From Betaproteobacteria bacterium (lineage in GTDB: Bacteria; Pseudomonadota; Gammaproteobacteria; Burkholderiales; Rhodocyclaceae), in contig WQYQ01000014.1 in assembly GCA_009781175.1 (NCBI GenBank), positions 1 through 64,000 on the forward strand: a DNA stretch of 64,000 nucleotides. The letters are read 5' to 3'. Position numbers and translations under genes: made by a program. The notes under the pieces are model-generated. The model was not told the origin of the DNA. It saw only the letters and a program-made list of their open reading frames with translations, and did no database searches. Below, in pieces: positions 1 to 64,000 of the stretch. Positions within the stretch are counted from its first letter, which is position 1. Each line of letters opens with the position of its first letter.

Positions 1-946
1 CCTCGCGGGTCTGGCGGTCGAGGTCTTTGCGGTCAACGACGAAAAGGCACTTTTCGATGTTGGGGTTGGCCTTGAGCAGCGTGGCGGCCTTGAAGCTGGT
101 GAGGGTTTTTCCGCTGCCGGTGGTGTGCCAGATGTAGCCGTTGCCGAGGTTCTTTTCGATGCACTCGACGATGTTCTTGACGGCGTAGATCTGGTAAGGC
201 CGCATCATCAGCAGCTTCTTTTCGCTGGCGACGAGCACCATGTAGCGGCTGATCGTCTGCCCCAGGGTGCATTTGGCGAGGAAGGCGTCGGCGAAGCGGT
301 CGATGCCGTTGATCTTGGCGTTGTCGGGGGCGGCGTGCTGGTAGATGGGCAGAAAGCGCTCGTCGGCGTTGAAGCTGAAGTGGCGGGCGTTGTTGTTGGC
401 GAAGTACCAGGTGGCGTCGCGGTTGCTGACGATGAAAAGCTGCACGAAGCACAGCAGCGTGCGGGTGTAGCCGTTGCCGGGGTCGTTTTTGTAGTCGACG
501 ATCTGCTCGATGGCGCGGCGGGGGTTGATGCCGAGCGTTTTCAGCTCGATCTGGGCGGCGGGCACGCCGTTGATGAGCAGGATGACGTCGTAGCGGTGGT
601 GGCTGTAGTCGGTGTTGATGCGCAACTGGTTGACGACTTCGAAGGTGTTCTTGCACCAGTCCTGGAGGTTGACCAGGGTGTAGTTCAGCGGCGTGCCGTC
701 GTCGCGGGTGAAGGCGTTGCGGTTGCGCAGGGTCTGGGCGGCGGTGAAGACGTCGGGGCTGACGATTTCGGCCAGCAGGCGCTGGAATTCATCATCAGTG
801 AGCGTGACCCGGTTGAGCGCCTGGAATTTCTCGCGGAAGTTGGCCTCCAGCGCGGCGCGGTCGCGGATGTCGGGGCGATAGGTGTATTTGAGATCGACCA
901 GCTTGGAGAGCAGATCCTGTTAGATTTGGTTTTCAGTTGTTGTCAT
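1..946 (-). pseudogene. hsdR: Type I restriction enzyme R subunit (HsdR), 5' part; runs off the left window edge; in-frame TAA at codon 9
   Basis: Minus-strand reading from ATG at 946: MTTTENQI*QDLLSKLVDLKYTYRPDIRDRAALEANFREKFQALNRVTLTDDEFQRLLAEIVSPD...WHTTGSGKTLTSFKAATLLKANPNIEKCLFVVDRKDLDRQTR; Walker A (TGSGKT) and HsdR N-terminal layout. TAA lies at 920-922 (forward TTA). Not in the ORF track because it is interrupted and open at the edge. Confidence 0.85.
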
Positions 947-967
947 CGGCAGGTCCAAAAATTCATC

Positions 968-1087
968 TAGAGCGATTTTGATTCATGCGCATACATATCT
1001 GGGTTCGTAGGGGCGGCATTCTGCCGCCCCTACGAAATTTCTCCCGCACTTCGCGTGAATGTATGGAATTACATCAAAACCGCTCTA
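968..1087. mobile_element. MITE-like element with terminal inverted repeats and an internal 15-bp-stem hairpin
   Basis: Left end TAGAGCGATTTTGATTCATGCGCATACAT; reverse complement of right end TAGAGCGGTTTTGATGTAATTCCATACAT; centre TTCGTAGGGGCGGCA-TTC-TGCCGCCCCTACGAA (1004-1036). Confidence 0.7.
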
Positions 1088-1118
1088 ACTCCGATTATTC
1101 AAAGTAGTCCGCTTAAGA

Positions 1119-1145
1119 AAAAAGCCCACTTTCGCGGGCTTTCTT
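1119..1145 (-). terminator. Rho-independent terminator of gyrB
   Basis: Minus-strand AGCCCGCGAAAGTGGGCTTTTTT just past the gyrB stop. Confidence 0.75.
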
Positions 1146-1175
1146 CATCTTCATTGTCTGCGTAAGCCGACAAAA

Positions 1176-3698
<2,523 letters not shown>

Positions 3699-3755
3699 TT
3701 ATGGGCCGCATATCCATGCAGCCCATCGTTTCCACGGTGAATACGCCGACGCGCA

Positions 3756-4859
3756 TTAGATCCGCATCGGCATCACGACGTATTTGAAGCATTCGTCGTT
3801 GGGCAAGGTAATCAAAGCGCTTGAATTGCTGTCGTTGAGTCGCAGTTCGACTTCATCGACATGCGTGTTGGTCAGCACATCAAGCAGGTAGGTGACATTG
3901 AAGCCAATATCGACGCCTTCTCCGGCATAGTCGACTTCGAGTTCTTCCTGCGCTTCTTCCTGCTCGGCGTTGGTGCTGAGAATTTTCAGGCTGCCTTCGG
4001 CGAGCACGATTCGAACGCCACGGAACTTTTCGTTAGTGAGAATCGCCGCGCGCTGTAATGAAGCAAGCCAGGCAAGTCTCCCCAGACGAATGAGTTTCGG
4101 ATGCCCTTTCGGGATGACGCGTTCGTAATCGGGGAATTTGCCGTCGATGAGCTTGGTAATCAACTCGATCGGGCCGAAACGGAAACGCGCCTGGTTGCCG
4201 GCGAGCGAGATTTCGAGCGGTTCGTCACTATCGGCAAGCTGGCGGCTGAGTTCGAGAACCGTCTTGCGCGGCAAAATGACTTCCGCCTTGGGCATTTCGC
4301 CTTCGACAGCGGCACTCGCGAATGCGAGGCGGTGGCCGTCGGTGGCAACCATGCGCAGTTCGGATTCCTGCACCATCAAAAGCAGGCCATTGAGGTAGTA
4401 GCGGATGTCCTGCGCGGCCATCGCATACGAAACCTGGGCAAGCTGATGCTTGAAGGCTTTTTGCGAGACGTTAATCGTGACCGCTTCGGCTTCGTTGAAC
4501 TGCATGCGCGGGTAATCGCTCGCAGGAAGCGTCTGAAGCTGGAAACGGCTTTTTCCGGCGTGCAGCGAAAGCCGGCTGCCGTCGAGCTTGAAACTGACTT
4601 CCATGCCTTCCGGCAGCGCGCGTAGGATGTCCTGCAGCTTGCGCGCACCAACCGTCAAACTCGCGTCTTCGCTCCCGCTTGCCGTGCCATGCGTGCGGAT
4701 CTGAATTTCGATATCCGTCGCCAATAGCGTAAGTACGCCGCCCTTTTTATCGATCAGGACGTTGGAAAGAATCGGCAGGGTATGCCGCTTCTCGACAATG
4801 CCCGAAACCGACTGCAAGGGAGCCAGCAGCGCTTCGCGCGTAGCTGTTAACAGAAGCAT
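3756..4859 (-). CDS. dnaN: DNA polymerase III subunit beta (sliding clamp)
   Basis: 367 aa; C-terminal KYVVMPMRI; position next to dnaA and gyrB. Confidence 0.97.
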   Translation of the reverse strand: MLLLTATREALLAPLQSVSGIVEKRHTLPILSNVLIDKKGGVLTLLATDIEIQIRTHGTASGSEDASLTVGARKLQDILRALPEGMEVSFKLDGSRLSLHAGKSRFQLQTLPASDYPRMQFNEAEAVTINVSQKAFKHQLAQVSYAMAAQDIRYYLNGLLLMVQESELRMVATDGHRLAFASAAVEGEMPKAEVILPRKTVLELSRQLADSDEPLEISLAGNQARFRFGPIELITKLIDGKFPDYERVIPKGHPKLIRLGRLAWLASLQRAAILTNEKFRGVRIVLAEGSLKILSTNAEQEEAQEELEVDYAGEGVDIGFNVTYLLDVLTNTHVDEVELRLNDSNSSALITLPNDECFKYVVMPMRI

Positions 4860-5429
4860 TTAAGTAAACTCCTATTATTAGTAAACGTCGTCCATATTTT
4901 GTGGATAAGTTGTTTTCTTTTTTTAGAATCAAAAACTTATACCACTCTATAAGATGTTGAAAAGAGGTTTTGAAAGCGCTACAACAAGTGGGGATATTTT
5001 TTCATCTGTTTCAATCGATAAGGCTTATCCCCAAACCCTGCTCAATTTTTACTGCCGTGAATCCACAACCGAAGATGTGGATTTTGCTTTTGAAATCTGT
5101 CCGTGAATCACCAAAAACTCGTCCCGCCAACCTTGCCATGAATGGAGGGGCTTGTGCTCAATTCGTGGTCAGGATGTTTTCCGGTTTTGGTTTTTCAGTT
5201 AACTGTTTCTTGTAAACATATAACTACTATTAGTAATGTTCGGACGATTTCTGTGGGTAAGTAAAAATAATGTTTTAAATACAGTAATTTAGTTCGGTTC
5301 AAAGGCTGTCGAAAAGATGCGTATGCTTACCTGCGGTGTTTTGGATGATTTTTGAAAACGGCATTGCAAGCATGCTTGTCCCCATTTGGTTCCTGTGTCT
5401 TTCCACGCTTAATTCACAAAAACAGCTTT
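4860..5429. other. oriC: Candidate oriC (dnaA-dnaN intergenic region)
   Basis: DnaA-box-like 9-mers TGTGGATAA (4900-4908), TTATCCCCA (5025-5033), TGTGGGTAA (5252-5260), TGTGGATTT (5076-5084); AT-rich stretches and near-repeat CTATTATTAGTAA (4872-4884)/CTACTATTAGTAA (5224-5236). Confidence 0.65.
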
Positions 5430-6905
5430 TTAACCCCGCAAAGTCTGTATCAGCACATGGATATCATGGTTGAGTTGCTGATCCGCGAGGCGTAGATCTA
5501 TGATCGTGCGGCAGGCGTGTAGGACTGTTGTGTGGTCGCGTCCGCCGAAGGCTTCGCCAATCGCGGGTAGGGATGCGGGTGTCAGTTCCTTGGCGAGGAA
5601 CATTGCGACCTGACGAGGCCGAGCGATCGCGCGCGTGCGTTTTTTCGAATGCATGTCCGCGACTTTGATCTTGTAGTAATCGGACACGGTTTTTTGAATC
5701 AGTTCGAATGTGATCTGGCGGTTGTGGGCAGCGAGCAGGTCGCGCAGCGCTTCCTTCGCGAGTTCGAGGTTGATTTCGCGGCCGTGGAAGCGGGCGAAGG
5801 CAAGCACTTTTTTCAATGCGCCTTCGAGTTCGCGCACGTTTGAGCGGAGATTTTTCGCGATCAGAAATGCCACATCGTCGCCGAGTTCTATGCGTTCAAC
5901 TTCGGCTTTCTTCTTGAGAATCGCGACGCGCATTTCAAGTTCGGGCGGTTCGATTTGAACCGTCAAACCCCAGTCGAAACGGGAAATCAGGCGGTCTTCC
6001 AGACCCGCAACATCTTTCGGATAGGTGTCGCAAGTGATCACGATCTGCTTGCGCGCCTCGGTCAAGGCGTTGAAAGCATGGAAGAATTCTTCTTGAGTCC
6101 GGTTTTTGTTGTTGAAGAACTGGATATCGTCGATCAGCAGTAGATCGAGCGAACGGTAATAGCGCTTGAACTGATCGAAGCTTTTCTGCTGGTAGGCGCG
6201 CACGACATCGGCGTAGTAATCCTCCGCATGCACGTAGCGGATGACGGTTTTAGGATTGGCTCGCCAGACAGCATTGCCGAGCGCGTGAATCAGGTGGGTT
6301 TTCCCCAGGCCGACGCCGCCATAGACGAAGAGCGGGTTGTAGCTGGTGCCGGGGTTCTGCGAAACCTGCATTGCCGCGGCGCGGGCCAGATCGTTAGCAC
6401 GGCCGGTAACGAGATTATCGAAGGTGAAATCGGGGTTCAGGCGTGTCCGTTCGTAAGCTGGGCTCTGGTCTTCTTCGTGTGTGTTTTCGCGGATGCTGGC
6501 CGCGGGTGTTTTTTTCGCCGTAGCTTGGCTGGCGTTTTCCTGGACTTCGGCGGCGGGCGGTGCTGTTAAGGCCACAGGCTTTGGCGCCGGATTTGTTTTG
6601 GGAGGCGTGGCGCCCAAGGCAAGCTTGATCGTCACAGGTTCGCCAAAAAATTCGCTGCCGATTTCTTCGATGCGGCGCAGGTAACGTTCCCGCACCCATT
6701 GCAGGACAAAACGGTTCGGAGCCAGCAGTTGGAAGCTGCGCGGATCGTCGCTTCGGGAAGAGGTAAGCGCCCGAATCCATGTGTTGAACTGCTGTGGAGG
6801 CAGCTCGGATTCCAAGCGGGCAAGACAGGAAGGCCAGAACTCGTGATTCACGTTTGGTGGGGAGATTCCTTTGTCTGGAGTGCTTAAATCCCGCACGGCA
6901 GACAT
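5430..6905 (-). CDS. dnaA: Chromosomal replication initiator protein DnaA
   Basis: 491 aa; [19 protein letters not shown] Walker [11 protein letters not shown] Walker [19 protein letters not shown]-binding signature. Confidence 0.98.
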
Positions 6906-7023
6906 TGAATTAACTCAATGTTTTTATTTAGGTTTTATGAAACGGAACAGAGATATTAGGGTTCCTAACGGGCTCATGGACCGTACGGCTAAAGAGACGC
7001 TATTCTACGCCTTACCCATATAT

Positions 7024-7032
7024 TTATCCACA
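7024..7032 (+). promoter_or_regulatory. Perfect DnaA box TTATCCACA in the dnaA-rpmH intergenic region
   Basis: Exact match to the consensus DnaA box. Confidence 0.7.
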
Positions 7033-7124
7033 GCTTCCGGCCGGGGAAGCTTGTTTAATCCATTGACTAAAATGGAATTTATTGCTATTTTTGAACGTTT
7101 CTCTGTCTATCTAGGGTTTTGGTC

Positions 7125-7259
7125 ATGAAGCGCACTTATCAGCCTTCTGTTGTTCGCCGTAAGCGTACTCACGGCTTCCTCGTTCGTTCGCGTACTCGTG
7201 GTGGCCGCAAGGTCATCGCCGCTCGCCGTGCAAAGGGCCGTCATCGTCTCGCCGTTTAA
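7125..7259 (+). CDS. rpmH: 50S ribosomal protein L34
   Basis: 44 aa, below the ORF-track cut-off: [44 protein letters not shown]. Confidence 0.97.
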
Positions 7260-7296
7260 TCCGGCGCTTTCTGCAATATCGAACCAGCCTGCGAGT

Positions 7297-7629
7297 TTGC
7301 GACCGGATTACCGGCTGCATAAGGCTGGCGATTTTGCTGCGGTATTTTCTTATCGGCGGGCCGTGCGGGGGAATCTGTTCCACTTGCATTACCGGCCGAA
7401 TGGCTTGGCAGGTGCCCGTATTGGCTTCGTCGTGGCGAAAAAGCTTGCGAAACATGCGGTGCTGCGTAACTTGATCAAACGGATCGGACGCGAGGCTTTC
7501 AGGTTGCGGCGCTCCGGTTTGCCGCGCTGCGACCTCGTGCTGCGGCTCGTGGCACCGCCATCGGTGGCGAGCCGGCGAATGATTCGTTCTGAGATGGATA
7601 CTCTGCTGGATAGGTTGCCGCGAGGGTGA
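7297..7629 (+). CDS. rnpA: Ribonuclease P protein component (start uncertain; TTG at 7297 proposed)
   Basis: LRPDYRLHKAGDFAAVF...RIGFVVAKKLAKHAVLRNLIKRIGREAFR; the track ORF starts at 7150 inside rpmH and is probably over-extended. Confidence 0.9.
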   Translation: MRPDYRLHKAGDFAAVFSYRRAVRGNLFHLHYRPNGLAGARIGFVVAKKLAKHAVLRNLIKRIGREAFRLRRSGLPRCDLVLRLVAPPSVASRRMIRSEMDTLLDRLPRG

Positions 7630-7845
7630 GTGATGATGAAAACCCTGCTTGTTTTTTTGCTGCGCGCCTACCGCATTCTTTTGAGCCCGTTTCTGGGCCG
7701 TAATTGCCGTTTTCATCCCAGTTGTTCGGCGTATGCCATTGAAGCCCTTGAGCGCTACGGCGCCATCAAGGGCAGTTGGCTCGCCGCGCGCCGAGTGATG
7801 CGCTGTCATCCCTGGAACCCCGGCGGTTATGATCCGGTTCCTTAA
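7630..7845 (+). CDS. yidD: Membrane protein insertion efficiency factor YidD
   Basis: 71 aa; [31 protein letters not shown]. Confidence 0.95.
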
Positions 7846-7887
7846 TCTCAGCCATCCCAGTCAAAGCATTCGATCAAGAAGATCCTG

Positions 7888-9543
7888 ATGGAAAACCGTC
7901 GCCTGATTCTCCTGTTAGTTTTTACGTTCTCCCTGGTCATGCTGTGGGATGCCTGGACCAAGCATAACCAGCCGCCGCATACTCCAAATACTGCCCAGAG
8001 CCAGCCTGCCAATACTGGTGTTCCCAGTGCGCCACAAGTGGGCCAGAACGCTGTTGCGCCTGCCGCGGTAATACCTGCGGCTGCGGAGCGTAAGACCGCA
8101 CCGCGGGTAACAGTCGAGACCGATCTGCTGCGCGCGCAGATTTCCGCTTTGGGTGGAGATATCGTCAGGCTGGAACTCCTTAAGCACGGTTCGACGGAAG
8201 ATCCCAAAAAACCGTATGTGATCTTCGACGACGGCGCTCAGCATCTTTATTTGGCGCAGACCGGCCTGATCGGCGAGGGCCTGCCGAATCACAACACGAT
8301 CTTCACGCTGCCGGCGGACAAACTTGAGTTGAAAGAAGGGCAGGACAGCGTCGCGCTGCGCATGGAAGCTACCGGCGCGAACGGCGTGAAGGTGGTCAAG
8401 ACGCTTACCTTCCATCGTGGAAGCTATGTCATCGACGTAAGCAAGGAAGTCCAGAACGGCGGCTCCGCGCCGCTCAACACAAGCGCCTATTTCAAGCTGA
8501 CGCGCGACGACAAGCCGCTTGAACAAAGTCATGGTTTCTTCGGCGGCGCGCGGACTTTCACCGGCCCGGCGTTCTACGACGAGAGCGAGAAGTTTCGCAA
8601 GGTCGACTTCAAGGACATCGCGAACAACAAGGCCAAGCTGCCCGCGCCGGCCGATGACGGCTGGGTGGCGATGGTTCAGCATTACTTCGTCTCGGCTTTC
8701 CTGCCGGCCTCGGGTCACCGCGAATTCTTCGTGCAGGATGTTGGCAATGGCGTGTTTTCGGCTGGCGTGAAGATGCCAATGGAAGAGATTGCGCCGGGGC
8801 AGAAGGCCAGCATCACGGTTCAGCTGTATGTCGGTCCGCAGGAGCAGAAAAAGCTCGCCGAACTCGCGCCGGGTTTCGATCTCGTCGTCGACTATGGCTG
8901 GCTGACGGTTATCGCCGCGCCGCTGTTCTGGGTGCTGTCCTGGTTGTACAGGCTTGTCGGCAACTGGGGCTGGGCGATCATCGCGCTGACCGTGCTGATC
9001 AAGCTTATCTTCTTCCCGTTGTCCGCCGCCTCTTATAAGTCGATGGCCAAAATGAAGACGCTCATGCCGCGCATGAAGCGGATTCAGGAGGAGTACAAAG
9101 ACGACCGGATGAAGATGAACCAGGAGATGATGGAGCTGTACAAGCGGGAAAAGGTCAACCCGATGGGCGGGTGCTGGCCGATCCTGGTGCAGATGCCCGT
9201 CTTCATTGCGCTGTACTGGGTGCTGCTTAGCACGGTCGAAATGCGTCAGGCGCCTTGGCTCGGCTGGATTACCGACTTGTCGGTCAAGGACCCGTATTTC
9301 ATTCTGCCGATCATCATGGGCGTGACAAGCCTTATCCAGGTCAAGCTCAATCCCGCGCCGCCGGACCCGGTACAAGCGAAGGTCATGCTGTTCATGCCGA
9401 TTTTCTTTACCATCATGATGGCTTGGTTCCCCGCCGGTCTTGTTCTCTATTGGGTGGTGAACAACCTCTTGTCGATTGGTCAGCAGTGGTACATCACTCG
9501 GATGTTCGGCGCCAGCGCGAGTGAAGCCCACCATCGCACCTGA
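7888..9543 (+). CDS. yidC: Membrane protein insertase YidC
   Basis: 551 aa; [24 protein letters not shown]-terminus and conserved C-terminal insertase domain. Confidence 0.97.
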
Positions 9544-10876
9544 ACGGATCGCCGCGATTGCCACCGCGCCCGGGCGTGGTGGCATCGGGGTGGTTCGGCT
9601 CTCCGGGCCTAATCTGGCGGTTCTCGCCAAAAGCTTGACGGGTAAGCTTCCCACACCGCGTCAGGCGCATTTCACCAAATTTCTCGACGCATCAGGCCAG
9701 CCTATCGATGCCGGCCTGATGTTGTTTTTCCCCGCGCCGCATTCTTATACCGGCGAAGACGTGCTTGAGTTGCAAGGGCATGGCGGCCCGGTCGTGATGC
9801 AAATGCTGCTCGCGCGCTGCCTCGAACTTGGTGCGCGTCTGGCGCGTCCCGGAGAATTCACCCAGCGCGCGTTTCTGAATGACAAGCTCGATCTGGCGCA
9901 GGCGGAAGCCGTTGCTGATTTGATCGATGCGGATACTTCGGCTGCGGCGCGTTCGGCTTTGCGCTCCCTGGATGGCGAGTTTTCGCGCCGGATTCATATT
10001 TGGTGTGAGAAGTTGATCAACCTGCGGATGCTGGTCGAAGCGACCTTGGATTTCCCGGAAGAAGAGGTCGATTTTTTACGCGTGGCAAAAGCTTTCGAGC
10101 ATCTTGAGTCACTGCTTAAATCATTAGAAAAACTGCTCAAGCAGTCAAAACAAGGCAGTTTGCTGCGCACGGGCTTGCATGTCGTTTTGGCGGGGCAGCC
10201 CAATGTTGGCAAGTCGAGTTTGTTGAACTGCCTTTCCGGCGAGGATCGGGCAATCGTGACCGAAGTCGCCGGCACGACGCGCGATGTGCTACGCGAGACG
10301 ATCCAGATTGAAGGCATTCCGCTGCACATCATCGACACCGCGGGTTTGCGCGATACCGAAGACACGATCGAGCGGATCGGCATCGCCCGGACCTGGAAAG
10401 AAATCGAACGGGCCGATTTGATTTTGCGTCTGGTCGATGCCCGAGTGGGCGTCTCCGCGGAAGATCACGCGATCGATAGCCGCTTGCCGAGCGACGTGCC
10501 CGTTCTCTGGGTCTTCAACAAAATCGATCTAGTTGGAATGCAGGCCGGAAAAGTCGAAAGCGACACGGGAACCTGGATTCGCCTTTCCGCGCTAAGTGGA
10601 AACGGTGTCGATTTGCTGCGCAGCGAGTTGTTGCGGGTAGCGGGTTGGGAAGCGCACGGAGAAGAAATATTTTTGGCGCGTGAGCGACATCTCGAAGCGC
10701 TTCGGGAAGCGCACGGGCATGTTCTTCAAGCGATCGCACATGCTTCAAATGATATGCTCGATTTGATGGCGGAAGAATTGCGTCTTGCCCAAGAAGTGGT
10801 CAATCGAATCACGGGCGCTTTTAGCGCCGACGATCTCCTGGGGGTTATTTTTTCCCGGTTTTGTATTGGGAAATGA
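9521..10876 (+). CDS. mnmE: tRNA modification GTPase MnmE (GTG start proposed; track ORF from 9476)
   Basis: [35 protein letters not shown]-terminal FCIGK. Confidence 0.95.
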
Positions 10877-10902
10877 TCCAATGCCTATGTGTTGCATCCC
10901 AT

Positions 10903-13296
10903 ATGAATAAGCAGGCGCTCAGCGAGCGCGATATCTGCACAAAATTCATCACACCAGCCCTGGAAAAGGCTGGATGGGACGTGCTAACCCAGGTGCGCGA
11001 AGAGTTTCTGCTGACCAAGGGTCGCATCATCGTGCGTGGCAAGTTGCACACCCGCGCCCAGCACAAACGTGCTGACTATGTGCTGTTCCATAAACCCAAT
11101 CTTCCCATCGCCGTTATCGAAGCCAAAGACAACAAGCACACCATCGGCGCGGGCATGCAGCAGGCTCTCGGCTATGCCGAAATGCTGCAAGTGCCATTCG
11201 TGTTCAGCAGCAATGGCGATGGCTTTCTATTCCACAACAAGATCGCCAAGGATGGCGTCATTGAGCGCGAACTGGCCCTGTACGAGTTTCCCAGCGCTGA
11301 AATGCTATGGCAATGGTGGACCGAGCACCAAGAGTTGAGCACCCAGCAGCAGGCGCTGGTCACTCAGGACTATTACAGCGACGGCAGCAACAAGACGCCT
11401 CGCTACTACCAGTTGCTTGCCATCAACAAGACCGTCGAAGCGATTGCCAAGGGACAGCAACGCATCCTGCTGGTGATGGCCACCGGTACCGGAAAAACCT
11501 ACACGGCTTTCCAGATCATCTGGCGTTTGTGGAAGTCACGCGCCAAGAAGCGCATCTTGTTCCTGGCTGACCGCAACATTCTGGTCGATCAAACGATGAC
11601 CAACGACTTCAAGCCCTTCGGCGCGGCCATGACCAAGATTCAAAAGCGGCAGGCCAACAAGTCGTATGAGATCTATCTGTCGTTGTATCAGGCCGTTACC
11701 GGAACCGAAGAAGACAAAAACATCTACAAGCAGTTCAGTCCCAAATTCTTCGACCTGATCGTCATCGACGAATGCCATCGCGGCAGTGCCGCTGAAGACT
11801 CCGCCTGGCGCGAAATCCTGGAGTACTTCCATTCCGCCACGCAAATCGGCCTGACCGCGACGCCCAAGGAAACCAGGGAAGTTTCCAACATCGACTATTT
11901 CGGCGAGCCCATCTACACCTACTCGCTGCGCCAGGGCATCGACGACGGCTTTCTTGCGCCCTACAAAGTGGTGCGCATCGATCTGGACAAGGATCTGACC
12001 GGCTGGCGTCCCGACAAGGGCATGCTCGACAAACACGGCAACGAGATCGAAGACCGCATCTACAACCAGCGCGATTTTGACCGCGCCCTGGTGCTGGAGC
12101 AACGCACGCAACTGGTCGCGCGCAAGATCACCGAGTACCTGAAAGCCACCAACCGCTTCGACAAGACCATCGTCTTTTGCGACAACATCGACCATGCCGA
12201 GCGCATGCGCCAGGCGCTGGTCAATGAAAACGCCGATCTGGTTGCGCAGAGCCATCGCTATGTCGTGCGCATCACCGGCGATAGCGAAGAAGGCAAGAAA
12301 GAACTGGACAACTTCATCTTTCCGGAAAGCGATTACCCGGTAATCGCCATCACATCCAAGCTGATGACCACCGGCGTCGATGCCCAGACCTGCAAGCTGA
12401 TCGTACTGGACCAGCGCATCCAGTCCATGACCGAATTCAAGCAGATCATCGGCCGGGGCACGCGCATCAACGAAGACTTCGGCAAGTACTGGTTCGCCAT
12501 CCTCGATTTCAAGAAAGCAACCGAGCTTTTCGCCGACCCCAGCTTCGACGGCGATCCGGTGCAGATCTACGAGCCCGGTCCCGGCGATCCGCCCGTTCCG
12601 CCGGAAGAGGAAGCGGACGAAGCTTCCTCGTCTGATGAAGACTTCACCTATCCCACGGCGGACGACAACCCCACGTCCCCCGGCGGCGTGGCCGAGCCGT
12701 TGCCGGGCGAGGAAGGCAGCAGCGTGCGCCGCTACGTTGTCGCCAATGTTGAAGTCAAGGTCGTGACCGAACGCGTGCAGTACTTCGACGCCAACGGTAA
12801 GCTGATTACCGAATCGTTAAAGGACTACACCCGCAACACCTTGGCCAAGGAATTCGCCTCGCTTGACGATTTCCTGCGCCGTTGGGGCAAGGCCGAAAAG
12901 AAACAAGCCATCATCGACGAACTGGCCAACCAGGGTGTCTTCTTTGACGCCTTGGCCGAAGAAGTGGGCAAACAATCCGGCAAGGATTTCGACCCCTTCG
13001 ACCTCCTGTGCCATGTAGCCTGGGATCAACCCCCGCTCACGCGCAAGGAACGCGCCGAGCAGGTCAAGCAGCGCCATTACTTCGCCAAGTACAGCGAGCA
13101 AGCGCAAAAGGTACTCGAAGCCCTGCTCGACAAATACGCCGACGAAGGCGTGGCCGCCATCGAGGAAACGCAGATTCTCACCATCGCCCCGTTCAACTGT
13201 CTGGGCACGCCGATCGAACTAATCCGCGCCTTCGGCGGCAAGGATCAATATCAACAGGCCGTCAACGAACTCGAACAAGAGCTTTACCGCGCCTGA
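10903..13296 (+). CDS. hsdR: Type I restriction endonuclease subunit R (DEAD/DEAH helicase; EcoEI-like)
   Basis: [65 protein letters not shown]. Confidence 0.93.
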
Positions 13297-13312
13297 GCAG
13301 AACTAAACATCC

Positions 13313-14791
13313 ATGTCACTTGCAACCCTCATCAAAGCCATCCAGGACATCATGCGCAAGGATGTCGGCGTCGATGGCGACGCCCAGCGCATCAGCCAGA
13401 TCTGCTGGCTGTTGTTCCTGAAGATCTTCGACGACAAGGAGCAGGAATGGGAACTCACCCAGCCCGGCTACCGCTCGCCGCTGCAAAGCCGCTTTCGCTG
13501 GAACAACTGGGCCAAAAACCCGGAAGGGGATACCGGCGAAGAACTGATCGACTTCGTCAACAACGACCTCTTCCCAGCCCTGAAACAGCTTGCTTACAAG
13601 GCGATCCCATCCCCGCAAGGCCGCGTAATCGGCTCGGTATTCGAGGACGCCTACAACTACATGAAATCCGGCACGCTGCTTCGCCAAGTCATCAACACCA
13701 TCGAAGAAGACGTGGATTTCAACAAATCCGGCGACAGGCACCTGTTCAACGACATCTACGAAAAAATCCTCGCCGATCTGCAATCGGCCGGCAATGCTGG
13801 TGAGTACTACACCCCACGCGCGGTCACACAATTCATGGTCGACATCCTCGACCCGAAACTGGACGAGAGCCTTCTCGACCCGGCCTGCGGCACGGGCGGT
13901 TTCCTGACCTGTTCCATCGAACATCTGAAGAAGCAGGTCAAAACACCGGAAGACAACCGACGACTACAAGAGAACATCCACGGCGTCGAAAAGAAACCCC
14001 TGCCGCACATGCTGGCCATGACCAACATGATGCTGCACGGCATCGACGTGCCTACCCGTATCCGCCACAACAATACGCTCTCGCGCCCGTTCAAGGACTA
14101 CGGTCCGCACGACCGCGTGGACATCATCGTCACCAACCCGCCGTTCGGCGGCATGGAAGAGGACGGCATCGAAAAGAACTTCCTTGCCAAGCACCAGACC
14201 CGCGAAACCGCCGACCTGTTCATGGCGCTGATCATGCATCGGCTCAAGCACGACACCGGCCGCGCCGCCGTGGTGCTGCCCGATGGCTTCCTGTTTGGCG
14301 AAGGGGTGAAAACCACGCTCAAGCGCGAACTGCTGGAAGAATTCAATCTGCATACCATCGTGCGGCTGCCCAAAGGCGTGTTCGCTCCCTACACCGGCAT
14401 CGCCACCAACATCCTGTTCTTCGAGAAAGGCGGCCCCACGCAAGACGTATGGTTCTTCGAGCATCCTTACCCGGAAGGCTACAAAAGCTACTCCCGCTCC
14501 AAGCCGCTGACCATCGAAGAATTCGAGCGCGAAAAAGCCTGGTGGGGCGACCCGCAGCGCCAGGGCCGCAAAACCACCGAGCACGCCTGGAAAGTCTCGG
14601 CCAAGGAAATCGCCGCCCGCAACTACAACCTCGACTGCAAAAACCCGCACGAAGTAGCCATCGAACTTGGCGACCCTGACGAACTGATGGCCGAGTACCA
14701 GGACATCACCCGCCAATTGCAAGCCGCCCAACAGGCACTGAAGGCCGAACTGCTGGCGGCACTCAGAGCCACGAGCGGAGAACAGGCATGA
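13313..14791 (+). CDS. hsdM: Type I DNA methyltransferase subunit M
   Basis: 492 aa; GEYYTPRAVTQFMVDIL, DPACGTGGFL, TNPPFGG. Confidence 0.96.
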   Translation: MSLATLIKAIQDIMRKDVGVDGDAQRISQICWLLFLKIFDDKEQEWELTQPGYRSPLQSRFRWNNWAKNPEGDTGEELIDFVNNDLFPALKQLAYKAIPSPQGRVIGSVFEDAYNYMKSGTLLRQVINTIEEDVDFNKSGDRHLFNDIYEKILADLQSAGNAGEYYTPRAVTQFMVDILDPKLDESLLDPACGTGGFLTCSIEHLKKQVKTPEDNRRLQENIHGVEKKPLPHMLAMTNMMLHGIDVPTRIRHNNTLSRPFKDYGPHDRVDIIVTNPPFGGMEEDGIEKNFLAKHQTRETADLFMALIMHRLKHDTGRAAVVLPDGFLFGEGVKTTLKRELLEEFNLHTIVRLPKGVFAPYTGIATNILFFEKGGPTQDVWFFEHPYPEGYKSYSRSKPLTIEEFEREKAWWGDPQRQGRKTTEHAWKVSAKEIAARNYNLDCKNPHEVAIELGDPDELMAEYQDITRQLQAAQQALKAELLAALRATSGEQA

Positions 14792-15912
14792 CCTCCCGCC
14801 TGCCGACTGATTACCCCGCGCTGCTGGCCGACATCAAGCAGCGCGTGCGCCGCGCCCAAACACGGGCCATGCTGGCGGTCAACGCCGAATTGATCCGCCT
14901 CTACTGGGACATCGGTGCCCTCATCCACACCCGCCAGCAACAACAGGGCTGGGGGGCTGGCGTCATTCCCCGGCTGGCGAAAGACCTGCACAACGAACTG
15001 CCGGAAGAAAAAGGCTTCTCCGAGCGCAACATCAAGCGCATGTTGGCCTTCTACCGCGAATACCCGCATCTGGGCGCAAGCGCTGCAAAAGTGCCACAAC
15101 CGGTGGCACAAATCACCGAGGCCGAAAAAGTGACACAGCCTGTGTCACAAATGCCGGAAGGGCAGGACGCGCCTGCCTATCCGCCAGAGTTGCTCCTGGC
15201 GCTGCCTTGGGGCCACCACGTCGAACTGATGAACAAGGTGAAAGACCCCGCCACACGCCAGTGGTACATACGCACCGCCATTGAAAACGGCTGGAGCCGC
15301 AACATCCTCCTGATGCAGATCGAAACCGCTGCGCATCGTCGGCAAGGCAAGGCTGCCAGCAATTTCGCCCTGCGTCTGCCCGCGCCGGAATCCGATCTGG
15401 TGCAGCAAACCCTCAAGGACCCCTACCTGTTCGACTTTCTGACGTTGGAAGCAGGTTTCCACGAGCGCGAACTGGAAACCGGACTCATCGCCCACCTGGA
15501 AAAATTTCTGCTCGAACTCGGCCAAGGTTTCGCCTTCGTCGGGCGGCAATACCACCTCGATCTGGAAGGCGACGACTTCTACATCGACCTGCTGTTCTAC
15601 CACCTGAAGCTACGCTGCTATGTGGTCATCGACCTCAAGCGCGGCAACTTCAAGCCGGAATACGCAGGCAAGATGAATTTTTATTGCAATGTCGTGGACG
15701 ACAAACTGCGCCACGAAAGCGACAAACCCACCATCGGCCTGATCCTGTGCCAGCAACCCAACCGCGTGCTGGCCGAATATGCGCTACGCGGCGTGGACAA
15801 GCCCATCGGCGTTTCCAGCTTCGAGTTGACCCGTGCATTACCGAAAACGCTGAAAAGCAGCCTGCCCAGCATCGAACAGATCGAGCGCGAACTGGGGGGC
15901 GGGCATGAATAA
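14788..15912 (+). CDS. DUF1016/YhcG-family PDDEXK nuclease domain protein
   Basis: 374 aa; NAELIRLYWDIGALIHTRQQQQGWG...IPRLAKDLHNELPEEKGFSERNIKRMLAFYREYP; ALPWGHHVELMNKVKD; C-terminal FYIDLLFYHLKLRCYVVIDLK. Confidence 0.9.
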   Translation: MTSRLPTDYPALLADIKQRVRRAQTRAMLAVNAELIRLYWDIGALIHTRQQQQGWGAGVIPRLAKDLHNELPEEKGFSERNIKRMLAFYREYPHLGASAAKVPQPVAQITEAEKVTQPVSQMPEGQDAPAYPPELLLALPWGHHVELMNKVKDPATRQWYIRTAIENGWSRNILLMQIETAAHRRQGKAASNFALRLPAPESDLVQQTLKDPYLFDFLTLEAGFHERELETGLIAHLEKFLLELGQGFAFVGRQYHLDLEGDDFYIDLLFYHLKLRCYVVIDLKRGNFKPEYAGKMNFYCNVVDDKLRHESDKPTIGLILCQQPNRVLAEYALRGVDKPIGVSSFELTRALPKTLKSSLPSIEQIERELGGGHE

Positions 15913-17674
15913 GCGCACCGCCGAATTGCTTGAAAGGCACTTCGAGGTCGCTTTTGCCGCGCCCGACGGCATCAAGAAGCTGCGCGAACTGATCCTCACG
16001 CTGGCCATGCAAGGCCGGCTAGTGGCGCAAGACCCGAAGGATGCGCCGGCCAGCGAGCTGCTGAAGGAGATCGAAGCCGAGAAACAGCGGCTGGTGAAAG
16101 AGGGAAAGATCAAACCGCCCAGGTTGTTGCCACCGATTAAGGAAGAGGAAAAGCCTTATGCGTTGCCGCAGGGGTGGGAGTGGGTACGTTTTGGAGAAAT
16201 TACTCAGCACAACTCTGGCAAAACTCTTGATGGCGGTAGAAATACTGGACTTCCGAGGAAGTACATCACCACGTCGAATGTCTACTGGGGGAAATTCCAG
16301 CTCAATAACGTCCGGGAAATGCTAATTCGTGAAGACGAGCTAGATAAATGCTCGGCACGTAAAGGAGACTTGCTCATCTGTGAAGGTGGAGAGGCTGGAC
16401 GCGCTGCTGTCTGGGAGCTGGCTGAAGAAATTTGTTTCCAGAACCACGTGCATCGTGCCCGGTTCTACAAAGACGTTAATCCATATCTGGCCTATCGATT
16501 CTTCGAAAAGATTAACGCTAGCGGGGAAATAAATAATTATAGAAAAGGGGTCGGAATATCGAATATGTCGAGCAAGGCACTTGCCTCGATCGTCTTCCCC
16601 TTGCCTCCAAAGTCGGAGCAACACTGCATTGTTGCCAAGATCGACGAACTGATGGTGCGTTGCGACGAGCTGGAAAAACTGCGCGCCGCGCAGCAGGAAA
16701 AGCGCCTTACTGTCCATACCGCCGCCATCAAGCAACTGCTGAACATCGCCGAACCCGATCAGCACCAGCGCGCGCAAACCTTCCTCGCCGAACACTTCAG
16801 CGAGCTTTACACCGTCAAGGAAAACGTCGCCGAGCTACGCAAGGCCATCCTGCAACTGGCGGTAATGGGCAAGCTTGTTCCGCAAAACCCGGACGATCAG
16901 CCAGCTAGCGAGCTGCTGCAAGAGATCAAGGCCGAGAAACAGCGGTTGGTGCTGGCAAATAAGATCAAGGGGCCCAAGCTAGGACCTTCAATCGATCAAG
17001 AAGATGAGCCATTTCCTGTTCCTGATAATTGGTGGTGGGTGAGGATTGCCGAGCTTGCGGAGTCCATAGATTACGGAACGTCACAGAAAACTTGTGATGA
17101 TTCCTCACTTGTTCCTGTTTATCGAATGGGAAATATTGTCGACGGTCGGTTGATCGACGAAGGATTCAAGTACATTTCGCCAGAAATCGACGATCTGCCT
17201 CGTCTCTTTCTTCAACCAAACGATATTCTTTTTAACCGCACGAACAGCTATGAGCTGGTTGGAAAGTCAGCACGATACACAGGCCAAGCCGAGCAGGCGA
17301 CCTTTGCATCTTATTTGATAAGGGTTAGATTACATGACGCGTTACTGAATCCGGTCTTCATGAGTTTGGCTATGAATGCACCCTATTTCAGATCAACTCA
17401 AATCGAACCTGAAATTGTTCAACAGTGTGGACAAGCAAACTTTAATGGTACGAAGCTTTCCCTTTGTGCTGTTCCACTTCCTCCATTTGCGGAGCAACAC
17501 CGCATCGTCGCCAAAATCGACCAATTGATGACGCTTTGTGACTCACTGGAGCAGCACATTGACAAGACTGCCCTTAAGCAAACCGAGCTGCTGAATGCTC
17601 TGGTTCATGCCCAATCACAGAATAAACATGAAAAACCGAAGTCCGTTGCGGAAGCCTTACCCCAACCAGCCTGA
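15905..17674 (+). CDS. hsdS: Type I restriction enzyme specificity subunit S
   Basis: 589 aa; two target-recognition halves each closed by PP(K/F)xEQHxIVAKIDxLMxxCDxLE. Confidence 0.94.
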   Translation: MNKRTAELLERHFEVAFAAPDGIKKLRELILTLAMQGRLVAQDPKDAPASELLKEIEAEKQRLVKEGKIKPPRLLPPIKEEEKPYALPQGWEWVRFGEITQHNSGKTLDGGRNTGLPRKYITTSNVYWGKFQLNNVREMLIREDELDKCSARKGDLLICEGGEAGRAAVWELAEEICFQNHVHRARFYKDVNPYLAYRFFEKINASGEINNYRKGVGISNMSSKALASIVFPLPPKSEQHCIVAKIDELMVRCDELEKLRAAQQEKRLTVHTAAIKQLLNIAEPDQHQRAQTFLAEHFSELYTVKENVAELRKAILQLAVMGKLVPQNPDDQPASELLQEIKAEKQRLVLANKIKGPKLGPSIDQEDEPFPVPDNWWWVRIAELAESIDYGTSQKTCDDSSLVPVYRMGNIVDGRLIDEGFKYISPEIDDLPRLFLQPNDILFNRTNSYELVGKSARYTGQAEQATFASYLIRVRLHDALLNPVFMSLAMNAPYFRSTQIEPEIVQQCGQANFNGTKLSLCAVPLPPFAEQHRIVAKIDQLMTLCDSLEQHIDKTALKQTELLNALVHAQSQNKHEKPKSVAEALPQPA

Positions 17675-17675
17675 T

Positions 17676-17797
17676 TGACTACGAGTCGAGCGCAAGCCCC
17701 GCCATTTATGGCGGGGTCAGCGAGACAAACGTTATAGGCGCCGTAGGCGCCACCGATCCGTGGCGAAGAAGCCCCAAGCTTCAGCTTGGGGGAATTC
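17676..17797 (+). mobile_element. Orphan IS200/IS605-like right-end / omegaRNA-scaffold-like hairpin cluster (no transposase or TnpB ORF)
   Basis: Hairpins CCCCGCCAT-TT-ATGGCGGGG (17697-17716), GGCGCC-GTA-GGCGCC (17737-17751), CCCCAAGCT-TC-AGCTTGGGG (17772-17791) followed by GGAATTCAC. Confidence 0.45.
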
Positions 17798-18107
17798 ACG
17801 GCATTCAGCCGAGGGATGAACGGATCATCTCCGATATGCGCGAGAACTGGCACGAGAGGAAGGCGCGTTTTTCATCCGCCAAGCTTGGTCGATGGCTTGA
17901 CTGGTTACGTAGCGAAAAGCTTGTCCCTCGCGGGTTACCTCCGAAAACCATATAACAGGCTGGGCCAATATCGATAAGTGTTAATGTGATGGCTGGGCCG
18001 GCCGTTCACTATTTCAATGGCTATCAGGACTTTTGGGTTCAAGACGGGCCATTTATATCAATGGCATAGATTATTAATTTCGGCGCACTATCTGAAAGTG
18101 ACTTCAC

Positions 18108-18434
18108 ATGGGCGAATACAATATTCATTACTATCAAACGGAAGCCTCGCGCCTTGCCCTTGAAATCGAACGGAAATTGGTGATTCTCGGATTGGATTGG
18201 CATTCGCCCCGCGACATGCAATCCCTGGCCCAGCGTGTGCTCGAAACCGATGCAAAACGGATAAGCCATGTATCAGGTGATTCGCACCATGAAATCGCCT
18301 GGATAGAGTTGTGCGGTTTGATTGGTTTGATGAACATGCTGATGGCGGGATCGGCAGAAAAGAATGTTGAAGTGCACGGCAATGAAGTTTGGAAAGCCAT
18401 TGCTCAAGCGCTGTGGAAAGAAAAAGGCGTTTGA
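18108..18434 (+). CDS. Hypothetical protein (108 aa)
   Basis: Intact ORF MGEYNIHYYQTEASRLALEIERKL...; no family recognised. Confidence 0.6.
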   Translation: MGEYNIHYYQTEASRLALEIERKLVILGLDWHSPRDMQSLAQRVLETDAKRISHVSGDSHHEIAWIELCGLIGLMNMLMAGSAEKNVEVHGNEVWKAIAQALWKEKGV

Positions 18435-18473
18435 AAAGGGAATCCAGGTTTTGGATTAGTTCAGGCCGTGTGC

Positions 18474-18489
18474 TGTTTCACGTGGAACA
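18474..18489. promoter_or_regulatory. parS: parS-like ParB binding site
   Basis: TGTTTCACGTGGAACA, one mismatch to TGTTTCACGTGAAACA. Confidence 0.85.
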
Positions 18490-18496
18490 AAAGTGA

Positions 18497-19255
18497 ATGG
18501 AGTGGTTGCTATTAGGTGGCGGCGCGTTTTTCGCGGGCCTGGTTGATGCCGTTGTTGGTGGCGGGGGTTTGATTCTTGTTCCGCTCCTTCTGACGAGTTT
18601 TCCCAACTCACCCATTTCGGTTCTTTTTGGCACCAATAAAGTTGCCGCCATCGTTGGAACATCGTCCGCCTGCATACGCTACGCTAAATCGATAGGGATT
18701 CCTTGGAACGTTGCCGCTTGGGTGGCGGCTACGGCTTTTCTGGGATCCTGGATCGGAGCGCAATCCGTTTCCTTGCTGCACAGGGAAACGATGAAACCGC
18801 TGGTGCTGCTGTTATTGATTCTTGTTGGTGGCTACACTTTTGCCAAGAAGGATTTTGGGCGCATGGAGGGCCACCCGATAGCGTTACGCTGGAGGCTGCC
18901 CGTAGCGCTCGGCTTTGGCGGCATTATCGGGTTTTATGACGGATTCTTCGGGCCGGGTACGGGGAGTTTCCTGATTTTCGTTTTCATCCGTTGGTTCGGA
19001 TTCGATTTTTTGAGAGCTTCGGCTGCGGCAAAGCTTGTGAATGTCGCGACTAACCTTGGCGCGATTTTATTTTTCTCCACCCATGATGGAGTTTATTGGA
19101 AGCTCGCCGCAATGATGGCGGTTGCGAATCTGCTTGGTGCGCTTGTCGGTGCTCATTTAGCCCTTCGTCATGGGAATCGCTTTATTCGCTGGCTGTTCAT
19201 GTTGGTCGTCGTTGTGTTGATCGGAAAGCTGGGCTGGGAAGTTTGTTTCACGTGA
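18497..19255 (+). CDS. TauE/SafE (TSUP) family sulfite exporter-like permease
   Basis: 252 aa; GLVDAVVGGGGLILVPLLL...FGTNKVAAIVGT...GFYDGFFGPGTGSFLIF. Confidence 0.9.
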   Translation: MEWLLLGGGAFFAGLVDAVVGGGGLILVPLLLTSFPNSPISVLFGTNKVAAIVGTSSACIRYAKSIGIPWNVAAWVAATAFLGSWIGAQSVSLLHRETMKPLVLLLLILVGGYTFAKKDFGRMEGHPIALRWRLPVALGFGGIIGFYDGFFGPGTGSFLIFVFIRWFGFDFLRASAAAKLVNVATNLGAILFFSTHDGVYWKLAAMMAVANLLGALVGAHLALRHGNRFIRWLFMLVVVVLIGKLGWEVCFT

Positions 19256-19259
19256 AACA
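19244..19259. promoter_or_regulatory. parS: Perfect parS site
   Basis: TGTTTCACGTGAAACA, full 16-bp palindrome, overlapping the stop codon of the TauE gene. Confidence 0.93.
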
Positions 19260-19382
19260 ATAAGGTCTTTCGTAGCCGATCGTGAATGGATTGCCAAAAT
19301 CGGGCATTTATCTAGGCTTTGAGTTATCGGACAGGTATCATTTCGGCCCTTCACCAGATTACCCGCCAAGCGGGAACATTCC

Positions 19383-21293
19383 ATGCTGTATCCAATTCGT
19401 TTTGATGTCATCGTTGTCGGCGGCGGCCATGCCGGAACCGAAGCCGCATTGGCCGCGGCCAGAATGGGCTGCGCCACGTTATTGCTTACCCACAACATCG
19501 AAACCTTGGGGCAGATGAGTTGCAATCCCTCGATTGGCGGAATCGGTAAAGGGCACCTCGTCAAGGAAGTGGATGCGCTCGGCGGCGCGATGGCGGAGGC
19601 TGCCGATGAAGGGGGGATTCAATTTCGCATCCTCAACGCAAGCAAAGGTCCGGCCGTGCGCGCAACCCGCGCCCAGGCGGACCGCGTGCTGTACAAAGCC
19701 GCCATCCGTCGCCGCCTTGAAAATCAGCCGAATCTGAGTCTGTTTCAGCAGGCCGTGGACGACATTACGGTTGCGGGCGAGCGTGTGACAGGTGTGGTGA
19801 CACAGATCGGCCTGCGCTTTGAAGCGAAAACGGTTGTACTGACCGCCGGCACTTTTCTCGACGGCCTCGTTCATATTGGTTTGCAAAACTACGCCGCAGG
19901 GCGTGCGGGCGATCCCGCGGCAGTGAATCTTTCTCATTGTCTGCGTGAGTTGAAGCTGCCGGTTGGCCGCTTGAAAACCGGGACGCCGCCGCGTATCGAT
20001 GGCAGGACGATCGATTTCTCGCTCATGGAAGAGCAGCCTGGCGACGATCCAGCGCCCGTGTTCAGCTTCCTTGGCGATCCAGCGCAACATCCGAAGCAGT
20101 TGCCCTGCTGGATCACACGCACGAATGAACGGACGCACACAATCATCCGCGCCAATCTCGACCGTTCGCCGATGTACACCGGAGTCATTGAAGGCGTGGG
20201 ACCGCGTTACTGCCCGTCGATCGAAGACAAGATCCATCGTTTTGCCGATAAGGATGGACATAACGTGTTTCTCGAACCGGAAGGTTTGAACACGCACGAG
20301 TTCTATCCGAACGGAATTTCGACTTCCTTGCCGTTCGATGTCCAACTGCAAGTCGTCCATTCGATTCGCGGCATGGAGAACGCGCACATCCTGCGGCCTG
20401 GCTATGCCATCGAATACGATTACTTCGATCCGCGCAATTTAAAAGCGAGTTTCGAAACCAAATCGATTGCCGGGCTCTTCTTTGCCGGGCAGATCAACGG
20501 GACGACAGGCTATGAGGAAGCCGCGGCGCAAGGTCTGCTGGCCGGTGCGAATGCCGCTTTACAAGTGCAGGGCAGGGAAGTCTGGTGTCCCAGCCGTGGC
20601 GAAGCCTACCTCGGCGTGTTGGTCGACGATTTGATTACGCGGGGCGTTTCTGAGCCTTACCGGATGTTCACCTCGCGCGCCGAATACCGGCTTTCTCTGC
20701 GTGAAGACAATGCCGATCTGCGTTTGACCGAAACCGGGCGTGCGCTGGGTTTGGTGAATGATAGTCGCTGGGACGCATTCTGCCGCAAACGCGAAGCCGT
20801 CGAACGCGAAACCGCGCGTTTGCGCGCGACTTGGGCCGTACCGCACAAGTTGGCGGAAGGCGAGGCGGAGCGTGTATTGGGCGAGCCGCTTGCGCGTGAA
20901 ATGCGGTTTTTCGATCTGCTGCGCCGCCCAGGGGTTCGCTATGCAGACTTGATGAGTTTATCGGTGGCGCCGGCCGACCCGCTCGACGATCAACAGGCGA
21001 TCGAGCAGGTCGAGATTTCCGCCAAATACCAAGGCTATATCGACAGGCAGCAAGACGAAGTGACGCGCCTGGCCGCGCAGGAAAACCAGCGTTTGCCCGA
21101 AGATCTCGACTATCAACAGGTGCGCGGTCTTTCGATCGAGGTTCAGCAGCGCTTGAGCAAACACCGGCCCGAAACGCTTGGCCAGGCTAGCCGCATCCAG
21201 GGCATTACACCTGCGGCGATTTCAATGTTGATGATTCATTTGAAAAAATTGCAGCTCCAGAGCGGCAATGTTTCTTCAGCAATAAAACCATGA
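19383..21293 (+). CDS. mnmG: tRNA uridine-5-carboxymethylaminomethyl(34) synthesis enzyme MnmG
   Basis: 636 aa; [49 protein letters not shown]. Confidence 0.98.
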
Positions 21294-21922
21294 GCGTACA
21301 GCCCGAAACCCTGCTCGATCAGGGTCTGGCCGAACTGAGGCTCGATTTGCCCGGCGCGGCGCGCGTGAAACTGCTTGCCTATGCGAAACTTATTTCCAAG
21401 TGGAACAAGGTATACAACCTGACGGCGGTGCGGGATGCGAATGCCATCGTCACCCAGCATCTGCTCGATTCCTTGACCGTTCTGCCATATATCAAGGCGG
21501 AAAGCATCGCGGACATCGGCGCGGGAGCGGGCTTGCCGGGGATCGTGTTGGCGATTGCGCGCCCGGACCTCGATGTGCATACGGTCGATACGGTGCAGAA
21601 AAAAGCGGTCTTCATGCGTCAGGCCGGGATCGAGCTAGGGCTTGCGAATCTCACCGCGCACCACACGCGGGTCGAAAGCTGGCAGCCGGAAAAAGCTTTT
21701 CCCCTCATCATTTCGCGCGCTTTTTCCGAAATGGCGGATTTCGTCCGGCTTACTCGGCATCTGCTCGCGCCGGGCGGACATTGGCTTGCCATGAAGGGCG
21801 TGTATCCTGATGCGGAAATTGCCCAGCTTCCCGCGGGCGTTCGGATGGCCGAAGCGATTCCCCTGCGTCTTCCCGGCGCGGAAGATACCCACCGACATTT
21901 AATCGTTCTTGAGTGCAACTGA
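21290..21922 (+). CDS. rsmG: 16S rRNA (guanine(527)-N7)-methyltransferase RsmG
   Basis: 210 aa; [13 protein letters not shown]...[17 protein letters not shown]; follows mnmG. Confidence 0.96.
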
Positions 21923-22692
21923 TGGCCCGAATCTTCGCAGTCGCAAACCAGAAAGGCGGCGTCGGTAAGACGACCACCGCCGTCAACCTCTCCGCGGCCC
22001 TTGCCGCGCATGGGCAACGTGTTCTGCTTGTCGATCTCGATCCACAAGGCAACGCCACGATGGGCTCGGGTATCGATAAACGGAATCTGCCGGTTTCGGT
22101 TTACCACCTGCTGCTCGGGCTCAGAGATCTGCCGGAAGTGCGCGCGTATTCGGAGTCGGGCGCTTACGCTGTACTGCCCGCGAATCGCGACCTGGCCGGC
22201 GCGGAAGTCGAACTCGTCGATCTGGAAAGGCGCGAGAACCGCTTGAAGGAAGCGTTGCGGGCGGTTGATGCGGAATATGATTTTGTCATCATCGATTGTC
22301 CGCCTTCGCTTTCAATGCTTACGCTCAACGGTTTATGCGCCGCGCATGGCGTCATCATTCCGATGCAGTGCGAATACTATGCGCTCGAAGGGCTTTCCGA
22401 CCTCGTTAATACGATCAAGCAAGTGCACGCCAAGCTCAATCGCGATCTCCGGGTGATCGGCCTGCTGCGCGTGATGTACGACCCGCGCAGCACGCTTGCG
22501 CAACAAGTCAGCGCGCAGCTTGAAGATCACTTCGGCGACAAGGTGTTCAAGGCCGTGATTCCGCGCAACATACGCCTCGCCGAAGCGCCGAGCCACGGCA
22601 TGCCCGGCGTGGTGTTCGATAAGAGCGCGCGCGGTTCGCAAGCCTATCTCGCCTTCGCCGAAGAGATGATCGAGCGAGCCAAAAATTTTTAG
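21922..22692 (+). CDS. parA: Chromosome partitioning ATPase ParA (start near 21922; track ORF from 21913)
   Basis: [38 protein letters not shown]. Confidence 0.96.
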   Translation: MARIFAVANQKGGVGKTTTAVNLSAALAAHGQRVLLVDLDPQGNATMGSGIDKRNLPVSVYHLLLGLRDLPEVRAYSESGAYAVLPANRDLAGAEVELVDLERRENRLKEALRAVDAEYDFVIIDCPPSLSMLTLNGLCAAHGVIIPMQCEYYALEGLSDLVNTIKQVHAKLNRDLRVIGLLRVMYDPRSTLAQQVSAQLEDHFGDKVFKAVIPRNIRLAEAPSHGMPGVVFDKSARGSQAYLAFAEEMIERAKNF

Positions 22693-22712
22693 GCTAGTTC
22701 AGAGGATTTGAA

Positions 22713-23561
22713 TTGATGGTAAAGAAACCCAAGGGCCTCGGCCGCGGGCTCGAAGCGCTGCTGGGCGCCGACCCCGCAAGCGATGAAAAAGGGCGGCTCG
22801 ACACGCTTGCGCTCGATAAGCTGCGGCCGGGTAAATACCAGCCACGCACGCGCATGGATGTCGGCAGCCTGGAAGAGCTTGCCGCTTCGATTCGCGTCCA
22901 AGGGGTGATGTCGCCGATTCTCGTTCGGCCCGTGAATGACGGCGGCTACGAAATCATTGCAGGGGAACGCCGCTGGCGTGCGGCGCAGATTGCTGAGCTG
23001 GCGGAAGTTCCGGTTCTGATCCGCGATATTCCCGACGACGCGGCACTTGCGATGTCGCTGATCGAAAACATCCAGCGCGAAGATCTCAACCCGCTTGAAG
23101 AGGCGCTCGGCATTCAGCGCCTGATCGACGAATTCGGCATGACGCACCAGCAAGCCGCGGACGCGGTAGGGCGTTCACGGCCTGCGACATCGAATCTGCT
23201 GCGCCTCTTGAGCCTTTCCGAGCCGGTGCGGGAACTCCTGATGGCCGGCGATATCGAAATGGGCCATGCGCGCGCTGTTCTGGCCTTGCAGGGCGCGCAG
23301 CAGATCATGCTGGCGAATCAGGTCGTCGCAAAGCGCCTCTCGGTGCGCGAGACTGAAAAAGCGGTGCAGACCGCCTTGCGTCCGCCGGTTGAAAAAGCGC
23401 CTAAACCCGTCAACCGCGACGTTGCCCGCCTTGAGGAAGATCTTGCCGACAAAATTGGCGCGACAGTCAAAATCCAGGCCAACAAAAAAGGGGTCGGGAA
23501 ACTCGTCATCGCCTTTGGCAGTCTGGACCAACTTGATGGTATCTTGAGCCGGCTGAATTGA
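22713..23561 (+). CDS. parB: Chromosome partitioning protein ParB
   Basis: [46 protein letters not shown]. Confidence 0.97.
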
Positions 23562-23636
23562 TCCAAGCCGGCATGGTTGTCGCCGCATCAACCCTATCAG
23601 CAGGGCCACTCCACACCAAAGAAAGGAATTTTCGCC

Positions 23637-24245
23637 ATGAAGTTATATTACTCACCCGGTGCTTGCTCGCTTTCGCCGCATATCGCCTTGTGCGAAGCGG
23701 GTTTGTCTTTCGAAACGGTCATGGTTGACCTTAAAAACCGCAAATTGCCGGATGGCGCCGATTTCCAGGCTGTCAACCCGCTCGGTTATGTTCCCGTGCT
23801 TGAGCTTGACGATGGCACGCGTCTGCGCGAAGGCCCGGCCATCGTGCAATACATTGCCGACCAGGCGCCGCAAAGCAAACTGGCGCCCGCCAATGGGACG
23901 ATTGCCCGCTACCGCTTGCAGGAATGGCTGACCTTCATCGGCACGGAAATCCACAAAAGTTTTAGCCCCCTGTTCAGTCCCGCGACGCCCGAAGCGTATA
24001 AAACCATCGTCAAGGAGCGTCTGATTTCGCGCTTGCAGTGGGTCGATAGTCAGCTTGCCGGTAAAAGCTATCTGATGGGCGAGGACTTCAGCGTGGCCGA
24101 TTGCTATCTCTTCACCACCACGAATTGGCCCCGTCTGCTGAACATCGACATCAGCGCCCTGGCCAATCTGAATGCCTTCCGCGAGCGTGTTGCCGCACGC
24201 CCGGCGGTGCAGAGGGCTATGCAAGAGGAAGGGCTGCTCAAGTAA
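23637..24245 (+). CDS. Glutathione S-transferase family protein
   Basis: MKLYYSPGACSLSPHIALCEAGL...NPLGYVPVLELDDG; track ORF begins at 23577. Confidence 0.93.
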   Translation: MKLYYSPGACSLSPHIALCEAGLSFETVMVDLKNRKLPDGADFQAVNPLGYVPVLELDDGTRLREGPAIVQYIADQAPQSKLAPANGTIARYRLQEWLTFIGTEIHKSFSPLFSPATPEAYKTIVKERLISRLQWVDSQLAGKSYLMGEDFSVADCYLFTTTNWPRLLNIDISALANLNAFRERVAARPAVQRAMQEEGLLK

Positions 24246-24457
24246 GAACCTGCTCATAATCTTAATGCGAGGCTATAACGCCACGAGTTTGGGGCGTCTT
24301 CGCTGCCCAGGTTGTCTCGCTTGCGCTTAATCTATGGTCATTCTGCGCGGAGCGAAGCGCAGTCGCAGAATCCACTCTCGGAGGACAACTGGATTCTGCG
24401 ACTTCGCGCAGAATCACAACGCGGGGGCGGGAGGGTTTGGAACCTGTTCATAATCTT
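24246..24457. repeat. Dispersed palindromic repeat element, copy 1
   Basis: Core GGTCATTCTGCGCGGAGCGAAGCGCAGTCGCAGAATCCACTCTCGGAGGACAACTGGATTCTGCGACTTCGCGCAGAAT; flanked by GAACCTGCTCATAATCTT (24246-24263) and GAACCTGTTCATAATCTT (24440-24457). Confidence 0.85.
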
Positions 24458-24501
24458 GCCACGAGCGTGGCAACTGAGAGCGAGCATCTAACGGCAAGCG
24501 T

Positions 24502-25818
24502 TCAAAGTGGAAAGACAATCCGGACTTGCAAACCGCCCGCGGCACGGTTGGCGAGATGAATAGTCGCTGCGTGCCGTTCGGCAATCCGTTTCACGATCGC
24601 GAGCCCCAGCCCGCTGCCGGGCTGGTCCGCTCCGGCGGCACGGTGGAAACGCTCGAATACTTTCTTATGCAGCGCTTCCGGAATGCCGGGGCCTGTATCT
24701 TCCACACGCAGTTCGATCCCTGCCGCTGTCGCAAGCACCGAAACATCGATACGCCCGCCTGAAGGGGTGTAACGCACCGCATTATCGACAAGATTATTCA
24801 GCAGCATTCGCAGCTCATCGCTATTGCCGGGCGTTTGCCCGGATGCCGCTTCGGTGATGCCTAAATCAATTTCTTTTGCATCGGCCTGGGCCGAGTGATT
24901 GGCGACGACTTCGCGTGCCAGCGCAGCGAGCGCGACAGGCTCCATCGCCTGCGTGTTCTCGGGTTCCAGGCGTGCCAGCGCGAGCAATTGTTCGACGAGA
25001 CGCGTCGCGCGGATCGCGCTTTCCTGTACGTTTTGAATCGCCGCCTGGCGTTCGGTCTTGTTGTTGCTGCGTTCGGCAAGCTGTGCGTAAAGCCGCACCG
25101 CGGCAATCGGCGTGCGCAACTCATGCGCCGCGTCGGCAACGAATTCGCGCTGCGCGCCAAGCAGATTGTCGATACGCGCAAGTAAATGGTTCAGTGTGTC
25201 GACGAGCGGCGTCAGTTCCGGCGGTAGCGTTTGGGTTGGGAGCGGTTCGAGCGAGAGCGCATCGCGCTGAAGCAATTCGCGGCGCAGGGCTGAAAGCGGC
25301 GAAAGCGCATACCCGATCAAGCGCCAGCTCATCAGGCTCAAGAACACCGTGAGCAGCGCCAGGATGATCAGCAGAGGCAGAGAAATATCGCGCAGAAGCC
25401 AAAACCGCGCGCCCTGTTCGCGCGCGACCAGAATGATCAGCCCGTCGTTGTTTTGAGCATGTCCATGCCAGACGCGGCCGCCGTACTGAAAATCGTAATT
25501 GCCCATTTTGTTTGGTTTGGGCACGGGCGGCGAATGACTGGCATAGGCGAGGCTGCCATCGGCTTCCCAGACCTGGCTCAAGAAATCGCCAGGGTCTTCC
25601 TTATTCGAACTGCTTGCATCGTCCGAATCATCATCAATGCCGTGACGCGCGATGGCATTCGCGATCTGGGTCAGCTCCAGCTCGCGCAGCGCATTGAAAG
25701 AGCGCAACATCAAACTGTAGGCCAAGCCCGAGGCCGCCACGGCGAGCAGCAGCAGGATGCCGATCTGCCAACCGACAAGCAGGCGTCTGATCGAGAACCC
25801 AGGTTCTGAAGGCTTCAC
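24502..25818 (-). CDS. Two-component sensor histidine kinase (QseC/PmrB-like)
   Basis: 438 aa; H-box FVADAAHELRTPIAAVRLYAQL, N-box NNLVDNAVRYTPSGG, G-box GSGLGLAIVKRI. Confidence 0.94.
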   Translation of the reverse strand: MKPSEPGFSIRRLLVGWQIGILLLLAVAASGLAYSLMLRSFNALRELELTQIANAIARHGIDDDSDDASSSNKEDPGDFLSQVWEADGSLAYASHSPPVPKPNKMGNYDFQYGGRVWHGHAQNNDGLIILVAREQGARFWLLRDISLPLLIILALLTVFLSLMSWRLIGYALSPLSALRRELLQRDALSLEPLPTQTLPPELTPLVDTLNHLLARIDNLLGAQREFVADAAHELRTPIAAVRLYAQLAERSNNKTERQAAIQNVQESAIRATRLVEQLLALARLEPENTQAMEPVALAALAREVVANHSAQADAKEIDLGITEAASGQTPGNSDELRMLLNNLVDNAVRYTPSGGRIDVSVLATAAGIELRVEDTGPGIPEALHKKVFERFHRAAGADQPGSGLGLAIVKRIAERHAATIHLANRAAGGLQVRIVFPL

Positions 25819-26471
25819 GGAACAACCTTATAACCCACGCCGCGCACATTGCGGATGCGCTCCGGGCCGAGCTTGCGGCGCAGGTTGTGCAGATGGACTT
25901 CGAGCGCGTTTGACGCCGGTTCTTCTCCCCAGCCGAAAAGACGCTCCTCAAGCGCCTCGCGCGAAAGCACGGCTCCGGGCTTCGCGATCAAAATTTCGAG
26001 CAAAGCCAGTTCGCGCGCCGATAGCGGAACCGTTTCGCCCGCAAGGCGCACTTCGCGTTTTTCCGGGTCCAGCGTCAGTTCGCCGCATTGCATCAGGCTC
26101 TGCGCCCGGCCTGCATTGCGGCGCATCAGGGCCCGGATGCGCGCAATCAATTCATCCAGATCGAAAGGCTTGGTCAAATAATCGTCCGCTCCGGCATTCA
26201 GCCCGGCAATGCGGTCGGATACCGCATCGCGCGCGGTGACAACGATGACCGGCAGCGCGTTTTCACGTTTGCGCAAAGCATGCAGGACTTCCATTCCATC
26301 GCGCCGCGGCAGGCCCAGATCGAGCACGCAGGCCGCGTATTGATTCGCTTCGAGTGCGAGTTCGGCCGCATGGCCGTCGCGCACCCAATCGACCGTGAAG
26401 CCCGCGCCCATAAGCCCCTTGCGCACCGCATCGCCGACCATCGGATCGTCTTCAACAAGCAGTACCCGCAT
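25815..26471 (-). CDS. OmpR/PhoB-family response regulator (QseB/PmrA-like)
   Basis: 218 aa; MRVLLVEDDPMVGDAVRKGL, receiver plus winged-helix domain; ATGA overlap with the kinase. Confidence 0.95.
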   Translation of the reverse strand: MRVLLVEDDPMVGDAVRKGLMGAGFTVDWVRDGHAAELALEANQYAACVLDLGLPRRDGMEVLHALRKRENALPVIVVTARDAVSDRIAGLNAGADDYLTKPFDLDELIARIRALMRRNAGRAQSLMQCGELTLDPEKREVRLAGETVPLSARELALLEILIAKPGAVLSREALEERLFGWGEEPASNALEVHLHNLRRKLGPERIRNVRGVGYKVVP

Positions 26472-26530
26472 AGCTTCCTCCGTCTGGCGGCTAGATTAGC
26501 TATACAAAGGCCACTCTTACCTGCGCTTGA

Positions 26531-26558
26531 ACAAAAAAAAGCCCCGGAATTCCGGGGC
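26531..26558 (-). terminator. Rho-independent terminator
   Basis: Minus-strand GCCCCGGAATTCCGGGGC followed by TTTTTTTT. Confidence 0.8.
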
Positions 26559-26581
26559 GACTGCGGCAATGCGTATCAACT

Positions 26582-26834
26582 TTACTGGGCGGGCGATTGT
26601 GTGGCAGCCGGAGCGGTTTTTGCCTTCTTGTGGTGACGCGCTTTTTTCTTGAGGTTCTTGGTCGCGGCGGGCTTGGAAGTTTCACTCGCGGAAGCGGCTG
26701 GGGTTTTCTCGGCGGCTGAGGTGGCCGGGGTGGCCGGGGTGGCCGGGGTGGCCGGGGTGGCGGTTGCGGCTGCATCAGCGGCGAAAACACCGGCGGCAAA
26801 AGTCATTGCGAACAAGGCAGCAAGCAGTTTTTTC
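26582..26834 (-). CDS. Small secreted Ala/Pro/Thr- and Lys-rich protein with (PAT)n repeats
   Basis: MKKLLAALFAMTFAAGVFAADAAATATPATPATPATPATSAAEK...KKKARHHKKAKTAPAATQSPAQ; the 223-aa track ORF includes non-coding upstream sequence. Confidence 0.7.
26721..26756. repeat. 9-bp tandem repeat (GTGGCCGGG)x4 inside the CDS
   Basis: Four exact consecutive 9-mers followed by a degenerate GTGGCGGTT. Confidence 0.9.
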
Positions 26835-27237
26835 ATGATTCTCTCCGTTTCGAATTTGAAGCCTGAGTGGATAAGGCGAGGGCATGGTGCTGCACGCAGG
26901 ATTAAAAAGCCCTTAAGCTCGCGCGGCCGAAAAGAAACAAAAAGTGTACAAACGATAAAAGGGCGGCCAGAATCGCGCACCCGCCGACAAAAATAACAAT
27001 TCGATACCGGATAACGGGCATCGAAACAAGGCGCCGAGAATCGGGTGGAACTGGGCGCTGCACCTGCGCTTCGCATGTCAATGAGCAGGCGCTTGGCTAT
27101 CTGCTTATTGTCTGTTTTTCGCAATCCTGCGCTGGAGTGTGCATTTTCTCTTCCTTCTTTGTTGAGGGAAGCGGTTAGCTTGCGCCAGCGCGAGTATGTC
27201 AACCAAAGAAGTATCTGATTTTTCAGGGAGAAATCGA

Positions 27238-27921
27238 GTGAAACAAGTTTCAACCGTGGTGTTTGCCGGCGCGGCCGCGCTGGCCTTGGGTCTCTTGAGC
27301 GGCTGTGCGACCGAATCGTCGCAGGCGCTGGCGGTGCAGCAGGTGGCGTCGGCGGGCCAGGTGTATAACGGCGTGCGCACGCCGATCGCGGTGGGTAAGT
27401 TCGACAACCGTTCGGCCTACATGCGGGGCGTTTTCTCGGATGGCGTGGATCGTCTTGGCGGCCAGGCCAAAACGATTCTGATCACGCATTTGCAGCAGAC
27501 CAACCGTTTCAACGTGCTCGATCGCGACAATATGGCCGAGATCAAGCAGGAGGCGGCGATCAAGAACGCCACGCAGAAACTCAAAGGCGCCGATTTCGTC
27601 ATCACGGGCGATGTGACGGAGTTCGGCCGCAAGGAGACGGGCGACCGGCAGTTGTTCGGCATCCTGGGGCGCGGCAAGGAGCAGGTTGCCTACGCCAAGG
27701 TTGCGCTGAATATCGTCAATATCTCGACCTCGGAAGTGGTGTACTCGGTCGGCGGCGCGGGTGAATACAAGCTCTCGAACCGCGAGGTGATCGGTTTTGG
27801 CGGCACGGCCAGCTATGACTCGACGCTCAATGGCAAGGTGCTCGATCTGGCGATGCGCGAAGCGGTGGACAAGCTGGTCAGCGCAATCGACAGCGGCGCG
27901 TGGAAGCCGAACGCGCAGTAA
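27238..27921 (+). CDS. CsgG/HfaB-family lipoprotein (GTG start proposed; track ORF from 27196)
   Basis: VKQVSTVVFAGAAALALGLLSGC lipobox; VGKFDNRSAYMRGVFSDGVDRLGGQAKTILITHLQQTNRFNVLDRDN. Confidence 0.88.
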   Translation: MKQVSTVVFAGAAALALGLLSGCATESSQALAVQQVASAGQVYNGVRTPIAVGKFDNRSAYMRGVFSDGVDRLGGQAKTILITHLQQTNRFNVLDRDNMAEIKQEAAIKNATQKLKGADFVITGDVTEFGRKETGDRQLFGILGRGKEQVAYAKVALNIVNISTSEVVYSVGGAGEYKLSNREVIGFGGTASYDSTLNGKVLDLAMREAVDKLVSAIDSGAWKPNAQ

Positions 27922-27952
27922 AGCGGCAATCAGAAAAGGGACAACAACAGGT

Positions 27953-28318
27953 ATGAGCAAGTCGTTTGCAAGCTGGCGCATGGTGGCCGGCGTGGCCGTC
28001 GGGTGCGCGGTCCTGGCGGGGTGCGCGAGTCAGAAGCCGTTGTATCAGTGGGAAGACTATCAGGCGCAGGTGCACGAATACTTCAAGGGTGAAGCGAAGG
28101 AAGAGCAGGTCGCTGAACTGGAGAAAGGCTTGGAAAATATCAAGGCCAAAAACGGCGCAACGCCGCCGGGCTACCACGCCCATTTGGGGATGTTGTATTC
28201 GACGCTTGGCAAGGATGACCATATGGTCCAGGAATTCCAGACCGAGAAAGAACTGTTTCCGGAATCGGCCACGTATATCGACTTCCTGATGAAGAACGTG
28301 AAAAGGGAGGCCAACTGA
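27953..28318 (+). CDS. DUF4810-type lipoprotein
   Basis: MSKSFASWRMVAGVAVGCAVLAGCASQKPLYQWEDYQAQVHEYFKGE...; between the CsgG-like and DUF799-like genes. Confidence 0.85.
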   Translation: MSKSFASWRMVAGVAVGCAVLAGCASQKPLYQWEDYQAQVHEYFKGEAKEEQVAELEKGLENIKAKNGATPPGYHAHLGMLYSTLGKDDHMVQEFQTEKELFPESATYIDFLMKNVKREAN

Positions 28319-28986
28319 TGATCCCGCGTTTCTTGAAACTGTTTGCCGTCGCCGCTCTGCTGGCCCTGATGGTGGGCTGTGCCGGAACCACCAGGAATAT
28401 CGATTATTCGGCTTTCAAAGCGAGCAAGCCGCGCTCGATCGTGGTGCTGCCGCCCCTGAACCAATCGCCGGAGGTGGATGCGACCTACGGCATGTACTCG
28501 CAGGTGACGATGCCGCTCGCGGAAGCGGGCTATTACGTGTTCCCGGTCGCGCTCGTCGATGAAACCTTCCGCCAGAACGGCCTGACGGTGGCGGGCGACA
28601 TTCACGGTGTGCCGGCGGCCAAGCTGCGCGAAATCTTCGGCGCCGACGCCGCGCTGTATATCGACATCACCGAGTACGGCACCAAGTACATCGTGATCAG
28701 CAGCAACACGGTCGTGACCGCGAGTGCCAAGCTTGTCGATCTGAGGAGCGGAGAAACGCTGTGGACCGGCCAGGCCACCGCGTCGAGCAACGAGGGCAAC
28801 AATAACAGCGGCGGCGGCGTCATCGGCATGCTGGTGACGGCGGTGGTCAAGCAGATCATCAACACCGCGACCGATGCCGGTTATACGGTGGCGGGAGTCA
28901 CCAGTGCGCGCCTGCTGTCGGCGGGGTATTCGAATAAGGGCGGCATCCTGTACGGTCCGCGTTCGCCGAAATACGGCACGGACTGA
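28318..28986 (+). CDS. DUF799 (GNA1162-like) lipoprotein
   Basis: FKASKPRSIVVLPPLNQSPEVDATYGMYSQVTMPLAEAGYYVFPVALVDETF; lipobox LMVGC. Confidence 0.87.
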   Translation: MIPRFLKLFAVAALLALMVGCAGTTRNIDYSAFKASKPRSIVVLPPLNQSPEVDATYGMYSQVTMPLAEAGYYVFPVALVDETFRQNGLTVAGDIHGVPAAKLREIFGADAALYIDITEYGTKYIVISSNTVVTASAKLVDLRSGETLWTGQATASSNEGNNNSGGGVIGMLVTAVVKQIINTATDAGYTVAGVTSARLLSAGYSNKGGILYGPRSPKYGTD

Positions 28987-29051
28987 GTACCGTAAGCGCT
29001 GTATGCACAAGCGCCAGCCGGGGTGACTCGGTTGGCGCTTTTTTTTATTTT

Positions 29052-29969
29052 TCATTCCGATTTCTTATGCGCGCGCGGATGCGCCGCATCGTAGACTTGG
29101 GCGAGGTGCTGGAAATCCAGGTGTGTATAGACCTGAGTGGAGGCGATGCTGGCATGGCCGAGCAGTTCCTGCACGGCGCGCAGATCGCCCGAGGATTGCA
29201 GCAAATGGCTGGCGACGCTGTGGCGCAGCATATGCGGGTGGACATGCACGCCCAGTCCGCTTGTGCGCGCCCAGTCTTTCAATGCGAGTTGAATACCACG
29301 TACGGAAAGCCGCCGGCCTCTGGCGTTGACGAACAGCGCGTTTTCTTCCGGCGCGGCGATTGTTGGGCGCTCGGCGATCCAGGCGCGCAGCGCCGCGCAG
29401 GCGAGTCTGGTCATCGGCAGACGGCGCTTCTTGTTGCGCTTGCCGATGACCTCGACTTCCTCTTCGTCCAAATCGAGCGCTGGTCCCAGATCGAGACCTT
29501 CCAGTTCGGAAACGCGTAGGCCGGATGAGTAGAACAGTTCGAACATTGCGCGATCGCGCGTCACGAACGAAATTTCCGGCTTGGCATCGAGCATCGCGAC
29601 GGCTTGATCGGGCGAGAGCACCTGCGGCAGCGCTTTGGGCGATTTGGGCGCACGCACATTGATGACGGGATTGGCGTCGAGCTTATCGTCTAATACGCAC
29701 CAGCGATAGAAGCCGCGCCAAGTCGAAAGCGTGCGCGCCAGCGAACGGCCGGATAAGCCTTGCACATGCAGGCGGGCGCTGAAGCGCCGGATATCGTGCG
29801 GAGAAAGGGTGTTGAAACCGCGCGGGGCCGCGAGTGCGACCAGTTTCTGCAAATCACGCCGATAGCTCGCAAGCGTATTCAAACTCGCACGGCGTTCACT
29901 GCCCATCCACCTCAGCCATTTTTCCGCCAAGGGGGGAAGTTCATGTTCCGGCGCGGCGGTTTCGTCCAT
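29052..29969 (-). CDS. xerC: Tyrosine recombinase XerC
   Basis: 305 aa; ELFYSSGLRVSELEGLDL, HPHMLRHSVASHLLQSSGDLRAVQELLGHASIASTQVYTHLDF. Confidence 0.94.
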   Translation of the reverse strand: MDETAAPEHELPPLAEKWLRWMGSERRASLNTLASYRRDLQKLVALAAPRGFNTLSPHDIRRFSARLHVQGLSGRSLARTLSTWRGFYRWCVLDDKLDANPVINVRAPKSPKALPQVLSPDQAVAMLDAKPEISFVTRDRAMFELFYSSGLRVSELEGLDLGPALDLDEEEVEVIGKRNKKRRLPMTRLACAALRAWIAERPTIAAPEENALFVNARGRRLSVRGIQLALKDWARTSGLGVHVHPHMLRHSVASHLLQSSGDLRAVQELLGHASIASTQVYTHLDFQHLAQVYDAAHPRAHKKSE

Positions 29970-29971
29970 TT

Positions 29972-30637
29972 TCAGCCGAGATATTTGAGCAGCGAAGCGC
30001 CGACGAGGTCGGCAATTCGCGCCACGTAAAGCGTGCCCATTTCAGGGTAGAAGCGCTCCAGCTCTTCGCTGCCGAGCGCGAGCAGGCCGAAAACCTGATT
30101 GTCGCGCCGCAAGGGCAGCAGGGCGAGCGAACGGATATGGCTCGCGGCTTCGCCAAACCACTGGGCGACTTCCGGTTGCGTGGCGGGGCCGCAGTAGGGG
30201 TGACGCAGATCGGCGGCGAAGAAACGCAATTCTTCGGATACAGGTTCGAATTCGGACGTCGGTCGCGTGATGATGCTGTTCCAGATCCGCAGCGCGACAT
30301 GCGGCACCGAAAAATCTTCGACCAGATGGGTGTCAAGCTCGCCGCGCACGTTTTCGAAGCTGCTTGCTTCGAGCAGGCTCAGGCTCAGGCGGTGCACTTT
30401 TTCGGAGATCGCATCGTTTTCCTCGCCAAAGCGGATCAGATTGCCCATCTTCTCCTGTAATAAATGCAATTTGTCGCGCAGCGCGAGAAGCTGGCGCTCG
30501 GAAAGCGAAATCGCCTTCCCGGTATCGGGGTGTGGAATCGCAAGCGTCGTCAATAAGGCGGCGTGTTCGTTGAAAAATTCGGGGTGCTCTTGCAGGTAAT
30601 CGACTACGTCTTTGGCGTTCATGTGATTGGGAAACAA
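29972..30637 (-). CDS. DUF484 family protein
   Basis: 221 aa; VVDYLQEHPEFFNEHAALLTTLAIPH; conserved xerC neighbour. Confidence 0.9.
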   Translation of the reverse strand: MFPNHMNAKDVVDYLQEHPEFFNEHAALLTTLAIPHPDTGKAISLSERQLLALRDKLHLLQEKMGNLIRFGEENDAISEKVHRLSLSLLEASSFENVRGELDTHLVEDFSVPHVALRIWNSIITRPTSEFEPVSEELRFFAADLRHPYCGPATQPEVAQWFGEAASHIRSLALLPLRRDNQVFGLLALGSEELERFYPEMGTLYVARIADLVGASLLKYLG

Positions 30638-30669
30638 AAGAGAACGGATTCAGGGAAGTTGCATGGGCT

Positions 30670-31500
30670 TCACTCGATTTCGATTTCGCCTTCGAAAACG
30701 GAGACCGCCGGGCCCGTCATATGCACCGAAGTGCCGGGGCCGCCCCAGGCGATGGTGAGATCGCCGCCGCGCGTGGAAACCTGCACCGGGCTGTCGAGCA
30801 AGCCACGCCGGATGCCGGTGACGACCGCTGCGCAGGCACCCGTGCCGCAGGCCAGCGTTTCGCCCGCGGCGCGTTCGAAAACGCGCAGGCGTATCCGGTC
30901 GCGTTCGAGGATTTGCATGAAGCCCGCGTTGACGCGGGCCGGGAAACGCGGATGGCGTTCGATCAACGGGCCTTGGGTTTCGACCGGTGCGCGTTCGATG
31001 TCCGCGACAAGCTGCGTGGCATGCGGATTGCCCATGCTGACAGCGCCGATCAGAACTTCCTCGCCGCCTACTTCGAGCACTTGGGCCGGCGCGTCGGAAT
31101 CGGAAATAAAGGGAATCCGCTGCGGGTCGAGAATCGGAACGCCCATATCGACCGATACGAGGCCGTCGGCGGTCAGACGCGGCGTGATGACGCCGGCCAG
31201 CGTTTCGACGCGGATTTCGTCGCGCTCGGACAAACCTTTGTCGCGCACGAAGCGGGCGAAGCAGCGCGCGCCGTTGCCGCATTGTTCGACTTCGCCGTCG
31301 AGGTTGAAAATCCGGTAACGGAAATCGGCATCGGCTAAGCGGCTCGGTTCGACGATCAGAATTTGATCGCAGCCGACGCCGAAACGGCGGTCGGCAAGGA
31401 AGCGCGCGCGCGCGGGTGTCATTTCGAAGGGCTGGCGAATCGCGTCGATGACGACGAAATCGTTGCCCAGCCCTTGCATTTTGGTAAAGCACAGTTTCAT
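30670..31500 (-). CDS. dapF: Diaminopimelate epimerase
   Basis: [48 protein letters not shown]. Confidence 0.96.
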
Positions 31501-31529
31501 CGTGGCATTCTCCCACACCCGCGCTGCAT

Positions 31530-31943
31530 TTAGCCCATCAACTGCTTCCAGCGCCGAAAGATGCAATCGTCCATCACGACCGTGGCGCCCGCATCACGGG
31601 CGCGCTGCGCGGCGGCTTCATCGATAACGTCGTCCTGCATCCAAATCGCGGGAATGCCGAGCCGGACGGCCTCATCCACCATCGGCCCGACGCGCTCGGC
31701 GTTGATGAAGAAATCCGCCAGATCAATGCGCTCAGGCACTGCGGAGAGCGACGGATAGGTTTTTTCGCCGAAAAGGGTTTCGGCTGCCGGATGGATCGGA
31801 ATGATGCGGCAGCCATGTTCTTGCAGGAATTTGGCGATGTAGTGGCTGGGCCGTTCCGGCTTCGGCGAGGCACCGACGATTGCGATCGTGTGGACCTTTT
31901 GCAGCAGGGCTTTCAGGGCGGCTTCATCGGGATTGCGGAACAT
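31530..31943 (-). CDS. CoA-binding domain protein
   Basis: 137 aa; [27 protein letters not shown]...[28 protein letters not shown]. Confidence 0.9.
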
Positions 31944-32032
31944 GGCGGTCTCCTCTCCACTGCGCGGGGTTTCCGATGATACTCGCGCAAACGCTGCGCC
32001 GGCGCAAAAAGGATTGAGATGGCGCGGATGCG

Positions 32033-32911
32033 CTAGCGGTAGACACTCGCTTCGCCGGGCGGGCGCGTCTTGAAGCGCTTGTGCACCCAGTAATACTGCT
32101 CGGGCATCTTCAGCACATGGCGCTCGATTTCGGCGTTCATACGCAGCGTGTCGGCGTATTCGTCAGCGCCAGGAAAGTCGTCCCAGAACGGGCCTACGCT
32201 GACGGCGTAGCCTTTGCCCGCCGGCAGCATGCGGATCACGCAGGTCACGACGTCCGCACGCGCTAGTTTGGCGATGCGTGGCAGCCCAGGCACCGTCGCG
32301 GCCTGTACGCCGAAGAACGGCACGAAGATCGAATCGCGCGGGCCGAAATCCATGTCCGGCAGATAGTAGAAAATTCGTCCGCCTTCGCGCAGTTTTTTGA
32401 TCGCGGCGCGCACGCCTTCCTGGCGCGAGAGCAGATATTGCCTGCCGAAGCGGCTGCGGCCGTGGAACAGCCATTTTTCGAGTTCCTTGTTCTTCTGCGC
32501 CGAATAAATGCTGACGCTGTCGACCTCGGTCGCGAGCCGCGTCGCGGCGGTATCGAGCGCGCAGAAATGCGGCACGAGTAGGATGACGGGCCGCCCTTCG
32601 GCAAGCCGCGCGTGCACCTTTTCCATGCCGTCGACGCGCACGAGCCTGCGGATTCGTTCGGCTGATCCGAACCAGAGCAGACCCCGCTCAAGGAAGCTGC
32701 GCGCTACGCACATGCAGTGGCGGCGGGCAAGCCGGGCGCGCTGTGCAGCGGATAAGTGAGGAAAGCACAGGCGCAGGTTCGTCAGGATGACGCGGCGGCG
32801 CGGCACGACGAGCCAGTAGAGCAGCCAGCCGAGCCCGTTACCGATTGCGGCTTGCACGGGTAACGGCAGCCAGTGCAGCAGCCAGAGCAGAACGACGACA
32901 AGCCGGCTCAT
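32033..32911 (-). CDS. Lauroyl acyltransferase (LpxL/HtrB family), copy 1
   Basis: 292 aa; VILLVPHFCALDTAATRL; GGRIFYYLPDMDFGPRDSIFVPFFGV. Confidence 0.9.
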   Translation of the reverse strand: MSRLVVVLLWLLHWLPLPVQAAIGNGLGWLLYWLVVPRRRVILTNLRLCFPHLSAAQRARLARRHCMCVARSFLERGLLWFGSAERIRRLVRVDGMEKVHARLAEGRPVILLVPHFCALDTAATRLATEVDSVSIYSAQKNKELEKWLFHGRSRFGRQYLLSRQEGVRAAIKKLREGGRIFYYLPDMDFGPRDSIFVPFFGVQAATVPGLPRIAKLARADVVTCVIRMLPAGKGYAVSVGPFWDDFPGADEYADTLRMNAEIERHVLKMPEQYYWVHKRFKTRPPGEASVYR

Positions 32912-33777
32912 GCGGCGGGTTCCTGCGCGTTGTTTGGCCCAGGCACGCCGGCAGGTTGTTTGTAGCGGTTATAACCCCATAAATATTGAGCGGGGCAGGA
33001 AAGTATCTGGCGTTCGAGCGCGGCATTGAGCGCGGTGACGCGTTCGGCCGGCGCGCCGTCGGGCAAGACAAGCGGTTCCAAATGCAGGTGATAGCCGCGG
33101 CCCCAGGACAATCTGCGCGCAAACGCGATGAAAGCCGGCGCGCCGTTCTGGCCCGCAAGCCGCGCGGCAAGCGTCATCGAATACGCGGGTTTGCCGAAGA
33201 ACGGCGCCCACAATCCTTCGCCAGCTTGCGGCACTTGATCGGGTAGAATGCCGATCGCTTCGCCGGCCTTGAGCGCCTTGAGCAGGGCGCGCACGCCCGC
33301 GGCGTCGGCGGGGACCGCGTGCATCCGGCCGCGATTGCGCCCGGCGTCCATCAGCGGCGCCAGAATCGCTTTGCGCGGGCGGCGGAACAGCACGGTGATC
33401 GGGCCCGCCGTGCAGGCATAGAACTGTGCCGAGATTTCGAAGCAACCCAGGTGCGGCGTTACGAAGAGTATGCCGCGGCCGGCATCGCGCGCCGCCAATA
33501 CGGCATCCCAACCCGATGTACTGCGGATGGCCCGGGCCAATTGCTCAGACGGCCGCGACCAGACCCAGGCGGTTTCGAACGCGCCCTTGCCTGCTTCGGC
33601 GGCGGCATGCAGCCGTTCGAATAAGCTTGCGCGGCGGCCCAGGGCGCGGCTTAGGTTATCCGCCAGCGTGCGCCGATAAGATCCGGCAAACGCCCATACG
33701 AGCAAACCGAGTTTCGCGCCCGATAGATGCAGGATGAAAAGCGGAAGACGGCCGAGCAGACGGAAGATGGTGTTCAT
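32908..33777 (-). CDS. Lauroyl acyltransferase (LpxL/HtrB family), copy 2
   Basis: 289 aa; GILFVTPHLGCFEISAQFYA; AIGILPDQVPQAGEGLWAPFFGKPAYSMTL. Confidence 0.9.
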   Translation of the reverse strand: MNTIFRLLGRLPLFILHLSGAKLGLLVWAFAGSYRRTLADNLSRALGRRASLFERLHAAAEAGKGAFETAWVWSRPSEQLARAIRSTSGWDAVLAARDAGRGILFVTPHLGCFEISAQFYACTAGPITVLFRRPRKAILAPLMDAGRNRGRMHAVPADAAGVRALLKALKAGEAIGILPDQVPQAGEGLWAPFFGKPAYSMTLAARLAGQNGAPAFIAFARRLSWGRGYHLHLEPLVLPDGAPAERVTALNAALERQILSCPAQYLWGYNRYKQPAGVPGPNNAQEPAA

Positions 33778-33905
33778 TACGGCACACCGATGCCCGGTGC
33801 GGATTTGACGAAATTTTTTGGGTGGGGGGATAATACCAACTTATCCGCCGAGTTAAACCGACAACTTGCAGGGCGGCCATAAATACTGCTAAAGCGTCGC
33901 CCGCT

Positions 33906-33947
33906 CGAAACCCCGGAGTTGGCCGCGCAGGCTTACCGGGGTTTTCG
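33906..33947 (+). promoter_or_regulatory. Terminator-like hairpin in the metK leader (candidate attenuator)
   Basis: CGAAACCCCGG...CCGGGGTTTTCG followed by TTTT, ~18 nt before the metK start. Confidence 0.5.
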
Positions 33948-33964
33948 TTTTGGGAGTTCTCAGC

Positions 33965-35128
33965 ATGAGCAATAATTTTCTGTTTACTTCGGAGTCTGTC
34001 TCCGAAGGCCATCCGGACAAGGTTGCGGACCAGATTTCGGACGCTATCCTCGACGCGATTTTCAGCGAGGATAAACACGCCCGCGTTGCGGCCGAGACGC
34101 TGTGCAATACGGGCCTCGTCGTGCTCGCCGGTGAAATCACCACGCACGCGAATATCGACTACATCCAGGTCGCGCGCGACACCATCAAGCGTATCGGCTA
34201 CGACAACACTGACTATGGCATCGACTACAAAGGCTGCGCGGTGCTGGTGGCCTACGACAAGCAGAGCCCCGATATTGCGCAAGGCGTCGATCACGCGTCC
34301 GACGATTACCTGAACACGGGCGCCGGCGACCAGGGCCTGATGTTCGGCTACGCCTGCGACGAAACGCCGCAATTGATGCCCGCGCCGATCTGGTATGCGC
34401 ACCGCCTCGTCCAGCGCCAGTCCGAGCTGCGCAAGGATGGCCGCTTGCCGTGGCTGCGTCCCGACGCGAAGAGCCAGGTGACGTTCCGCTATGTGGACGG
34501 CAAGCCGCACTCGGTCGACACGGTCGTGCTTTCGACGCAGCACGCGCCTGACATCACACAGGACGCGATCAAGGAAGCCGTTGTCGAGGACATCATCAAG
34601 GCCGTGATTCCGGCCGAGCTGCTCAAGGATACGAAATACCTTGTCAACCCGACCGGCCGCTTCGTGATCGGTGGCCCACAGGGCGATTGTGGTTTGACGG
34701 GCCGCAAAATTATCGTCGACACCTATGGCGGCGCTTGCCCGCATGGCGGCGGCGCTTTCTCCGGCAAGGACCCGACCAAGGTCGACCGTTCAGCGGCCTA
34801 CGCCGCGCGTTATGTGGCGAAGAATATCGTCGCCGCCGGGCTTGCCCGCCAATGCCAGGTGCAAGTGTCCTATGCGATCGGCGTTGCGCGTCCGATCAAT
34901 GTGACGGTGTATACCGAAGGCACGGGAAGGATTCCGGACGAGCAGATCGCGCAACTGGTCGAAGCGCATTTCGATCTACGGCCGAAAGGCATCATCCAGA
35001 TGCTCGATCTGCTGCGCCCGGTCTATCAAAAAACCGCCGCCTACGGCCATTTTGGCCGCGACGAGCCGGAGTTCACCTGGGAAGCGACCGACAAGGTCGA
35101 AGCGCTACGCGCCGCCACCGGGCTCTAA
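33965..35128 (+). CDS. metK: S-adenosylmethionine synthase
   Basis: [42 protein letters not shown]. Confidence 0.98.
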
Positions 35129-35141
35129 GTTCTCCAGATGT

Positions 35142-35172
35142 AAAAAGGGCAGCTCGAAGAGCTGCCCTTTTT
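35142..35172. terminator. Bidirectional rho-independent terminator
   Basis: AAAAAGGGCAGCTCGAAGAGCTGCCCTTTTT between convergent metK and ompW-like genes. Confidence 0.9.
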
Positions 35173-35191
35173 ATCAGCAAACGGACTTCGC

Positions 35192-35803
35192 TTAGAAACG
35201 ATAACCGACGCCAATACTCATGATCCACGGATCGAGGTTGAGCTTAGCAACCGTGTTGCCACCGAGATAGACATCGGTGTTCATCCAAGTGTATTTGATG
35301 TCGGCGTTCAAATACCACTGCGGAGCGATCTTGTAATCAACGCCGAGCTGCAGCGACGGACCCCAGCTATAGCGCTTGACATCGACGGCGCCACCCAGAA
35401 TATCCACATTCCAGAAACGCGTGTAGTTGATACCGACGCCGGCGTAGGGTTTGAAGTCACCCATCGGCAGATGGTACTGAACCATCAGGTGCGGCGGCAG
35501 TTCCTGCAAAGAGCCAATCTTGTCGCCACCAAGCGAGATGTTGTGCTTCTGCGGCACCGACAGCACGAGTTCGGTCGCGATGTTCTGCGTGAAGAAGTAG
35601 GTGACGTCAACTTCTGGAATCCACTTGCTTTGAGCGGCGACATCGGCTCCCAGCACGTTGTCGCTGTTATTGTTGCTGAAGTCCACATACGTGGCGCGGG
35701 CACGCACCAACCAGTTGCCTTCATCGGCGGCGAAAGCGGCGCTGGAAGCGCACAGACCCACGGCAAGAGCTCCAGCGATTGCGCTACGAATCATGTAAGA
35801 CAT
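35192..35803 (-). CDS. ompW: OmpW family outer membrane protein
   Basis: 203 aa; N-terminal signal; PPHLMVQYHLPMGDFKPYAGVGINYTRFWN; C-terminal GVGYRF. Confidence 0.9.
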   Translation of the reverse strand: MSYMIRSAIAGALAVGLCASSAAFAADEGNWLVRARATYVDFSNNNSDNVLGADVAAQSKWIPEVDVTYFFTQNIATELVLSVPQKHNISLGGDKIGSLQELPPHLMVQYHLPMGDFKPYAGVGINYTRFWNVDILGGAVDVKRYSWGPSLQLGVDYKIAPQWYLNADIKYTWMNTDVYLGGNTVAKLNLDPWIMSIGVGYRF

Positions 35804-35960
35804 TCAAATATCCCCTATTACAAAATATGACTTAAAAACGTCTCAATTCTATGGTTTCTTACGGTCTAGTTCGATTGACCGGAATCAAATTTACGCGTTA
35901 CACATACGTTACACATCGGTCTTGTGGCGAGAAAACCTCAGTCTTTGAGCTGGGGGTGAC

Positions 35961-36923
35961 TTATTCGGCGAAATGGCAGGCCACCCGCTGGACACCAAGC
36001 TCCCGTAACACGGGTGTTTCTTCGCGGCAGCGCGGTTTGGCGTGCGGGCAGCGCGAGGCGTAGGCGCAGCCCGGAGGGGGTGCCAAGGGCGATGGCGGTT
36101 CGCCATGTAGCGGCTCGCGCGCCACACGGTCGGCCGGGTCGAGCCGCGGCGTTGCCGCGAGCAGCGCGCGTGTATAGGGATGACGCGGCGATGCGAAGAT
36201 CGCGTGTGCCGGCCCTTGTTCGACGATGCGGCCGAAGTACATCACGATCACCGTGTCGGCGATATGTTCGACGACCGCGAGATTATGCGAAATGAAGACG
36301 TAGGCCACGCCGGTGTCTTGTTGCAGATCCATCAGCAGGTTCAGCACCTGGGCCTGGATCGAAACATCGAGCGCCGAAACCGGCTCGTCGGCCACCACGA
36401 GCGCGGGCTGCGTCATCAATGCGCGCGCGATCGCGATGCGCTGGCGCTGGCCGCCCGAAAACATGTACGGATAACGTGCCGCGTGTTCGGGGCGCAAACC
36501 TACCCGAGCCAGTGCTTCATTCACTTTTTCGTGGCGCGCTTGGGCCGATAAAGCGCCTTGAATCCGCAGCGGCTCTGCGAGAATCGTCGCGATGCGCTTG
36601 CGCGGATTGAGGCTTGCATACGGGTTCTGGAACACCATTTGCACTTTGGGGCGCAGATTTTTCAGCACGTCTTTTGACGCATCGGCAAGCTCGACGCCTT
36701 CAAGCAGCAGGTGTCCCGAAGTCGGCGTTTCGAGCATTGTGATCTGCCGCGCAAGCGTGCTTTTGCCGCAGCCGGATTCTCCGACGACGGCCAGCGTCTC
36801 GCCGGCCTGGATTGTGAAGCTCACGCCATCGAGCGCGCGTACGACCGCCTTGGGGCGAAACGGACCGCGTGAAATCACGTAGTGTTTGCGCAGATCGAGC
36901 GCTTGAAACAAGACCTGGCTCAT
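35961..36923 (-). CDS. Dipeptide/oligopeptide ABC transporter ATP-binding protein (DppF-like)
   Basis: [44 protein letters not shown]-terminal oligo/dipeptide motif. Confidence 0.93.
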
Positions 36924-37915
36924 GTTTCAGACTCGCTTCGTTGCGCGGAGTTAGCGCCGTCCGCGTTGAGCGGAAAATGACAGCGCACGCGGTTTGGACC
37001 CTCTCCAAGCAGGGCCGGATGTTCTGTGTGGCAGCGCAGCGTCGCGAAACGGCAGCGCGGCGCGAGCAGGCAGCCGGCGGGTCGGTCGTAGCGCCCGGGT
37101 ACGACGCCGGGCAGGCTTGTCAAACGCTTCGCGCCGCGGTTGCGCTCGGGCAGCGCGTCGAGCAGCGCTTGCGTATAGGGGTGGCGAGGTGCATTGAAGA
37201 GCACGCTTGCCTCGCCCATTTCCATTACCTGACCGGCATACATCACGATGACGCGTTGCGCGGTTTCCGCGACCACGGCGAGATCGTGCGTAATCAACAG
37301 CAAGGCCATGTCACGCTCGCGTTGCAGACGTAATAACAGTTGCAAAACCTGCGCCTGCACGGTTACATCGAGCGCGGTCGTCGGCTCGTCGGCAATCAAC
37401 AAACGCGGGTTACAGGCGATCGCCATCGCGATCATCACGCGCTGGCTCATGCCGCCCGAAATTTGGTGCGGATAGGCATTCAGGCGCTGCTCGGCGTCGG
37501 GGATTTCGACCTGCCGCAGAAGTTCGAGCGCGCGTATGCGCAAGGCGTGGCGCGAGCCGCCTTCGTGCGCCGCGAGCGTTTCCATGAGCTGCGCGCCAAG
37601 CGTGAAACAGGGGTTCAGACTGCCGGCCGGGTCCTGGAACACCATTGCGATGTCGCGGCCGAGCAGCTTGCGCCGCGCGCTGGCCTGCATTGTCAGCAAG
37701 TCATGCCCGGCGAAGTTCAGGCGTTCGGCGCTCACGCGCCCGGGCGGGTCGACGAGCCCCATCACGGCCAGCGAGGCAACGCTTTTGCCCGAGCCCGATT
37801 CGCCGACGAGTCCGACGACTTCACCAGCGGCGAGGCTCAAATCGAGCCCGTCGACGGCCTTGAGCGCGGCCTTGCCAGAACCGAACTGCACGCAGAGATT
37901 GCGGACTTCCAACAT
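36920..37915 (-). CDS. Dipeptide/oligopeptide ABC transporter ATP-binding protein (DppD-like)
   Basis: [51 protein letters not shown]. Confidence 0.93.
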
Positions 37916-37921
37916 GGATTC

Positions 37922-38821
37922 TTATTGCTTCAATTTAGGGTCGAGCGCATCGCGCAGGCCGTCGCCCATCAGGTTGAACGCGAGCACGGCGAGAAAGATC
38001 GCGATGCCGGGAAAGGTGACGATCCACCACGCGGATTGGATGAATTCCATCGCGCTCGCGAGCATCGCGCCCCATTCGGCGGCGGGCGGTTGCGCGCCGA
38101 GGCCGAGAAAACCGAGCGCCGCGGCATCGAGAATGGCGGTCGAAAAACCGAGCGTCGCCTGCACGATCAGCGGCGCAAGACAGTTCGGCAGAATCGTGCC
38201 GAACATCAGACGCAATGTTCCTGCGCCAGCGATTTTCGAGGCGAGCACGTATTCCTTGTCGCGCTCCCCGATCACCGCGGCGCGCGTAAGGCGGACATAG
38301 TGCGGCAGCAGCACGATGGCGATCGCATACATCGCGTTCGTCAGCCCAGGGCCGAGCACGGCCACGATGGCCACCGCGAGCAGCAGCGAAGGCAGGGCGA
38401 GGAGAATATCCATCAAACGCATGATCGCGGTATCGAGCCAGCCGCGCAGAAAGCCGGCACACAGGCCAAGAAAAATCCCCAGGCCGAGCGACAGCGTGAC
38501 CGAAACGAGGCCGATGCCGAGCGAGAGCCGTGCGCCGAAAATCAGGCGTGAAAGCACATCGCGCCCCACGGCGTCCGTGCCAAGCAGGAACTCGGCGCGT
38601 CCGCCGCTTTGCCATGTGGGCGGCGTCAGCACGGCATTGCGATACTGTTCAATTGGCGAATGCGGCGCGAGTGTGCCGGCGAACACAGCGCAGATAATGA
38701 ACAGCACGATGACGGCGAAACCGGCGAGCGCCCCCGGATTGCGCGCGAAGTCGCGCCAGAACTCGACGAACGGATGCGGCGTTTGGGGCGCAGCGAGGAT
38801 GGCTTCTTGCGTATCGTTCAT
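37922..38821 (-). CDS. ABC transporter permease (DppC-like)
   Basis: [41 protein letters not shown]...; track ORF extends artefactually to 39517. Confidence 0.93.
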
Positions 38822-39828
38822 CGCGGATGCCGGATGCGCGGATTGATGATCCCGTACAGCAGATCGACCGCGAGATTGACGAGGATGACGAGGCTGGCGC
38901 AGATCAGCAGCCCGCCTTGGACGATTGGATAATCGCGCCGATGGATCGCTTCGATCAGCCATTTGCCGATTCCGGGCCAGGCGAAGATCGTTTCGGTCAG
39001 CACTGCACCGCCGAGCAATACACCGACCTGCAAACCGGCCACGGTGACGACAGGGATCAAGGCATTGCGGAAAGCGTGCTTGGCGACGATGCGGAGGGGC
39101 GTGAGTCCTCTTGCGCGCGCCGCGCGGATGTAGTCCTCGCGTAGCACTTCGAGCATCGATGAACGCGTCATGCGCGCAAGTGTGGCGAGCGGAATCGTGC
39201 CGAGCGCGAGCGTGGGCAAAATCAGGTGCGACAGCGCTGAGCGGAACGCGCCCTCTTCGTCCGAAAGCCACGTGTCGACCAGCATCAGGCCCGTTACGTG
39301 TGGAGGATCGAATTCGATTCCGAGCCGCCCCGAAACCGGCGTCCATCCAAGATGCACCGAAAAATAGAGGATCAAAAGCAGCGCCCACCAGAACAGCGGC
39401 ATCGAATAGCCCGCGAGAGACACGCCCATCACGCCATAGTCGATTGGCGTATTGCGTTTGACCGCCGCGAGCATGCCGGCGGGAATGCCGATCAGCGCGG
39501 CGAAGAGAATTGCGCACAACGTGAGTTCGAACGTCGCCGGAAAGCGGTCGAGGAATTCGGAGAGCACGGGCTCATGGCTGACGATGGAAACGCCGAGATC
39601 GCCGTGCAGCGCCTTCCAGACAAATTCGCCGTACTGCGCCGGCAAGGGCCGGTCCAGCCCGAACTCATGCAATAGCTGTGCATGCCGCGCCGGATCGATG
39701 CCGCGCTCGCCCGACAGCGCTTCGACCGGATCGCCTGGGACCATGCGGATCAGCGCGAACACGAGCAAGGTGATCCCGATGAAGGTCGGGATCACGACGG
39801 CGAGGCGTTTGAGAAAAAAAGTGAGCAT
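38818..39828 (-). CDS. ABC transporter permease (DppB-like)
   Basis: MLTFFLKRLAVVIPTFIGITLLVFALIRMVPGDPVEAL. Confidence 0.95.
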   Translation of the reverse strand: MLTFFLKRLAVVIPTFIGITLLVFALIRMVPGDPVEALSGERGIDPARHAQLLHEFGLDRPLPAQYGEFVWKALHGDLGVSIVSHEPVLSEFLDRFPATFELTLCAILFAALIGIPAGMLAAVKRNTPIDYGVMGVSLAGYSMPLFWWALLLILYFSVHLGWTPVSGRLGIEFDPPHVTGLMLVDTWLSDEEGAFRSALSHLILPTLALGTIPLATLARMTRSSMLEVLREDYIRAARARGLTPLRIVAKHAFRNALIPVVTVAGLQVGVLLGGAVLTETIFAWPGIGKWLIEAIHRRDYPIVQGGLLICASLVILVNLAVDLLYGIINPRIRHPR

Positions 39829-39835
39829 CGAGCCG

Positions 39836-40186
39836 CTACAGCGTGATGACTTTTTCAGCGGCGCTCTGTGCTTCGACGATCCCGAGCATGTTCCCGATTT
39901 CGCCGACCGCCACGCGTTCCATCAGCCCGAAATATTCGAGGCAGGTGCGGCAGGCGATCAATGGAACGCCCACGTTGGCGAGTGCCCGAAGCTCTTCAAG
40001 GCAGTTCGAATCGTCGGCGATGAGTAATACGCCGCGCGTATAGAAGACGACCGCCTGCGGCAAATGGCCGCTTTCGTACAGAGTGCGGAAATAGGTCGCG
40101 ACCAGCCTGCGGCGCAGCGTATCGTCGCCATGTCCGAGACCGTCGTTGCCGACAACAATGACGGTGTTCGCAAATGAATGGGGCAT
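39836..40186 (-). CDS. DsrE family protein
   Basis: MPHSFANTVIVVGNDGLGHGDDTLRRRLVATYFRTL...LIACRTCLEYFGLME; track ORF starts further upstream inside the repeat. Confidence 0.8.
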   Translation of the reverse strand: MPHSFANTVIVVGNDGLGHGDDTLRRRLVATYFRTLYESGHLPQAVVFYTRGVLLIADDSNCLEELRALANVGVPLIACRTCLEYFGLMERVAVGEIGNMLGIVEAQSAAEKVITL

Positions 40187-40202
40187 GGTGCGTTCCTGTT
40201 TC

Positions 40203-40380
40203 GAACCTGTTCGTAATCTTACTGCGAGGCTGTAATCGGGGCTCATGCTCGACTCACGGTCATTCTGCGCGGAGCGAAGCGCAGTCGCAGAATCCACTCT
40301 CGGAGGACAAATGGATTCTGCGACTTCGCGCAGAATGACGACGCGGAGGCGGGAAGGCTTGGAAGCTGTTCATAATTCTT
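40203..40380. repeat. Dispersed palindromic repeat element, copy 2
   Basis: Core CGGTCATTCTGCGCGGAGCGAAGCGCAGTCGCAGAATCCACTCTCGGAGGACAAATGGATTCTGCGACTTCGCGCAGAAT nearly identical to copy 1; flanked by GAACCTGTTCGTAATCTT and GAAGCTGTTCATAATTCTT. Confidence 0.85.
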
Positions 40381-40432
40381 CGCACAGGGCCGTAGGAATC
40401 GAGAAGATACTGCTTTATCAGTGGCAGGGGAT

Positions 40433-40756
40433 TTAATCACTTGCTTCTGCACGGAGAATCTTTTGCACGTTCTTCCGAGCAATTAGCGAAAGCTCTTCCC
40501 ATGCCAGAATCACCTTCGCTAATTCGTCGTCCTCGCAGTAGAAATATGCAGTTGGCACATGCAAGGTTTTGGCAATCTTGACTGCAAGCCCGAACGGCGG
40601 CTCGTGCACGCCAGTTTCGTATCGGCTTATTCGGGCGCTGGCCGTAGCTTCATCCAGCCCTATCTGAACCCCCAGCTTGTCTTGCGGAAGACACGCCCGC
40701 TGGCGAGCCGCGCGTAGGCGTCGCCCAAAAAGCGTAGCGGGATGCTTGAGTGTCAT
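40433..40756 (-). CDS. XRE-family helix-turn-helix transcriptional regulator
   Basis: 107 aa; LFGRRLRAARQRACLPQDKLGVQIGLDEATASARISRYETGVHEPP. Confidence 0.9.
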   Translation of the reverse strand: MTLKHPATLFGRRLRAARQRACLPQDKLGVQIGLDEATASARISRYETGVHEPPFGLAVKIAKTLHVPTAYFYCEDDELAKVILAWEELSLIARKNVQKILRAEASD

Positions 40757-40805
40757 CCTACGATAATCGTAGGATGCTATGGTACAGTCTCTACGAAATT
40801 CGTAG
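40757..40805. promoter_or_regulatory. Paired palindromic operators for the XRE regulator
   Basis: CCTACGATAATCGTAGG (40757-40773) and CTACGAAATTCGTAG (40791-40805), centres ~33 bp apart. Confidence 0.7.
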
Positions 40806-40862
40806 ATTCAAGATTCGTCAAAACATTGGGCTAGCACTAGCGCTAATTCAAGGGAGAATCTA

Positions 40863-41381
40863 ATGCAGATCATCTGGTACATGCTCCGTCCCTTTTACAT
40901 GCTTGGCCTGTGGGTGGTCGTACCGCTCTTTCTTATCGCCTTTTTTGCTGTCCGCGGCGGCAATCACGACCCAGTGGGGCCGGTGCTGTTGGTTTTGGGC
41001 CTCGGCTACTTCGCGCTCGGCTACTGGTTGCTGAAGATGGTTCCCGACGCCCTGAATCGTCGCCTGTTTGCCCGCGTTGACAAATTCAAGGTGAACGGTT
41101 TCACCCCGCGCTGGGAAGCCGTTTCGGTGATGTACAACCGTTATGTGGGCTTCGCTCCGAAAACGCGCCAAGCGCTCTACATCGATATGAATGACGGCTC
41201 CGAACGGTTCATCGACTTCGACGATGTAACCGAATGGGAGCTGGAACAACAAAGACCCAATCACCCAGTGCTGTTGAAACTGCTCACGCGGCTGCCCGAT
41301 CTGCCGGTCATCGGCGTGCGTATCAATCGCCGTTTCTACGATACGAGTAACTCGCACCTCAAGGCAATCTTTGGTTCTTAA
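40863..41381 (+). CDS. Hypothetical membrane protein (172 aa)
   Basis: Two N-terminal hydrophobic segments; no family recognised. Confidence 0.7.
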   Translation: MQIIWYMLRPFYMLGLWVVVPLFLIAFFAVRGGNHDPVGPVLLVLGLGYFALGYWLLKMVPDALNRRLFARVDKFKVNGFTPRWEAVSVMYNRYVGFAPKTRQALYIDMNDGSERFIDFDDVTEWELEQQRPNHPVLLKLLTRLPDLPVIGVRINRRFYDTSNSHLKAIFGS

Positions 41382-41412
41382 GCCAAGCAACGTGCATTCT
41401 CGAAACAAACAG

Positions 41413-41449
41413 CGGGCATGCATTTTCGACGCATGCCCTTTTCTTTTTT
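41413..41449 (+). terminator. Rho-independent terminator
   Basis: GGGCATGC ATTTTCGAC GCATGCCC TTTTCTTTTTT. Confidence 0.8.
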
Positions 41450-41467
41450 GATTACGGAGATAAATGG

Positions 41468-42286
41468 ATGATTTCAAAAGCCAGTACGATGTTGTTGGCC
41501 GTTGGCCTTGTACTTGTTGGATGCGGTGGCAAGAAAGACTCGGCGCCACAGACGAATGCCTCGCCCGCGACACTGATGAACAGCCCCAAACCGTCCGGCC
41601 CGGTGCCCGCGCTGGCCGCAGCAGCGCAGAAATCAGCATTGCCCACATTGCCGAAACCGGACTTCGGCATCCCACTGGCGAGCTATGCCGATCTGAACGG
41701 CGAACCGGCGGGCATGGCGCTGACATACATCGTTTCAGCAAAGTCCCAGGACGCACTCAGCGACGAAGAGAAGCTCAATCGTCTGTCGCCGCGCTATTAC
41801 CGCGAAACCGATGTATTCAAGAAAAAAGATCTGGCCGCGGCCGAACTGCCGCGCATCGAGGCCACGCTGGATGAATATCGGAAGCATGACTACTATGCGT
41901 TGCCAGCATCCGTTTCTTGGGATGCAAACAAACCGCTGGGCCTGCAAAATGTCTCAGTAGGGCAATACGACTTCAATACAAAAAGTTTTCCACTAAGTGG
42001 CTATGGCGGATTCTGCTGGGCGTCGACAGGTGGAGTGCGAAATCAGCAAGGCGCCACACTGAAAATCCTGCCGTCTGATTTCCCGTGCAACCTGCCTGTT
42101 CCCGACGAAGCACAAGCAAAGCTTATCGAGGCGGCACGGGCAAAGAACGCGCTATCACTGCAAGGCACGCTGTATCTGTATGTGCCGCGCGTGGAAGATG
42201 GCACGGCGGTTGCTGTCATCTCTCACGCCCATCTTGAGCTAATCAACACACAAATCAAGGCTTCGCTGGCCAACTTCGATTTTTGA
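41468..42286 (+). CDS. Hypothetical lipoprotein (272 aa)
   Basis: MISKASTMLLAVGLVLVGCGGKKDS lipobox; remainder not assigned. Confidence 0.7.
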   Translation: MISKASTMLLAVGLVLVGCGGKKDSAPQTNASPATLMNSPKPSGPVPALAAAAQKSALPTLPKPDFGIPLASYADLNGEPAGMALTYIVSAKSQDALSDEEKLNRLSPRYYRETDVFKKKDLAAAELPRIEATLDEYRKHDYYALPASVSWDANKPLGLQNVSVGQYDFNTKSFPLSGYGGFCWASTGGVRNQQGATLKILPSDFPCNLPVPDEAQAKLIEAARAKNALSLQGTLYLYVPRVEDGTAVAVISHAHLELINTQIKASLANFDF

Positions 42287-42305
42287 AGGATCTACGTGTA
42301 ATGTC

Positions 42306-43904
42306 TTAACGCTCCAAATCCACGGCATAAAAATTCAAGCCGTAAGTCGGTTCGAGGATAAAGCCTTTGACTTCCTTGCGCGCCACGCCGAAACGGTTGC
42401 CGTGGGCGAGCAAAAGCAGCGGTGATTCTTCGCGCAGTATTTCTTGCGCCTTGTGATAAAGCTTGGTGCGTTCCGCCTGATTCGGCGTGGTGCGCGCACG
42501 TTGCAATAGATCTTCGAAGGCGGGCGTGCTCCAGCGCGCGAGGTTGCCGCCGCTCTTGATCGCTTCGCTGGAAAGCAGGGGTTCGAAGTAGTTATCCGGC
42601 TCGCCGTTGCCCGACAGCCAGCCGTACATTACGGCCTGGTGCTCACCGGCGCGCTGGCGCTTCAAGTATTCGCCCCATTCGTAAGTCAGAAGCCTGGCGC
42701 GCACGCCGATCTTCGCGAAATCCGCCTGGAGCATTTCGCCCATGCGTTTGCCGTCGGGGTTGTAAGGCCGCACGACCGGGAGATACCACAACTCCATGTC
42801 GAAGCCGTTCGGATAACCGGCCTGGGCGAGCAGCGCTTTGGCTTTGGCGCTGTCGTAAGGCAAGGCCGGCAGTTTGTCGTTGGCCGCCCAGTAGGCCGGC
42901 GGCAGGATGTTCTTCGCCAGGATCGCGTGGCCTTGATACACGTTCGCAAGCAGGGCCTGCCGGTCGACCGCGAGGTTGAGCGCCTGGCGCACGCGCTTAT
43001 CGTCGAAAGGTTTCTTCTGCGTGTTCAGCGCGATATAGCTGACATTGAGCCCGGGCTGTTGCAGCAGGCGCAGCACGGGTTCTTTTTCGATCAAGGCGAC
43101 ATCGGCCGGTTTGACGGATACCGAAACATGACATTCGCCTGTTTTAAGCTTGGCGAATTGCACGGCCGGATCAGGCACGATCGCGAAAACGAGTTTGTCG
43201 ATCTTCGGCTTGCCGCGCCAATGCTGCGGGAAGGCGGCATAACGGATCAAGGCGTCCTTCTGATAGCTCACGAACTGGAACGGGCCGGTGCCGATCGGTT
43301 GGCGGTCGAGCAGTTCGGGCGTACCGGCGGCTTTAAGCTTCTCGGCATACTCGGCGGATTGAATGCCGAACAGATCGAAACTCATGCGCGTGAGAAACGG
43401 CGCTTCGGCTTTGCGCAGCGTGAAGCGGATCGTGTAGTCGTCGAGCTTTTCGAGCTTGGCCACATTCTCATCCATGCGCAAATTGGTGAACTGCGCATAG
43501 GCCAGCGCGCCCGAGAGTTTGTGGAACGGGTGCGCGGGATCGGCCTGGCGGTTCCAGGTGAACAGCACGTCGTCGGCATTAAAGTTGCGCGTCGGCTTGA
43601 ATTTTTCATTCGTATGAAACTTCACGCCGCGCCGCAGCCTGAAAGTGTATTGCAGACCGTCGGGCGAAATCGTCCAGGATTCGGCGAGCGCCGGCTGCAA
43701 TTCCGCGCTGCCAGGTTTGAAATCGAGCAGGGTGTCGGCGATCTGTGCGCCCGCGTCGGAGGTGTTTTGTCCGTTTGCGAACAGACGCGTCAGCGACTCC
43801 GGGCTGCCTTCGGCACAGTAGACAAGCGTTTTCGGCGCGGCGGCGAGCGGAGCAGAGCAGACAAGCAGCGCGGTAAGCGCAAAACGACGGAAACGAAGCG
43901 GCAT
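42306..43904 (-). CDS. Dipeptide ABC transporter substrate-binding protein (DppA-like, SBP family 5)
   Basis: AAPKTLVYCAEGSPESLTRLFANGQNTSDAGAQIADTLLDFKPGSAELQPALAESWTISPDGLQYTFRLRRGVKFH. Confidence 0.94.
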   Translation of the reverse strand: MPLRFRRFALTALLVCSAPLAAAPKTLVYCAEGSPESLTRLFANGQNTSDAGAQIADTLLDFKPGSAELQPALAESWTISPDGLQYTFRLRRGVKFHTNEKFKPTRNFNADDVLFTWNRQADPAHPFHKLSGALAYAQFTNLRMDENVAKLEKLDDYTIRFTLRKAEAPFLTRMSFDLFGIQSAEYAEKLKAAGTPELLDRQPIGTGPFQFVSYQKDALIRYAAFPQHWRGKPKIDKLVFAIVPDPAVQFAKLKTGECHVSVSVKPADVALIEKEPVLRLLQQPGLNVSYIALNTQKKPFDDKRVRQALNLAVDRQALLANVYQGHAILAKNILPPAYWAANDKLPALPYDSAKAKALLAQAGYPNGFDMELWYLPVVRPYNPDGKRMGEMLQADFAKIGVRARLLTYEWGEYLKRQRAGEHQAVMYGWLSGNGEPDNYFEPLLSSEAIKSGGNLARWSTPAFEDLLQRARTTPNQAERTKLYHKAQEILREESPLLLLAHGNRFGVARKEVKGFILEPTYGLNFYAVDLER

Positions 43905-44025
43905 GGAAATGGGCCTTGGGAGATTTTCAGCTATGCGATGATGGCAGAGCGTGACGGCAATGGTCGAGTGCCACAAAGCAAAACGGCCGCCTTATTACGG
44001 CAGCCGCCTGCTGGGTCCTGAGTGC

Positions 44026-44592
44026 TCAGTTATTTTTGATCGCCTCGACGGGAATCTTGATCAGCACTTCTTCGCCGATATTCGGCGAATACTTCGAAAT
44101 ACCCCATTCGCTGCGCTTGATCGTGGTCGAAATGTCGCCGGCACACACCTCGCGTTTCAGCATCGGATGCGGCATGCATTTGAAGTTCGCGACCTGCAAC
44201 TTCACAGGTTTGGTGACGCCGCGCATTGTAAGCTGGCCATCGACCGTGACGAGCTTATCGCTATCGAAGTTGAATGTGTCGGACTTGAACGTGATGGTCG
44301 GATACTTGGCCGCATCGAAGAAATCTTCGCCCTTCACATGCTCGTTCCACTTTTCAAAGCCGAGATTGAGCGAGCCGGTTTCGATTGTTGCGGCGACACT
44401 GCCGGTTTTTTTCGTCCTATCGAGCGTAAGCGTGCCGGTGGTTTTGTCGAAGCGGCCGCGCTGGGTCGAAAGACCGAAATGGTTGATCTCGAACGTCGGC
44501 CAAACATGAGTCGGGTCCAGCGTATAGGTATCGGCGGCAAAAACAACGCCGGACAAGCCTGTAATCAGGGCAGCAGTGAATAGCTTCTTCAT
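44026..44592 (-). CDS. YceI family protein, copy 1
   Basis: Signal peptide; YTLDPTHVWPTFEINHFGLSTQRGRFDKTTGTLTLD. Confidence 0.92.
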   Translation of the reverse strand: MKKLFTAALITGLSGVVFAADTYTLDPTHVWPTFEINHFGLSTQRGRFDKTTGTLTLDRTKKTGSVAATIETGSLNLGFEKWNEHVKGEDFFDAAKYPTITFKSDTFNFDSDKLVTVDGQLTMRGVTKPVKLQVANFKCMPHPMLKREVCAGDISTTIKRSEWGISKYSPNIGEEVLIKIPVEAIKNN

Positions 44593-44630
44593 TGGCGAAA
44601 CTCCTCTTTGCAGGGTTTTCGGAATGCCGG

Positions 44631-45191
44631 CTACCTCTTCGGCGCGGCGACCAAGTGGAATTTGATTTGCACTTCATCGGCGACGGTCGATGTATCCGCC
44701 CATTCGCCTTCGCCGATTTTGAAATCGAGGCGCTTGAGCGTGAAGGCGCCGTCGAAAACGCCATTGACGCCATCCTGTTTAAAGCTCGCCGGGGCTACAA
44801 CATCCTTTGACGTGCCCTTGATCGTGAGCGCGCCGTGCAGTTCGAAACGGTTGTTGCCGAGCGGCTTGATCGCGCTCGACTTGAAACTCGCACGCGGATA
44901 CTGCTTGAGGTTGAACCATTTCGCATCGGCGACCTCGTCGTTCGCCTCCTGGCTGCCCGCATCGATGCTGGCCATATCGAGGTCGAAACTCGTGCTGCCG
45001 CTTTGCGGCTTGGCCGGGTCGAAAGCCAGTGTGGCCTTGAAACGCTTGAAACTGCCGTCGACCGGCACGCCCATCTGTTTCGACACGAAGCTCAGCGTGC
45101 TTTTGTCGGTAAGCAGCGTGCCGAACTCGGTCGCCTGTGCGAACGGGATCGCGATCGCCGTCGCGGCGGCGAACAACAGAGACTTTTTCAT
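44631..45191 (-). CDS. YceI family protein, copy 2
   Basis: MKKSLLFAAATAIAIPFAQATEFGTLLTDKSTLSFVSKQMGVPVDGSFKRF; track ORF over-extended to 45950. Confidence 0.9.
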   Translation of the reverse strand: MKKSLLFAAATAIAIPFAQATEFGTLLTDKSTLSFVSKQMGVPVDGSFKRFKATLAFDPAKPQSGSTSFDLDMASIDAGSQEANDEVADAKWFNLKQYPRASFKSSAIKPLGNNRFELHGALTIKGTSKDVVAPASFKQDGVNGVFDGAFTLKRLDFKIGEGEWADTSTVADEVQIKFHLVAAPKR

Positions 45192-45196
45192 TGCGC

Positions 45197-45754
45197 TCAG
45201 CTTCCTATGCGTTTGAGGAACGGCAGCATGCGCGTCAGAACATCGTCGCGCGCCACCACGTGATGTTTGATTGCCGCGGCCGCGTGACCGGCGACAAGCA
45301 CGATCAGAGTCCAGGCCAGAACTTCGTGCGCCGCGTGCAGAATCTCCGCCAGCGCGGCGTCCTTGCCCACGAGATCGGGTAAGGGCAGCACGCCGAACCA
45401 AACGACGGGAAAACCTTTGGCTGAGCTGAAGAGCCAGCCGGCCAGGGGTACCGCGACCATCAGAAGATAAAGCATCCAATGCACGAGCTGCGCGAGGCGT
45501 TTTTCGAGTGGACGCATTGAGTCCGGCAGCGCCGGCGGCCGATGCGTCATGCGCCAGATCAGACGTAGCACCATGAGCGCCAGGACCGTCATGCCGGCCC
45601 ATTTGTGCCAACTGTAAATGGCTAGTTTTTGCGGCGAGAGTTTCAGACCGACCATGTAGAGGCCGACGGGAAACGCCACGAGAATCAACACCGCGATCAG
45701 CCAGTGCAGGACAATCGCGGTGCGGGTATAGGCAGTAGTGTCGAGACGGCTCAT
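45197..45754 (-). CDS. Cytochrome b561 family protein
   Basis: YTRTAIVLHWLIAVLILVAFPVGLYM...HKWAGMTVLALMVLRLIWRMTHRPP. Confidence 0.93.
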   Translation of the reverse strand: MSRLDTTAYTRTAIVLHWLIAVLILVAFPVGLYMVGLKLSPQKLAIYSWHKWAGMTVLALMVLRLIWRMTHRPPALPDSMRPLEKRLAQLVHWMLYLLMVAVPLAGWLFSSAKGFPVVWFGVLPLPDLVGKDAALAEILHAAHEVLAWTLIVLVAGHAAAAIKHHVVARDDVLTRMLPFLKRIGS

Positions 45755-45828
45755 GCGGGGGGAGTCCTCTCATGATTTGGCATCGTGCGATGCCATTCAA
45801 GCGCTTAGCGAACGTAGCGCGCCAATAC

Positions 45829-46101
45829 TCAACTACCTGGCGGCGTAGTGCTGGACCCTGCCTTGGCGAGCGCTTGTTCAAGCTCGGCCACGCGTGTTTC
45901 GAGCCGCACGAGCTGCTCGCGGGCGCGCGCCAGAACCTCGCGTTGAACATCGAACTCCTCGCGTGTCACCAGATCCATTTTGCCCAGCATCGATGCGAAC
46001 ATTGCCTTGGCGTTGCGCTCGATATCTTTGGCGGGGCTTTTTTCCAATAGTTCGGCAAAGCGTTTCTGAAAATCGTCGACGAATTTCCCAGGTTCGATCA
46101 T
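45829..46101 (-). CDS. ubiK: Ubiquinone biosynthesis accessory factor UbiK (BMFP)
   Basis: 90 aa; KDIERNAKAMFASMLGKMDLVTREEFDVQREVLARAREQLVRLETRVAELE. Confidence 0.88.
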   Translation of the reverse strand: MIEPGKFVDDFQKRFAELLEKSPAKDIERNAKAMFASMLGKMDLVTREEFDVQREVLARAREQLVRLETRVAELEQALAKAGSSTTPPGS

Positions 46102-46299
46102 GGCATTACCTTTCTTCGGTGGGCCGCGCGAAGCGGATGTTTGCGAGTGATCGATTTCAGTTTAACACGCTGGTTTTGGCTGGCTACTTTATGTCAGCGC
46201 ACGGATTTGGTGCGCGAATCAGCCGTTGCGCCACCAAGCGGTGCGTTTTTGTTGTGCTCCTATCCTCCGCAAGCGTGTCGGCGCTCGATCGCCGGGTAA

Positions 46300-46713
<414 letters not shown>

Positions 46714-46754
46714 AAGAACAAGCATTCCGAACTCTCCGCCAGAAGGAGATGCAA

Positions 46755-48164
46755 ATGAAAAAGATGCTGGTGAGTTTGCTGACGGTGTTTGCCCTGGGTT
46801 TCAGTTGCATGGCCTTGGCGGATATTCCTGCGGCGCATGCGACGGCTCAGGCGGCGATTCCCGATAAAGGCGATACGGCCTGGATGATGCTCACCACCCT
46901 GCTGGTCACTTTGATGGCGATACCGGGCCTGGCCTTGTTTTACGGCGGCCTCGTGCGCTCGAAGAACATGCTCTCGGTGCTGATGCAGGTTTTCGTCGTA
47001 TTTGCGCTGTGCATCGTGCTCTGGGTGGGCTATGGCTACAGCATCGCGTTCACGCAGGGTAATGCCTTTTTCGGCGGTTTCGGCAAAGTGTTTCTGGTGG
47101 GTGTTACTCCTGCCTCAACGGCGGCGACTTTCAGCAAGGGCGTCGTAATTCCCGAACTGGCCTATGTCATGTTTCAGGCCACCTTCGCGGCGATTACGCC
47201 GGCCTTGATCGTCGGCGCTTTCGCTGAACGCATGAAGTTCCCGGCGGTATTGCTCTTCGTGCTGCTGTGGTTCACTTTCGCCTATCTGCCGATCGCGCAC
47301 ATGGTCTGGTGCTGGGCGGGCCCGGACGCTTATACGGATGCGGCCGCCGGCGCAAAGGCCGCCGCCACGGCGGGCTTCCTGTTCCAGAAAGGCGCGCTCG
47401 ATTTTGCCGGCGGAACCGTTGTGCACATCAACGCGGGTGTCGCGGGACTCGTTGGCGCTTTTATGGTCGGAAAGCGGACGGGTTTGGGCCGCGAATCGAT
47501 GGCGCCGCATAGCCTGACGATGACGATGGTCGGCGCTTCCCTGCTGTGGGTCGGCTGGTTCGGCTTCAATGCGGGTTCGAACCTCGAAGCCAACGGCGGT
47601 GCGGTGCTCCCGTTCGCCAACACGATGATCGCCACCGCCGCCGCGACGCTTTCCTGGCTGTTCGCCGAGTGGCTGATCAAAGGCAAGCCCTCGATGCTTG
47701 GCGCGGCGTCCGGCGCGGTTGCGGGGCTGGTCGCGATTACGCCGGCGTGCGGCTTCGTCGGCATCGGCGGTGCCTTGATTATCGGCATCGGCGCAGGCCT
47801 GGTTTGTCTGTGGGGCGTGAATGGCCTCAAGAAGCTGCTCGGCGCCGACGATGCGCTTGATGTGTTCGGCGTGCATGGCGTCGGTGGGATGTTCGGCGCG
47901 GTCATGACCGGCGTTTTCAGCGACCCGGCCCTTGGCGGCTCAGGCGTTTACGACTATGTCGCCAACAAGGTCGGCGAATTCTCGCTGAGTGCTCAGGTTA
48001 TGAGTCAACTCTGGGCCGTTGGCATTGTGATCGTGTGGTCGGGCATCGTCTCCTTGATCGCCTACAAGCTTGTCGATATCACCATCGGGCTGCGCGTCGG
48101 GGAAGAGCAGGAGCGCGAAGGGCTCGACATTAGTGCGCATGGAGAATCCGCGTACCGCTATTGA
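46755..48164 (+). CDS. amtB: Ammonium transporter AmtB
   Basis: GDTAWMMLTTLLVTLMAIPGLALFYGGLVRSKNMLSVLMQ; DVFGVHGVGGMFGAVMTGVF. Confidence 0.97.
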   Translation: MKKMLVSLLTVFALGFSCMALADIPAAHATAQAAIPDKGDTAWMMLTTLLVTLMAIPGLALFYGGLVRSKNMLSVLMQVFVVFALCIVLWVGYGYSIAFTQGNAFFGGFGKVFLVGVTPASTAATFSKGVVIPELAYVMFQATFAAITPALIVGAFAERMKFPAVLLFVLLWFTFAYLPIAHMVWCWAGPDAYTDAAAGAKAAATAGFLFQKGALDFAGGTVVHINAGVAGLVGAFMVGKRTGLGRESMAPHSLTMTMVGASLLWVGWFGFNAGSNLEANGGAVLPFANTMIATAAATLSWLFAEWLIKGKPSMLGAASGAVAGLVAITPACGFVGIGGALIIGIGAGLVCLWGVNGLKKLLGADDALDVFGVHGVGGMFGAVMTGVFSDPALGGSGVYDYVANKVGEFSLSAQVMSQLWAVGIVIVWSGIVSLIAYKLVDITIGLRVGEEQEREGLDISAHGESAYRY

Positions 48165-48179
48165 AATCGGATCGCAGGT

Positions 48180-48509
48180 TCAGGCTAGATATGCCGTGAA
48201 TTCGTAATCCCGTTCAACGCGGCAGATGCGGGTTTTATACGACGCGTACCACTGCTCGCGCCCAAGTTTTTGCGCGATTAGATGTTCGGCATCTTTTTTC
48301 CACGCAGCAATCGATGCGAGGCTGTCCCAGTAGGAAACCGTGACGCCGACTTCCTCGCGCGCGTTTTCCACGCCGAGGAAGCCCGGCTGTTTCCGGGCCG
48401 CCGCGAGCATTGCCGCGGCCATGTCGCTATAGCCTTCGTCCACCGGCGTTCGGATCGAGGTGAAAATGACGGCGTAGTAGGGCGGGGTGGGGGTTTTTGC
48501 AATCGGCAT
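48180..48509 (-). CDS. Antibiotic biosynthesis monooxygenase domain protein
   Basis: 109 aa; YYAVIFTSIRTPVDEGYSDMAAAMLAAARKQPGFLGVENAREEVGVTVSYWDSLASIAAWKKDAEH. Confidence 0.88.
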   Translation of the reverse strand: MPIAKTPTPPYYAVIFTSIRTPVDEGYSDMAAAMLAAARKQPGFLGVENAREEVGVTVSYWDSLASIAAWKKDAEHLIAQKLGREQWYASYKTRICRVERDYEFTAYLA

Positions 48510-48518
48510 CGGATTGCT

Positions 48519-49217
48519 TCAAATCACATCGAGCATAAGGCTGCCAACGCCCGCGATCCGGCCTTCCATTCGGTCGCCACGCGCTGCGGCCCCCACGCCT
48601 TCGGGCGTGCCTGTAAAGACGAGATCGCCTGCCTTGAGTTCCCAGAGTTGCGACAGATGGACGAGCATTTCCGGGATCGGCCAGAGCATGTCCGACAAAT
48701 CACCGTGTTGCTTTTGGGTGTCATTGACCTTCAGTGCGATTTCACCGCTTGCAAGCAGCGGCGCTTTGCCGCGCGGCACGATATGCGACACGGGCGCGGC
48801 ATAATCGAAGGCTTTGCTGGCGTCCCAGGGCTGGCCCTTGTTTTTGGCCGTCGCCTGCAAATCGCGCCGCGTCATGTCGAAACCGCAGGCATAGCCCCAG
48901 ACGCAAGCGTCCGCTGCGGCGGGGCTCAGATTGCGCCCGCCGCTCGCAAGCGCAATCACAAGCTCGAATTCGTAATGCAGATTTTTTGTGACGCCCGGAT
49001 AGGGGAAACGTCCGGTTTCGCCGAATGCAACGGGCAGCACCGCATCGGCCGGTTTGCAGAAGAAGAATGGCGGTTCGCGCTCGGGATCGTGCCCCATCTC
49101 GCGCGCATGCGCAGCGTAGTTGCGCGCGACGCAGAAAATGCGGCGTATCGGGAAAAGTGTGTCGCTACCTGCGACGGGGACTGCGGCTTGTGCGGGGGGC
49201 GGGAAGATGTAGGGCAT
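48519..49217 (-). CDS. Fumarylacetoacetate hydrolase family protein
   Basis: FPIRRIFCVARNYAAHAREMGHDPEREPPFFFCKPADAVLP; GDLVFTGTPEGVG. Confidence 0.92.
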   Translation of the reverse strand: MPYIFPPPAQAAVPVAGSDTLFPIRRIFCVARNYAAHAREMGHDPEREPPFFFCKPADAVLPVAFGETGRFPYPGVTKNLHYEFELVIALASGGRNLSPAAADACVWGYACGFDMTRRDLQATAKNKGQPWDASKAFDYAAPVSHIVPRGKAPLLASGEIALKVNDTQKQHGDLSDMLWPIPEMLVHLSQLWELKAGDLVFTGTPEGVGAAARGDRMEGRIAGVGSLMLDVI

Positions 49218-49340
49218 AGAGCTCTCGTATCCGGCAAGGTAATTTCAGGATTCCTAGATGTTTAGTCCCACTTGAGTTGATCCTAAAGCGTTGTGGTTCG
49301 GTAGTCCAGATTCTACGGGGCATCTTAGACGCTAAAACAA

Positions 49341-49371
49341 AATGGGACAGCATATTGCTGTCCCATTTCGT
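49341..49371 (-). terminator. Terminator of the atp operon
   Basis: AATGGGACAGCATATTGCTGTCCCATT palindrome with minus-strand TTTTGTTTT downstream of atpC. Confidence 0.8.
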
Positions 49372-49396
49372 TTGAACTAGAAGAGTCCGCGTTTAT

Positions 49397-49822
49397 TTAG
49401 TGGCCGCGGCGCTTCATACGTTCGATCAGTGCCAGTTGTGCCGTTGCTGCCGTCAACTCGGCTTGAGCGCGTGCATAGTCCAGCGTTGCCTTGCGGTTGG
49501 TCATTGCCTCTTCGGCAACTCGCTTCGCTTCCATCGATTTGGCTTCGTCGAGATCTTTACCGCGGATCGCTGTATCAGCCAAAACCGTGACCATGCTTGG
49601 CTGCACTTCAAGCAAGCCACCCGCAACGAAGATCAATTCTTCTTCCTGCTGATTCGCCAGCTTCAAACGCACCGCGCCGGGCCGGATGCGAGTTAACAAA
49701 GGCGTGTGGCCAGGCATGATACCCAGCTCCCCTGTCTCTCCCGGCAAGACCACAAACTCACACAGCCCGCTGAAGATCGACTCTTCCGTGCTCACGACGT
49801 CGACATGAACCGTCATTGCCAT
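49397..49822 (-). CDS. atpC: ATP synthase epsilon subunit
   Basis: [42 protein letters not shown]. Confidence 0.96.
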
Positions 49823-49909
49823 GCTTAATACCTCTCGAAGAGTGGAATGAGAGGGATAAGCGGAAACCCGCTAAAAGCGAGCTTCCACGAATTACCTCTT
49901 ACCCCTGGC

Positions 49910-52241
<2,332 letters not shown>

Positions 52242-52256
52242 GTTGTTCTCCGCGCC

Positions 52257-53795
52257 TTACTGCCAGGTTTTCTTGAACGCTTCGATCGCGGCGCTCAGTT
52301 CCTTTTCGCCATCGGCGTCGAGGTCCTTCTTGCTTTCGATCTTGGCGTGCAGGGCCGCCGCGCTGGTACGCACGTATTGCTGCATGGCGGATTCGCAGGA
52401 GAGCGCGCGGGCAACCGGCACATCGTCGAAGTAGCCCTTGTTGACCGCGAACAGCGTGACAGCCATATCGGCCACCGAGAGCGGCGCGTATTGCGGCTGC
52501 TTCATCAGTTCGGTCACGAGGCGGCCGCGTTCGAGCTGCTTGCGGGTTGCTTCGTCGAGATCGGAAGCAAACTGTGCAAAAGCCGCGAGTTCACGGTACT
52601 GCGCCAGCGCGAGACGCACACCGCCGCCGAGCTTCTTGATCGCCTTGGTCTGCGCGGCGCCGCCGACACGCGACACCGAGATGCCGGCGTTGATGGCGGG
52701 GCGGATACCGGCGTTGAACAAGTCGGTTTCAAGGAAGATCTGGCCGTCGGTAATCGAGATCACGTTCGTCGGAACGAAGGCAGACACGTCGCCAGCCTGC
52801 GTTTCGATAACCGGCAATGCGGTCAGCGAACCAGTCTTGCCTTTGACTTCGCCGTTGGTGAAGCGCTCGACATACTCTTCGTTCACACGCGCGGCGCGCT
52901 CAAGCAGACGAGAGTGCAGGTAGAACACGTCACCCGGATACGCTTCACGACCCGGCGGACGACGCAGCAGCAGCGAGATCTGACGGTAAGCCCAAGCTTG
53001 CTTGGTCAAATCGTCATAGATGATCAGCGCATCCTGGCCGCGATCGCGAAAGTATTCGCCCATCGTACAGCCCGCATACGGAGCGATGAACTGCAGGGCA
53101 GCCGATTCAGACGCCGAGGCGGCGACCACGATGGTGTAATCCATCGCGCCGGTTTCGGTCAGCTTGCGTACTACGTTAGCGATGGTCGAGGCCTTCTGGC
53201 CCACCGCCACATAGATACAGATCATGTCCTGACCTTTTTGGTTGATGATCGTATCGACCGCAACCGCTGTTTTACCGGTCTGACGGTCGCCGATGATTAA
53301 CTCACGCTGACCACGGCCGACCGGAACCATCGAGTCGACCGACTTCAGACCGGTCTGAACCGGCTGCGACACCGACTTACGCCAGATCACGCCCGGCGCG
53401 ACCTTTTCGATCTTGTCGTACTGCTTGGCGTTGATCGGGCCTTTGCCATCGATTGGCTGACCCAGCGAATTGACGACACGGCCGATCAGTTCGGGGCCGA
53501 CAGGCACATCGAGAATCTTGCCCGTCGTTTTAACGACATCACCTTCGGAGATGTGTTCATATTCGCCCAAAACCACGGCGCCAACAGAGTCGCGTTCGAG
53601 GTTCATGGCGAGGCCAAAGGAATTGCCCGGAAATTCGAGCATTTCACCCTGCATTACGTCGCCCAGGCCATGGACGCGACAAATGCCATCGGTGACGGAG
53701 ACCACGGTGCCTTCGTTACGCGCCGTCGACCCCAGTTGCAGGTTCTGAATGCGACTCTTGATCAGATCGCTGATTTCAGATGGATTGAGGTTCAT
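52257..53795 (-). CDS. atpA: ATP synthase alpha subunit
   Basis: [32 protein letters not shown]. Confidence 0.98.
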
Positions 53796-53804
53796 GCAAA
53801 GCTC

Positions 53805-54338
53805 CTAAATCTGTAGCGCGCTGGCCATCGCGGCAAGTTTGCCGCGGACCGAGGCGTCGATCACTTCATCGCCGACAGCGATCTTGACCCCGCCAATCAA
53901 TTCGGGATCAATTTCTACCGTAGCGTCGACCTTGGCCTTGAAACGGGTTTCAAGGTCGGCCACAAGTCGGGCGAGCGTCGCAGCGTCGATCGGGAAAGCG
54001 GAGCTGACCACGGCCTGAAGCACCCCTTCCGCAGCATTTTTTTGCACGGAAAAAAGCTCAAGGATTTCAGGCAGAACCGTAAGACGCTCGTTTTCTGCGA
54101 GCACACGTACAAAATTCTGCTGATCGTGATTCAGATCACCGGCTGTTTCGACGAACACGTTCACGAGTTTGTCGGTCGTGATACGCGGATCGCCCAAGAC
54201 TTCCCGGACGGACGCTTCGCCGGCGACCGCCGCCAGACGCTTCAGCGCCTGTGCCCACGCGTCCAGCGCGTGGGCTTCGCGCGCCAGCTTAAACGCCGCT
54301 TCGGCGTAAGGGCGTGCGACGGTGAGGTTCTCGGCCAT
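53805..54338 (-). CDS. atpH: ATP synthase delta subunit
   Basis: [23 protein letters not shown]; operon position. Confidence 0.95.
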
Positions 54339-54344
54339 GGCGAC

Positions 54345-54815
54345 TTACAGTTCCTGTTTAAGGTTTGCCAGCAATTCGGCGTGGACCTGAGGATTGATTT
54401 CTCGGCGCAAAATACGCTCAGCACCGGCTACGGCGAGGTTGGCGACCTGGTCGCGCAAGCCTTCCTTAGCCTTCTGCAGCGCAGCACCGGCTTCCTGCTC
54501 AGCAGCTTCACGCGCAACGGCAATGATGCGCGCAGCTTCCACACGAGCTTCGTCAATCAACAGAGCACCCTGCTTTTCGGCACCGCTGCGGAGTTCGGTC
54601 GCAGATTCGCGCGCACGGCGCATTTCCTCAACGACCTTTTTCTCGGCTAAAGCGAGATCCGTTTTAGCCTTATCCGCAGCCGCAAGCCCGTCAGCGATTT
54701 TTTTCGCACGCTCGTCGAGTGCCTTCACGATCGGTGGCCACACGAATTTCATCGTGAACCACGCGAGGATGAAGAACACAATGAGCTGGGCAAACAGCGT
54801 TGCGTTCAGATTCAC
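54345..54815 (-). CDS. atpF: ATP synthase subunit b
   Basis: [44 protein letters not shown]. Confidence 0.96.
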
Positions 54816-54858
54816 GGCATTACCCCCGAAGAATCAGTGAATGGAGTAAAGAGCCTGA

Positions 54859-55137
<279 letters not shown>

Positions 55138-55153
55138 TCAAAACAAAGGAAAA

Positions 55154-56014
55154 TCAATGGCTTTCATGCGCCTGACCCACATAGACGAGAGTCAGCATCA
55201 TGAAAATGAACGCCTGAAGCGTAATGATCAGGATGTGGAAGATCGCCCACAGCGAGCCCGCCACCACATGCCCGAGAAAGAGCAAGGGACCAGCCACGCC
55301 GCCGCTGCCCCAGGTTGCACCCATCAGGGCGATCAGCATGAATAGCAGTTCGCCTGCATACATGTTGCCAAACAACCGCATGCCGTGCGAGATCGTCTTG
55401 GCGGCGAATTCGATCAGTTGCATGAGGAAGTTGACCGGGTACAGGAACCATTTGTCGCCGAATGGTGCGGCAAAGAGCTCATGCACCCAGCCGCCGAGAC
55501 CTTTGATCTTGATGTTGTAATAGAGGCAGATCAGCAGCACGCCAACCGACATGCCAAGCGTAATGTTCAAGTCGGCGGTCGGCACAACACGTAGGAAGGC
55601 ATGCTCGTTGCCGTTCATGGCTTGCCAGATGCGCGGCAGTAGATCGACCGGCAACAGGTCCATGGCGTTCATGAGGAAGATCCAGATGAACACGGTCAGC
55701 GCGAGAGGCGCGACGAATTTACGCGACTCGGCGCTGTGCACGATGCCTTTGGCCTGATCGGCCACCATCTCGACGATGAATTCGACTGCGGCCTGAAAAC
55801 GCCCTGGCACACCGGAGGTGGCTTTCGACGCAGCACGCCAGAGGAAGAACAAGGTAATCACGCCGATCGCGACCGACCAGAAGATCGAATCGAGATTAAG
55901 AACGCTCCAGTCGACAATCGACTTTTGCGCTTCGTGCGTGGTATTGAAGTGAGTCAGGTGGTGGACGATGTACTCGCCTGCGGTTGGAGCGTTAGCTTCG
56001 TGTCCGGTCGCCAT
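55154..56014 (-). CDS. atpB: ATP synthase subunit a
   Basis: 286 aa; [36 protein letters not shown]. Confidence 0.97.
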
Positions 56015-56016
56015 TT

Positions 56017-56367
56017 TTAGGTTCTAACCAAGAAAGCAAAAAAATTCGCTTGGAGCGTCACGATCAGCCCGATCACCACTCCGCCCCAGTGGACGTCAGG
56101 GTAAATCTGCTTCACGGCCGCCAGTAATCCGATGCAAAGGGCTAACTTGATCAATTCGCCGACAAAAAACGCCGCTGCATAAGAAGCACCGGGACGTTTC
56201 GTCACGGCATACAGCCTGAGAGCGAACAACCAAGAAGGAAGGACACAAGCGACGCCTCCCAGCGCCGCCGAGACACTGCCGCGCATACCAAACAGCAACC
56301 CGCCAAGCAGGCTCCCGATCAGCGCGGCAACACATTGCAGGCGTATTGTTTTGAACATTCCCTGCAC
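56017..56367 (-). CDS. atpI: ATP synthase subunit I
   Basis: 116-aa membrane protein upstream of atp[18 protein letters not shown]. Confidence 0.88.
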
Positions 56368-56573
56368 TGCGTCTTAGACCTCACCCTGGAACCCCGTAAT
56401 CGTATGGATTTGAGCGCACGAAGTCAAACCCGGAGGAACCCTGACACACGAACTTTGTATCCCGCAACAAGATCCGCCGGCCTCCAATCCCTGTCGAAAA
56501 TGCCTGTGATGCGCGTGACGCCGATGCAGACACGTCGGCATAATCGCCGACTATTCAAGCTCCGGAATTTTCG

Positions 56574-58454
56574 ATGACGACCGAACACGCCCCGCATTCG
56601 CTGCTCAGAACCCGTCGCTTTCTTCCGCTGTTCCTCACGCAGTTTCTCGGCGCCTTGAACGATAACGTGCTCAAGCAGGGCTTGCTCTTGCTGATTTCTT
56701 TCGCAGGCGGAGAAATCCTCGGTCTGACGCCTGCGCTTATGGTGCAGGTTGCGGCGGGATTGTTCGTTCTGCCGATGTTTTTGTTTTCCGCCTCGGCCGG
56801 GCAGATTGCCGATGCGTTCGATAAAGCGCGTTTGATCCGCTGGGTCAAGTTTGTGGAAATCGGCATCGCCGCGCTCGGCGCCTACGGCTTCGCCATCAAA
56901 TCCCCCGTCCTCCTGCTCGCGGCGCTCTTTCTGATGGGCTTGCATTCGACCGTTTTCGGCCCGCTCAAATATTCGATCCTGCCGCAGCACTTGCGTAGCG
57001 ACGAAATCGTCGCCGGCAATGCCTGGGTGGAGAGTGGTACCTTCGTTGCGATTCTGCTGGGCTCGGTGCTCGGCGGCATTTTGATTGCTGTCCATGACAC
57101 GGGCCCCCTTTTAACCGGCGCTGCCTGTATTACTTTCGCTGTACTCGGCTGGCTCAGCAGCCTCGGCATTCCGCCCGCGCCGTCGCTTGCAAAAGTCCGG
57201 CTTAACTGGAATCCGTTCACCGAAATCGCGCACAATTTGCGTATCGCACGCACCAATCGCAGCGTGTTTCTTTCGATGATCGGAATTTCCTGGTTCTGGT
57301 TTTTCGGCGCTTTGATCCTGTCGCAATTCGGCCCGTTCGTGCAGGAAGTGATCGGCGGCAGCGAGCACCTCGCAACCTTTCTGCTCGCGAGTTTCATCGT
57401 CGGCATCGCACTGGGATCGATCGCGGCCGAGCGCGCGTCCGGCGGTCGCGTGGAAATCGGCCTGGTCCCGCTCGCTTCGATTGGTTTGACGGTTTTCGGT
57501 GCGGATATTTATTTCGCAAGCCCCGCCATACCGCATCCAGGCATCGACATTCCCGGCTTCCTCGCGCAGCCCGGCTCCTGGCGCTTGATTTTCGGTCTGG
57601 TCATGCTTGGCGCATGCGGCGGTTTATATACCGTGCCGCTGTATGCCTTGATCCAGACTCGCTGCGAGCCGGCGATCCGCTCGCGCATCATCGCCGCCAA
57701 CAATGTGCTGAACGCCGGCTTCATGGTGCTCTCGGCCGGCTTCGCCTTTCTCGCGCTGCATTTCAACGCCACGATCCCCGAAATTTTCCTGATTGCGGCG
57801 GTCATGAACCTTGCCGTGGCGTTGTTCATCTATCGCCTTGTGCCCGAATTCCTGCAACGTCTGTTTGCCTGGATTGTGGTGCATGTGATGTACCGGATAC
57901 ACGCGCAGGGCCACGCCAATATCCCCAGGGACGGGGCTGCGATTATCGTGTGCAATCACGTTAGTTTCGTCGATCCGCTAATCATCGCCGCGGAAAGTCG
58001 TCGCCCGATCCGCTTCGTGATGGACCACCGGATCTTCAAACAGCCGTTAATGAACTTTGTTTTCCGCGACGCGCACGCGATTCCGATCGCGCCCGCCAAG
58101 GAAGATCCGGCAATGCTTGAACAGGCCTATGCGGAAGTTGCCAAAGCGCTCGCTAACGGCGATCTGGTCGGTATTTTTCCCGAGGGCCGCATCACCAACA
58201 CGGGAGAGATCGAAGCTTTTAAAAACGGGATTGGGAAAATTCTCGCGCGCACGCCGGTTCCCGTGGTGCCGATGGCGCTCTCGGGCCTGTGGGGCAGCTT
58301 CTTTTCACGCAAAGGCGGCCGTGCAATGAGCAAGCCATTCCGGCGTGGTATTTTCAATCGCGTCGATCTCGCAATCGGCGTGGCAATCCCGGCTCAACAA
58401 GCAAGTCAGCAAACCCTGCAAACCATCGTCACCAATCTGCGCACTCGCGCTTGA
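56574..58454 (+). CDS. MFS transporter fused to a PlsC-type 1-acyl-glycerophosphate acyltransferase domain (LplT-Aas-like)
   Basis: 626 aa; FLPLFLTQFLGALNDNVLKQG plus C-terminal ICNHVSFVDPLIIA...GIFPEGRITNTGEI. Confidence 0.9.
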   Translation: MTTEHAPHSLLRTRRFLPLFLTQFLGALNDNVLKQGLLLLISFAGGEILGLTPALMVQVAAGLFVLPMFLFSASAGQIADAFDKARLIRWVKFVEIGIAALGAYGFAIKSPVLLLAALFLMGLHSTVFGPLKYSILPQHLRSDEIVAGNAWVESGTFVAILLGSVLGGILIAVHDTGPLLTGAACITFAVLGWLSSLGIPPAPSLAKVRLNWNPFTEIAHNLRIARTNRSVFLSMIGISWFWFFGALILSQFGPFVQEVIGGSEHLATFLLASFIVGIALGSIAAERASGGRVEIGLVPLASIGLTVFGADIYFASPAIPHPGIDIPGFLAQPGSWRLIFGLVMLGACGGLYTVPLYALIQTRCEPAIRSRIIAANNVLNAGFMVLSAGFAFLALHFNATIPEIFLIAAVMNLAVALFIYRLVPEFLQRLFAWIVVHVMYRIHAQGHANIPRDGAAIIVCNHVSFVDPLIIAAESRRPIRFVMDHRIFKQPLMNFVFRDAHAIPIAPAKEDPAMLEQAYAEVAKALANGDLVGIFPEGRITNTGEIEAFKNGIGKILARTPVPVVPMALSGLWGSFFSRKGGRAMSKPFRRGIFNRVDLAIGVAIPAQQASQQTLQTIVTNLRTRA

Positions 58455-58461
58455 GGTACTC

Positions 58462-58860
58462 ATGACCACTTATCCACTCACAACCGGCATCACTCTGCTC
58501 ATCGTCCTGCTTATGTTCGGCGTGGCCGCCAACGTTGGTTATGCGCGCGAGCGCTACGGCGTCAAAGCGCCCGCCATGACGGGTAACGAATATTTCGAAC
58601 GCGCCTATCGCATTCAATCCAACACGATGGAATGGGCAATGATTTTTCTGCCCACGCTGTGGATCTTTGCATGCTATGTCGGTGACCTCCACGCGCTGAT
58701 CGCGGGGCTCGTCGGCCTGGCGGGACGGATTCTCTACGCCGTGTCCTATCAACGCGATCCCAAGACCCGCAGCACGGGCTTCATGCTCGGCATGCTGCCG
58801 TTTGGGGTCATGGGGCTGTGGGGCGGCTTCGTGGTCCTGCGAAGCATTATTGGATTCTAA
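58462..58860 (+). CDS. MAPEG family membrane protein
   Basis: MTTYPLTTGITLLIVLLMFGVAANVGYARERYGVKAPAMTGNEYFERAYRIQSNTMEWAMIFLPTLW. Confidence 0.92.
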   Translation: MTTYPLTTGITLLIVLLMFGVAANVGYARERYGVKAPAMTGNEYFERAYRIQSNTMEWAMIFLPTLWIFACYVGDLHALIAGLVGLAGRILYAVSYQRDPKTRSTGFMLGMLPFGVMGLWGGFVVLRSIIGF

Positions 58861-58897
58861 TTCCTTGATGACACAGGCGCTGCCCGCGTGGCGCCGC

Positions 58898-59521
58898 TTA
58901 CGCCGAGAATTGCCTGAGCGAGTGAATGGCGAGTTCCGCAACCGCCAGTAGTTCCTGTTTCGTCGCGCCATCTTGCGCTTGCACGGACATGCCCTGAATG
59001 ACGCTCCCAAGGTAGCGCGCCAGTCCCGCGCTATTAGTCGTTGACTTGAATTCGCCAGCTTCGATGCCGCGATCGATCCGGCGTTTGAGAGCCTCAATGG
59101 CTGCCTTGCGCAGCTGTGCCACGTAGCGTGCTTCGTCCCGGTTCTCGGTTGCACAGGTCAGCACGGCCGTGGAGACCATGCAGCCACGCGGCCGTCTGGC
59201 TTTGCAGAATTCCGTAGCGGACTCCCTCAGCATCCGCTCGATGCCTGCTACAGATGAGACTTCTTCCTCCAGCGCTCGCATCGAGAAGGCGCCAACGGTT
59301 TGCTGATAGTGGCCGAGCGCTTCGTGATACAGCGCCGACTTGGAGCCGAAGGCCGCATACAGGCTCTGCGGCGTGATCTCCATCGCCGCCGTGAGATCGG
59401 CAATGGACGCGCCTTCATAGCCCAGTTTCCAGAATGTCAGCATAGCCTGATCCAGCACGTGTTTACGGTCAAAGCTCGGAGGGCGCCCGCGACGGCGAGG
59501 CGAATCTTCTTTATTTATCAC
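58898..59521 (-). CDS. TetR/AcrR family transcriptional regulator (GTG start)
   Basis: RRGRPPSFDRKHVLDQAMLTFWKLGYEGASIADLTAAMEITPQSLYAAFGSKSALYHEAL. Confidence 0.93.
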   Translation of the reverse strand: MINKEDSPRRRGRPPSFDRKHVLDQAMLTFWKLGYEGASIADLTAAMEITPQSLYAAFGSKSALYHEALGHYQQTVGAFSMRALEEEVSSVAGIERMLRESATEFCKARRPRGCMVSTAVLTCATENRDEARYVAQLRKAAIEALKRRIDRGIEAGEFKSTTNSAGLARYLGSVIQGMSVQAQDGATKQELLAVAELAIHSLRQFSA

Positions 59522-59647
59522 AGTGATTACTGTTGAAAATAAGCCAAAGTCGGCGTAAATTTCGGAACGGTTATTGTGATTATTCTACAAAGAGCATCGC
59601 CTGATGACCAGCACTCAAAGATCTCCTCTCTATCGGGACTGATAGCC

Positions 59648-60847
59648 ATGCCCAATCCCCGTCTGATGGCCGTTGCATTTGTGGCAGCCTTGCCTTTTGT
59701 CCACGCGCATGCCCTGCCTTTCCCCACTCTCGATGCTGCCGTTACTGCGGCGGTCGAGGAGCACCGTGTCGTGGGTGCCGTTGTCCTTGTCGCACACAGG
59801 GGGCAGATTGTTTACCATCGCGCAGCCGGATATGCCGACCGGGAATCGGGTGGGCCGATGCGCGAAGACAGCATCTTTCGTCTCGCCTCCGTCACCAAGC
59901 CAATGGTGTCGGTTGCCGCGCTGCGCTTGGTTGAGCAGGGCAAACTGAACCTCCAGGCGCCGATTACCCAATGGCTGCCTGAATTTCGTCCCAGCCTGCC
60001 GGATGGCAGCGCGCCGACGATCACGGTCCACCAATTACTGACGCATACGGCCGGCTTGAGCTATGGATTCCTGGAGCCGGCCGATGGCCCCTACCGCCGT
60101 GCAGGTGTATCCGATGGCCTGGAGTCGGGTATCTCGCTCAAGGAGAATCTGCACCGCATCGCCGGTATACCGTTGGCCTACGCGCCGGGAACCGGCTGGC
60201 GCTACTCCGTGGCTCTCGATGTTCTGGGTGGCGTGATGAGCGCCGCTACTGGATCGAGTTTGCCGGACATCGTCCGGCGGGAAGTTACCGCTCCGTTGGG
60301 CATGCAAGACACCGGCTTCGAGGTTGTCAATGCGGCCCGCTTGGTTACACCTTATCAAGACGGAAAGCCGGCTCCGATCAGGATGCCTCCTCAAGCGGAA
60401 GTGCCATTCGGAACGTCGAACATCCGCTTCGACTTGACCCGAGTGTGGGACGCACATACTTATCCGTCCGGGGGCGGGGGAATGGTCGGGACGGTGCCGG
60501 ATTTCATGAAGTTCCTACTGAGCTTGCGGCCTGGCGCCAAACCCCGGCTCTTGCCGCCGGAGACGGTCGCGCTCATGATGCGCGACCACACTGGACCACA
60601 GGCACAGACACAGGGGCCAGGCTGGGGATTCGGCTATGGGTGGTCGGTGCTGTCCGCCCCGGAAATTACGGACACGCCCCAGGGGAAAGGCACCATCCAG
60701 TGGGGCGGTGTCTACGGCCACAACTGGTTCGTTGATCCGGTGCATGACATTGCTGTCGTTATCTTCACCAACACGGTGGTCGAAGGCATGTCTGGCGCAT
60801 TTCCGAGGGACGTGCGAGATGCGGTCTACGCCGACTTGTTGCCCTGA
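59648..60847 (+). CDS. Class C beta-lactamase-like serine hydrolase
   Basis: FRLASVTKPMVSVAALRL (SxxK); signal peptide; track ORF from 59576. Confidence 0.92.
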   Translation: MPNPRLMAVAFVAALPFVHAHALPFPTLDAAVTAAVEEHRVVGAVVLVAHRGQIVYHRAAGYADRESGGPMREDSIFRLASVTKPMVSVAALRLVEQGKLNLQAPITQWLPEFRPSLPDGSAPTITVHQLLTHTAGLSYGFLEPADGPYRRAGVSDGLESGISLKENLHRIAGIPLAYAPGTGWRYSVALDVLGGVMSAATGSSLPDIVRREVTAPLGMQDTGFEVVNAARLVTPYQDGKPAPIRMPPQAEVPFGTSNIRFDLTRVWDAHTYPSGGGGMVGTVPDFMKFLLSLRPGAKPRLLPPETVALMMRDHTGPQAQTQGPGWGFGYGWSVLSAPEITDTPQGKGTIQWGGVYGHNWFVDPVHDIAVVIFTNTVVEGMSGAFPRDVRDAVYADLLP

Positions 60848-60961
60848 CCCTTGTCCTACGCTTCCGGCATCGGACTCTAAATTCACCGAAGCATGCTCCT
60901 GACACCACGCTGTCAGGAGCCCCCACGCATCCTGTGCACACCTCAAACACAGGAGCGCCAA

Positions 60962-61351
60962 ATGGACAAATCCCTACGCCACTACAACCGCATCGTCTGG
61001 TTCGAAATCCCGGTCAAGGATCTCGAACGCGCGTGCCGGTTCTACGAACAATTGTTCGAAGAAACGCTGAATCGCGAAGCGATGGGGCCGGACACCACGC
61101 TGGCGGTATTTCCCTACGATGGCGCGGGCATTTCCGGTTGCCTGTTCGCCGCGCCATCTGCTGCGCCACATAGCGACGGCGTGCGCGTTTACCTGAATGC
61201 GGACAAAGCGGGGCTCGACGCTTTGCTTGCACGCGCCGAGGCGGCCGGCGGTAAAGTCACGCTGTCGCCGGTTCAATTGCCCGGCGATATGGGCCGCTTC
61301 GCGCACATCCGCGACAGCGAGGGCAATATCGTCGGGCTGCACGAAAACTAG
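60962..61351 (+). CDS. VOC (glyoxalase/bleomycin-resistance) family protein
   Basis: WFEIPVKDLERACRFYEQLFEETLNRE...HIRDSEGNIVGLHEN. Confidence 0.9.
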   Translation: MDKSLRHYNRIVWFEIPVKDLERACRFYEQLFEETLNREAMGPDTTLAVFPYDGAGISGCLFAAPSAAPHSDGVRVYLNADKAGLDALLARAEAAGGKVTLSPVQLPGDMGRFAHIRDSEGNIVGLHEN

Positions 61352-61360
61352 GAGGCTGTC

Positions 61361-61450
61361 ATGCTGGAATTCGGCTACGCCATCGTCGATGTCGATAACG
61401 TGCGCGCGCTCGAAGGCACGCTCGTGGAACTGTGTGCGGCGATGGCTTGA
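61361..61450 (+). pseudogene. Internally deleted VOC/glyoxalase remnant (29 aa)
   Basis: MLEFGYAIVDVDNVRALEGTLVELCAAMA*: VOC-like N-terminal strand joined directly to a (D)GTLVELC-type C-terminus. Confidence 0.5.
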
Positions 61451-62142
61451 TGCGCCGCGCCGAACGCCTGTTCCAGATCACGCAAATCCTGCGCGGCCGC
61501 CGCCTCACGACGGCCGCGCAGCTTGCCGAACGCTTGCAAGTATCCGAACGCACGATCTATCGCGACATCGCCGGGCTTGCGGCGAGCGGCGTGCCGGTCG
61601 AAGGCGAAGCCGGTGTCGGCTACCGCTTGCGCGCGGGGTTCGACTTGCCGGCGCTGATGTTCACGCCGGACGAACTTGCCGCGTTGCTGCTCGGCGTGCG
61701 CATCGTCGGCGCCAAAGCGGGCGAGGCAATGGCCGCGCATGCGGACAGCGCGCTCGAAAAAATCCGCGGCGCGCTCCGCCCCGCGCTGCGTGCGCGGCTC
61801 GAAAACATAGCTTTGCTCGCGCCCGATTTCGACGCCACGCCGGGCAGCCAGCTCGTCGACCTCTTGCGCCAAGCAATCGACCGACATCTGCGCATCGCCT
61901 TCGACTACAGTGACGAACAAAGCGCACGCACGGCGCGCTGCGTCTGGCCGCTCGGCCTCTTCTTCTGGGGCCGGGTCTGGACGCTCGGCGCGTGGTGCGA
62001 ACTGCGCGAAAATTTCCGCAGCTTCCGGCTCGACCGAATCCAAAACCTCAAACTCGCCGGCACTCAATTTCCCGATATGGCGGGACGACGGCTTACGGAT
62101 CTGCTGCGCGCGGTCGGCGGGGATTGTTCACAGCGCGCTTGA
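61450..62142 (+). CDS. YafY-like HTH/WYL-domain transcriptional regulator
   Basis: MRRAERLFQITQILRGRRLTTAAQLAERLQVSERTIYRDIAGLAASGVPVEGEAGVGYRL. Confidence 0.92.
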   Translation: MRRAERLFQITQILRGRRLTTAAQLAERLQVSERTIYRDIAGLAASGVPVEGEAGVGYRLRAGFDLPALMFTPDELAALLLGVRIVGAKAGEAMAAHADSALEKIRGALRPALRARLENIALLAPDFDATPGSQLVDLLRQAIDRHLRIAFDYSDEQSARTARCVWPLGLFFWGRVWTLGAWCELRENFRSFRLDRIQNLKLAGTQFPDMAGRRLTDLLRAVGGDCSQRA

Positions 62143-62535
62143 TTGATCAAAATGACCTTCACACATCCAATCATCGAACTTGAAAAAGCGGCGCTTGAGC
62201 GCTGGTGCAATGGCGACCCTGCGAGTTTTCTCGAAATTTCCGCAGAGGATGTCGTCTATTTCGATCCCTTTTTGCCAACCCGGCTCGATGGCCTGGACAA
62301 ACTCAGCGCCTATTACGCAAGCTTGCGCGGCAAAATCTTCGCCGCGCGCCATGAGATGCTCGATCCGCACGTGCAGGAAATCGGCACCGCGGCCGTCCTG
62401 ACGTTTCGCTTCGTGTCATACGGCGACAACGAAGGCGCGGCAATGCGCTGGAACTGTACCGAGGTTTATCGCAAGCAAGCGGAAGGCTGGCGCATCGTGC
62501 AAACGCACTGGTCGTTGACCGGCCAGGCTGCGTAA
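62143..62535 (+). CDS. SnoaL/NTF2-like (DUF4440-type) protein
   Basis: 130 aa; single small domain ending GWRIVQTHWSLTGQ. Confidence 0.8.
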   Translation: MIKMTFTHPIIELEKAALERWCNGDPASFLEISAEDVVYFDPFLPTRLDGLDKLSAYYASLRGKIFAARHEMLDPHVQEIGTAAVLTFRFVSYGDNEGAAMRWNCTEVYRKQAEGWRIVQTHWSLTGQAA

Positions 62536-62607
62536 TCACGCCTCTGCCCCGCACCTGCGCCCGGCGTAGAATCCCGGCTTTCCACGCAACGATTTCCAGA
62601 CCTCGAC

Positions 62608-63852
62608 ATGAGCAAAGCCGATCCCGCCCGCTGGGGCTTTTCCACCCGCACGATCCATTCCGACCGTCTTGGCGCCATCGAGCACGGCGCGATTCACAAG
62701 CCCTTGCACACTTCGGTGCAATACGGTTTCACGCATGTGGAACAACTGATTCAGGTATTCCAGGGCGCGCCCGGTTTCAACTACGCGCGCCAGAGCACAC
62801 CGACCGTTGCAGCGCTCGAAGCGATCATCAACGTCATGGAAAGCGGTCTGGGAACGCTGTGTTTCGCGACCGGCATGAGCGCGATTACAGCGATTTTCAC
62901 GACGCTGTTGCAAGCGGGCGATCATGTGATTGCAAGCCGCTTCGTATTCGGCAACACGAGCAGCATCTTGGGCACCTTGCAGGGGCTCGGCATCCAGGTC
63001 AGCGTCGTCGATGCGACTTCGGCCGAGGCGGTCGAAGCCGCGCTGACACCGCAGACGCGCATGGTTTTCGTCGAGACGATCGCCAATCCGCGCACACAGA
63101 TTGCTGACCTTGAAGGCATCGGCGCGCTGTGCCGCGACAAAGGTCTCGTTTATGTCGTCGACAACACGGTTACCTCGCCTTGGGCTTTCCAGCCGAAGTG
63201 TGTCGGTGCCTCGCTTGTCGTCAACTCGCTGACGAAATCGATCGGCGGTCACGGCAATGCACTGGGCGGCTCGATCACTGATACAGGGCTGTTCGACTGG
63301 TCGGGCTACCCGAATATTTTCCCCGCTTATCGCAAAGGCGACGCGAAGACCTGGGGCCTCGCGCAACTCAAGCGCAAAGGTCTGCGCGACATGGGCGCCG
63401 CGCTTTCTTCGGAGGCTGCGCATCACCTTGCCGTCGGCGCCGAAACGCTGGCTTTGCGGATGCAGGCCGCCAGCGCCAATGCGCAAGCGCTCGCCGAAAT
63501 GCTGGCCGCGCATCCGAAGGTCCGCACGGTTTATTACCCGGGCCTGCCGCAACACCCTCAATATGCACGCGCTAAAGCCTTGTTCCGCAGCCCGGGTTGG
63601 CTGCTGGCTTTAGAGCTGAAGGACGACGCGGATTGCCTGCCTTTCATCGATCGCCTGAGCTTGCCGATCATCGCCACCGGCCTTGGCGACACGCGCACCC
63701 TGATTATTCCCGTTGCCCACACGATTTTCTGGGAAATCGGCCCGCAAGCGCGCGCCGAAAGCGGCATTGCCGATTCCTTGATCCGTTTGTCCGTGGGCAT
63801 CGAAGACCGGCAAGACATTCTCGACGATTTTTTGCAAGCGCTCGGAAAATAA
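62608..63852 (+). CDS. Cystathionine gamma-synthase family (PLP-dependent) protein
   Basis: 414 aa; GFSTRTIHSDRLGAIEHGAIHKPLHTSVQYGF; VVNSLTKSIGGHGNALGG PLP lysine motif. Confidence 0.93.
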   Translation: MSKADPARWGFSTRTIHSDRLGAIEHGAIHKPLHTSVQYGFTHVEQLIQVFQGAPGFNYARQSTPTVAALEAIINVMESGLGTLCFATGMSAITAIFTTLLQAGDHVIASRFVFGNTSSILGTLQGLGIQVSVVDATSAEAVEAALTPQTRMVFVETIANPRTQIADLEGIGALCRDKGLVYVVDNTVTSPWAFQPKCVGASLVVNSLTKSIGGHGNALGGSITDTGLFDWSGYPNIFPAYRKGDAKTWGLAQLKRKGLRDMGAALSSEAAHHLAVGAETLALRMQAASANAQALAEMLAAHPKVRTVYYPGLPQHPQYARAKALFRSPGWLLALELKDDADCLPFIDRLSLPIIATGLGDTRTLIIPVAHTIFWEIGPQARAESGIADSLIRLSVGIEDRQDILDDFLQALGK

Positions 63853-63873
63853 GCGGTGCCAACGCTAATCAAC

Positions 63874-63917
63874 TCCTGGCGGTGCCGCTTGATTCGAATC
63901 AAGCGGCACCGCCAGGA
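63874..63917. repeat. 44-bp perfect palindrome
   Basis: TCCTGGCGGTGCCGCTTGATTC|GAATCAAGCGGCACCGCCAGGA, 22+22 bp without spacer. Confidence 0.95.
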
Positions 63918-64000
63918 CCGGCGTACCTTGGATCCAAAGGCGCAGTAAAAACAATGCGCCGGCAAGGTTTGCAACCTATGAGGGGTACCTATGATTCGTG

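What the first reader, a model, noticed from the sequence alone, without database searches (positions are those of the whole stretch)
5057..5171. Diverged copy of the 17.7-kb hairpin element embedded inside the putative oriC
On the minus strand, 5171->5057 reads TGACCACGAATTGAGCACAAGCCCCTCCATTCATGGC...CCACATCTTCGGTTGTGGATTCACGGCA. The plus strand at 17676-17801 reads TGACTACGAGTCGAGCGCAAGCCCCGCCATTTATGGC...CCCCAAGCTTCAGCTTGGGGGAATTCACGGCA. The first 37 nt match at 31/37, similarity continues into GGT..GCG.GAC, and both end with a hairpin followed by ATTCACGGCA after almost the same length (115 vs 122 nt). The hairpin of the oriC copy contains the DnaA-box-like TGTGGATT. A selfish-element remnant therefore appears to be built into the origin region, or an origin-derived sequence was copied elsewhere.
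Basis: partly seen in the sequence, partly recalled or inferred. Interest (0 to 1): 0.6.

Follow-up and report, generated by a model that had tools for sequence, protein, structure and literature searches.

The report
Dead jumping-DNA remnant inside replication origin
A short jumping DNA element, present in about 80 or more copies in this bacterium and apparently spread by an IS200/IS605-type single-strand mechanism, left a decayed 65-base copy inside the chromosome's replication origin, while other copies sit in frame inside conserved genes.

Summary
The similarity is real, but the finding's boundaries are wrong. 17676-17799 is one of about 80-95 copies in this genome of a 120-nt element that follows a TGAC target. 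All six congeners lack it. Its anatomy is that of a non-autonomous IS200/IS605-type element (PATE-like): subterminal hairpins, no terminal inverted repeats, no target duplication, insertion 3' of TGAC, and guides (CAAG, GAAG) that fit the cleavage sites (TGAC, TCAC). A three-copy subfamily changes all four sites together. In-gene copies prove exact insertion: joining the flanks with one TGAC restores protein domains. At least six conserved genes carry the element as a stop-free, in-frame insert of about 40 residues, as with Rickettsia palindromic elements.

The oriC copy most likely spans 5167->5103 (65 nt, internally deleted, right hairpin lost), not 5171->5057. Its first 58 nt (counted from TGAC) score 59.6 bits (best shuffle -11.9); the right end scores 16.3 bits at 5103 versus 7.7 at 5057. 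Removing 65 nt restores congeneric oriC spacing (102 versus 101-112 in five of six). The DnaA-box hairpin and second ATTCACGGCA appear native. Congeneric oriCs lack the element. It looks like a decayed passenger in an oriC spacer; origin function is untested and the mobilising transposase unidentified.

The parts
4860..5429 (.). dnaA-dnaN intergenic region, putative oriC
   Evidence: dnaN 3756-4859 and dnaA 5430-6905, both minus; consensus DnaA box TTATCCACA at 4900 and one-mismatch boxes at 5025 and 5252; aligned with six congeners
5103..5167 (-). decayed, internally deleted copy of the element in oriC (65 nt); left-end similarity 5171-5114 counted with the target TGAC, right end GGTGATTCAC at 5112-5103
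   Evidence: LE58 59.6 bits, right end 16.3 bits at 5103; absent from six congeneric oriCs; spacing argument
5168..5171 (-). TGAC, target / left cleavage site of the oriC copy
   Evidence: position equivalent to the target-derived TGAC of other copies
5131..5154 (-). left guide CAAG (5154-5151) and broken left hairpin CCCCTCCATTCATGGCAAGG (5150-5131) of the oriC copy
   Evidence: alignment to the family
5060..5083 (.). AATCCACAACCGAAGATGTGGATT, DnaA-box-like hairpin; read here as native oriC, not part of the element
   Evidence: TGTG[A/G] box aligned in five of six congeners; weak match of the element end at 5057
17680..17799 (+). full-length 120-nt element just downstream of hsdS
   Evidence: family of about 80-95 copies; CM 140 bits
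17676..17679 (+). TGAC, target / left cleavage site
   Evidence: target-derived in other copies
17693..17716 (+). left guide CAAG (17693-17696) and left hairpin CCCCGCCATTTATGGCGGGG (17697-17716)
17737..17751 (+). middle hairpin GGCGCCGTAGGCGCC
   Evidence: covarying pairs
17768..17799 (+). right guide GAAG (17768-17771), right hairpin CCCCAAGCTTCAGCTTGGGG (17772-17791), right cleavage site TCAC (17796-17799)
24265..24340 (-). weak, probable derivative without the left hairpin, next to a palindromic repeat
   Evidence: CM 18.8 bits, E=0.007

Best explanation
The repeat family is a transposase-less element of the IS200/IS605 type (a PATE-like MITE). A Y1/HUH transposase acting in trans would bind the left and right hairpins on one DNA strand; the tetranucleotides 5' of the hairpins (CAAG, GAAG) would select the cleavage sites TGAC (left flank, kept in the target) and TCAC (right end of the element); the excised single strand would insert 3' of a TGAC exposed on single-stranded DNA, without target duplication. 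One copy landed in the oriC spacer about 27 bp from the conserved GTTAAC next to the AT-rich block. It then lost its middle and right hairpin and its left hairpin decayed, so it is now an immobile 65-bp passenger (5103-5167). Shown here: the family, its boundaries, the target-derived TGAC, exact insertion without duplication, the guide/cleavage fit, and absence from congeneric oriCs. Inferred: the enzyme, movement through single-stranded DNA, and the neutrality of the oriC copy.
For: About 80-95 dispersed copies, none in six congeners. Conserved ends TGAC|CACG...TCAC| without terminal inverted repeats, with subterminal hairpins that covary. Guide/cleavage table: TGAC with CAAG in 44, TCAC with GAAG in 53 of 89 aligned copies; a three-copy subfamily has TGAA with CAAT/TAAT and GAAT with TCAA/TCGA, and GAAT/TCAA is the right guide/site pair of IS608 (PMC5934647). 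Eight copies follow directly after ...GCAGAATGAC of another repeat whose uninserted copies also end in TGAC. In-gene copies: joining the flanks with one TGAC restores Pfam domains across the junction, and congeneric RibD and antiporter lack the insert. oriC copy: LE58 59.6 bits and right end 16.3 bits at 5103; absent from congeneric oriCs; removing 65 nt gives a 102-nt spacer versus 101-112 in five congeners.
Against: No autonomous element with these ends was found and no enzyme is assigned; one carrier genome (G243) has no significant Y1 transposase hit. Five termite-gut copies have GAAG on the left with TGAC, which does not fit the simple guide rule. The three-copy subfamily may be a single event. 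Strand bias expected for lagging-strand targeting is not significant (57 of 95, p=0.06). A full-length alignment of the oriC copy to 5057 still beats most shuffles.
Confidence: 0.83

Rival explanations
1. The oriC copy is a full-length diverged element (5171->5057) whose right hairpin evolved into, or supplied, the DnaA-box pair, so the element was co-opted as an origin part.
For: Colinear alignment of the 3' 57 nt to the family scores -6.3 against a shuffle mean of -20.9, with 3 of 300 shuffles reaching it; the covariance model aligns end to end.
Against: The right end scores much better at 5103 than at 5057. The box at 5060-5067 is present in five of six congeners without the element. Removing 111 nt would leave a 56-nt spacer, outside the range of all congeners.
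Confidence: 0.12
2. The copies are moved by the genome's REP-associated tyrosine transposase (RAYT) and are a REP/REPIN-like family, not an IS200/IS605 derivative.
For: Y1 ORFs of RAYT-like size occur in several carrier genomes (own 230 aa, G043 251 and 257 aa, G223 283 aa).
Against: Guides are CAAG/GAAG instead of the REP tag GTAG; four-base cleavage sites at both ends differ from the CT/CA dinucleotide cuts described for REPs (PMC8266576). No element ends were found near the own RAYT gene (L040).
Confidence: 0.2
3. The element is a functional non-coding RNA or guide RNA (omega-RNA/HEARO type) family spread over the genome, and the oriC copy is an RNA gene.
For: Strong fold, z=-7.5 on the sense strand, and covarying hairpins.
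Against: No Rfam match at gathering or relaxed thresholds; no TnpB zinc-ribbon protein in five carrier genomes; the outer stem is not in the cross-genus consensus; the fold is equally strong as DNA; the oriC copy folds no better than shuffles.
Confidence: 0.05
4. An origin sequence was copied to the 17.7-kb site and elsewhere.
For: None beyond the similarity itself.
Against: Congeneric oriCs lack the block, and the oriC copy is among the most degraded of about 80-95 copies.
Confidence: 0.01

Closest known systems
PATEs, palindrome-associated transposable elements (Haloquadratum; PMC3119063)
   Same: Too short for a transposase, no terminal inverted repeats, subterminal palindromes, no target duplication, relation to IS605-type ends, frequent internal (core) deletions.
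   Different: Found in Betaproteobacteria; no parent IS found; several copies are open, in-frame inserts in conserved genes; one copy lies in oriC.
IS608 and relatives (IS200/IS605 family; PMC5934647)
   Same: Insertion 3' of a tetranucleotide kept in the left flank; guides 5' of subterminal hairpins; the subfamily pair GAAT/TCAA equals IS608 GR/CR.
   Different: No tnpA or tnpB in the element; target TGAC (or TGAA) instead of TTAC; 120 nt long.
Rickettsia palindromic elements (RPE; reviewed in PMC10969869)
   Same: Elements of about 100-150 bp inserted in frame and open in unrelated conserved genes.
   Different: Different host group; no sequence relation tested; here the ends point to a transposition class, which I recall no evidence for in RPEs.
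REP/REPIN with TnpA_REP (RAYT; PMC8266576)
   Same: Dispersed palindromic repeats thought to be moved by a Y1 transposase in trans.
   Different: No GTAG tag; two different hairpins with separate guides; also found within genes.

Membership tests
PATE (non-autonomous IS200/IS605-type element) | too short to encode a transposase | tested here: met
   120 nt
PATE (non-autonomous IS200/IS605-type element) | no terminal inverted repeats but near-terminal palindromes | tested here: met
   CACG...TCAC ends; left and right hairpins covary
PATE (non-autonomous IS200/IS605-type element) | no target duplication | tested here: met
   single-TGAC joins restore domains; congeneric RibD uninterrupted
PATE (non-autonomous IS200/IS605-type element) | ends related to an IS605-type transposon | tested here: inconclusive
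   guide/cleavage logic fits, but no parent transposon with these ends found
IS200/IS605 insertion sequence | encodes TnpA (Y1/HUH) | tested here: not met
   no ORF between the ends; Y1 genes lie elsewhere
IS200/IS605 insertion sequence | insertion 3' of a fixed short target chosen by guides | tested here: met
   target-derived TGAC; guide/site table with coordinated change in three copies and some exceptions
REP/REPIN (RAYT-mobilised) | GTAG tetranucleotide at the hairpin foot | tested here: not met
   CAAG and GAAG
Rickettsia palindromic element | in-frame, open insertion in protein genes | tested here: met
   six genes with the domain across the junction, plus sigma factor and DnaX
Rickettsia palindromic element | sequence membership in an RPE family | not tested
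   no RPE sequences were compared; only the behaviour is alike
omega-RNA / HEARO | match to the RNA family and associated nuclease | tested here: not met
   no Rfam match; no TnpB zinc ribbon; IscB not searched
functional oriC part | conserved in related oriCs | tested here: not met
   absent from six congeners

The most novel reading that the evidence does not exclude
A guide-coded single-strand transposon derivative that spreads by inserting as an in-frame, stop-free 40-residue segment into conserved genes would be an RPE-like 'coding' selfish element with a readable transposition mechanism. That would suggest testing whether Rickettsia RPEs move the same way. The oriC copy would be one landing at transiently single-stranded origin DNA.
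Probability: 0.35. Interest if true: 0.65.

Novelty: new variant of a known kind. Interest (0 to 1): 0.42.

Why it matters
For oriC the lesson is modest: a selfish element can sit in an origin spacer, close to the conserved AT-rich block, without obvious harm. The family matters more. It links guide-directed IS200/IS605-type ends with in-frame insertion into conserved genes, a behaviour best known from Rickettsia palindromic elements, for which I recall no known mobiliser. Because the guides and cleavage sites can be read, target choice and transposase dependence become directly testable.

Tried and rejected
Rfam at gathering and relaxed thresholds: no family. Plasmid collection: no match. Pfam on the two short ORFs overlapping the copies: nothing significant. 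Known RNA or guide RNA: rejected as above. Autonomous element with tnpA between matching ends: none in the held stretches; only expanded variants of about 190 nt. Replication-strand bias of copies: not significant. Three calls were malformed (41, 42, 45). Literature searches for a PATE or MITE inside oriC, or for IS605-type MITEs with in-frame insertion, gave no clear precedent, but the library is open-access only and I read few hits.

Full report
Observation. The dnaA (5430-6905, minus) and dnaN (3756-4859, minus) genes bound a 570-bp intergenic region. On its minus strand, 5171->5114 matches the start of the element family at 45 of 58 consensus positions. The match is not chance: 59.6 bits against a maximum of -11.9 in 500 shuffles of oriC. 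Infernal with a model built without this copy gives E=2e-4 over 64 kb. The family's right end reads GGGG[TC]GA[TC]TCAC. In the oriC stretch the best match is GGTGATTCAC at 5103 (16.3 bits; 1 of 2000 shuffles as good). A full-length alignment to 5057 still scores above most shuffles (3 of 300 reach it), so I keep it as a rival.

Independent evidence on the boundary. Aligning the dnaA-dnaN region with six congeners shows that the block is absent in all of them, and that the TGTGGATT box at 5060-5067 aligns with TGTG[A/G] boxes in five of six. The distance from the conserved GTTAAC (5198) to the conserved TTTGGGGA (5028) is 167 nt here and 101, 112, 112, 112, 112 and 173 in the congeners. The 173-nt spacer of G003, which carries no element (LE58 score -30.9), shows that spacer length is tolerated. 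The oriC copy therefore looks like a degenerate, internally deleted insertion: the right hairpin is gone, the left hairpin is broken, and its 69-nt sequence folds no better than shuffles.

The family. A covariance model found 120 matches at E<=0.01, about 86 of them at 50 bits or more (my count). It is absent from six congeners and from 34 other relatives at the BLAST level. By an exact right-end pattern it occurs in only 4 of 299 genomes of the taxonomic family. In the named collection it occurs in termite-gut Betaproteobacteria MAGs, HGW-Betaproteobacteria-7, and one MAG labelled Desulfobulbus (that the isolate names mean termite gut is my knowledge). It is thus patchy and probably horizontally acquired (inference).

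Mechanism read from anatomy. Copies align as TGAC|CACG...CAAG-hairpin...hairpin...GAAG-hairpin-YGAYTCAC|. In IS608 (PMC5934647) the left site TTAC pairs with guide AAAG and the right site TCAA with guide GAAT; insertion is 3' of TTAC, which stays in the left flank. By the same pairing, TGAC fits CAAG and TCAC fits GAAG. Of 89 aligned copies, 44 carry TGAC/CAAG and 53 carry TCAC/GAAG. A three-copy subfamily carries TGAA with CAAT or TAAT, and GAAT with TCAA or TCGA, so all four sites changed together. Three copies are probably one event. Exceptions exist: five termite-gut copies have GAAG on the left with TGAC.

TGAC belongs to the target. Eight copies follow directly after ...GCAGAATGAC, the end of a second palindromic repeat, and copies of that repeat without the element also end in ...GCAGAATGAC followed by unrelated sequence. 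For in-gene copies, joining left flank + one TGAC + right flank gives an uninterrupted reading frame in which the Pfam domain crosses the junction: AMP-binding_C (1-76 of 76), GST_N_2 (1-69 of 70), Na_H_antiport_3 (2-418 of 419), the P-type ATPase hydrolase domain, Lactamase_B and RibD_C. Congeneric RibD (five genomes) and antiporter (one genome) lack the insert at that position. So insertion is precise and without target duplication.

In-frame insertions. In these genes the element is present as a stop-free, in-frame segment of about 40 residues: RibD is one 442-aa open frame and the antiporter one 465-aa frame. Similar open inserts lie in an ECF-type sigma factor (a 78-nt version) and in a DnaX homologue, where the junction falls between Pfam domains. 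This is how Rickettsia palindromic elements behave (PMC10969869). The canonical 120-nt length is itself a multiple of three, and TGA cannot be a codon of an active gene, which limits the possible phases, so part of the frame preservation comes free. Translation of the inserts is not shown.

Structure. Left, middle and right hairpins keep pairing with changes on both sides across genera; the outer stem seen in own copies is not in the cross-genus consensus. The fold is stable as DNA as well as RNA, which fits single-strand recognition without any need for an RNA function. No Rfam family matches.

Gaps. The mobiliser is unknown. The own genome has an IS200-like TnpA and a RAYT-size Y1 protein, neither with these ends near it. 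No TnpB zinc ribbon occurs in five carriers. One carrier genome (G243) lacks a significant Y1 protein. Strand bias is not significant (57 of 95, p=0.06). Any effect on origin function is untested; nothing suggests one. The genome is a 44-contig assembly of about 95% completeness, so absence statements about it are limited.

Verdict. The oriC feature is a decayed copy of a non-autonomous IS200/IS605-type element in an unusual place. The family, with readable guides and coding-compatible insertions, is the more interesting object. I call it a new variant of a known kind (PATE-like) because of the combination of guide-coded ends with RPE-like in-frame insertion; each part alone is known.

Noticed in passing
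window 24337-24417 and 40259-40339; many other loci: A second palindromic repeat of about 80 nt, GTCATTCTGCG...CGCAGAATGAC, occurs in many copies; its TGAC end is the landing site of eight copies of the element.
   Followed up: partly
own genome C1:179746, C1:192896, C32:8750 (L116, L120, L114): Copies whose left-hairpin segment looks inverted (GTCTCGCTGACCCCGCC... instead of GTCGAGCGCAAGCCCCG...), as if flipped at short inverted repeats.
   Followed up: no
own genome C20:23806, C24:30540, C2:40201 (L125, L119, L021): Expanded copies of about 190 nt with roughly 66 extra nt between the two ends.
   Followed up: no
window 10861-17674: A type I restriction-modification gene set (hsdR-, hsdM-, DUF1016- and hsdS-like ORFs, named from sequence by eye) lies between mnmE and mnmG; the 17.7-kb element copy starts just after the hsdS stop codon.
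   Followed up: no
L128 1990-2124 (own genome C1:269190-269313): A copy of the TGAA subfamily lies inside what reads like a type III DNA methyltransferase gene; the upstream part is out of frame, so that gene may be broken.
   Followed up: no
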